From contig QQVD01000047.1 of NCBI GenBank assembly GCA_003388555.1, forward strand, positions 1-34,947: a stretch of 34,947 bases of DNA. The letters are read 5' to 3'. The notes below the pieces were generated by a model. That model was not told the origin of the DNA, did not search any database, and saw only the letters and a list, made by a program, of their open reading frames with translations. How positions within the stretch are numbered: the first letter of the stretch is position 1; every line of letters starts with the position of its first letter. Origin of the DNA: Acidobacteriota bacterium. GTDB lineage: Bacteria; Acidobacteriota; Thermoanaerobaculia; Multivoradales; Multivoraceae. Of the stretch, positions 1-34,947 are shown one piece after another. Both the position numbers and the translations under genes were made by a program.

Positions 1-1028
1 CCCGCGAGGCGGCGCAGGCACTGCTCGAAGGCGTCGAGGAGCTGCAGCGCGGCGTGCTGCTGCTGGTCGCCTCCGAGATCGCCGGCGCCTACGTCGAGCT
101 GCGCGGCGCCGAGCTGCGCCTCGAGCTGGCGGAGCGCAATCTCGGTATCCAGGAGGACAGCCTGCAGGTGATCGAGGGCAAGGTCGACTCCGGTCTCCTG
201 TCGCCGATCGACGCCGAGCGGACCCGTGCCGAGCGCGCCTCGCTGGTCGCCGCGCTGGCGCCGCTGCGGGCGCAGCGGGAGGCCGCCGGGCACCGTCTGG
301 CGGTGCTGCTCGGTGAGTCGCCTGGGGCGTTGCGCGGCGAGCTGGCTCCCGGCCCGGTGCCCGAGCCGCCGGCATGGATCGGCGCCGGTCAGCCCCAGGA
401 CCTCCTGTCGCGGCGCCCCGACGTGCGCCGCGCCGAGCGCGAGCTGCACGCGGCGACGGCGGAGGTCGGAGTGGCGATCGGCGAGCGCATCCCGCGCCTG
501 GTGATCGGGGGCTCACGCGGCCAGGAGTCGGCCGACCTCGGTGACCTGCTCGAGAGCGCCAGTCGCACCTGGAGCTTCGGGCCGCGGATCGAGCTGCCGA
601 TCTTCCGTGGTGGCCAGCTTGCCGCCGGAGTCGAGGCGGCACGGGCGCGCCTCGCCGCCGCCGACGCCGGCTACCGCAGCGCGGTGCTGCTGGCGCTCGA
701 GGAGGTCGAGTCGAGCCTGGTGGCGTATCGCGAGAGCAGGGCGGCTCACGACGCGCTCGACGAAGCGGCGTCGGCGAGCGGTCGTGCCGCGGACCTTGCC
801 GAGGTGCTCTACGACGAGGGGCTGCGCGATCACCTCGTGCTGCTCGACGCGCAGCGCAGCCAGACCGCGGCCGACGACGGGCTCGCCCTCGCCCGGGTGC
901 AGCGTGCGCTGCGGGCGCTCGACGTCTACCGCGCCCTGGGCGGCGGCTGGGAGATTCTCGAGCGGTGGGCAGCGCCGGCGCCGGCGGAGGCGGTGGCCGA
1001 CGGCGCGGAGGCGGCGGTGGGAGAGTAG
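1..1028 (+). CDS. RND efflux outer membrane factor (TolC/OprM/NodT-type), 3' part only
   Basis: This is the C-terminal part of an outer membrane channel protein that serves tripartite RND or MFP-linked efflux pumps. The reading frame is open from base 3, so the gene starts upstream of the window; an internal GTG at 54 is not the real start. The visible part begins in the first long periplasmic helix pair (LRGAELRLELAERN, then KVDSGLLSPIDAERTRAE). It continues through the second OEP repeat, which has the typical SRRPDVRRAERELHAA and FGPRIELPIFRGGQL segments followed by the last helical hairpin ending in LDAQRSQ. This two-repeat OEP pattern is characteristic of the family. The pump subunits would be expected upstream, outside the window. 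It ends with TAG, convergent to thpR. The family call is firm; the pumped substrate cannot be told. Confidence 0.93.
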   Translation, partial: REAAQALLEGVEELQRGVLLLVASEIAGAYVELRGAELRLELAERNLGIQEDSLQVIEGKVDSGLLSPIDAERTRAERASLVAALAPLRAQREAAGHRLAVLLGESPGALRGELAPGPVPEPPAWIGAGQPQDLLSRRPDVRRAERELHAATAEVGVAIGERIPRLVIGGSRGQESADLGDLLESASRTWSFGPRIELPIFRGGQLAAGVEAARARLAAADAGYRSAVLLALEEVESSLVAYRESRAAHDALDEAASASGRAADLAEVLYDEGLRDHLVLLDAQRSQTAADDGLALARVQRALRALDVYRALGGGWEILERWAAPAPAEAVADGAEAAVGE

Positions 1029-1134
1029 CCAGCGCGGCCCGCCCGCAGGACGGTCGCGAGCCGAGAGCGGCCGGCCTCACTCCGCGGTCGGCGGCGAGCC
1101 TCTCGGCGCCGCGGATGCGGGAGGGTCAAAGGGG

Positions 1135-1749
1135 TCACGGCGGCGACGAGACGTCGCTGTCCGGCGCCGCCGGCTCGACGACCCGTTCGCCCGCCAGCGG
1201 CAGGCGCGCCATGGTCTCGTAGACAGGGCCGCTTCGCGACAGCCGCGAGGCCACCAGATCGATGCCGTCGACCTCCCAGGAGACGCCTTCGAACGGGTGC
1301 AGAGCCTCGCCGATGCGCTGCACGTCGGAGGCGCGCCAGGGCGCCTTGCAGCGCGCCAGGGTCACGTGCGGATGAAACCGGCGCGCCTCGGTCGGCTCGC
1401 CGCGCCGTTCGAGCGCCTCCCGGATGCGAGCGTGCAGAGCGTCGAGGGCGCCGGCCTCGGCGGCGTCGCCGACGCCGAGCCAGACGACGCGCGGCCGGCG
1501 CTCGGGAAAGGTCCCGACCCGCTCGATACGGACCTGGAATCGCGGCACCGCAGCCACCACCGGCGTCAGCAGGCGGGCGAGGGCGGCGAGCTGATCGCCG
1601 CTGCGCTCGCCGAAGAAGTGCAGGGTCAGGTGCAGGTTCTCGCGCGCCACCCAGCGGGCGCCGGGCAGCTGCCGGCGCGCCGCCTCGACGGCCTGGCCGA
1701 TCTCCCCGGAGAGCCGGAGCGGCACGAAGAGGGCGAGGAAGAGACGCAT
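1135..1749 (-). CDS. thpR: RNA 2',3'-cyclic phosphodiesterase (2H family, LigT/ThpR)
   Basis: A 204-residue protein of the 2H phosphoesterase superfamily, which opens 2',3'-cyclic phosphates at RNA ends; archaeal and bacterial members were first described as 2'-5' RNA ligases. Both signature tetrapeptides are present: HLTL at residues 40-43 and HVTL at 128-131, about 88 residues apart, as needed for a two-histidine active site. The N-terminus MRLFLALFVP is typical of the family (RLFxAl), supporting the ATG at 1749. The C-terminal 15 residues are extra and acidic. The gene stands alone, convergent with the efflux gene. Its upstream region contains the G-tract/heptamer arrays at 1766-2008, so its leader, if transcribed from beyond them, would carry C-rich repeats. 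Confidence 0.92.
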   Translation of the reverse strand: MRLFLALFVPLRLSGEIGQAVEAARRQLPGARWVARENLHLTLHFFGERSGDQLAALARLLTPVVAAVPRFQVRIERVGTFPERRPRVVWLGVGDAAEAGALDALHARIREALERRGEPTEARRFHPHVTLARCKAPWRASDVQRIGEALHPFEGVSWEVDGIDLVASRLSRSGPVYETMARLPLAGERVVEPAAPDSDVSSPP

Positions 1750-1765
1750 CGCGGGATCGGAGGCC

Positions 1766-1843
1766 GGGGATCAGAAGGGATAGGGGAAAGGGGTTGGGGG
1801 TTGGGGATCAGGGATCAGGGATCAGGGATCAGGGAGTCAGGGA
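1766..1843 (+). repeat. G-tract array with tandem GGGATCA heptamers (left arm)
   Basis: Four perfect GGGATCA units lie head to tail at 1804-1831, followed by a GGGAGTCA variant at 1832-1839 and preceded by looser G runs (GGGGATCAGAAGGGAT, GGGGAAAGGGG, GGGGG) from 1766. The plus strand has far more than four runs of at least three G separated by short loops, so it fits the usual G-quadruplex pattern. It faces the C-rich mirror array at 1961-1995. The region is non-coding, between thpR and mprF. Confidence 0.85.
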
Positions 1844-1960
1844 GCCGTGGAAGAGGGCAGAACGGAGGACGACAGATGGACAGGAGAGTGTCGGCTCGCG
1901 GCTCTTCACTCCTGGTCCGCCTTCTCCGCTCGACTCACTGTCTGCCCATCCACACTTCCC

Positions 1961-2008
1961 TGACCCCTGACCCCTGACCCCTGACCCCTGACCCCTGATA
2001 CCCCCTGA
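1961..2008 (-). repeat. Tandem TGACCCC heptamers (right arm, inverted relative to the left arm)
   Basis: Five perfect TGACCCC units occupy 1961-1995, followed by a degenerate stretch (TGATACCCCCTGACCC). Read on the minus strand these are GGGGTCA repeats, so they closely resemble the GGGATCA units of the left arm but in opposite orientation, about 115 bp apart. The array ends about 20 bp downstream of the mprF stop and would be transcribed as G-rich RNA in the mprF 3' region. Confidence 0.85.
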
Positions 2009-2028
2009 CCCTCAGCACGCCGGCGTCG

Positions 2029-4647
2029 TCAGCGCATCAGCAGGCCGCGCAGTCCTCCCGAGATCAGGGTGGCCACGTCGAGCAGGGCGCGCGAGGTCGC
2101 CAGACCGTCGGGGGCGGCGATGTAGCGCGGCTCCCACTGCGGGCTGAACTTCTCCTTGTAGGCGCGCAGGCCGCGGAAGTTGTAGAAGTGCTCGCCGTGG
2201 CGGAAGAGCCAGGCACCGAGGCGATTCCAGGTCGGCGCCAGGGCGTGTTGCTCGAGGCCGGCCAGCGGCGCCATGCCGAGGTGGAACCAGGCGAATCCCT
2301 CGCTGCTGCCCCACAGCATCAGGTTGCAGAACAGGAAATCCATCACTCCTGGCGGGGCGCTGCCGCGGTAGCGCATCAGGTCGACGGAGAGCTCCTCTCG
2401 CCCGGCACGCACGACGTTGGCGAAGGCGACGATCTCCCCGTCGCGCCGCACCAGGGCGATCGGGAAGTGGACCAGGAACGCCTCGGAGAAGGCGCCGAGC
2501 GAGAACGCCTTCTCCGACGCGTTCTTGTCGCTCAGCCACTCGTCGGAGATCTCGCGCAGCTGCGGCAGCAACTCGGGCGTCGCCTCGCGTGGAGCGATCT
2601 CGAAGGTCAGCCCCTCGCGTTCGCCGCGCTTCAGGCTCTGGCGCAGATCGCGGCGCGCGCCTCCGGCCAGCGAGAAGCCCTGCAGCGAGGTGCGTGCGCT
2701 CTCGCCGATCTTGATCACCGAGAGACCGGCTTCGAGGTAGAGGGCGAGGTTGTCGGGCCGGATCTGGTAGAAGACCGAGCGCTCGTCGTACAGATCCGCC
2801 TCCTCGCGGAAGCGCCAGATCAGCTCCTCGACGGTCTCGGGGTCGCGCGACGGCACCACCGGGTCGCCGAGGGCGACCCAGCTGTCACCGCTGACGCCGT
2901 ACATCACGAAGGCGTCCCGCCGCTCGCTCCACAGGAAACGCTTGTCGCCGAGCAGGGCGAAGTTCGATGTGATCGTGGGCGGCTCGGCGACGATCTCGAG
3001 CACGCGCTGCCATTCGTAGTCCTCCGGCGCGTCGGGCGGTGGCGTCGCGCCGCGCAGCATGCGCAGCAGGCCGATCACCAGCACGCCGGTGGCCAGCGCC
3101 ACCTGGGCGCGCAGGAAGCGGGGCACGTCGCCGCGCAGCGAGAAGCGCCACAGCTGGTCCTCGGAGAGCTGCGCGTTGCCGCTGGCGATGACCCCCAGCC
3201 AGAGGCTGCCCAGCAGCACGACGCCGACGCCGAGCAGCCAGCGGTTGCTGAACGGCCGGCTGGTCAGCGAGGCGCGACGGTAGAAGTGACGCCGGGAGAC
3301 GATCAGCAGCAGCAGCACGATCGCCGCCACCGCGGCCTCCTCGACGTCGAGCCCGGCGAGCAGCGAGGTGACCAGCGCCACCGCGAGGATCCAGACGCTG
3401 GCGTGCCAGGCGCCGTCGAGTCGGCGCGCCAGTCCCCGCGCCAGCACCAGCAGCGCCAGTCCGGAGACACTCGAGACCAGGTGCGAGGCCTCCACCAGTC
3501 CCAGCGGGAGGATGGCGCCGAGCCACCTGAGCCGGCCAGCCTCCGCCGGTATCGAGCCGGAGACGATGAGGAAGGCCCCGGCGACGAAGGTCGCGATCGC
3601 CATGCCGCGTGGCACCACCGGCCCGAGCCACGGTGCCGCCTGCTCCTCGAGGGCCGCCGCGGCGTGGCGGATCGCCTTGCGCTGCAGAACGATGGTGGTG
3701 GCGAGGGCGACGGCCAGCGGCAGTCCGGTGTAGACCAGGCGGTAGAGCAGCAGGGCGGCAACGATCGCCCCCATCGGGGCCAGCGGAGCGAGCAGCGCCG
3801 CCACCGTGGCCTCGAAGACGCCGAGCCCCCCGGGCACACCCGAGACCAGACCGAGCACCTGGGCCGTGAGCAGCGCCGCGAGGACCGGCGGCAGGCCCGG
3901 TGAGGCCTCCTCGAGGAGGACGTGCAGCACCGCGCCGGTCCCCAGCCACGACAGGGCGGCGAGCAGGAGTTGGGGAGGTGCGGCGCGCAGAGACGGCAGC
4001 TCGAGCCTCAGCACCCGCAGCGAGGTGGGTGCGAGCACCCCTCGGGCCCGCGCCGCGGCGGCGACGGCGAGCAGCAGCAGCGCGGCGGCGCCGGCCCGCA
4101 GGGCGAGCGTCGTCTCCGGATCGCTGCCGCTGAGGCGTGGTGCGGTCGAAGCGAGCAGGGCCCCGGCGAGGGCCAGCAGCGTCAGCCAGCTGGCGGTGCG
4201 CGATGTCGACAACAGCCGCACCACCGCGGTGCCGCCCAACCCGAGCGCCGCGTAGAGCCTGTAGCGCAGCGGCGCCGACGTCACCAGGGCGGTCTCGGCG
4301 GCGTGCGCGATGGCGTACACCAGCCCGCTGATCGGCGCCGTCCGGGTGAGCGCGAGCCGGTGTCCCAGGGAGCGCAGCGTCGTCCAGTCCTGCAGCGCCA
4401 GGAGGACCAGGACCGCTGCGGTGATCAGGACCGCCGAGGCCAGGGCCGCCGGCGACATCGTGCTCGCCCGCTCTGTGATCTCGGCGTAGCTGGTGCTGCG
4501 GAGCATTGCCCGGAGAGCCCAGAGCGCGACGGCGGCGGCGGCCAGCGGCAGCAGCACCGTCAGCCGCTGCGCGCCGCGGCGGCGCGGGGCTGGTGGAGGT
4601 GGCGGCGTCGCGGGCCTGGGCGCCGGGCTCTGAGCGGGCTCGGTCAT
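2029..4647 (-). CDS. mprF: Bifunctional lysylphosphatidylglycerol flippase/synthetase MprF
   Basis: An 872-residue membrane protein with the two-part MprF layout. After a Pro-rich cytoplasmic head (residues 1-25), residues ~28-530 hold many hydrophobic segments of the UPF0104/flippase type, including the family-like stretch GLVYAIAHAAETALVTSAPL and a GVPGGLGVFEATVAALLAP motif. Residues ~545-860 form the soluble DUF2156 GNAT-like synthase domain that moves an amino acid from aminoacyl-tRNA to phosphatidylglycerol (ALLGDKRFLWS, VALGDPV, FREEADLYDERSVFYQI, MDFLFCNLMLW, FNFRGLRAYKEKFSPQWEPRY-like end). Length matches full MprF. Known family members reduce the negative charge of the membrane and help resist cationic peptides and acid. 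The gene is divergent from a VirJ/AcvB-type hydrolase gene, which suggests linked control of aminoacyl-lipid levels. Which amino acid is used cannot be read from the sequence. Confidence 0.95.
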   Translation of the reverse strand: MTEPAQSPAPRPATPPPPPAPRRRGAQRLTVLLPLAAAAVALWALRAMLRSTSYAEITERASTMSPAALASAVLITAAVLVLLALQDWTTLRSLGHRLALTRTAPISGLVYAIAHAAETALVTSAPLRYRLYAALGLGGTAVVRLLSTSRTASWLTLLALAGALLASTAPRLSGSDPETTLALRAGAAALLLLAVAAAARARGVLAPTSLRVLRLELPSLRAAPPQLLLAALSWLGTGAVLHVLLEEASPGLPPVLAALLTAQVLGLVSGVPGGLGVFEATVAALLAPLAPMGAIVAALLLYRLVYTGLPLAVALATTIVLQRKAIRHAAAALEEQAAPWLGPVVPRGMAIATFVAGAFLIVSGSIPAEAGRLRWLGAILPLGLVEASHLVSSVSGLALLVLARGLARRLDGAWHASVWILAVALVTSLLAGLDVEEAAVAAIVLLLLIVSRRHFYRRASLTSRPFSNRWLLGVGVVLLGSLWLGVIASGNAQLSEDQLWRFSLRGDVPRFLRAQVALATGVLVIGLLRMLRGATPPPDAPEDYEWQRVLEIVAEPPTITSNFALLGDKRFLWSERRDAFVMYGVSGDSWVALGDPVVPSRDPETVEELIWRFREEADLYDERSVFYQIRPDNLALYLEAGLSVIKIGESARTSLQGFSLAGGARRDLRQSLKRGEREGLTFEIAPREATPELLPQLREISDEWLSDKNASEKAFSLGAFSEAFLVHFPIALVRRDGEIVAFANVVRAGREELSVDLMRYRGSAPPGVMDFLFCNLMLWGSSEGFAWFHLGMAPLAGLEQHALAPTWNRLGAWLFRHGEHFYNFRGLRAYKEKFSPQWEPRYIAAPDGLATSRALLDVATLISGGLRGLLMR

Positions 4648-4660
4648 GCTGGGGGAGAGT

Positions 4661-4680
4661 CCCGGGCGTCGGCGCCCGGG
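4661..4680. other. 8-bp GC hairpin in the mprF leader
   Basis: CCCGGGCG (4661-4668) and CGCCCGGG (4673-4680) form a perfect 8-bp stem with a TCGG loop (CCGA on the mprF strand). It lies 13 bp upstream of the mprF start and would sit next to the mprF ribosome binding region if transcribed. It could affect mprF translation or be part of the divergent promoter region; no test is possible from sequence alone. Confidence 0.45.
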
Positions 4681-4791
4681 CAGTCGTGTGGCGGGAGAGG
4701 GTTGGAGGCCCGAAGCCTATTGGATCGGCGGCCGAGAGGTGCCGGGTCGCCAGGCCGGGCCGACTCAGCGGGCAGCGCGACGTCACGCGGG

Positions 4792-5676
4792 ATGAGCGGC
4801 GGCTGGCGCAGAATGCACGGCGTGAACGCGACGTCGAACCCCACTGGTACATCGCCGCGAGACCTGCCGCGACGGGCGCGGGCGCGCAGGCGGATCGGCC
4901 TGACGCTCGTCGTCCTGGCGGCGGCTCTGGTGGCGCTCCAGACCTGGCGCATGCTCGGCGGACCCGGCGAGGCGAAGGCGCCGGTGCCCGGGGTCCCTCT
5001 CCGCCTGCATCCGCCGAGCGGGCCGAGCCGGGCCGTCACCGTGGTCTTCCTGAGCTCCGATGCGGGCTGGCTGGGGATCAACAAGAACCTGCCCCGGGCG
5101 CTCGCCGAGCAGGGCTACCCGACGGTGGCGTGGAACAGCCTGCGCTACTACCTGCGTGAGCGCAGTCCCGAGTCGGCGGCGGCGGATCTCTCGCGGGTGC
5201 TCGACGAGGCGGCGCGCCGCTACGGAAGTCGTCGCTTCGCCCTGGTCGGCTACTCGTGGGGCGCCGGCGTGCTGCCCTTCCTGGTCAACCGCCTGCCCGA
5301 GGAGCAGCGCCAGGACGTCGTCGCGGCGGTCTACCTCGCCTATCCGGGCTTCGGCGCCTTCCGCTTCCGACCGTCCGCCTGGTGGCTCCAGGTCGACGGC
5401 AGCGAGCGCCCGGCGGAGCGCGAGGTCGCCAGGCTCGGCCTGCTGCCCAGCCTGTGCATCGCCGGCGAGCAAGACCCGATCCGCGACTGTCGCTCGCTGG
5501 CGCCGCACGGCGTGCCCCACCGGCTCTTCCCGGTCGGACACTCGCTGACCGGGCTGACCGCCGAGCTGCTCCCGTGGGTGCAGGCGACGATCGAGCGTGG
5601 CGCCGCAGAGCGAGGCACCGACCTCGGTGGCGCTGCTACTCCGGGTCGACCGGACGCTCGGCCAGGAATGCGCTGA
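4792..5676 (+). CDS. VirJ/AcvB-type periplasmic alpha/beta hydrolase (putative aminoacyl-PG hydrolase)
   Basis: A 294-residue protein with a positively charged N-terminus and one membrane segment (residues ~35-52), so probably a periplasmic domain anchored or released after export. The body matches the virulence protein VirJ/AcvB family: VFLSSDAGW (85-93) is the usual strand-turn, GYSWGAG (153-159) contains the likely nucleophile Ser155, EQDPI (226-230) the likely Asp228, and VGHS (248-251) the likely His250. In Agrobacterium and Rhizobium, AcvB sits in an operon with the MprF homologue LpiA and hydrolyses lysyl-phosphatidylglycerol. Here the gene is divergent from mprF, which supports the same role by inference. 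In-frame ATG codons lie at 4792 and 4813, neither with a good ribosome site, so the start is uncertain. The last 41 bp overlap the convergent cupin gene. Confidence 0.82.
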   Translation: MSGGWRRMHGVNATSNPTGTSPRDLPRRARARRRIGLTLVVLAAALVALQTWRMLGGPGEAKAPVPGVPLRLHPPSGPSRAVTVVFLSSDAGWLGINKNLPRALAEQGYPTVAWNSLRYYLRERSPESAAADLSRVLDEAARRYGSRRFALVGYSWGAGVLPFLVNRLPEEQRQDVVAAVYLAYPGFGAFRFRPSAWWLQVDGSERPAEREVARLGLLPSLCIAGEQDPIRDCRSLAPHGVPHRLFPVGHSLTGLTAELLPWVQATIERGAAERGTDLGGAATPGRPDARPGMR

Positions 5677-6163
5677 GCCGTTCGGCCTCGCCGCCGGGCG
5701 CCCACACCACGACGGCCCGCACCGGATCGTCGGACAGCACCCGATGGATCACTCGGTCGCCCGGCTTGACGATCGCGACACCGCCAGGCTCGACGCGGTG
5801 GGAAGTGCCGTTGACCACGTGCTCGAGCACGCCCGAGACGACGTAGAAGATCTCGATCGCCTGATGCAGGTGCTCGCCGCCTCGACCGTCGACCGGGAAG
5901 GTGACCTCCCCGACCTCGACCTCCGAGGAGCCGAGGTTCGACTGCTCGACCAGCACCTTGATCGCCAGGCCGTCGTGAGACTCCAGCCAGCGGGTGCCGC
6001 TGGAGGTGCGGTCGTACCCGGAGGCGGCGGCGCCCTGCTGGGAGGCGGCGGCGAGCACCGTCGAAGACGGCAGGAAGAGAGACGACAGGACCAGCCACGC
6101 GACGGGGCGCGAGCTCTCCGATCCCTGTCGCGGGCGGCGCGAACGCCGTCGTGGGCCATTCAC
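5636..6163 (-). CDS. Exported cupin-domain protein
   Basis: A 175-residue protein with a basic N-terminus, a hydrophobic stretch (residues ~20-38) and an Ala-rich cleavage-like region, so probably exported. Residues ~60-165 form one cupin barrel. The first cupin motif has His98, His100 and Glu104 (GEHLHQAIE), and the second has PGD and His140 (VKPGDRVIH), enough for a metal site. The function of single-domain cupins like this is not predictable. The GTG start at 6163 overlaps the TGA of the upstream VOC gene (GTGA), giving a 4-bp overlap and likely translational coupling. Its 3' end overlaps the end of the convergent hydrolase gene by 41 bp. Confidence 0.85.
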   Translation of the reverse strand: MNGPRRRSRRPRQGSESSRPVAWLVLSSLFLPSSTVLAAASQQGAAASGYDRTSSGTRWLESHDGLAIKVLVEQSNLGSSEVEVGEVTFPVDGRGGEHLHQAIEIFYVVSGVLEHVVNGTSHRVEPGGVAIVKPGDRVIHRVLSDDPVRAVVVWAPGGEAERLSAFLAERPVDPE

Positions 6164-6573
6164 GAGTCACCGCCCTCGTCGCTCTGCTCGGCGCGCTGCT
6201 GGGTGATGCCGAACGGGTTGCCCTCGGGGTCGGCGAGCAGCGCGAAGAACATGCCGCCGCCGCCGTCCATCGGCGGGATGCGCACCGTGGCGCCGAGCTC
6301 CTCGGCGCGCGCCGCGGTGGCCTTCACGTCGTCGACGCCGACGTAGAACACCACCTCGGCGCTGCCCTGCGGTTCGTGGCGGAAGCCGACGGTGATCGAC
6401 GGGCCCGCTGCGTCCGGTTGCGGTGGCGCGACGGCGTCGCCCGCGTGCACCCAGCCGTAGGTGAACTCGCCGCCGCCGGCGCGGCGCACGCGCCAGCCGA
6501 ACAGCTCGCCGTAGAAGCGCTCCAGCGCGGCGCCGTCGACGGCCGCGATCTCCAGGTGTCCGATCCGGTGCAT
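6160..6573 (-). CDS. VOC-family (glyoxalase/bleomycin-resistance-like) protein
   Basis: A 137-residue single vicinal-oxygen-chelate protein. It has the typical start IGHLEIAAVDGAALERFYGELFGW, a middle VVFYVGVDDVKATAARAEELGA segment and the family ending MFFALLADPEGNPFGI. Such proteins bind metals and act as lyases, isomerases, dioxygenases or resistance proteins; this one is of the common small type annotated only as VOC family. It is the first gene of a two-gene operon with the cupin gene, with a GTGA overlap. It is divergent from the LMW phosphatase gene across 162 bp. Substrate unknown. Confidence 0.9.
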   Translation of the reverse strand: MHRIGHLEIAAVDGAALERFYGELFGWRVRRAGGGEFTYGWVHAGDAVAPPQPDAAGPSITVGFRHEPQGSAEVVFYVGVDDVKATAARAEELGATVRIPPMDGGGGMFFALLADPEGNPFGITQQRAEQSDEGGDS

Positions 6574-6735
6574 CGCTCACCTCCCGATGTCGTGCAGATG
6601 TCGTGGTTGCAAGGTCGGCTACGGATCATAGGCGGCGGCTCCGGCCGGTGACGGGCGGCGCGGGATGGCTCAGCCCGAGACCGCCGCGCCGGCCCGCACG
6701 GAGGTGCGGCGTGCGTGCAGTAGGCTGGGCCCGCG

Positions 6736-7236
6736 ATGAAGCGGGTCCTGTTCGTCTGCCTCGGCAACATCTGCCGCTCGCCGACGGCGGAGGGAGTGTT
6801 CCGCCACTGGCTCGAGAGTCGAGGCGACGCGGCCGGCGCGTCGTCGATCGAGGTGGACTCCGCCGGCACCAGCGCCCACCACGTCGGCGAGCCCGCCGAC
6901 CCCCGCATGCGCGAGAGCGCGTCGCGTCGCGGCTACGACCTCTCGTCGCGGGCGCGGCAGGTGCGCCGGGAGGACTTCGACCGCTTCGACCGCATCGTGG
7001 CGATGGATCGCGACAACCTGCGCGCTCTCGAGGCGTTCGGCGCCGCGCGGCCGGGTCAGCTGCGGCTCTTCTCGCACTACCTGGCCGAGGCGCCTGGATC
7101 CTGGCCGGTCGACGTGCCCGACCCCTACTACGGCGGTGCCGAGGGTTTCGAGACCGTGCTGTCGATGGTCGAGGCCGGCTGCGCCGGGCTGTGGCGGGAC
7201 CTGTCGGAGGGCTGCGAGCCAGTCACCGGGTCATGA
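6736..7236 (+). CDS. Low-molecular-weight protein-tyrosine-phosphatase family protein
   Basis: A 166-residue cytosolic phosphatase. The P-loop CLGNICRS (residues 8-15) gives the nucleophile Cys8 and phosphate-binding Arg14, and the general acid is Asp129 in DVPDPYYGG (126-134). It fits the LMW-PTP family in length and order. Some members act on ribulosamine-5-phosphate attached to proteins rather than on phosphotyrosine, and the next gene is a fructosamine-kinase-family gene, so a role in protein deglycation is a good inference. No Shine-Dalgarno sequence is visible before the ATG; a TAGGCT hexamer at 6721-6726 sits at a distance that would suit a leaderless transcript, which is weak evidence. 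Confidence 0.93.
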   Translation: MKRVLFVCLGNICRSPTAEGVFRHWLESRGDAAGASSIEVDSAGTSAHHVGEPADPRMRESASRRGYDLSSRARQVRREDFDRFDRIVAMDRDNLRALEAFGAARPGQLRLFSHYLAEAPGSWPVDVPDPYYGGAEGFETVLSMVEAGCAGLWRDLSEGCEPVTGS

Positions 7237-7285
7237 TCCAGGTGGCCGCGGCAGTGGACCCGGCAGTGGACCCGAAGTCCGGCCG

Positions 7286-8263
7286 ATGGTTCCCGCCGCG
7301 GTGAGAGCTCCGGTGCCTTCCGGCGTCGCCGAGGCGGTCGCCGAGAGCCTCGGTTGCACCGCCGACGGCCTGCGCTGGACGCCGCTGGGCCGAGGCTTCA
7401 GCCACACCGCACGGGTCGATGTCGAGTCACCCGCCAACGCGTCCGGGATGCCGCGCCGAAGCTACTTCGTCAAGTGGAGCGCAGAGGCCGCCAGCCCGGT
7501 CTTCGAGGTCGAGGCGCTGGGGCTGCGCACCCTGGCGAGGGTCGTCGGGGCGCCGGTGGTGTCGGTCGTCGCGGCCTCGTCCGACCCACCGTTCCTGGTC
7601 CTCGACTGGATCGAGCCCGGCGGCGAGGGCGCTTCGACGCAGAGGCGGCTCGGACGTGAGCTGGCGCGGCTGCACCGCCTGTCGAGCCAGCGCGGCGGCG
7701 AGCCTGGAGCGGCCGAGCTGGACGGGCTGGACGGCCGGGAATGGCCACCTGGACGCTTCGGCTTCCCGGTCGACAACTGGCTCGGCGCCACGGTGCAGCG
7801 CAACACATGGAGCGAAGACTGGGTCGAGTTCTTCCGCCACCGCCGGCTCGGCTTCCAGCTCGAGCTGCTGCGCCGCCGCGGCCGTGCCGACTCGGAGTTC
7901 GAGCGCGCTGTCGAATGCCTCCTCGAGCGGCTCGACCAGCGGATCGCCGAGCCGGTCGAGCCGCCGTGCGCGCTGCACGGCGACCTCTGGGCAGGCAACT
8001 ACCGGGTCGATCCGGACGGTCGCGCCTGGCTCATCGACCCCGCGACCTACCTGGGTCGGCGCGAGGCGGATCTCTCGATGACGACGCTGTTCGGCGGCTT
8101 CGCCAGCGACTTCTACGCCGGCTACGAGGAGGTGTGGCCGCTGGCCCCGGGCTGGCGCGAACGCCTCGAGCTCTACTCGCTCTACCACCTGATGAACCAC
8201 TGGAACCTGTTCGGCGAAGGCTATCGCTCGGCCTGCCTGCGGGTGGCGCGACGCTACGCCTGA
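7286..8263 (+). CDS. Fructosamine kinase family protein (ketosamine/ribulosamine 3-kinase)
   Basis: A 325-residue member of the FN3K family, which has an aminoglycoside-phosphotransferase-like kinase fold and phosphorylates sugars attached to protein amines so that they fall off. Seen here are the nucleotide-binding strand YFVKWS with its Lys, the FLVLDWIE hinge, the catalytic loop LHGDLWAGN, and the metal-binding IDPATYLGRREADLSM segment, followed by the usual YxLYHLMNHWNLFG C-terminus. Bacterial members mostly act on ribulosamines or erythrulosamines. The gene lies 49 bp after the LMW phosphatase on the same strand, and such adjacency is known in other bacteria. ATG 7286 is the chosen start; a GTG shortly after is possible. 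Only 13 bp separate its end from the convergent amidase gene. Confidence 0.92.
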   Translation: MVPAAVRAPVPSGVAEAVAESLGCTADGLRWTPLGRGFSHTARVDVESPANASGMPRRSYFVKWSAEAASPVFEVEALGLRTLARVVGAPVVSVVAASSDPPFLVLDWIEPGGEGASTQRRLGRELARLHRLSSQRGGEPGAAELDGLDGREWPPGRFGFPVDNWLGATVQRNTWSEDWVEFFRHRRLGFQLELLRRRGRADSEFERAVECLLERLDQRIAEPVEPPCALHGDLWAGNYRVDPDGRAWLIDPATYLGRREADLSMTTLFGGFASDFYAGYEEVWPLAPGWRERLELYSLYHLMNHWNLFGEGYRSACLRVARRYA

Positions 8264-8276
8264 TCGCCGGACCGGT

Positions 8277-9731
8277 TCACTCGTCTTCGAAGCCGGCGGG
8301 AGGCACGAAGCGCAGGCCGCTCTGCTCGAGGAAGCGGGCCGCCTCGATGGTGATCCGGTCGCCCCACTCCGGGCCGGCGATCTGCACGCCGAGCGGCAGC
8401 CCTTCCGCTCCGGGCCCGGTCGGCACGACGGTGGAGGGCAGGAAGGCGACACCGGTGAGCCCGGCCCAGAAGATCTGCTCGAAGTAGGGACGCGGCGCGC
8501 CGTCGACGTCGATCGTGCGCTCGCCGAACGGGCGGTGGTCGTGGGGGAACGCCGGCGTCGCCATCATCGGCGTCAGCAGCACGTCCCACTGCTGGAAGAA
8601 CTCGTGCCAGGCCCAGCGCAGGTGGGTGCGCGCCTCGTGGGCCTGCAGCCAGTCGCGGTGCCTGAGCACCTGGTTGCGCAGGGTGCGCGCCCTGGCGCTG
8701 TCGTCGCCCGCCTCGAGCGCATCGGCGCGTGCGAGCAGCTCGGCGAAGCGCTCGTCGGGCAAGCGGCCCGACATCGCCGGCTGCAGCAGGCTGTCGTAGG
8801 TCGCCTGGGAGAGCGCCGGGTCGATCGCCGGTCGCGCCGCATGGTCGACCGTCGCTCCGGCGTCGGCGAACAGCTGCGCCACGGCCTCGATCCGCGCGCG
8901 GCTCTCGGCGCCGACCGGAGCCGCGGCGTCGTCGGGCCACACGGCGACGCGCCACGAGGCGATCGGCTTGCCGCTGACCGGCAGCTCGTAGCGCACGGCG
9001 CGCGCCGAGATCTCGTCGGGTCCGGCGAGCACCTGCAGCGCCAGCTCGAGGTCTTCGGCCGAACGGGCCAGCGGACCGATGACGGCGATGTCGGTGCTCG
9101 AGAGCACCCCGGGAGCGGCGTGGCCGCGCGGCGGCAGCAGGTCCCAGGTCGGCTTGTGGCCGAAGACGCCGCAGAAGTGGGCCGGGTTGCGGATCGAGCC
9201 GCCGATGTCCGAGCCCAGCTCGAGACCGGTGAGCCCGGCGGCCAGTGCCGCCGCCGAGCCGCCCGACGAGCCTCCGGGCACCCGCCCGGCGAGGTAGGGG
9301 TTCTCGGTGGTGCCGTAGATCTCGTTGTAGCTCTGGAAGTCGGCCAGCCGCAGCGGCACGTTGGTCTTGCCGAAGACGATGGCGCCGGCGGCCTCGAGCC
9401 GCTGCACCGCCAGGGCGTCACGCTCCGCGACGTTGCCCCGCATCTCGGGGATGCCGTGGGTGGAGGGCAGGCCGGCGACGTCGAAGCTCTCCTTCACCGT
9501 AATCGGCACGCCGTGCAGCGGCCCGAGGACCTCGCCCGCGGCCACGGCGGCGTCGGCCCGGCGCGCACGCTCGCGGGCCCGGGCCTCGTCGCGCGCCACG
9601 ACCGCGTTGATCTTGGGGTTGAGGCGCTCGACGCGGCCGAGGAAGTAGTCGAGCAGCTCCTCGGCACCGACCTCGCGGTCGCGTAGGGAGCGTGCCAGCT
9701 CGGTGGCGGAACGGAAGGCCCATCTGGTCAT
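8277..9731 (-). CDS. Amidase (amidase signature family)
   Basis: A 484-residue amidase-signature hydrolase. The Ser-cisSer-Lys triad can be placed: Lys80 in ITVKESFD, cis-Ser155 in PGGSSGGSAAAL and nucleophile Ser179 in GSDIGGSIRNPA. The order HGVPITVK, then GKTNVP, then the Gly/Ser-rich signature is the classic layout. No signal peptide is seen, so it is cytosolic. The ATG at 9731 is preceded by AGGAG at a good distance, which excludes the much longer open frame that continues upstream antisense-free but out of register with the channel gene. It follows the LtrA-Kir gene on the same strand after 53 bp and may share its transcript. It is closest in feel to broad acylamidases rather than GatA, since no GatB/C genes are near. 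Substrate unknown. Confidence 0.93.
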   Translation of the reverse strand: MTRWAFRSATELARSLRDREVGAEELLDYFLGRVERLNPKINAVVARDEARARERARRADAAVAAGEVLGPLHGVPITVKESFDVAGLPSTHGIPEMRGNVAERDALAVQRLEAAGAIVFGKTNVPLRLADFQSYNEIYGTTENPYLAGRVPGGSSGGSAAALAAGLTGLELGSDIGGSIRNPAHFCGVFGHKPTWDLLPPRGHAAPGVLSSTDIAVIGPLARSAEDLELALQVLAGPDEISARAVRYELPVSGKPIASWRVAVWPDDAAAPVGAESRARIEAVAQLFADAGATVDHAARPAIDPALSQATYDSLLQPAMSGRLPDERFAELLARADALEAGDDSARARTLRNQVLRHRDWLQAHEARTHLRWAWHEFFQQWDVLLTPMMATPAFPHDHRPFGERTIDVDGAPRPYFEQIFWAGLTGVAFLPSTVVPTGPGAEGLPLGVQIAGPEWGDRITIEAARFLEQSGLRFVPPAGFEDE

Positions 9732-9784
9732 CGCATCGGTCTCCTGATCACTGGTGGGGTCGGTGCCTCTGGCGGCCGCCGCTC

Positions 9785-11893
9785 TCACGGCTCGGCGGGA
9801 TCCGGGCGGGTGTCGTGGAACATCCGGTAGTCGATCGCCAGACGGCCGTCGTCGAGCAGCGACATCACGTCGACGAAGCGTTGACGCCAGCGGAACTGAT
9901 CGGGGTACCAGAAGTGGCGCGCGTGCACGGTGCGGGCGTAGGTGCCGTCGTAGCCGGTGACGGTGGCGATCACCGCCAGGATGCGATCCTCGACGTCGTG
10001 CTCGTCGAGGCCGTGCAGTGGGCTGCGCTCGTCGATCGGGTGGATCACCGTCCAGGACAGCGAGAAGAGGGGTTGCGAGTCGCGCACCAGCGCCATGTCG
10101 CGCACACGGCGCATGCGGTGCCCGTCCTCGGTGACCTCGTCGCACAGCGCGCTCAGCCGGATGCTCGCCTCGATCACCTCGTTGCCGCGCGCGTTGGCGA
10201 GCCGGACCACGAGCGCCGGTCTGCCTTCGAAGCGGGTGATCGTCGCCGGCTCGCTGAACAGCACGCTGGCGGTCGGCCGGGACGCCTTGGCGAAGAAGAG
10301 GCCCGTCATCAGGGCGGTGAACGCCAGCCCGCAGATCGCCTCGGCGACCACCAGGCCGTGGGCGTAGGGCGTGTCGGGCTGCAGGGTGCCGTAGCCGATG
10401 GTCGCGAAGGTCTGCACCGAGAAGGAGAAGGCGTCGAGCAGCGAGCGCGGATCGGCGTTGCGGACGCTGCCCTCCTGCATGATGTAGAGCGCCGCGAAGA
10501 CCAGGTTGGCGAGCAGGAAGCCGATGACGGCGGCGGAGAAGAGCCGCGCCCAGGAGCCGTGCATGAAGAAGTAGTAGAGGCCACGCTTGAGTCCGGACGG
10601 CGCTCCCTTGCGCACCGCCTCGAGCGGGTCGCGCATCCGGCCGCGGACCTCGGCTCTCCGCACCGAATCCGCCGAGCGCACCGCCCGGAACGTCGAGCGC
10701 AGCAGGTCGGAGTCCATCTCGTGATCGCTCATCGGCGCGATCGCCAGATCGGCCATCACCTGGGCGACGCAGACCGCCGCGATCAAGGCCAGGATCACCC
10801 AGTTGGCAGTGATCGCTCCGACGATGCCGATCGCCAGCACCACGACCACCGAGCCGGCGCGCATCCAGACACGGGCCGCGTCGTCCATCTGCGATTCGTC
10901 GCGCTCGGTCACCCAGTCGAGCACGGCGACGCTGGCGAAGACCAGCGCCAGGGAGCCGGTGAGCAGCCAGTGTGCGGTGCTGGCGGCGACGTCGGGATCG
11001 TGTCCGACCGCCTTCTTGAACCCGACGCCGAGCGCGGTGATGCCGATCGCCAGCGGCAGGTGACTGTAAAGCCAGATGTAGCGTGCGCCGGGACGCGGCC
11101 TGATGCGCGAGTGCACGACGTCGTCGAAGTAGATCCACCACACGCTGCAGGTGATCAGCAGCGCCAGCCCACCCTGACCGGCGGTTCCCCAGCCGACCCG
11201 CTCGGCGCTGTCGGCGAGGTCGCTGAGCACCTTCACGAACGACTCGCCGAGCACGATGATGGTCAGAAGGCCGTAGCGCTCGGCCATGTGGGCCGCGTCG
11301 GGCGGGTGCTGCAGGGTCAGCTCGCGCAGCCTGCCGCCGAAGGGCGCCGTCAGCTCGATCGTCAGGCCGACGGCCCAGATCGACCAGACCCAAGGCGGCG
11401 GGACGAAGGCGGACACCAGCCAGAACGCCGCGCCGACCCCGAACCAGGTCGCGTAGCGCGCCGACAGGGCGCGCGCTTCCTCCACCTGCAGCCATGCGCG
11501 CACATAGAAGAGCACGATCACCAGCCGCACCAGCACGTAGGCGAAGGCGAAGGGTCGCGTCTCACCCTCGAACACGCCCGGCGCCAGCACCGCCATGCAG
11601 GCGATACCGAACATCTTCACGAAGACCAGCAGCCGGTGCAGGCTGTCGTCGACCCGGAAGCGGTTCGAGTAGAAGGTGTATCCGGTCCAGGCGTACCAGA
11701 TGGCGGCGAACAGGGCGGCGAAGCCGAGGAAGCCGACCAGGTCGGCGCGCCGGCTCAGCGCGTCGCCGAGCTGGATGATCGTGGCGACGTAGACCAGGTC
11801 GTAGAACAGCTCGATCCAGGCCACGCGCCGCTCCTCGCCCGGCTTCGGGCTGTGCAGCTCGGGGGCGTGGAACCAGCGACTGCGCATGGCCAC
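9785..11893 (-). CDS. LtrA-domain / KirBac inward-rectifier K+ channel fusion protein
   Basis: One uninterrupted 702-residue frame holds two membrane modules. Residues ~20-385 match the LtrA (low temperature requirement A) family: the entry motif ERRVAWIELFYDLVYVA (21-37), AERYGLLTIIVLGESFVKVL (204-223) and about ten hydrophobic segments. Residues ~430-702 match KirBac channels over their whole length: slide helix (KRGLYYFFMHGSW, 436-448), TM1 (~450-471), pore helix and filter TIGYG (498-502, bases 10388-10402), TM2 (~512-534), then the cytoplasmic IRK domain (RPALVVRLANARGN; SWTVIHPIDERSPL; QRFVDVMS; DYRMFHDTRPDP). The Kir part should pass K+; what LtrA does is unknown. No internal Shine-Dalgarno sequence stands before Met388 or Met393, so separate translation of the channel is not suggested. 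Start is GTG 11893, or ATG 11887 two codons later. I do not know of a described LtrA-Kir fusion. Confidence 0.9.
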   Translation of the reverse strand: MAMRSRWFHAPELHSPKPGEERRVAWIELFYDLVYVATIIQLGDALSRRADLVGFLGFAALFAAIWYAWTGYTFYSNRFRVDDSLHRLLVFVKMFGIACMAVLAPGVFEGETRPFAFAYVLVRLVIVLFYVRAWLQVEEARALSARYATWFGVGAAFWLVSAFVPPPWVWSIWAVGLTIELTAPFGGRLRELTLQHPPDAAHMAERYGLLTIIVLGESFVKVLSDLADSAERVGWGTAGQGGLALLITCSVWWIYFDDVVHSRIRPRPGARYIWLYSHLPLAIGITALGVGFKKAVGHDPDVAASTAHWLLTGSLALVFASVAVLDWVTERDESQMDDAARVWMRAGSVVVVLAIGIVGAITANWVILALIAAVCVAQVMADLAIAPMSDHEMDSDLLRSTFRAVRSADSVRRAEVRGRMRDPLEAVRKGAPSGLKRGLYYFFMHGSWARLFSAAVIGFLLANLVFAALYIMQEGSVRNADPRSLLDAFSFSVQTFATIGYGTLQPDTPYAHGLVVAEAICGLAFTALMTGLFFAKASRPTASVLFSEPATITRFEGRPALVVRLANARGNEVIEASIRLSALCDEVTEDGHRMRRVRDMALVRDSQPLFSLSWTVIHPIDERSPLHGLDEHDVEDRILAVIATVTGYDGTYARTVHARHFWYPDQFRWRQRFVDVMSLLDDGRLAIDYRMFHDTRPDPAEP

Positions 11894-11997
11894 GAACCCT
11901 ATCCGCAGGGCGAGCGGGATCGTCTGCCCGGCGCGGGTTGCCTGACGGGAGTGATCCGCGGGTGGCCTCTACCCGCGACCGGGCGCTGGCGGCGCCG

Positions 11998-12381
11998 TCA
12001 GGCGAAGGAGGTGACGATGCACCACACTGCCGCCACCAGGATCACGAGGGTCGTCAGGCTGGCGCCGAGGCCACGCAGCGCGCTGCGCATGTTGGCGCTC
12101 AGCCCCATCGCGTGCGCCACCCGGGCGAGCACCAGCGTCGCACCGAGCACGTGCACCGCCGTGTTGCCGACTCCGTTCAGCTCGAGGATCGCGATGAGAA
12201 CCAGAGCGATCGGCGCCCACTCGGTGAAGTTGCCGTGCCGCCGCATCGCGGCGAGCTGGCGCGGATCGCCGCCGTCTCCCATCGAGACGCCGGTCTTCAT
12301 GCGCAGCAGACCGGAGCCGGCGCCGAGCACGATGGCGAGCAGGCCGAGCAGACCGGCGTAGAGAGCCGTGGTGGGAAGCAT
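11998..12381 (-). CDS. MAPEG family membrane protein
   Basis: A 127-residue protein with about four hydrophobic helices and the MAPEG pattern (membrane-associated proteins in eicosanoid and glutathione metabolism): LRMKTGVSMGDG after TM1, RRHGNFTEWAPIALVLIAIL in the middle (the RxHxNxxE/P core) and a second half with LARVAHAMGLS. Bacterial members of this YecN-like branch are common and mostly uncharacterised; glutathione-dependent chemistry is only a family guess. It lies 104 bp upstream of the LtrA-Kir gene on the same strand and 241 bp after the metalloprotease gene. Confidence 0.9.
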   Translation of the reverse strand: MLPTTALYAGLLGLLAIVLGAGSGLLRMKTGVSMGDGGDPRQLAAMRRHGNFTEWAPIALVLIAILELNGVGNTAVHVLGATLVLARVAHAMGLSANMRSALRGLGASLTTLVILVAAVWCIVTSFA

Positions 12382-12548
12382 GCGGAGCTCCTCGAGGTCG
12401 GAGGTGCGGGTGTGGAGAGAGTGGTCGCCAGGCTATCTGCTGCATCGTGTACGACAGCGGGATCTGCTCTTCGCGTCGCCCCGCTCCTCTGCCGAAGCGA
12501 GCGCTAGCGAGCTGAGCCGCGCTGCTGTCGCTGCACGAGACACCCCGC

Positions 12549-12580
12549 CTGCCTCCTCCCCCTGAAGAGGGAGGAGGCAG
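12549..12580 (-). terminator. 12-bp hairpin after the metalloprotease gene
   Basis: CTGCCTCCTCCC (12549-12560) and GGGAGGAGGCAG (12569-12580) form a perfect 12-bp stem with an 8-base loop. It lies 43 bp beyond the metalloprotease stop codon on the minus strand. There is no T tract, so it is a stem-loop that may end or stabilise the transcript rather than a textbook intrinsic terminator. The rest of 12382-12622 shows no gene. Confidence 0.55.
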
Positions 12581-12622
12581 AAGTTCGCTGGTAGCGACCG
12601 CGGGTTCGGCTACTGCTGCCGC

Positions 12623-13918
12623 TCAGGGCGTGGAGGAGCTCCACGCCGTGACGTCTCCGGATTCGAAGCCGTCGGTGAAGATCTCGGTGGCGCTCCGGTA
12701 GTCGGCGGTGATCGGCGCGATCATGTCGAGGACGCGCTGGTTGTGGCGTGCGTTCAGGATGCCGGTCGGCTGGCTCATGAAGCTCACCGCCGGGTTCGAG
12801 AAATAGGGCTGCCGGGTGCAGCCGCCGACGCGGGGGTTGCTGTAGGAGAGCACGGTGCGGTACAGGCCGCTGTGGTAGTGGCCGTAGGCGTCGAGCGCGA
12901 TCGCCGACGCCGGCGGGGCGCCGTTCTGGGGATTGTGCTGCAGGCCCATGTTGTGGCCGTGCTCGTGCGGGAAGGTCAGGTTGCCCACCGCGCAGCTGCG
13001 CGCGGTCACCTGGTAGCCGAAGGGGTTGAAGGCGGTCGGGTCCTCGTTGCCCATCAGGAAGGCGACGCCGCAGGCGAAGCCGCCGTTGTCGACGATCAGG
13101 CTGACGAGGTCGGCCGAGTGCTCGTCGCGCAGGGCGTTGACGGCGGCGTTGGCCTGCACCCAGTTGCGGTCGGCGAACACGTCGCCGGTGTCGTCGTAGT
13201 TCGCCAGCTCGGTGTGCACGAGGGTGAAGCGGGCGTTCGACTGCGAGTTGATCGCCGCGGTGTTGCTGATGTCGACCGCGCCCTGGATCGTGGTCTCGAT
13301 CTGGGCCACGCCGCCCGCGGCGTCGCGTGCCTGCGGTGTGTAGAGGCTCATCAGGTCGATGTTCACCAGTGCGCCGCGGTCGCCCGAGCGCCGGTCAGCG
13401 AAGTCCTCCGGCATCGGCGGCAGGCCGCGCGGCGGGTCGGCGTGGTGTTCGTGGGCGCAGGGCGCGAAGCCGTCGGACTCGATCTCGATCAGCAGCTGTC
13501 CGGCGGCTTCGATGGCGATCTCGAAGGCGCGGGTGCCGAGAGTCACGTAGCCGGCGACGAAGCCGTGCCTGAGGGTCAGCGTCGCCTGGCCGGAGTCGTC
13601 CGCCGTGCCGCGCCAGACCAGATCTCCCGGCGCGCGCGTCTCGAGATCGACGCGGCGGAAGGTGGGAACGGTGTCGAACAGGTCGAGGGCGAGCTCGTCG
13701 GCGCCCGCCAGCACCCCGACGTCGATCGCGATCTCTGCCGCCTGCAGCGCGCTCGGATCCAGGGACCGGCTGGACGGCGCGAGGCGTTCGTAGAGCGGCG
13801 GAGCCGCCGAATGCGCTGCGGAGAGCGAGAAGCAGAGCGAGAGGGCGACGGCGGCGGCGAGTCGGGCGGAGCGGATGCGGCGCACGGAGCGGTCGCGCCG
13901 CGCTGCAGAGTAGGGCAC
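12623..13918 (-). CDS. Secreted metzincin-type zinc metalloprotease with C-terminal DGFESGD tag
   Basis: A 431-residue exported protein: an Arg-rich N-terminus and hydrophobic core (residues ~19-36) form a signal peptide, and residues ~40-180 look like a propeptide. The catalytic part (~183-408) carries the zinc motif HEHGHNMGLQH (318-328) and resembles peptidyl-Asp metalloendopeptidases (M72) and related reprolysin-like enzymes: YTPQARDAAGG near its start and YFSNPAVSF, then ARHNQRVLDM near its end. Where these enzymes usually have a Met-turn (TIMAY-like), this one reads TVLSY, with Leu357 in place of Met. The protein ends in FTDGFESGDVTAWS (414-427), a tag seen on many secreted proteins of some environmental bacteria. 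The GTG start is supported by AGGAGG five bases upstream. Confidence 0.88.
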   Translation of the reverse strand: MPYSAARRDRSVRRIRSARLAAAVALSLCFSLSAAHSAAPPLYERLAPSSRSLDPSALQAAEIAIDVGVLAGADELALDLFDTVPTFRRVDLETRAPGDLVWRGTADDSGQATLTLRHGFVAGYVTLGTRAFEIAIEAAGQLLIEIESDGFAPCAHEHHADPPRGLPPMPEDFADRRSGDRGALVNIDLMSLYTPQARDAAGGVAQIETTIQGAVDISNTAAINSQSNARFTLVHTELANYDDTGDVFADRNWVQANAAVNALRDEHSADLVSLIVDNGGFACGVAFLMGNEDPTAFNPFGYQVTARSCAVGNLTFPHEHGHNMGLQHNPQNGAPPASAIALDAYGHYHSGLYRTVLSYSNPRVGGCTRQPYFSNPAVSFMSQPTGILNARHNQRVLDMIAPITADYRSATEIFTDGFESGDVTAWSSSTP

Positions 13919-14218
13919 GGGGGCCTCCTGACGGGTGGTTCGGTGGACGACGTCTGAACGAAGCCGGACCCCGAATCGTCACCGGAGGACCGACGGCTTG
14001 GAGAAGTCGATGGATTCTAGTCGGCTCGGTTCGGCCTGTGCGGGACCCCGCCCACCCGCGGCGGTGAGGCTCCGCCCAGACTCTGACGCGGTGACGGAGC
14101 GCGGCACCGACGGCGGAGCAGACAGTGCATTCGGCGGCGACGTCGCTCCGAGGCCGCTACAGTCTCCACAGCCGGCGTGGCCTGCCCGGCCCACCGACTC
14201 GAGAGGAGGAGACCCACC

Positions 14219-16567
14219 ATGCGACGCCGAGCATCGAGACCAGAGACCGCGAGGGGCGCGGCGAGCGCGCGCCTGCGCGAGAGTCGGCGTCCTCCAGGCG
14301 GCTCCGCGGTGCGGGCAGCGACGACCTCGACGCCCTCGTTCTCGTTGGCTCTGCTGCTCGGCAGCCTGGCCTGTTCCCAGGCCCCGCCGGTCGATCCAGA
14401 GCTCGTGCGCCAGCAGCAGCGCGCCGAGCGCGTGACCATCGTGCGCGACGACTTCGGCGTGCCGCACGTCTACGGCCGCAGCGACGCCGACGCCGTCTTC
14501 GGTCTGCTCTACGCCCAGGCCGAGGACGACTTCCCGCGCATCGAGCGCAACTACGTCTGGGCGATCGGCCGCCTCGCCGAGATCGACGGCGAAGAGGCGC
14601 TCTACAGCGACCTCCGGGCGCGCCTCTACATGAGCGAGGAGGAGGCCCGCGCCGCCTTCGACTCCGCGCCGCCGTGGCTGCAGGAGCTCTGCGAGGCTTG
14701 GGCCGACGGGCTCGACTACTACCTGCACAGCCATCCCGAGGTCGAGCCGGCGCTGATCGACGACTTCGAGCCGTGGATGCCGATGTACTTCTTCGAGGGC
14801 TCGATCGGCGGCGACATCGAGCAGATCCCGGTGGACGGGATCGAGGCGTTCTACGCCCCGTTGGCGGAAGGAGCCGCGCCGGCAGAGGCGCCGCGGGAAG
14901 TCGTTGCGACCGTCCGCTCCGCCGTCGAGGCGTCTGTGGATCGCGAGCCGCGGGGCTCGAACGGCATCGCCATCGCGGGCGAGCTGACCGCCTCGGGCGA
15001 CGCGATGCTGCTGATCAACCCCCACACCTCGTTCTACTTCCGCGGCGAGGTGCACGCCGAGAGCGACGAGGGACTGGGCGTGTACGGCGCGGTGACCTGG
15101 GGGCAGTTCTTCGTCTACCAGGGCTTCAACGAGCACGGCGGTTGGATGCACACCTCCACCCGGGTCGACTTCATCGACGAGTTCGCGCTCGAGACCCGCG
15201 AGCTGGACGGAGGCGAGGTGCTGTACCGCTACGGTGACGAGTGGCGGCCGCTCGAGCGCTCCGAGGTGACGCTGCGCGTTCGCGACGGCGAGGCGCTGCG
15301 CGAGCTCACCTTCCCCATCTACCGCTCGCACCACGGTCCGATCACCCATCGGCTCGGCGACGGGCACGGTGAGCTCTCCGGGCGCTGGACCGCGACCCGG
15401 ATCAACTGGGACCCGGTGAACGCCCTGCGCCAGTCGTACCTGCGCACCAAGACCACCGGGCTCGACGAGTTCCGCGAGGTGATGCGCATCCGCACCAACT
15501 CCTCGAACAACACGGTGTTCGCCGACGCCGCCGGCAACATCGCCTACTTCCACGGCAACTTCGTGCCTCGCCGCGACCCGGCGCTCGACTACCAGCGGCC
15601 GGTGGACGGCAGCGATCCGGCGACCGACTGGCAGGGCCTGCACACGCTCGAGGAGATCGTCAGCGTGGTGAACCCACCCGACGGGTGGCTGCAGAACGCC
15701 AACAGCACGCCGTTCACCGCCGCCGGTGAGGACTCGCCGTCGCCGGACGACTATCCCGTCTACATGGCACCCGACGCCGAGAACCACCGTGGATTGCACG
15801 CCGTGCGCCTGCTCGAGCAGCTCGAGGAGCGCGGCGGCCTGACCCTGGACGGGCTGATCGAGCTGGCCTACCACCCGGCACTACCGGCCTTCGAGCGCCT
15901 GGTGCCGGCGGTGGTCGACGCCTGGCGCTCCTCCGGCGGCGGAGCGGGACCGCATCGCGAGCTCGCCGAGCCCGTCGCTGAGCTCGCGAGCTGGGACCAC
16001 ACCGTCTCCGTCGACTCGGTGGCGATGTCGCTGGCGCACTTCCTCGGCGAGCACCTGCTCGAGGCCACCCGTCGGCCCGACGCGCCGCACGGCGTCGAGC
16101 GGATCGAGGAGCTCGCCACGGCGGAGCCCGATCTCCTGGTGGAGGGGCTCGCCGCCGCGGTCGCCCGGCTCGAGCGCGACTTCGGCTCGTGGCGCACCCC
16201 GTGGGGCGAGATCAACCGGCTGCAGCGGCTCGACGGTGCGATCGACCAGCGTTTCGACGACGAGCGTGAGAGCCTGGCCGTCGGCATGGCCTCGGGGCGC
16301 TGGGGCGCACTGGCCTCGTTCGGCGCCGAGTCCGAAGACACCCGCCGCCTCTACGGCACCTCGGGCAACAGCTTCGTCGCCGTGGTCGAGTTCGGCGAGC
16401 AGGTGCGGGCGCGTAGCCTGCTGGCGGGCGGTCAGAGCGGCGACCCGGAGTCGCCTCACTTCATGGACCAGGCGCAGCTCTACGTCGACGCCGACTTCAA
16501 GCCGGTCGCGTTCTACCGCGACGACGTCGAGCGCCGGGCGGTGCGCACGTACCGACCGGGGGAGTAA
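14219..16567 (+). CDS. Penicillin acylase family protein (AHL-acylase-like Ntn hydrolase), exported
   Basis: A 782-residue precursor of the penicillin amidase family: exported, self-cleaved Ntn hydrolases that remove acyl chains from beta-lactams, homoserine lactones or other amides. The N-terminal half (residues ~70-240) is the alpha-chain region (VTIVRDDFGVPHVYG; FGLLYAQAEDDFPRIE). The self-processing site is GSNGIAI, with Ser247 as first beta-chain residue and nucleophile. The beta chain shows NPHTSFYFRGE, TWGQFFVYQGFNEHGGW and the oxyanion Asn in RTNSSNNTVFADAAGNIAY. The long N-terminus ends in LLLGSLAC (Cys52), which could be a lipoprotein site, though Ser at the first lipobox position is not ideal. 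The ATG is preceded by a strong GAGGAGG. Upstream 13919-14218 is a divergent promoter region with no gene; a TACAGT -10-like hexamer lies near 14158. Substrate class unproven. Confidence 0.92.
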   Translation: MRRRASRPETARGAASARLRESRRPPGGSAVRAATTSTPSFSLALLLGSLACSQAPPVDPELVRQQQRAERVTIVRDDFGVPHVYGRSDADAVFGLLYAQAEDDFPRIERNYVWAIGRLAEIDGEEALYSDLRARLYMSEEEARAAFDSAPPWLQELCEAWADGLDYYLHSHPEVEPALIDDFEPWMPMYFFEGSIGGDIEQIPVDGIEAFYAPLAEGAAPAEAPREVVATVRSAVEASVDREPRGSNGIAIAGELTASGDAMLLINPHTSFYFRGEVHAESDEGLGVYGAVTWGQFFVYQGFNEHGGWMHTSTRVDFIDEFALETRELDGGEVLYRYGDEWRPLERSEVTLRVRDGEALRELTFPIYRSHHGPITHRLGDGHGELSGRWTATRINWDPVNALRQSYLRTKTTGLDEFREVMRIRTNSSNNTVFADAAGNIAYFHGNFVPRRDPALDYQRPVDGSDPATDWQGLHTLEEIVSVVNPPDGWLQNANSTPFTAAGEDSPSPDDYPVYMAPDAENHRGLHAVRLLEQLEERGGLTLDGLIELAYHPALPAFERLVPAVVDAWRSSGGGAGPHRELAEPVAELASWDHTVSVDSVAMSLAHFLGEHLLEATRRPDAPHGVERIEELATAEPDLLVEGLAAAVARLERDFGSWRTPWGEINRLQRLDGAIDQRFDDERESLAVGMASGRWGALASFGAESEDTRRLYGTSGNSFVAVVEFGEQVRARSLLAGGQSGDPESPHFMDQAQLYVDADFKPVAFYRDDVERRAVRTYRPGE

Positions 16568-16673
16568 GGGGGCCCTGGAGCGGCGACGGGCTCAGGACGC
16601 GGAGGTGGTAGGAAGGAGGGGTACGCCGGCAGGAGGGCACCTCTGCAGACCCGCTGACGACACGAGCGCCGAG

Positions 16674-17720
16674 ATGACGATCGACCGAACAGAGACTGAC
16701 ACCCACACCCACACCCACACCGACACCGGAGCGGCCTTCGCCACCGAGACCTTCCTCTGCGGCCCGCGGCGTTCACCGCGGCAGATGCTGGCCGAGCAGC
16801 GCTACGACGGCCACGAGTCGCTGCACGACGACGCGATGGCCGAGCGACTGGGTTTCGCCGCCGGGCCGATCGAGGGGCCGACGCACTTCAGCCAGTTCGC
16901 GCCGCTCCTGGCTGGGATGTGGGGCCGGGCCTGGTTCGAACGCGGCTGCCTCAGCGCCCACTACCGCAACATGGTGGTGGAGGGTGAGCAGGTGCGCGCG
17001 TTCGTCGCCCACTCGGCGGCCGATTCCGGGAGCGACGGCGGTCCGCTGCGCATCTGGGCCGAGAAACACGACGGCGTCGAGGTGCTCGTCGGCACCGCGT
17101 CGCTCGAGCCCGAGGCGGGGCCCGACGCCGGCTTGCCGCGCCCGGCCACCGAGATCGAGGAGCGCCTCGCCGCGCTGCGTCCGCCGGGGCCGCTGGTGAT
17201 CCTGCGCGACCTGAGGGTGGGCATGCGGGGCCGCGCCCCCGAGCCGGTGCGCATCGAGTTCGACCAGCACATGGGCGATCTCTACCCGTTCACCTTGCGC
17301 CAGAAGCTCGAGGGCATCACCGAGCCCAGCCCCTGGTACGAGGAGGAGGGAGGACGGAGCTCGCCCTGGGGACGCGCCATCGTCCCGCTCGAGATGGTCA
17401 GCGTGCTGATGCAGTACACCAGCCGCGCCGCCGGCTTCCCGGTGCGCGGTCCGGCGATCGGTCTGTTCGCGGGTCAGCAGATCCGCATGCTGCGGGGACC
17501 GGTCTTCGTCGGTCGGCAGTACCGGATCGAGCGCGAGATCGTCGCCCTCAGCGAGAGCCGGCGCACCGAGTCGAGCTGGATCCGGAGCACCCTGATCGAC
17601 GCCGACAGCGAGCTCGCGGTGGCTGAGATGATCCTCAACAGCGCCACCCTCAAGCACTCCTACGAGCCTTACGAGCGGGAGCTGGCGGAGCTGCGCTGCG
17701 CCGCCGGGGAGACGAGTTGA
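16674..17720 (+). CDS. Hotdog-fold (MaoC-like) protein of unknown function
   Basis: A 348-residue cytosolic protein, first gene of an overlapping pair with selO. The part RLGFAAGPIEGPTHFSQFAPLL (about residues 57-78) followed by HYRNMVVEGEQVRAFV recalls MaoC-type dehydratase/hotdog domains, and a second half from ~185 (LVILRDLRVGMRGRA; ALIGLFAGQQIRMLRGPVF-like region) may be a second hotdog unit, so a double-hotdog enzyme acting on a thioester is a reasonable guess. The first 20 residues contain THTHTHTDT, encoded by a hexamer repeat. The stop TGA overlaps the TTG start of selO by 4 bp. The ATG at 16674 has only a weak ribosome site, so an alternative start after the repeat is possible. Function is not recognised with certainty. 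Confidence 0.72.
   Translation: MTIDRTETDTHTHTHTDTGAAFATETFLCGPRRSPRQMLAEQRYDGHESLHDDAMAERLGFAAGPIEGPTHFSQFAPLLAGMWGRAWFERGCLSAHYRNMVVEGEQVRAFVAHSAADSGSDGGPLRIWAEKHDGVEVLVGTASLEPEAGPDAGLPRPATEIEERLAALRPPGPLVILRDLRVGMRGRAPEPVRIEFDQHMGDLYPFTLRQKLEGITEPSPWYEEEGGRSSPWGRAIVPLEMVSVLMQYTSRAAGFPVRGPAIGLFAGQQIRMLRGPVFVGRQYRIEREIVALSESRRTESSWIRSTLIDADSELAVAEMILNSATLKHSYEPYERELAELRCAAGETS
16699..16727 (+). repeat. Hexanucleotide ACACCC microsatellite inside a coding N-terminus
   Basis: About four tandem ACACCC units (the last with a CG change) encode alternating His and Thr near the N-terminus of the hotdog-like protein. A hexamer changes length without frameshift, so it could vary the number of His-Thr pairs. 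Confidence 0.8.
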
Positions 17721-19354
17721 CCGCCGGCGGCGGAGAGCGCTCGAACGTCGCCGAGCTGCCGTCTCTCGACGAGGTCGAGCTCGACGACCGCTTCGTGCGC
17801 TCGCTGCCGATGGACGACGAGCGCCGACCAGGCAGCCGCCAGGTGCTCGGCGTCGTCGGCTCGTTCGTCGACCCGGCCCCGGTGCGAGCGCCGTGGCTGG
17901 TGGCCCACTCGCGCGAGATGCTCGAGCGCCTCGAGATCTCTGCCGCCGCGCTCGACAGCGCAGACTTCGCCCAGGTGTTCTCCGGCAATCGCAAGCTGGC
18001 CGGGTCGAGGCCGTGGGCGGCGTGCTACGGCGGCCACCAGTTCGGCGCCTGGGCCGGCCAGCTCGGCGACGGCCGTGCCCACACCCTCGGCGAACGGGTG
18101 ACGTCGAGCGGTGAGCGCTGGGAGCTGCAGCTCAAGGGGTCGGGGCCGACACCCTACTCGCGCGGCGCCGACGGTCGTGCGGTGATGCGCTCCAGCGTGC
18201 GCGAGTTCCTGTGCAGCGAGGCGATGCACCACCTCGGCGTGCCGACGACGCGGGCGCTGTCGCTCGTCGGCACCGGCGAGCAGGTGGTGCGCGACATGTT
18301 CTACGACGGCAACCCGCGTCCCGAGCCGGGCGCGGTGGTCTGCCGGGTGGCGCCGACCTTCCTGCGGCTGGGCAACTTCCAGGTCTTCGCGGCGAGGCGT
18401 GAATGGGCGGTGCAGCGACAGCTGCTCGACCACACCATCCGCCACTGGTTTCCCGAGCTGCTGCAAGACGCCTCCGATCCGGGCCCCGCGACCTACGTCG
18501 AGTGGTTCGGCGAGGTGGTGCGGAGGACGGCGCGGCTGATGGTGGAGTGGATGCGCGTCGGTTTCGTGCACGGCGTGATGAACACCGACAACCTCTCGAT
18601 CCTGGGTCTCACCATCGACTACGGGCCGTACGGCTGGCTCGAGGACTTCGACTGGAGCTGGACGCCCAACACCACCGACGCCGCGACCCGCCGCTACGCC
18701 TACGGCGCCCAGCCTCAGGTGGCGGCGTGGAACCTGGCGCAGCTCGGAGGAGCGCTGATCGAGCAGGTCGGCGAGACCGCGCCGCTCGACGAGGCGCTGC
18801 GCGGCTACGGCGCTGTCTACGAGGAGGCGTCGCGCGAGATGATGGCGGCCAAGCTCGGCCTGCCGGGGCTCGAGGGAGAAGACGACGACGCCTTGGTCGA
18901 CGAGATGTTCGAGGTGCTGGGCCAGGTCGAGACCGACATGACGATCTTCTTCCGTCGCCTCACCGACCTGCCGCTGGCGGAGGAGGCGAGCGACGCCGAG
19001 CGCCTGGCGGCGATCGAGCCGGCGCTCTACTCGCCGACGGAGCTGCGCGGTGCGGCCCGGGAGCGGGCCGCCCGGTGGCTGACGGCGTACGCCGATCGGG
19101 CCCGCCGGCACGATCCGCAGTCGAGACGCCGGCGCATGGCGCGAGCCAACCCCAAGTACGTGCTGCGCAACTACCTCGCCCAGCTCGCCATCGACGAGGC
19201 GGAGAAGGGGGACGGGGCGAAGGTGATGGAGCTGCTCGAGGTGCTACGACGGCCCTACGACGAGCAGCCCGAGCGCGAGGCCCAGTACGCAGCGAAGCGG
19301 CCCGAGTGGGCGCGCCACCGGCCCGGTTGCTCGATGCTCTCCTGCAGCTCGTGA
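17717..19354 (+). CDS. selO: Protein adenylyltransferase SelO (YdiU)
   Basis: A 545-residue SelO family pseudokinase, which transfers AMP from ATP to Ser, Thr or Tyr of target proteins and is linked to redox stress. Family landmarks in order: LDDRFVRSLP near the start, QVFSGNRKLAGSRPWAACYGGHQFGAWAGQLGDGRA, the nucleotide loop LQLKGSGPTPYSRGADGRAV, RSSVREFLCSEAM, the catalytic segment HGVMNTDNLSILGLTIDYGP with metal-binding Asn/Asp, and PKYVLRNYLAQ. The C-terminus GCSMLSCSS carries Cys (codon TGC), where eukaryotic SelO has selenocysteine. The start is TTG at 17717, overlapping the previous stop (TTGA) with GGGGA upstream; any later ATG would cut off the conserved N-terminus. Length equals that of normal bacterial SelO. 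Confidence 0.95.
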   Translation: MTAGGGERSNVAELPSLDEVELDDRFVRSLPMDDERRPGSRQVLGVVGSFVDPAPVRAPWLVAHSREMLERLEISAAALDSADFAQVFSGNRKLAGSRPWAACYGGHQFGAWAGQLGDGRAHTLGERVTSSGERWELQLKGSGPTPYSRGADGRAVMRSSVREFLCSEAMHHLGVPTTRALSLVGTGEQVVRDMFYDGNPRPEPGAVVCRVAPTFLRLGNFQVFAARREWAVQRQLLDHTIRHWFPELLQDASDPGPATYVEWFGEVVRRTARLMVEWMRVGFVHGVMNTDNLSILGLTIDYGPYGWLEDFDWSWTPNTTDAATRRYAYGAQPQVAAWNLAQLGGALIEQVGETAPLDEALRGYGAVYEEASREMMAAKLGLPGLEGEDDDALVDEMFEVLGQVETDMTIFFRRLTDLPLAEEASDAERLAAIEPALYSPTELRGAARERAARWLTAYADRARRHDPQSRRRRMARANPKYVLRNYLAQLAIDEAEKGDGAKVMELLEVLRRPYDEQPEREAQYAAKRPEWARHRPGCSMLSCSS

Positions 19355-19429
19355 GGCCGCCGACTCGCGGACGGAAGGAGGCAGGGACCCACCGCGACGG
19401 CCTGGGTCGTCGACGACGCCGAACGCAGT

Positions 19430-19458
19430 CACGGCGCGCCGCATGGCGACGCGCCGTG
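19430..19458. terminator. 9-bp hairpin between convergent selO and lipoprotein gene
   Basis: CACGGCGCG (19430-19438) pairs with CGCGCCGTG (19450-19458) around an 11-base loop. It lies in the 169-bp gap between the ends of selO and the minus-strand lipoprotein gene, the right place for a bidirectional stop, but it has no T tract. Confidence 0.5.
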
Positions 19459-19523
19459 TATGTGCACGCCCCGCGAGCGGGACGGTTGTCGGCTCGGCCG
19501 GTCAGCGGCCGAGGTTCCGGCGA

Positions 19524-19805
19524 TCAGGAGCCCGAGCCGCTCGGCGGAGGAGTCTCGGGGTCCTCGTCCTCGTAGTCCGGATCGTTCGGCGTCTTCACGT
19601 CGATGTCGGGGACCGTCACCTCGACCTTCTTGGTGCTGACGTCGACGTCCGGGCCGTCGACGTCGTACTCGGGCAGCTCACCGCCCTCGACCTTCACCTC
19701 GACGTCGGGCATCTCGCCCTCCTCGGTCTTGGTGACTTCGCAGGCGGTCAGCGGCAGGGTGATCAGGGCGGCAACCAGTGTGGCCTTCGTCAGTCGCTTG
19801 AACAT
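19524..19805 (-). CDS. Small acidic DV-repeat lipoprotein
   Basis: A 93-residue predicted lipoprotein. The signal peptide ends in the lipobox LTAC (Cys22). The mature part is acidic and made of alternating Asp/Glu and Val (MPDVEVKVEGG, YDVDGPDVDV, KKVEVTVPDIDVK), then an Asp/Glu/Pro tail ending PPPSGSGS. The alternation would suit beta strands with one acidic face, possibly binding cations, but no function is known to me; small proteins with such DVDV patterns occur in other Gram-negative bacteria. The ATG at 19805 has a strong AGGAGG upstream. It is alone, convergent with selO and divergent from the S10 peptidase operon. Confidence 0.85.
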   Translation of the reverse strand: MFKRLTKATLVAALITLPLTACEVTKTEEGEMPDVEVKVEGGELPEYDVDGPDVDVSTKKVEVTVPDIDVKTPNDPDYEDEDPETPPPSGSGS

Positions 19806-20048
19806 CGTTCTCCTCCTTCTCTTCCCGGAGGCCGCGATCGTTGGGTCGGGGCTCCCCGAGAGAATCGAGTTGGGCGGCGCGCCGAGTGGCGCGCCCGCTG
19901 GGGAATGGAGGAGCAAGGGCGATGCCACAGGGAGCGGAGACGCCCGCCCGCCGCCGGTTCCTGCCGCGCAATGCCTTTGGAGACAGGCGTTCCGTCGTGT
20001 CGAGGCGATCGCGTCGAGGCGCCGGGTGCCGGGCCCGACCGCAGCCCT

Positions 20049-20065
20049 GCGACCGGTCGCTTTTT
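20049..20065 (+). other. 12-bp palindrome followed by a T run in a non-coding region
   Basis: GCGACCGGTCGC (20049-20060) is perfectly palindromic and is followed at once by TTTTT (20061-20065), one of very few T runs in this GC-rich window. It sits in the 438-bp gap 19806-20243, which otherwise holds no gene that I can support, only the promoter at 20099-20127. It could be a protein-binding site or the end of a small transcript. Confidence 0.4.
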
Positions 20066-20098
20066 CCTGCCGGCCCGGCGCCGTTTCCCGTCTCCAGC

Positions 20099-20127
20099 TT
20101 GGAGCGGTGGGAGCGGCAGGGTATCTT
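20099..20127 (+). promoter_or_regulatory. Sigma-70-like promoter for the S10/DUF885 operon
   Basis: TTGGAG (20099-20104) and TATCTT (20122-20127) are separated by exactly 17 bp, a good match to the housekeeping consensus in a GC-rich background. Transcription would start near 20134, giving a leader of about 110 bases before the S10 peptidase gene. Confidence 0.45.
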
Positions 20128-20243
20128 CCGGTGGAATCCCACCGGTCCGTCTCGCGGGTCCGGGCCAAAGCGTTGTCGGCCGGTTCTGCGATGCACCGTA
20201 CCGCCGGCAACTGGCGGCTCGCGCCTCCTCGAGGGACTCCCTG

Positions 20244-21851
20244 ATGGAGCTTCCCATGCACCTACTCGCACGCTCGTCCTCGTCATCCGTGTCATCCGCG
20301 TCGTCCCCGCTCCCCCTGCTCGCTGCAGCGCTCCTCTCGTGGCTGGCCGTCGCCGTGCCAGTCGTGGGTCAGGAGGGAGACGGAGAGCCGCAGCCCCCCG
20401 ACCCGCAGCCGGTCGAGTGGCGTACCTCGCACTCGACGACCGTCGGCGGCACCCAGGTGCAGTACGACGCCGTGGTCGGCAGCGTCATCCTGCGCGACGA
20501 CGAGGAGAAGCCGACGGCCGAGCTCTTCTACACGGCGTACCTGCGCACCAACGGAGCGCCCAGCGGCCAGCGGCCGCTGGTCTTCGCCTACAACGGCGGT
20601 CCCGGCTCGGCTTCGTTCTGGCTGCACATGGGGATCATGGGGCCGCGGCGGGTGGTGACGCCGAACGTCGGCCAGCAGGCGCCGCCGCCCTATCCCCTCG
20701 AGGACAACGCCTACACGGTGCTCGACGTCGCCGACATCGTGATGGTCGATCCGGTGGGCACGGGCTTCTCGCGTCCCGCCGGCGAGGCTGAGGGCAAGGA
20801 CTTCTGGGGCCTCGACGAGGACGCGGCCTCGCTCACCCAGTTCGTGCGCCGCTTCCTGTCGCAGTACGGACGCTGGAACTCGCCGCGGTACCTGCTCGGT
20901 GAGAGCTACGGCACGACCCGGTCCGCCGTCCTCGCCCGCCATCTGCAGGGCGCCAACATCGATCTCAACGGGATCGTCCTCGTCTCGGCGGTGCTCGACT
21001 TCAACACCATCCTGTTCCCCGAGGGATCGATCGTCCCGTTCGTCGTCAATCTGCCTTCCTACACGTTGGTGGCGGCGTACCACGACGCGCTCCCGGATGG
21101 CTCGCCCGAGGACCTCGACGCACTGCTCGCCGAGGTGGAACAGTGGGCGATCGGCGAGTACGCCACGGCGCTGTTCGCCGGGTCGACCCTGGATCCCCAG
21201 CGCCGCGAGGCGGTGATCGGGAAGCTGCACCGCTACACCGGGCTGAGTCCCGAGTACCTCGACAAGGCCGACCTGCGCGTCTCGGCTCCGGAGTTCGAGC
21301 AGGAGCTGCTGCGCGAGCGCGGGCTGGTGGTGGGGCGACTCGATGCGCGCTTCACCGGCCCGACCGGCGACCGGCTGGGCACCATCCCCAGCCACGACCC
21401 GCAGTCGACAGCCATCAGCTCGGCCTACACCTCGGCGTTCAACGCCTACCTGCGCGACGAGCTCGAGTACGACGGCGAGCGCGAGTACACGCCGAGCGGC
21501 ATGGCCAGACCGTGGAGCTGGGAGCGGTTGCGTGGCGGCCGCAACGGCTTCGGCTTCAGTGGCGTGCCCAACGTCGGGCCCGATCTGGCCGAGGCGATGG
21601 TCCGCAACCCGCGGCTCGAGGTGCTGCTGATCAACGGCGTCTACGACCTGGCGACACCCTACTTCGCCGCGGTGTGGACGATGGACAATCTCGGCCTGCC
21701 GCCGGACCTGCGCGACAACATCGAGCGCTCCGACTTCGCCGCCGGCCACATGATGTACGTCGACCAGGAGCTGCTTCCCCAGTGGCGCGAGGTGCTGGTC
21801 GACTTCATCGAGCGCACCTCGGGCGGCGGCGCGGAACGGAAGTCGCGGTGA
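20244..21851 (+). CDS. Exported S10-family serine carboxypeptidase-like protein
   Basis: A 535-residue exported peptidase of family S10 (alpha/beta hydrolase fold), which removes C-terminal residues from peptides. After a Ser/Leu-rich signal peptide (residues ~1-42), the landmarks are FAYNGGPGSASFWLHMG (oxyanion region, 114-130), VDPVGTGFSRP (168-178), nucleophile Ser221 in LLGESYGTTRS, the Asp in LINGVYDLATPYFA and the His in AAGHMMYVD. This bacterial S10 branch is common in Acidobacteriota and Proteobacteria. ATG codons at 20244 and 20256 are both possible; each has a modest ribosome site. The stop overlaps the GTG start of the next gene (GTGA), so the two are translated together. Confidence 0.93.
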   Translation: MELPMHLLARSSSSSVSSASSPLPLLAAALLSWLAVAVPVVGQEGDGEPQPPDPQPVEWRTSHSTTVGGTQVQYDAVVGSVILRDDEEKPTAELFYTAYLRTNGAPSGQRPLVFAYNGGPGSASFWLHMGIMGPRRVVTPNVGQQAPPPYPLEDNAYTVLDVADIVMVDPVGTGFSRPAGEAEGKDFWGLDEDAASLTQFVRRFLSQYGRWNSPRYLLGESYGTTRSAVLARHLQGANIDLNGIVLVSAVLDFNTILFPEGSIVPFVVNLPSYTLVAAYHDALPDGSPEDLDALLAEVEQWAIGEYATALFAGSTLDPQRREAVIGKLHRYTGLSPEYLDKADLRVSAPEFEQELLRERGLVVGRLDARFTGPTGDRLGTIPSHDPQSTAISSAYTSAFNAYLRDELEYDGEREYTPSGMARPWSWERLRGGRNGFGFSGVPNVGPDLAEAMVRNPRLEVLLINGVYDLATPYFAAVWTMDNLGLPPDLRDNIERSDFAAGHMMYVDQELLPQWREVLVDFIERTSGGGAERKSR

Positions 21852-23602
21852 CCGGGGGGCTCGAGCACGGGCGCCTGGGCGCTTCGCGGTCGACCTGGCG
21901 CGTCACCTCGCTGTGGCTGTGGCTGTGGCTGTGGCTTTCGCTTGCGCTGACGCTGCTGGCTTGCGGTGACGGCGCCGTCCCGGAGGGCGCCAAGGCGCCC
22001 GCCACCGCGGTCGTCGATTCGACCGACTACGCCGACCTGGTCGAGCTGTTCGCCGAGTGGCGCGGCTTCGAGCGGCCTGCTCTGCGCGACGGCGCGCCGG
22101 ACTACACCGCCGAGGCGATGCGCCGCAAGAGCGAAGAGCTGCCGGAATGGCAACGTCGCCTGGGCGCCATCGACTCGAGTGGCTGGGGCATCGCCGAGCA
22201 GATCGACCACCGCCTGGTGGCGGCGGAGATGAACGGACTGCGCTTCTATCTCGACGTGCTGCGCCCGTGGGCGCGCGACCCGGCCTTCTACCAGTCGGTG
22301 TGGACCGCGCAGAGCGACACGCCGGCGCACGAGGGGCCGACGCACCACGCCCTGGTCGAGCTGTGGACCTACGGGTTCCCGCTCAGCGACGAGGCGGCGG
22401 CGCGCCTCGAGGCCGAGCTCGCCACCATCCCGCCGTTGCTCGACCAGGCACGGGTCAACCTGGTCGGAGACGCCGAGGAGCTGTGGCTCTCCGGCATCGG
22501 CACCTTGCGCGATCAGTCACGGGCACTGCGCGAGCTCGCAGCGAGGGTCGCCGATGCGCCCGCGGTCGAGGCGGCGCGCTCCGCAGCGCTCGCGGCCACC
22601 GACGAGCTCGTCGCCTGGCTCGAAGCCGAGGCGCCCAAGAAGACCGCGGCCTCCGGTGTCGGTGAGGAGGCCTACACCTGGTCGTTGCGCAACGTGCACC
22701 TGGTGCCGATGAGCTGGGCCGACGAGGAGGCGCTGCTACGTCGCGAGCTCGACCGTGCCTGGAGCTCGCTGGTGCTCGAGGAGCAGCGCAACCGCGATCT
22801 GCCCGAGCTGCAGGCCGCAGGCAGTCCGGAGGAGTACGACCGCCGGGCTCAGCAGGCGGTCACCGACTACCTCGACTTCCTGCGCGACCGCGAGGTGCTG
22901 GTGGTGCGCGAGTACATGGACCCGGCACTGCGGGCGCAGGTCGGCGGCTTCGTGCCGCTCGAATCGCGGAACTTCTTCCGCATCGCGATGCACTACGACG
23001 TCACCACGCTGCTCACCCACTTCTACCACTGGTGGGATCTGGCGCGCATGGAGGTCGACCCTCACCCGAGCCCGATCCGGCGCGGGCCGTTGCTGTTCAA
23101 CATCTGGGACAGCCGTTCGGAGGGGCTGTCGACCGGTGTCGAGGAGATGTTCCTGCACGCCGGCCTCTACGACGACCGGCCGCGGGTGCGCGAGATCGTC
23201 TGGATCCTGCTGGCGCAGCGGGCGGCCCGTGGGCTCGGCTCGCTATATGTGCACGCCAACCGCATGACGATGAAGGAGGCGCGCGACTTCCACGTGCGGT
23301 GGACGCCGCGCGGTTGGATGCGCGAAGACCTCGACCTGCTCGGCTTCGAGCAGCAGCTCTATCTGCGCCAACCCGGCTACGGCACCAGCTACATCACCGG
23401 CAAGTACCTCGTCGAGCGGCTGCTGCGCGAGGTCACCGAACAGAGGCAGCGAGGGGAGGAGGAGTTCTCACTCGCCTCCTTCTTCGCCGAGCTCGATGCC
23501 GAGGGCGTCATCCCGGTGTCGCTCATCCACTGGCAGATGACCGGCGACGACTCGATGGTGCCGCCGCTGCCGGCTGGGCCGCCACCGCCGCTGGGGCGGT
23601 GA
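21848..23602 (+). CDS. DUF885-family lipoprotein
   Basis: A 584-residue predicted lipoprotein, second gene of the S10 operon (4-bp GTGA overlap). The signal peptide has a WLWLWLWL core made by a hexamer repeat and ends in the lipobox LLAC. The rest resembles DUF885 proteins, a peptidase-like family with a mostly helical fold: LPEWQRRLGAID and the C-terminal block EEMFLHAGLYDDRPRVREIVWI, WTPRGWMREDL, QPGYGTSYITGKYLVE. I do not find the HExxPGHH metal motif seen in classical DUF885 members; the corresponding region reads IAMHYDVTTLLTHFYHWW. It may therefore be a diverged or non-hydrolytic member. Coupling to an exported carboxypeptidase suggests a role in peptide handling in the envelope. Confidence 0.8.
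   Translation: MTGGLEHGRLGASRSTWRVTSLWLWLWLWLSLALTLLACGDGAVPEGAKAPATAVVDSTDYADLVELFAEWRGFERPALRDGAPDYTAEAMRRKSEELPEWQRRLGAIDSSGWGIAEQIDHRLVAAEMNGLRFYLDVLRPWARDPAFYQSVWTAQSDTPAHEGPTHHALVELWTYGFPLSDEAAARLEAELATIPPLLDQARVNLVGDAEELWLSGIGTLRDQSRALRELAARVADAPAVEAARSAALAATDELVAWLEAEAPKKTAASGVGEEAYTWSLRNVHLVPMSWADEEALLRRELDRAWSSLVLEEQRNRDLPELQAAGSPEEYDRRAQQAVTDYLDFLRDREVLVVREYMDPALRAQVGGFVPLESRNFFRIAMHYDVTTLLTHFYHWWDLARMEVDPHPSPIRRGPLLFNIWDSRSEGLSTGVEEMFLHAGLYDDRPRVREIVWILLAQRAARGLGSLYVHANRMTMKEARDFHVRWTPRGWMREDLDLLGFEQQLYLRQPGYGTSYITGKYLVERLLREVTEQRQRGEEEFSLASFFAELDAEGVIPVSLIHWQMTGDDSMVPPLPAGPPPPLGR
21911..21934 (+). repeat. CTGTGG x4 microsatellite in a signal peptide
   Basis: Four perfect CTGTGG units encode alternating Leu and Trp in the hydrophobic core of the DUF885 lipoprotein signal peptide. 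Loss or gain of a unit would shorten or lengthen the core by two residues without a frameshift. Confidence 0.9.
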
Positions 23603-23610
23603 CGATTCCC

Positions 23611-23627
23611 CTCGGCGCGGCGCCGAG
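23611..23627. terminator. Short hairpin between convergent genes
   Basis: CTCGGCG (23611-23617) and CGCCGAG (23621-23627) form a 7-bp stem with a 3-base loop, 8 bp after the DUF885 stop and 24 bp before the end of the convergent HdeA-like gene. Position fits a shared terminator; there is no T tract. Confidence 0.4.
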
Positions 23628-23651
23628 AGGTGACCTCGGTCCGGACCGACG

Positions 23652-24128
23652 TCAGACCTCCGGCTCGATCAGGAGCTGCTCGGCGACCAGCGCCAGCACC
23701 ACGTCGGGCTGATCCTCACAGGCGTCGCGCACCGTGGCCCGGATCGGCGTCTCGGGCCGCATCATCGGGTCTTCTTCTCTGGATTCGGCGGCGGTGAAGA
23801 ACGAGTCGAAGAACTCCTCGGCCTGCTCGGTGGCTGCGATGTCGTGGCTGGCGTCGGTCTCGTCGGAGATCGCCAGGTAGCGTGCGCAGGTCCATGCAGC
23901 CGGACCGGCCTGCTGCACCGAGACGTCGGTATCGACCGCTGTGGTGTCGGTGGCCGCCTCGGTGGCGGAGTCGGCGAGCTCCTCGCCGGTGGTCAGGGCG
24001 TCCTCCTGGACCTCGTCGGTCGAGGGCTGGCAGGCGACGGCTGCGATGGCGAGCAGACAGGTGGTCAGGGTGGCCAGGAGCGGCCTCTTCCTCGACGTGT
24101 TGGTTCTCGCGGTGTCGTAGATCGGCAT
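23652..24128 (-). CDS. HdeA-like small lipoprotein
   Basis: A 158-residue predicted lipoprotein. The signal peptide ends in AVAC (Cys33). Residues ~34-76 are an acidic Thr/Asp/Glu-rich linker. Residues ~78-150 recall the HdeA/HdeB acid-chaperone fold: WTCARYLAISDET (Cys81) matches the usual TCxxFLxxDE start, and PIRATVRDACEDQPDVVLALV (Cys137) matches the second Cys helix, with spacing suited to the single disulfide of that family. HdeA binds unfolding periplasmic proteins at low pH. Membrane anchoring by a lipid and a long acidic linker would be unlike E. coli HdeA. The ATG is preceded by GAGGAG. The homology is by eye and moderate; it could instead be an unrelated two-Cys lipoprotein. Confidence 0.7.
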   Translation of the reverse strand: MPIYDTARTNTSRKRPLLATLTTCLLAIAAVACQPSTDEVQEDALTTGEELADSATEAATDTTAVDTDVSVQQAGPAAWTCARYLAISDETDASHDIAATEQAEEFFDSFFTAAESREEDPMMRPETPIRATVRDACEDQPDVVLALVAEQLLIEPEV

Positions 24129-24506
24129 CGTCTTCTCCTCTTTCGGTCTTCCGCGACCGGACGGCAGGCGCCGGGTCGGAGGAAGCGGGGACGTGAGGCA
24201 CGTCTCGACGGCTTTCTCGGGATGTCGGCGCTGGCGGCGCGGAGTGCTGTCGCAGAGGTGCGCCTCGACGAGGCGATCGCTCCGCGTCTCTGAGATTCAT
24301 GGACAGAGGATGCAGAGGCCATGCCACCCGTGACGAGCCCAGCCCGCATCGCCCCGGACGTGCAGGGTCGCGAGAGGTCGCGGGAGATCGGGAACCGGGA
24401 CAGCGGCGACCGGGTCCAACCCATGGAAGGTCTCCGTACAGCTACCGCGAGAGTGCGACGAGACCGAAGAGCAGGACGAGCTCGCGCGATTCCCCAGGAG
24501 GCCGCC
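24129..24506. other. Non-coding gap between divergent HdeA-like and dioxygenase-like genes
   Basis: This 378-bp stretch separates two divergent genes and should contain both promoters. The frame of the downstream gene is open from an ATG at 24321, but no ribosome site stands before it or before the ATG at 24423, and the encoded residues are Arg-rich without protein character, so I treat it as non-coding. No repeat or strong hairpin was noticed. Confidence 0.5.
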
Positions 24507-25262
24507 ATGTCCCAAGCCACACCTCGCTCCGGTCGACCCCACGCTGCCCGTGGACCGGCCCCGGCCGTCGATGCGGGCGCTGCCTTCGCCACGTCCGGCC
24601 GGGCGGGTGGGGACGGCCCGGGAGTGCGTCGCGCCGTGGTCCCGCCGTTGGCGCTGGCTCTCGTCTCTGTCGCGTCCGTGGCGCTGGCCCTGTCTGGCGC
24701 GTCGCCAGTGCCGATCGTCGGCGGGCCCTGCGAGAACTGCGAGCACGTCTTCGAGGGCATGCCGGAGACGATTCCGACCAGCACCCACCTGGCGCCGGGC
24801 GAGAGCGGAGATCCCCTGACCGTGCGGGGCGTGGTGCATGACGCTGCCGGCGAGCCCCGGGCCGGTGTCGTGGTCTACGCGTACCAGACCGATGCCGAGG
24901 GCATCTATCCAGGACGCTCCCGGACCTGGCCGCACGGAACGCTGCGCGGGTGGGTGCGTACCGACGCCGAGGGCCGCTACGAGATCCATACCGTGCGACC
25001 TGGCGGCTATCCAGGCAGCTCGGTCGCGCAGCACATCCACCTGCACGTGATCGAGCCCGCTTGCACCTACTGGATCGGTGACGTGCTCTTCGAAGACGAT
25101 CCGCGGCTCGACGAAGCCGAACGTCGGCGTGCACGGGGCGCCCGGGGTGGCTCGGGCCTGGTCGCGCCTCAACAGGTCGACGGCGGCGACGGCTGGTCGG
25201 TCTCACGCGACATCGAGCTCGGTCGCGGCGTGCCGGGCTACGAGCGCTGCCACGGCGGCTGA
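24507..25262 (+). CDS. Exported intradiol ring-cleavage dioxygenase-like protein
   Basis: A 251-residue protein with a membrane or signal segment (residues ~44-64) and the fold of intradiol dioxygenases (protocatechuate 3,4-dioxygenase type), which use Fe(III) to open catechol rings. All four expected iron ligands can be placed: Tyr134 (YQTDAEGIYPG), Tyr168 (HTVRPGGYP), His176 and His178 (AQHIHLHV). The sandwich begins at LTVRGVVHDAAGEPRAG. Exported single-domain members of this family are widespread and few have known substrates. PCENCEHVF just after the membrane segment offers two Cys of unknown role. ATG 24507 is chosen because AGGAGG lies six bases upstream. No catechol pathway genes are nearby, so a role in a classical aromatic pathway is not supported. 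Confidence 0.88.
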   Translation: MSQATPRSGRPHAARGPAPAVDAGAAFATSGRAGGDGPGVRRAVVPPLALALVSVASVALALSGASPVPIVGGPCENCEHVFEGMPETIPTSTHLAPGESGDPLTVRGVVHDAAGEPRAGVVVYAYQTDAEGIYPGRSRTWPHGTLRGWVRTDAEGRYEIHTVRPGGYPGSSVAQHIHLHVIEPACTYWIGDVLFEDDPRLDEAERRRARGARGGSGLVAPQQVDGGDGWSVSRDIELGRGVPGYERCHGG

Positions 25263-25569
25263 GAGACGGACCGGAGGAGCCGAGACCGCCGGGCGGGAAT
25301 TCGTACCGGTCGATCTGAAGGCCTGACGTCGGCGGAGGGGCAGCGGAGCGCTCTTCCCCGCCGGATTCCGCAGCCCGCCGTGCCGAGGCTGGTGTCGCAG
25401 GGGTGTGGCGGACGCATCCCCCTTCCTCGTCGGCCGCGGCGGATCCGAGGAGGGCAGCAAGACCCGCTTTCCCTTGTCACCGACCTCGCGGTTGGTCAGA
25501 CTGGAAGCAGCGGGCTGCGGCGACCGCCCTGTCGGAAGCGGGCGCCGGAACACAGATCTGGAGCTTTGG
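25263..25569. other. Non-coding gap with a possible hairpin
   Basis: This 307-bp stretch lies between the dioxygenase-like gene and the alkaline-phosphatase/sulfatase-family gene. CCTTCCTCG (25421-25429) and CGAGGAGGG (25446-25454) can form a 9-bp stem with one G-T pair, a possible transcript end. The downstream frame is open from 25405, but its first 55 codons do not look like protein. Nothing else was seen. Confidence 0.4.
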
Positions 25570-27630
25570 GTGAGCGACTCCGAGCGCAACGAGGAGAACG
25601 GGGCGCGGCCGGGCCGGATGGCCGGCGGCCGGTTCCTTCTCGCTCTCCTCGGGGCCGGTGCGGCCGGCGCCGCCGGCGGGTTGGTCGCCTGGGGCCTCGA
25701 CCAGGCGTCGACCCGGGCGCTGGCCGGATTCTGGGTGCCTACCGGGCCCCGACTGCTCGCCTGGTATCCGGGCGTCGGCGCCGCCTGTGGCGCGACGGTC
25801 GGCACCCTGTCGATGCTCTTCGCCCCTCGCGCCGGCCGCGAGGCGACGGCGGAAGATGAAGGCACGTCGCGGCACCATCGTGCCCTCTCCGTCTTCGCGT
25901 GGTCTCTCCTGCTCGTCTACCTGCTGCCGGTGCTCGAGCGGGCCGAGCTCGTCGGTCTGCGGATCGGAGGTCCCGCTGTCGGCATCGCCGGCGCGGCGGT
26001 GGCGTTGGTGGGTTTCGGGCTCTGGGCGCTGGTGCTGCGGGCCGTCGGCGGTGCGGTGTGCGGGCCGCTGCTGGCGGCTGTGGCGGTCTGCGCGGGCCTC
26101 GTCGCCAACCGCACCGTGGTGGCGTCTCCGTTCGCTCCCGCGGCGCTGCTGCTCGATGCGGCTCTCTGCGCCGCGGCGTTGCTCGCTGCCTACGCATCGA
26201 GGAGCCGTGGTGGCCGCATCGCCCTGGCCACCGCCGGCGCCCTGCTGCTGACGGCTTCGGCTGGGCTTCACCTGGTGCGCCGGGGCGCCTCGCCGGAGAC
26301 CGTGCACGATCCAGCACCCGACGTCCTGCTGCTCGTCGTCGACACGCTGCGGGCCGACGTCTTCGAGGAGGTTTTGCGGAGCAGTCCTGAGGGCGAGGCC
26401 TTCCGGCGTGCGTTCGGGCCGGCGTCCCGGTTCCCGAGCACCGTCGCGGCCGCACCCTGGACGGCGCCCTCGATGGCGTCGATCCACACCGGCCTGTATC
26501 CGCGCGAGCACGGGCTGGTGAGGTCTTCGCGGCACCGGGATCTGGCCGCCTTCACCCACCTCTCGCAAGAGGTGCCGACCCTGGCCGAAGGCATGGCCCG
26601 CGCCGGTTGGGACACCGCCGCGGTGGTCGCCAACCCGGTGCTGCACCGCGACAGTGGGATCGCCCGAGGCTTCGAACACTACGAGGTGCTGGCCGGTCCG
26701 ACGGTGAAGCTGCCGCTGCTGACGGCGCTGGCGCGCCTGCGTCTGGTGACGCCGCGCTTCTACCAGCCGGCCCCGAGGGTGCGCGCGGCGCTGAGGTCCT
26801 ACCTGGACGCTCGCCGCAGCGACAGGCCGCTCTTCCTGTGGCTGCACTGGATGGATCCACACGATCCACTGTTCGAGCACGACCTCCCCGATTCGCCGGC
26901 CGACGGCGGTGCCGAGGCGACCGCGCTGCAGCGTCTCTACCGGCGGGAGGTGCGCTTCGTGCTCGCCGAGATGGCGCGCACGATCGAGCTGCTCGACGAG
27001 CGCGGCCTGTGGCGTGACGCCGTGGTCGTGCTGGTCTCGGACCACGGCGAGATGCTGCCGTCCGACGGGCGCGACAAGCGGCTCTACGGCAAGCTGTACG
27101 GCCACGGCCACGCCCTCTACGACGAGCTGGTCAGGGTGCCGCTGCTGATCCGTACACCCGAGACCACGGCCGACGCCGAGCGCGCCCAGCTGGTCCACCA
27201 CACCGACCTGCACGACACCATCCTCGACCTCGCCGGAGTCCCGGAGACCGCCGTGCCGCGCATCGGCCGCGACAGGGTGAGCCTGGCGTCGCGACTGCGG
27301 ACGTCGTCGGCAGGCATCGAAGAGCCGGCGCGGCAGCGGCGCCTGGCGCTGAGCGAGGCGACGCATCGCGGTCCCGCGCAGAGGGCTCTGCGCACCGCCG
27401 AGTGGAAGCTGATCGATCATCTCGAGGGCGACGCGAGGGACGAGCTGTACGCCGTGGGTGAGGATCCCGAGGAGGTATCGGATCTCTCCGCCAGCGAGAC
27501 GGAGATGCTGGCGGCGCTGCGGCGACGTCTCGACGAGTTGTGGAACGGCCTCGACGATCCACCCTTCACCTCCGACGCGGTACTCGATCCGGCGACCCGC
27601 CGCCAGCTGGAAGCGCTCGGCTACCTCTGA
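25570..27630 (+). CDS. Membrane-anchored sulfatase/alkaline-phosphatase-superfamily enzyme with Thr nucleophile
   Basis: A 686-residue protein with several hydrophobic segments in residues ~20-235 and an extracytoplasmic catalytic domain from ~248. PDVLLLVVDTLRADV gives metal-binding Asp258; the nucleophile position in PWTAPSMASIHTGLYPREHG is Thr298; DHGE (491-494) and GHGHALYDELVRVPLLI (511-527) complete the metal site. Classical sulfatases need Cys or Ser at this place to make formylglycine, so Thr points to a phosphotransferase or phosphodiesterase, as in lipoteichoic acid synthase or phosphoethanolamine transferases. The layout of membrane domain plus catalytic domain is the same as in those enzymes. 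GTG 25570 is chosen for the GGAG six bases upstream; ATG 25618 is the alternative. It is followed after 11 bp by a GT-C-like gene, so both may modify an envelope glycan or lipid. Confidence 0.85.
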   Translation: MSDSERNEENGARPGRMAGGRFLLALLGAGAAGAAGGLVAWGLDQASTRALAGFWVPTGPRLLAWYPGVGAACGATVGTLSMLFAPRAGREATAEDEGTSRHHRALSVFAWSLLLVYLLPVLERAELVGLRIGGPAVGIAGAAVALVGFGLWALVLRAVGGAVCGPLLAAVAVCAGLVANRTVVASPFAPAALLLDAALCAAALLAAYASRSRGGRIALATAGALLLTASAGLHLVRRGASPETVHDPAPDVLLLVVDTLRADVFEEVLRSSPEGEAFRRAFGPASRFPSTVAAAPWTAPSMASIHTGLYPREHGLVRSSRHRDLAAFTHLSQEVPTLAEGMARAGWDTAAVVANPVLHRDSGIARGFEHYEVLAGPTVKLPLLTALARLRLVTPRFYQPAPRVRAALRSYLDARRSDRPLFLWLHWMDPHDPLFEHDLPDSPADGGAEATALQRLYRREVRFVLAEMARTIELLDERGLWRDAVVVLVSDHGEMLPSDGRDKRLYGKLYGHGHALYDELVRVPLLIRTPETTADAERAQLVHHTDLHDTILDLAGVPETAVPRIGRDRVSLASRLRTSSAGIEEPARQRRLALSEATHRGPAQRALRTAEWKLIDHLEGDARDELYAVGEDPEEVSDLSASETEMLAALRRRLDELWNGLDDPPFTSDAVLDPATRRQLEALGYL

Positions 27631-27641
27631 GGGGACCCGGC

Positions 27642-29141
27642 TTGCCGCTCAGCCACACGGCGCCGCGCGCCCCCCGGCGTGAGCTCGGCTGCTGGCTGGT
27701 CCTCGCGGCGCTCTTCGGAGTCAGCCGCCTGGTCGCGTGGTGGGCGGGCCTGCGCTTCCAGGTCGAGCCGCTCGGCGTCTTCTGGCAGTACCTCGACCCC
27801 GATCTGCTGCGCGGCGATCTGCTGCGCAGCCTGCTCTTCCTGCATGCGCAACCGCCGCTCTTCAACGCCTTCCTCGGCGTCGTCCTGAAGCTCGGCGGCG
27901 GTGCTTCGGGGTGGCTCTTCGCGGTGCTGTTCCTCGGCTTCGGCGCCGCCTACACGGCTGTGACCTACGTGGTGATGAGGCGTCTCGGCGTACGAGACTG
28001 GCTCGCCATGCTGCTGACCGTTCTGCTGGTCTGCCGCCCGGCGACGCTGCTGCTCGAGAGCTGGCTGATGTACGACCTGCCGGTGGCGCTGCTGGTGATG
28101 CTCGCGGCGCTGGCGCTGCAGCGCTGCTTCGAGCGGCCCGAGCTCGGCCCGCGAGCGATCTCGGCCGCAGCGGCGCTTCGCCGCCCCTCGGGGGTACTGC
28201 ACGGGTTCTCCTGGGCGCTGCTGGCGCTCTGCCTCACCCGCAGCCTGTTCCATCCTCTCTTCCTCTGGCTGGCGTGCGCGGCCTTGCTGTTCGCCCCCGG
28301 GCTGGGGCTGTCGCGCCGTCGGCGGTTCGTCGCGCTGCTGTTGCCTCTCGCTCTGGTCAGTGCCTGGCAGGTCAAGAACCTGACCCTCTTCGGTACCGCC
28401 TCGACCTCGAGCTGGCTGGGCATGAACGTGCTGCGGATCGCCACCGCCGCGCTGCCCGCCGGCGAGGCCGAACGCCTGGTCGAGAAGGGCTCGCTGCGGG
28501 TCGCGCACTTGCAGCCGTTCTCGGCGCTGCGCCGCTACCCCGAGGATCTCCGCGACGAGACGTCGGCGCCGTCGATCGAGCACCCGGCCGTGAGCATGGA
28601 GCGCAAGAGCACCGGGGCGAGCAACTACAACCACTGGGCCTACCTCGAGATCTCCGACGCTTCGATGCAGGATGCGCTCTGGCTGGTGCGTCACCGTCCT
28701 GCGGTCTACCTGCGCGGCCTGGCGACGGCCTGGTACAACTACTTCCAGCCCCAGTCGACCGTCGAGCACCTGCGTTCGTCGCGGGCACTTCTCGGAGCGT
28801 GGGCCGATGTCTGGGAAGGCCTGATGTACGTCTCGGTACCGACTCCCTGGACCTATCGTGGCACGCTCCGTCACCTGCCACTGGCGCCGATGATCGCCTT
28901 CCCGGTGCTGCTGGTCTGGGGAGTACTGGCGATGCGCCGGGCCGCGCAGAGGGCCGACCACGCGACGGCCGCCACCCTCGCCTTCGCCTGCGCCGTGGTC
29001 GTCTGGGTCGCGGTGGTGGGCAACAGCCTGGAGGTGTGGGAGAACCAGCGCTTCCGTTTCTACTCCGACGCCTGCTCGGCCCTGCTGGGCGCTCACCTGA
29101 TCGAGACGCTGCTCCGGCGCCGTCGTCGATCAGCCCCGTGA
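27642..29141 (+). CDS. Multipass membrane protein, GT-C/glycosyltransferase-39-like
   Basis: A 499-residue integral membrane protein with about ten hydrophobic segments and a C-terminal basic tail. The segment YLDPDLLRGDLLRSLLFL followed by HAQPPLFNAFLGVVLKL is the hallmark of lipid-phosphosugar-dependent GT-C membrane proteins: an early acidic loop, then QPPLFN. A large extracytoplasmic loop (~300-390) contains ASNYNHWAYLEISDA. Such proteins usually move a sugar from a polyprenyl carrier to protein or glycan in the periplasm, but activity here is inferred. The likely start is TTG at 27642 with GGGGA upstream, 11 bp after the preceding gene, so they form an operon. No ATG suits the N-terminus. 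Confidence 0.78.
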   Translation: MPLSHTAPRAPRRELGCWLVLAALFGVSRLVAWWAGLRFQVEPLGVFWQYLDPDLLRGDLLRSLLFLHAQPPLFNAFLGVVLKLGGGASGWLFAVLFLGFGAAYTAVTYVVMRRLGVRDWLAMLLTVLLVCRPATLLLESWLMYDLPVALLVMLAALALQRCFERPELGPRAISAAAALRRPSGVLHGFSWALLALCLTRSLFHPLFLWLACAALLFAPGLGLSRRRRFVALLLPLALVSAWQVKNLTLFGTASTSSWLGMNVLRIATAALPAGEAERLVEKGSLRVAHLQPFSALRRYPEDLRDETSAPSIEHPAVSMERKSTGASNYNHWAYLEISDASMQDALWLVRHRPAVYLRGLATAWYNYFQPQSTVEHLRSSRALLGAWADVWEGLMYVSVPTPWTYRGTLRHLPLAPMIAFPVLLVWGVLAMRRAAQRADHATAATLAFACAVVVWVAVVGNSLEVWENQRFRFYSDACSALLGAHLIETLLRRRRRSAP

Positions 29142-29275
29142 CCCTGGGACCGTTACTGGAGTCGCGACGCCTCTGTTTGGGGTAGCGTCTCCAGATCGAA
29201 AACGCCAGCGGAGTCGTCCGCGTCGCCCGCGCAGCGGAGACGACGGGATCGTCCGGCTAGATCAGGAGGTCCGTC

Positions 29276-30433
29276 ATGAGGTCGATCGCCGATCCTCGTT
29301 CGCAGCCGCTCTTCGCCAGCGGCTCCTGTTCCCTCACGGGTTTCGCCGCGCTGGTGCTCGTCCTGCTGTCGGCCTGCGCCACCTCCGACGACCAGGGGGC
29401 GGGTCGCTCCGACGACGCTCCACCGGCGGTCAGCGCTGCCGCGGCCGACCAAACGGTCGGGCACGTGCTCGAGGAGATCGCTCCGGGCGTCTACTTCGCC
29501 GATGCCGCGGGGACCGGCGAGATCCTGCTGGCGTCGAACGCGATGGTGGTGGTCAATCGGGACGACGTGCTGGTGGTCGACTCCCACATCACCGCCGACG
29601 CCGCCGACTCGCTGATCCGGGCGGTGCGCACGATCACCGACAAACCCATCCGCTACCTCGTCAACAGCCACTTCCACTTCGACCACGCTCACGGCAACCA
29701 GTCGTTCTCGGGTCTCGCCAGCGACGTGCAGATCGTCGGTCACGAGTACACGCGGGAGCGCATGCTGACCGACGTCCTCGCCGAGCCGACCTACCAGACG
29801 ATCGGGGCGCCGGCGGCGCAGGAAGGGATCGCGATGCAGCTCGAGCGCCAGATCGACGCGCTCGACGCCGAGGCCGACGCGGAGACGCGCAGCTCGCTGC
29901 AGGCGCAGCTGGTCATGCTGCGGCGGCACATCGAGGCGCTGGCGGAGGTCGTCCCGACACCCCCGAACCTGACGCTGCTCGACAAGCTCACCCTGCACCG
30001 CGGAGACCGCGAGATCCAGCTCTTGCACCTGGGTCGTGGCCACACCGGTGGTGACGTCGTGGTCTACCTGCCGGCCGAGAAGATCGCCTTCACGGGCGAC
30101 CTCTTCTACGCCGGCGCTCCGTACCTCGGCGACGGCTTCGCCGACGAGTTCGTCGACACCCTGGGACGCCTCGCCGAGCTCGATGTCGACGTCTTCGTGC
30201 CGGGGCACGGTCCCCTGGTGCGTGACAAGGCGCAGATCGCCTTCAACCAGGAGTACCTGCGCAAGTACTGGCGGCAGGTGAGCGACTCCCACGCCGCCGG
30301 CAGGTCGGTGGAGGAAGCGATCGCCGAGCTCGACCTGAGCGGCTACGAGGAGTTCGCCGCCTTCCAGACCAACATGCCTGCGGTCCTCGAGCTCGAGGTG
30401 CGGCGGATGTACGAGCTGCTCGAGCTGCGCTAG
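29276..30433 (+). CDS. MBL-fold metallo-hydrolase, predicted lipoprotein
   Basis: A 385-residue metallo-beta-lactamase-fold protein. The N-terminus is an odd, long signal ending in LLSAC (Cys34), followed by an Ala/Asp-rich linker to ~60. The zinc motif SHFHFDHAHGN (131-141) gives His132, His134, Asp136 and His137, with further ligands in GRGHTGGD, FTGDLFY and PGHGPL. A helical insert (~165-215) with ERQIDALDAEADAET lies between the first two motifs. Such exported MBL proteins include lactonases, sulfatases and beta-lactamase-like enzymes; the sequence does not tell which. The ATG has AGGAGG seven bases upstream. It stands alone, 134 bp after the GT-C-like gene, convergent with the DsbA-like gene. 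Confidence 0.92.
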   Translation: MRSIADPRSQPLFASGSCSLTGFAALVLVLLSACATSDDQGAGRSDDAPPAVSAAAADQTVGHVLEEIAPGVYFADAAGTGEILLASNAMVVVNRDDVLVVDSHITADAADSLIRAVRTITDKPIRYLVNSHFHFDHAHGNQSFSGLASDVQIVGHEYTRERMLTDVLAEPTYQTIGAPAAQEGIAMQLERQIDALDAEADAETRSSLQAQLVMLRRHIEALAEVVPTPPNLTLLDKLTLHRGDREIQLLHLGRGHTGGDVVVYLPAEKIAFTGDLFYAGAPYLGDGFADEFVDTLGRLAELDVDVFVPGHGPLVRDKAQIAFNQEYLRKYWRQVSDSHAAGRSVEEAIAELDLSGYEEFAAFQTNMPAVLELEVRRMYELLELR

Positions 30434-30443
30434 CGCTCGGCCC

Positions 30444-30492
30444 GAGTGGCCCGAGTGGCCCTGAGTGGCCCTGAGTGGCCCTGAGTGGCTCG
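30444..30492 (+). repeat. Tandem GAGTGGCCCT decamer repeat
   Basis: Five head-to-tail units, the first one base short and the last degenerate, lie directly after the MBL gene stop. The region is non-coding between convergent genes. The repeat borders the nested hairpin at 30496-30572. Confidence 0.85.
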
Positions 30493-30495
30493 CTT

Positions 30496-30572
30496 GCCCG
30501 GGCCGAGGATTCCCGCTCCGGCCACCGCGTCGCAGCGGCGGGGAGCGGGAGTCGGCGGCGGGCCGCCCGGGC
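30496..30572. terminator. Nested hairpin between convergent genes
   Basis: TCCCGCTCC (30511-30519) pairs perfectly with GGAGCGGGA (30542-30550), extended outward by one wobble and one A-T pair. The outer CCCGGG-containing segments at 30496-30503 and 30563-30572 can pair as well. The structure fills the gap between the ends of the MBL and DsbA-like genes, as a bidirectional terminator would, but lacks T tracts. Confidence 0.5.
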
Positions 30573-31649
30573 TCAGCTACCGGAGCTGGCGTCGTCCTGG
30601 CCCAGGCGCAGGAGCTCGTCGTCGACGATCGCCTTCAGGCTGTCGAGCGACGGAACACGGCCGGGAGTGATCGGGCGGCCGTTGATGAACACCGAGGGCG
30701 TGCCGGAGGCGCCGACCTTCATCGCCTGGTCGAGGTCCGACTGCACCTGGGCGGCGTAGCGGTCCTCGGCGAGGCACGCCTCGAACTCCTCCATGTCGAG
30801 CCCGAGGGTGTTGGCGGTCGCCTTGAGCTCGGCGACGGCGAGCTTCGACTGGTCCGCGAAGAGGGCGTCGTGGTACTGCCAGAACTTGTCCTGGTCGCGG
30901 GCGCACAGGGACGCCTCCGCGGCCTCCTGGGCCTGCGGGTGGATGTTGCGCAACGGGCTCTGGAGGAACGCGACCCGCACCTTCTCCGGGTACTCCGCGA
31001 GCAGCTCGCCGAGGATCGGGTTGAAGCCGCGGCACGCCGGGCACTGGAAGTCGGAGAACTCGACCAGGGTGACCGGCGCGCTCTCGGAGCCCTTCCAGGT
31101 CGCCGAGGTGAGATCGAACTCGTGGCGCAGCGGCTCGAACAGCAGCTGCACCTCGTACTTCGCGCGCAACTCGTCGAGCAGGCGCGTGGTCTCGCCGGCG
31201 CCGCGCTGGCGCTGCAGGAACTCGCGGATCTGCGGTGCGATCTGCTCCTTCGGGTTGTTGCCGACCCGGTCGCGATTCTGCGCGTACCAGGTGTCGACGT
31301 CGACGTCGGTCACTTCCGGCGTCTTGCTCTCGACTTCGGTGGCGAGCAGCTCCGCGAGACTGATGCCGCGCGCCTCGGCCTCTCGCGCCAGCAACGCCTT
31401 GTCGACGATGCCGGCGAGAGCGCCTTCGAGCAGGGTGTGCCGCTGCATCTCGAGCTGGCGGAGCTGTGCCTCGACCGAGGCTTCCAGCTCAGCCATGGTG
31501 ATGCCCCTGCCGTCGACGCGGGCGACGAGCTCCTCGCCACCCTCCTGCGCGAGAGCGGCGGCGGAGGACAGAGCGCCGAGGGTGACGAGGACGAGCGGCA
31601 GAGCGGCTCGGGAGACGAGGGCGCGGGGCCCAGAACGATGCTTGATCAT
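30573..31649 (-). CDS. Periplasmic SurA_N-DsbA fusion: chaperone-like and thioredoxin-fold domains
   Basis: A 358-residue exported protein with a signal peptide (residues ~1-34, cleavage after ALAQ-like). Residues ~42-170 resemble the helical N-terminal region of SurA-type peptidyl-prolyl isomerases (VDGRGITMAELEASVEAQL, then GIVDKALLAREAEARGIS and a VDTWYAQNRDRV helix). Residues ~175-350 are a DsbA/DsbG-like thioredoxin fold with the active-site CPAC (203-206) in FSDFQCPACRGF and a cis-Pro in SGTPSVFINGR. It probably makes or reshuffles disulfides in envelope proteins while the N-terminal part holds the client. No parvulin isomerase domain is present. Length and order fit a known domain combination in Gram-negative bacteria. 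The gene is alone, facing a long non-coding region upstream. Confidence 0.9.
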   Translation of the reverse strand: MIKHRSGPRALVSRAALPLVLVTLGALSSAAALAQEGGEELVARVDGRGITMAELEASVEAQLRQLEMQRHTLLEGALAGIVDKALLAREAEARGISLAELLATEVESKTPEVTDVDVDTWYAQNRDRVGNNPKEQIAPQIREFLQRQRGAGETTRLLDELRAKYEVQLLFEPLRHEFDLTSATWKGSESAPVTLVEFSDFQCPACRGFNPILGELLAEYPEKVRVAFLQSPLRNIHPQAQEAAEASLCARDQDKFWQYHDALFADQSKLAVAELKATANTLGLDMEEFEACLAEDRYAAQVQSDLDQAMKVGASGTPSVFINGRPITPGRVPSLDSLKAIVDDELLRLGQDDASSGS

Positions 31650-32211
31650 GGGGGGACTCTCTCGATCGAAAATGTGTTTGGTGTTCCGGTCGCTGGGATC
31701 GGAGGTTCTTCGTGGATCGGGGAACGGGATCGCGGGTGGATCGTGGCCGCGGGTGAGGGATCCGAGGGGCGCCCGCGTGGCCTCGGAGCCGTCGCCTCGG
31801 TGGCGACGAAGCCCTTGGAGCTGCCCGGGTGCCGGGCTGTCCGTGCCGAGGGTGAAGGGGCTGCCGTGACTCCGGCGGCACCCTGACGCGTGCAGGGTCT
31901 GGGTCGGCTCCCACGGACGCTACCGAGCCGCCCAGCCCAACAGGCAGCCGTCGGGATCACTTCCCGGATCGGTTGGGGTGGCCTCGGCTGGGATCCGGTT
32001 CCCTGGTGTTCGGCCGTGTCGCGCTGGCGGCGGATCAGAGCCGCCCTTCTGTCGACGCTCGGATTCTATGCGTTGAGCATGCCTCCTACTTGGCGAAGCG
32101 GGAGGCGTGCGGTCCGGAGCCGCTCTCCTGCGGGCAGGCGAAGGGTCCTGCGGCGTCCGATCTTCGGCGGTCGACCCGGGCGCTCCGTCGCGCGTCGCCG
32201 GTCGCTGCGTG

Positions 32212-32227
32212 GAGCATGATCATGCTC
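32212..32227. promoter_or_regulatory. 16-bp perfect palindrome, possible operator
   Basis: GAGCATGATCATGCTC reads the same on both strands. It is in non-coding DNA and has lower GC than its surroundings, as many operators do. A related half, GAGCATGC, occurs about 130 bp upstream near 32078. No regulator gene is nearby. Confidence 0.4.
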
Positions 32228-32518
32228 TGGTGGAGTGGGGACGTGGGCGGGAAGATGGTCGGCCCTCTTCCCCGGAGACAGCGTCATGCGACGACGTCAC
32301 CTCGCCTCTCGCCCCGATCTCGACCGCCGCGGCATGGCCAGCACGTGGAGGCATCGTGCCGCCCCAGTCCGGTCCGCCTCCGCCTGCCGAGCGCCGTCGA
32401 GGAACTCGCGGTGCAGCCGACGACTCACCAGGGCATGCGGGTGGCTGACGGCGGAGGAGGCCTCCGGCATCGGGCCTGGCGAGTCGTCTTCGATCGGTCC
32501 GCCTCTGCGGTCGCGGCG

Positions 32519-32563
32519 CTGTTCGCCGACGGCTTCGAGAGCAGCGGCACGGCCTTCTGGTGG
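32519..32563 (+). pseudogene. Relic of a DGFES-type C-terminal tag
   Basis: The plus-strand frame reads LFADGFESSGTAFWW, very close to the tag IFTDGFESGDVTAWS that ends the metalloprotease at 12623. Here there is no stop after it and no recognisable protein before it. A decayed secreted-protein gene whose end was left in front of the lipoprotein gene is the simplest reading; chance similarity is possible. Confidence 0.35.
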
Positions 32564-32581
32564 TTGCACCGCGGGGCTCGG

Positions 32582-33607
32582 ATGACGCTGTTGTCCAGGC
32601 TCCTCGCGGCGGTTTTGGCCGCGACCTGTCTGCCAGGGTGCTCGAGCGCCGGCGTCCAGCGATCCGAGGAGCTCGTCTTCTCTCTGAGGCTCCTCTCCGA
32701 AGCCGGTCAGCCCCTGGCCCGGCATCCGGTGCTGGTGACCGCGGACTTCCTCTTCATCGATCCCGAGAGCCGCGTGCAGTTGACCGACGGGAACGGCTGG
32801 CTCGAGGTCGTCGACCGCCGCGAGTCGAAGTGGCCGTTCGCCGCAGTCCCCATCCGGACCTACGAGGTGGTGCGGATCTACCTGCCGCAGGTGCACTCCG
32901 AAGGCGTGTACACGATCGGCTTCGTGCTCGATCCGAGCAACCCGGCCTGGCGGGTCGTAGCGCGCGACGCGGTGCTGGAGTCTCCTGTCTCGATCGAAGC
33001 GACCACCGGACCCGGCCCCGCCGAGCGCATGAGGCACCGAGCCCACGGCTCGGTGTATCACTCGCACACTGGGGAGTACGTCATCTCCGAGATCCTCGCT
33101 GACGGGCAGGACCGCCGGCGGGTGCCGATGATCCAGATGCCGTACGGGATCGGTCAGGTTCCGAGAGAGCCGATGCTCGAGGTCTCGGCCGAGATCGCAC
33201 CGCTGGTGGGACGCCGCGGCAATCGCCTCGAGATCTTCGCCAGGCTACTGGATCCGCCACTCGAGACCCGGCGTCGGCTGCAGGCGCTGGACACTCTGCG
33301 CCTGCATCTCGATCGGCTCGACGCCGCAAGGGCCTCTGCGGAGCTCGATGCCCTCGACCCGAGGCTACTCGTCGGTATGTCGCAGCGCGAGCTGATCCGT
33401 GCCCTGGGCGAGCCCGCGGTGTGCGACCGCGCTGCCAGGGACCTGCCGTCGGCTCCTCGCCAGATGGGTCCCTGCCGGCCCGGCCGGGAGATGATCTTCC
33501 ACTTCCATCTCTCGCGACACGGTGCCCGAGGCGGCGGTCGCGAGCTTCTCCTCGAACTCGACGACGACGGCACCTGTGTCGCTGCCCGCTGGAGGTTCAC
33601 GCAATGA
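32582..33607 (+). CDS. Lipoprotein of unknown function
   Basis: A 341-residue predicted lipoprotein; the short signal MTLLSRLLAAVLAATCLPGC ends in the lipobox LPGC. I do not recognise the family. The first half (ELVFSLRLLSEAGQPLARHPVLVTADFLF; GNGWLEVVDRRESKWPF; VYTIGFVLDP) looks like a beta-sandwich or carboxypeptidase-regulatory-type fold. Residues ~215-265 are helical (LLDPPLETRRRLQALDTLRLHLDRLDAARASAELDALD). RLLVGMSQRELIRALGEPAVCD near 265-285 is like the SmpA/OmlA-type MSxxELxxxLGxP turn. The frame is open upstream to 31973, but residues there are not protein-like, and ATG 32582 begins a good signal peptide. Its stop overlaps the start of the next lipoprotein gene (ATGA). Confidence 0.72.
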   Translation: MTLLSRLLAAVLAATCLPGCSSAGVQRSEELVFSLRLLSEAGQPLARHPVLVTADFLFIDPESRVQLTDGNGWLEVVDRRESKWPFAAVPIRTYEVVRIYLPQVHSEGVYTIGFVLDPSNPAWRVVARDAVLESPVSIEATTGPGPAERMRHRAHGSVYHSHTGEYVISEILADGQDRRRVPMIQMPYGIGQVPREPMLEVSAEIAPLVGRRGNRLEIFARLLDPPLETRRRLQALDTLRLHLDRLDAARASAELDALDPRLLVGMSQRELIRALGEPAVCDRAARDLPSAPRQMGPCRPGREMIFHFHLSRHGARGGGRELLLELDDDGTCVAARWRFTQ

Positions 33608-34233
33608 CGGGAGGCCGGAACACACCCGATTGGATCGTGGCGAAGGGCCGGAAGGGGTCGGTAGAGGCTGTGGCATCGCTGCTGGCGCTCGTGCTCTCGG
33701 TCGCGGGATGCGTGTCGGGGCGCCATCCCGAGGCACGTCGTGCCGACCGCGGCTGCGACTCGATCGAAGGCGTCTTCTCGAACCTCGGGCGCAACGACGA
33801 AGATCCAGCGGAGAAGGGCCCGGAGTACCTGAGGGCGTACCTCCTCGACCATCTCGTGACCCCCGACGAGCTCTCCCCGCGCATCATCAAGGGGGCGCAG
33901 GTCGCGGTAGCGATCCGCCACCTCGGCGGCGGACGCCTGCGCTTCGCGGTGCTGGACAGCGATGGAACCGTCTTGACGACCGGCATTCGCTCCTACGACC
34001 GGTGCTCGAAGGGCGTCCTCCAGAGCCGGTCGTCCCGAGAGCTCGGCGCGGGCTGGATCGGCTCCGACGAGAAGCTCCGCCATTTCCTCGTGATCAACGC
34101 AGGCCGGCTGATGCTGTCGCTCGAGAGCACGGCTGCCGGGATGTTCCTGGGTTTTCCCATCGTCGGTGGCTCCGCTGCCTGGTGGGAGTTCCCGCCAGAT
34201 CCTCGGTTCGATCTCGACGATCTCGATCTCTGA
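33604..34233 (+). CDS. Second lipoprotein of unknown function, coupled to the first
   Basis: A 209-residue predicted lipoprotein; the hydrophobic core LLALVLSVAGC ends in the lipobox VAGC (about Cys36). The mature part contains CDSIEGVFSNLGRNDEDP, a segment typical of small lipoproteins that begin with a Cys-containing IxGxYxN-like turn, then RYRLAVLDSDG-like beta strands (RLRFAVLDSDGTVL) and ends in an acidic DLDDLDL. I do not recognise a family. The ATG at 33604 overlaps the previous TGA (ATGA), so the two lipoproteins are likely made together and may work together. Confidence 0.78.
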   Translation: MTGGRNTPDWIVAKGRKGSVEAVASLLALVLSVAGCVSGRHPEARRADRGCDSIEGVFSNLGRNDEDPAEKGPEYLRAYLLDHLVTPDELSPRIIKGAQVAVAIRHLGGGRLRFAVLDSDGTVLTTGIRSYDRCSKGVLQSRSSRELGAGWIGSDEKLRHFLVINAGRLMLSLESTAAGMFLGFPIVGGSAAWWEFPPDPRFDLDDLDL

Positions 34234-34466
34234 CTCATCCAGGCGGCCCGAGGGCGCCGCAGCGTTGTGGGGAAGGCGGGACTCTCCGTGTCGTCCAGGG
34301 CGTCGTGTCGAGCTTGAAGCCGAGGCTTGGCATCGATGCCGAGATGAGAGCGCGGGCCACTCCTCGACCGCGGATGCGACCGGCCGCCCGATCTCGAGCG
34401 ACTAGCATTCGGCCGACGACCGACCTCGTCGCACACGCGAGGGGGCACTAGCGCCGCAAACGCGAG

Positions 34467-34947
34467 ATGACTGTCCGTCAGCACTTCGATCCTTCCCGCC
34501 TCTTCTGGGACGCCGCGTACCGTGATGGCGACGACCACGAGCACTGGAACGACGGTGGCGGCGCGGAGGGAGCCAGCGTGTACGGCCAGCCGGTCTTCCT
34601 CTCCTGGCTCGACCAGGAGCTGGCGGACGAAGGTCGACTCGTTCTCGACGTGGGATGTGGGCGAGGCGGACTGATCGGCGAGCTGGCGGGTCGGTCGCCG
34701 GGTCGGGCGGTGCGCTGGCTCGGAGTGGATCTCAGCCTGGCTGCTCTCGCGGGCGCGGGAGACGGAGGCTGCGGCCCGCGCCGACGCTCCCCGGTGGCGC
34801 TCGTCGCGGCGCGGGCGGCGGCCCTGCCGCTCGCGGCGGCCAGCGTCGACGCCGTCGTGGAGCGCGGCATGCTGCACGGCTTCGAGCCGCCCGCCAGGCA
34901 GCGCGCCCTCGCGGAGCTGGCGCGGGGGCTGCGCCCCAGCTGCCGCT
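34467..34947 (+). CDS. Class I SAM-dependent methyltransferase, 5' part only
   Basis: The first 160 codons of a methyltransferase gene run off the window. Motif I is LVLDVGCGRGGL (about residues 58-69), followed by a second acidic strand LGVDLS and, after a loop, a region LPLAAASVDAVVERGMLH that matches motif IV of this Rossmann-fold family. The N-terminus (HFDPSRLFWDAAYRDG) is of the kind seen in small-molecule methyltransferases of the UbiE/SAM type. No strong ribosome site precedes the ATG; TAGCAT at 34403-34408 could be a -10 element. Substrate cannot be told. The 34234-34466 gap shows no gene. Confidence 0.85.
   Translation, partial: MTVRQHFDPSRLFWDAAYRDGDDHEHWNDGGGAEGASVYGQPVFLSWLDQELADEGRLVLDVGCGRGGLIGELAGRSPGRAVRWLGVDLSLAALAGAGDGGCGPRRRSPVALVAARAAALPLAAASVDAVVERGMLHGFEPPARQRALAELARGLRPSCR

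Follow-up and report, generated by a model that had tools for sequence, protein, structure and literature searches.

One gene in the window, a 34,947-nucleotide stretch of an Acidobacteriota contig (QQVD01000047.1), encodes an LtrA domain and, C-terminal to it, a complete KirBac-type channel with an intact filter. The fusion is an inherited chimeric channel in which the pairing of the two halves is conserved. The LtrA half is predicted to have the 12-helix fold (2 x 6) of TMEM175, a human lysosomal ion channel linked to Parkinson's disease, so that a single chain seems to unite two channel architectures that are unrelated to each other.

Organization of the ltrA-kir gene

The first-pass annotation described a single frame at 9785-11893. 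These coordinates hold as plus-strand numbering, but the strand, which is minus, was unstated, and the 702 aa given for the product are counted from a GTG. The start in most relatives corresponds to the ATG at 11887, the third codon of the 702-aa frame. Because most relatives begin there, this ATG is the likely start, which gives a product of 700 aa, and residues are numbered from it here. The following features were assigned.

9785..11887, minus strand: ltrA-kir fusion gene, 700 codons and stop (open frame, start of the relatives)
11893, minus strand: possible alternative start GTG, two codons upstream of ATG 11887
10763..11827, minus strand: LtrA domain, residues 21-375 (PF06772; TMEM175 fold predicted)
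11750..11818, minus strand: LtrA TM1, residues 24-46, with E26, F28 and D30 (ExFxD), A35 at the gate position, I38 at the threonine layer, and Q39
11210..11296, minus strand: LtrA TM7, residues 198-226, with H200, E203, R204, G214, E215 and the fusion-typical K219
10613..10732, minus strand: variable linker, residues 386-425, presumably cytosolic (low identity and low model confidence)
10553..10612, minus strand: slide-helix region of Kir, residues 426-445, R-x-G-[AT]-P ... D-L-Y (KirBac alignment and conservation)
10478..10558, minus strand: Kir outer helix (channel TM1), residues 444-470 (structure model)
10388..10402, minus strand: selectivity filter TIGYG, residues 496-500 (sequence and alignment)
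10283..10369, minus strand: Kir inner helix (channel TM2), residues 507-535 (model and alignment)
9806..10264, minus strand: cytoplasmic IRK_C domain, residues 542-694 (PF17655, E 2e-20; KirBac alignment)

The gene has a strong GC3 bias. Two long frames overlap it out of frame, at 8277-11495 on the minus strand (1072 codons) and at 9692-12361 on the plus strand (889 codons); these look like GC-rich mirror frames rather than genes.

Pfam places LtrA (PF06772) at residues 21-375 with E 1.7e-79 and 268.1 bits against a curated cut-off of 31.9. This is a full-length match (profile positions 1-353 of 356), and the ExFxD, H-xx-ER, GE and WW-x-YF motifs are common to the fusion and the LtrA family. 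In the Kir half, IRK (PF01007) lies at residues 481-538, Ion_trans_2 at 459-533, and IRK_C (PF17655) scores 73.6 bits against a curated cut-off of 22.5. With PF06772, PF01007 and PF17655 all placed, the proposal that both modules are complete is borne out. Two K+ channel models of NCBIfam match the fusion, both far below cut-off, and there was no curated NCBIfam match.

A profile made from 12 fusions aligned with 1p7b, which we take to be KirBac1.1, with an E-value of 5.8e-86; the aligned profile positions, 418-693, take in the slide-helix region. The fusion can be aligned with KirBac1.1 and KirBac3.1 along the whole channel, from the slide-helix region through both membrane helices and the TxGYG filter to IRK_C, and the structural match to KirBac3.1 shows about 40% identity. 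This match starts at residue 440 in most KirBac3.1 rows, and the slide-helix region of the fusion has low model confidence. Unlike KirBac, the fusion has about 425 additional N-terminal residues, comprising 12 predicted membrane helices and the linker. The TIGYG filter was correctly annotated at 498-502, counted from the GTG (496-500 from the ATG). All 33 aligned fusions have the pattern Thr/Ser-x-Gly-Tyr/Phe-Gly: both glycines are invariant (33/33), the first residue is Thr in 32 and Ser in one, and the aromatic residue is Tyr in 30 and Phe in three.

It had been proposed that LtrA is joined directly to the slide helix. This does not stand, as about 40 variable residues (386-425) lie between them. 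Mean pairwise identity in this linker is 18%, compared with 48% in LtrA, 54% in the membrane part of Kir and 49% in its cytoplasmic part. In the structure model, residues 381-450, which include the slide-helix region, have block means of 32-46. Since the linker is variable and confidence across 381-450 is low, LtrA looks tethered, not rigidly coupled, to the channel. The charge distribution shows that both ends of LtrA are cytosolic: the mean number of Lys and Arg residues is 10.9 in inner loops and 2.8 in outer loops (modelled helices, terminal segments left out). This is the orientation required by Kir.

Distribution and descent of the fusion

A scan of species genomes yielded 11 relatives, all of which have both halves; ten are complete and one is cut by a contig end. 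They share 37-64% identity with the window fusion, and the search patterns were taken from the query, which favours close relatives. Within the window's phylum, the full fusion is present in at least three of 396 genomes (best two candidates per genome scored), and LtrA scores above the family cut-off in 12 of the 396. In a second phylum, that of a distant relative and possibly Myxococcota, a full-length, one-frame fusion is present in at least 26 of 282 genomes, a lower bound for which the best four candidates per genome were scored. In this second phylum, three further matches (G439, G599 and G695) cross the joint without being complete, and two genomes have LtrA fragments only (G590 and G555). 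G616 carries a frame-broken relative of the fusion (L148:1560-3274), which may reflect decay or sequencing error. The three search sets overlap.

The alignment of 33 fusions comprises the window sequence, the 11 from the species genomes, one from the window's phylum and 20 from the second phylum; two incomplete sequences (L029 and L129) were kept in it. The fusions carry four phylum labels, Acidobacteriota, Myxococcota, Bdellovibrionota and Pseudomonadota, although these are rough, many of the genomes being metagenome-assembled. Co-occurrence of the two domains in one architecture, a check proposed in the first-pass annotation, is documented beyond the window.

A quick tree was built from 34 fused and 45 solo Kir domains (79 in total). 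All the fused rows fall in one branch (SH-aLRT 99), which also contains two solo rows. One of these, L133, runs off a contig end. The other, L132 (G550), is a Kir gene without LtrA in the 1.9 kb upstream, apparently through genuine loss of that half. Three state changes are required on the tree, which fits a single origin of the fusion. In the closest pair (L026/L028), the LtrA and Kir halves have dN/dS values of 0.067 and 0.062, respectively.

These data bear on the explanation that the fusion is an artefact or recent accident, produced by an assembly join or by chance read-through of neighbouring genes. Nothing was found in its favour; on plasmids, the LtrA and Kir families are found apart, and none of 161 matching plasmid records covers 80% of the query in one place. 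Against it, the two domains are arranged in the same way in all 33 aligned fusions, which come from many assemblies; the tree is compatible with a single origin, and the L026/L028 pair shows purifying selection. The explanation is refuted, and we give it practically no credence. The independent full-length relatives (37-64% identity), together with a dN/dS near 0.07 in each half of the one close pair, rule out a chance join, a frameshift or an error of assembly.

Among 20 ORFs scanned in the window are those for a fructosamine kinase, a phosphotyrosine phosphatase, a MAPEG protein, a reprolysin-like protease, a penicillin amidase and SelO, among others; these show no functional link to the fusion, and several ORFs matched nothing. 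In an all-against-all comparison of 13 neighbourhoods, most of the shared ORFs proved to be mirror frames of the fusion gene. Other matches were between L023 and L027, between L024 and both L026 and L028, and between repeat-rich ORFs of L027 and L030; the neighbourhood listing omitted the near-identical pair L026/L028. No neighbour gene recurs in most of the 13 neighbourhoods.

Several other LtrA loci were observed. Two genomes of the window's phylum (G068 and G392) encode LtrA with a C-terminal UBP-type zinc finger (PF02148), at L062:7158-8609 (plus strand) and L064:3706-5385 (minus strand). This is a second LtrA fusion architecture, which likewise places a second module at the LtrA C-terminus; unlike the Kir fusion, that module is a soluble zinc finger and there is no channel. 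On a Haloarcula litorea plasmid (L164:4959-7980), the residue equivalent to K219 in a standalone LtrA is also lysine, and the gene just downstream, in the same orientation, encodes a K+ channel with a TVGYG filter and TrkA_N and TrkA_C domains. By annotation, such a neighbour is absent at three other haloarchaeal LtrA loci and at a Pseudoalteromonas locus; three unannotated downstream gaps, two of them haloarchaeal, hold open frames without a K+ channel. The Haloarcula adjacency is a lead only. LtrA-like genes also match in eight phage records (Listeria four, Acinetobacter two, Staphylococcus one and unnamed one), and three of the five records H61-H65 are listed without annotation. A scan of viral contigs found no relative, and none of 14 well-known control genomes has LtrA.

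Predicted fold and fusion-typical residues of the LtrA half

Twelve transmembrane helices are predicted at residues 24-383, enclosing the LtrA domain. The model of the full-length fusion has a pLDDT of 73.8, and its residues 21-22 to 384-392 match human TMEM175 with Z 25.6-26.1. The best 50 Foldseek matches of this model were Kir-type rows only, and the LtrA domain was therefore modelled alone, from a 12-row alignment. The resulting model (pLDDT 84.5, pTM 0.85) has 12 helices and matches ten human TMEM175 entries at Z 21.2-27.5 over 297-344 residues, with rmsd 3.8-4.3 and 10% identity; the best of these has Z 27.5 and rmsd 4.0 over 341 aligned residues. Two MtTMEM175 entries match the N-terminal half (Z 13.6 and 11.4), and the best unrelated structure has Z 9.1. 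The titles of 6w8n, 6w8o, 6w8p and 7lf6 lack a protein name, and these entries were assigned to TMEM175 by sequence. In Foldseek, TMEM175 takes ranks 1-4 for LtrA alone, with probability 1.00 and TM-scores of 0.56-0.66 (next match 0.30), at modest E-values of 1.3e-3 to 7.3e-3.

The structural alignment opens with an 11-residue offset to human numbering in five of five human rows for the full-length model and in seven of ten for LtrA alone. D30 is therefore placed on human D41, the aspartate of the FSD motif. The number D41 was derived from MtTMEM175, in which D30 and Leu35 are given and Leu35 corresponds to human Ile46 (extract of PMC7176437). A weak hhalign match independently gives the same register, aligning ELFYD with EAFSD and W67 with the tryptophan of TM2, so that F28 and D30 lie on the FSD motif in two independent alignments. 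F28 is present in 32 and D30 in all 33 fusions. The motif is incomplete: in RxxxFSD, the Arg position is Trp in 33/33 fusions and the Ser position is Tyr, Phe or Val. The register of TM7 to TMEM175, which pairs E203 with E26, is an inferred one.

Sequence searches do not detect the link to TMEM175. The TMEM175 profile PF06736 had no HMMER match in the fusion or in nine standalone LtrAs at E up to 10, a search in which the filters drop most weak matches, and none in the window's genome, which has one LtrA. Against seven bacterial TMEM175 proteins, the N-terminal half of LtrA reached an hhalign probability of 9.8% (P 0.0033), the standalone LtrA set 4.4%, and the C-terminal half 1.9% and 0.2%; the two LtrA halves did not align with each other except at their shared end. 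Because Pfam gives no match and hhalign at best 9.8%, the proposed link to TMEM175 rests on predicted structure, together with the placement of conservation.

In the 33 fusions, TM1 and TM7 have mean entropies of 0.78 and 0.85, and the remaining ten helices have 1.37-2.09. TM1 and TM7 are also the lowest in 10 standalone LtrAs (1.08 and 1.36; the rest 1.69-2.30). The pore of human TMEM175 is lined by TM1 and TM7 (extract of PMC7141809). The predicted fold is therefore supported independently of the model, and this pattern says that the central TM1/TM7 axis of LtrA probably matters for function.

For residue comparisons, 27 standalone LtrAs were used: 10 genomic, 12 plasmid-borne (two archaeal) and five more. 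At position 35, where TMEM175 has a bulky gate residue (Ile46 in human, Leu35 in MtTMEM175), all 33 fusions have Ala, while 26 of the 27 standalone LtrAs have Val, Phe, Leu or Ile. At position 38, the threonine layer of MtTMEM175 (Thr38) has no counterpart in the fusions, which have Ile, Leu or Val (33/33); among standalone LtrAs, Ala, Thr or Gly is present in 21 of 27, with Thr in seven. K219 in TM7 occurs in 32/33 fusions and in two standalone LtrAs, from Haloarcula and Pseudoalteromonas. The view that K219 is missing from all standalone LtrAs, based on 0/10, was thereby overturned. E215, four residues before K219, is present in 32/33 fusions and in all 27 standalone LtrAs. D255-D256 is invariant in the fusions (33/33); in the standalone set, D255 occurs in 13/27 and D256 in 2/27. 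The full set of A35, Ile/Leu/Val38, K219 and D255-D256 is found in 32/33 fusions and 0/27 standalone LtrAs, from which the fusions also differ in their C-terminal channel. The charged residues typical of the fusions are found in TM7 and close to the ends of TM8 and TM9. In the two fusions with a change at E203 (L030 and L120), E215 or K219 and K291/K292 are changed as well, and in L112 only K292 is changed. This fits a linked charge network, suggested by two sequences only, with L112 standing apart.

The predicted fold is that of an ion channel, and the earlier proposal of a sensor module is therefore not the sole reading of LtrA. The fusion could be a two-pore protein, in which LtrA conducts ions or protons along its own axis, Kir conducts K+, and the fluxes are coupled; for example, K+ movement could be balanced by H+ or another cation. 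The TMEM175 fold predicted for LtrA would accommodate this, as would the position of the most conserved helices, TM1 and TM7, which are pore-lining, and the retention of E215 in fused and standalone proteins alike. Human TMEM175 conducts K+ (extract of PMC7141809); its principal ion, K+ or H+, is a matter of dispute (extract of PMC12818570). However, the fusions have Ala at the gate and Ile, Leu or Val at the threonine layer without exception, K219 is almost invariant, and mutation of the threonine layer lowers the K+ selectivity of TMEM175 (extract of PMC7176437). We consider a second pore rather unlikely. Equally doubtful is the wider form of this idea, in which two unrelated channel architectures in one chain would couple proton or cation movement to that of K+, and LtrA proteins would be a prokaryotic branch of the TMEM175 superfold with roles in transport or sensing.

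A possible regulatory role for LtrA

The reading that we prefer, tentatively and somewhat short of thinking it probable, is that LtrA acts as a module sensing ions, protons or a ligand and biasing Kir gating in cis. Four chains would form one Kir pore, and we infer that the Kir tetramer gathers four LtrA domains. Human TMEM175 is a homodimer (extract of PMC7141809), which suggests that the LtrA domains would pair as two TMEM175-like dimers beside the single Kir pore. The TM1/TM7 axis would no longer be a K+-selective pore of the TMEM175 type, because neither the gate nor the threonine layer is preserved and TM7 has acquired a lysine; it may instead sense protons, ions or a ligand through the E215/K219 cluster. 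LtrA would then bias opening of Kir in cis through membrane contacts and the tether, and not through a rigid link.

A regulatory role of this kind is plausible. Against it, the strong conservation of TM1/TM7 and of E215 would also fit a working pore, and suits the sensor and two-pore readings alike; with a variable linker and residues 381-450 poorly predicted, no coupling path is visible. The variable linker also leaves room for LtrA as an assembly or localisation module, which would aid folding, oligomerisation or targeting of the channel and would neither sense nor conduct. Kir genes without LtrA are common in the genomes searched, and L132, within the fused branch, is one such gene, as might be expected if LtrA were an accessory of this kind. 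A purely structural anchor would not be expected to constrain TM1 and TM7 more than the outer helices, or to carry the fusion-typical charges of TM7, TM8 and TM9, and we regard this explanation as distinctly improbable. The residue changes in the fused LtrAs appear to favour a sensor over these rivals.

The first-pass annotation regarded the pairing as undescribed, and no paper on an LtrA-Kir protein was found in one library of open-access full texts. The same holds in that library for LtrA with an inward rectifier, TMEM175 or a potassium channel; four of its papers mention PF06772. As far as the searches go, the LtrA-Kir combination and the link between LtrA and TMEM175 are new, and the parts themselves are of known kinds. 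No molecular function of LtrA was found in the literature; its name derives from a requirement for growth of Listeria in the cold. In Listeria monocytogenes, ltrA is one of three genes (LtrA, LtrB and LtrC) needed for cold growth, and the extract of that report mentions no notable change in ltrA expression (PMC5491136).

For research on Kir channels, the fusion offers a channel with a large built-in membrane partner. For research on TMEM175, it offers putative 12-helix relatives from prokaryotes that carry natural replacements at the gate and threonine layers. For LtrA itself, the fusion to Kir and the predicted TMEM175 fold together give a concrete idea of function, namely that these proteins may take part in ion handling or sensing at the membrane.
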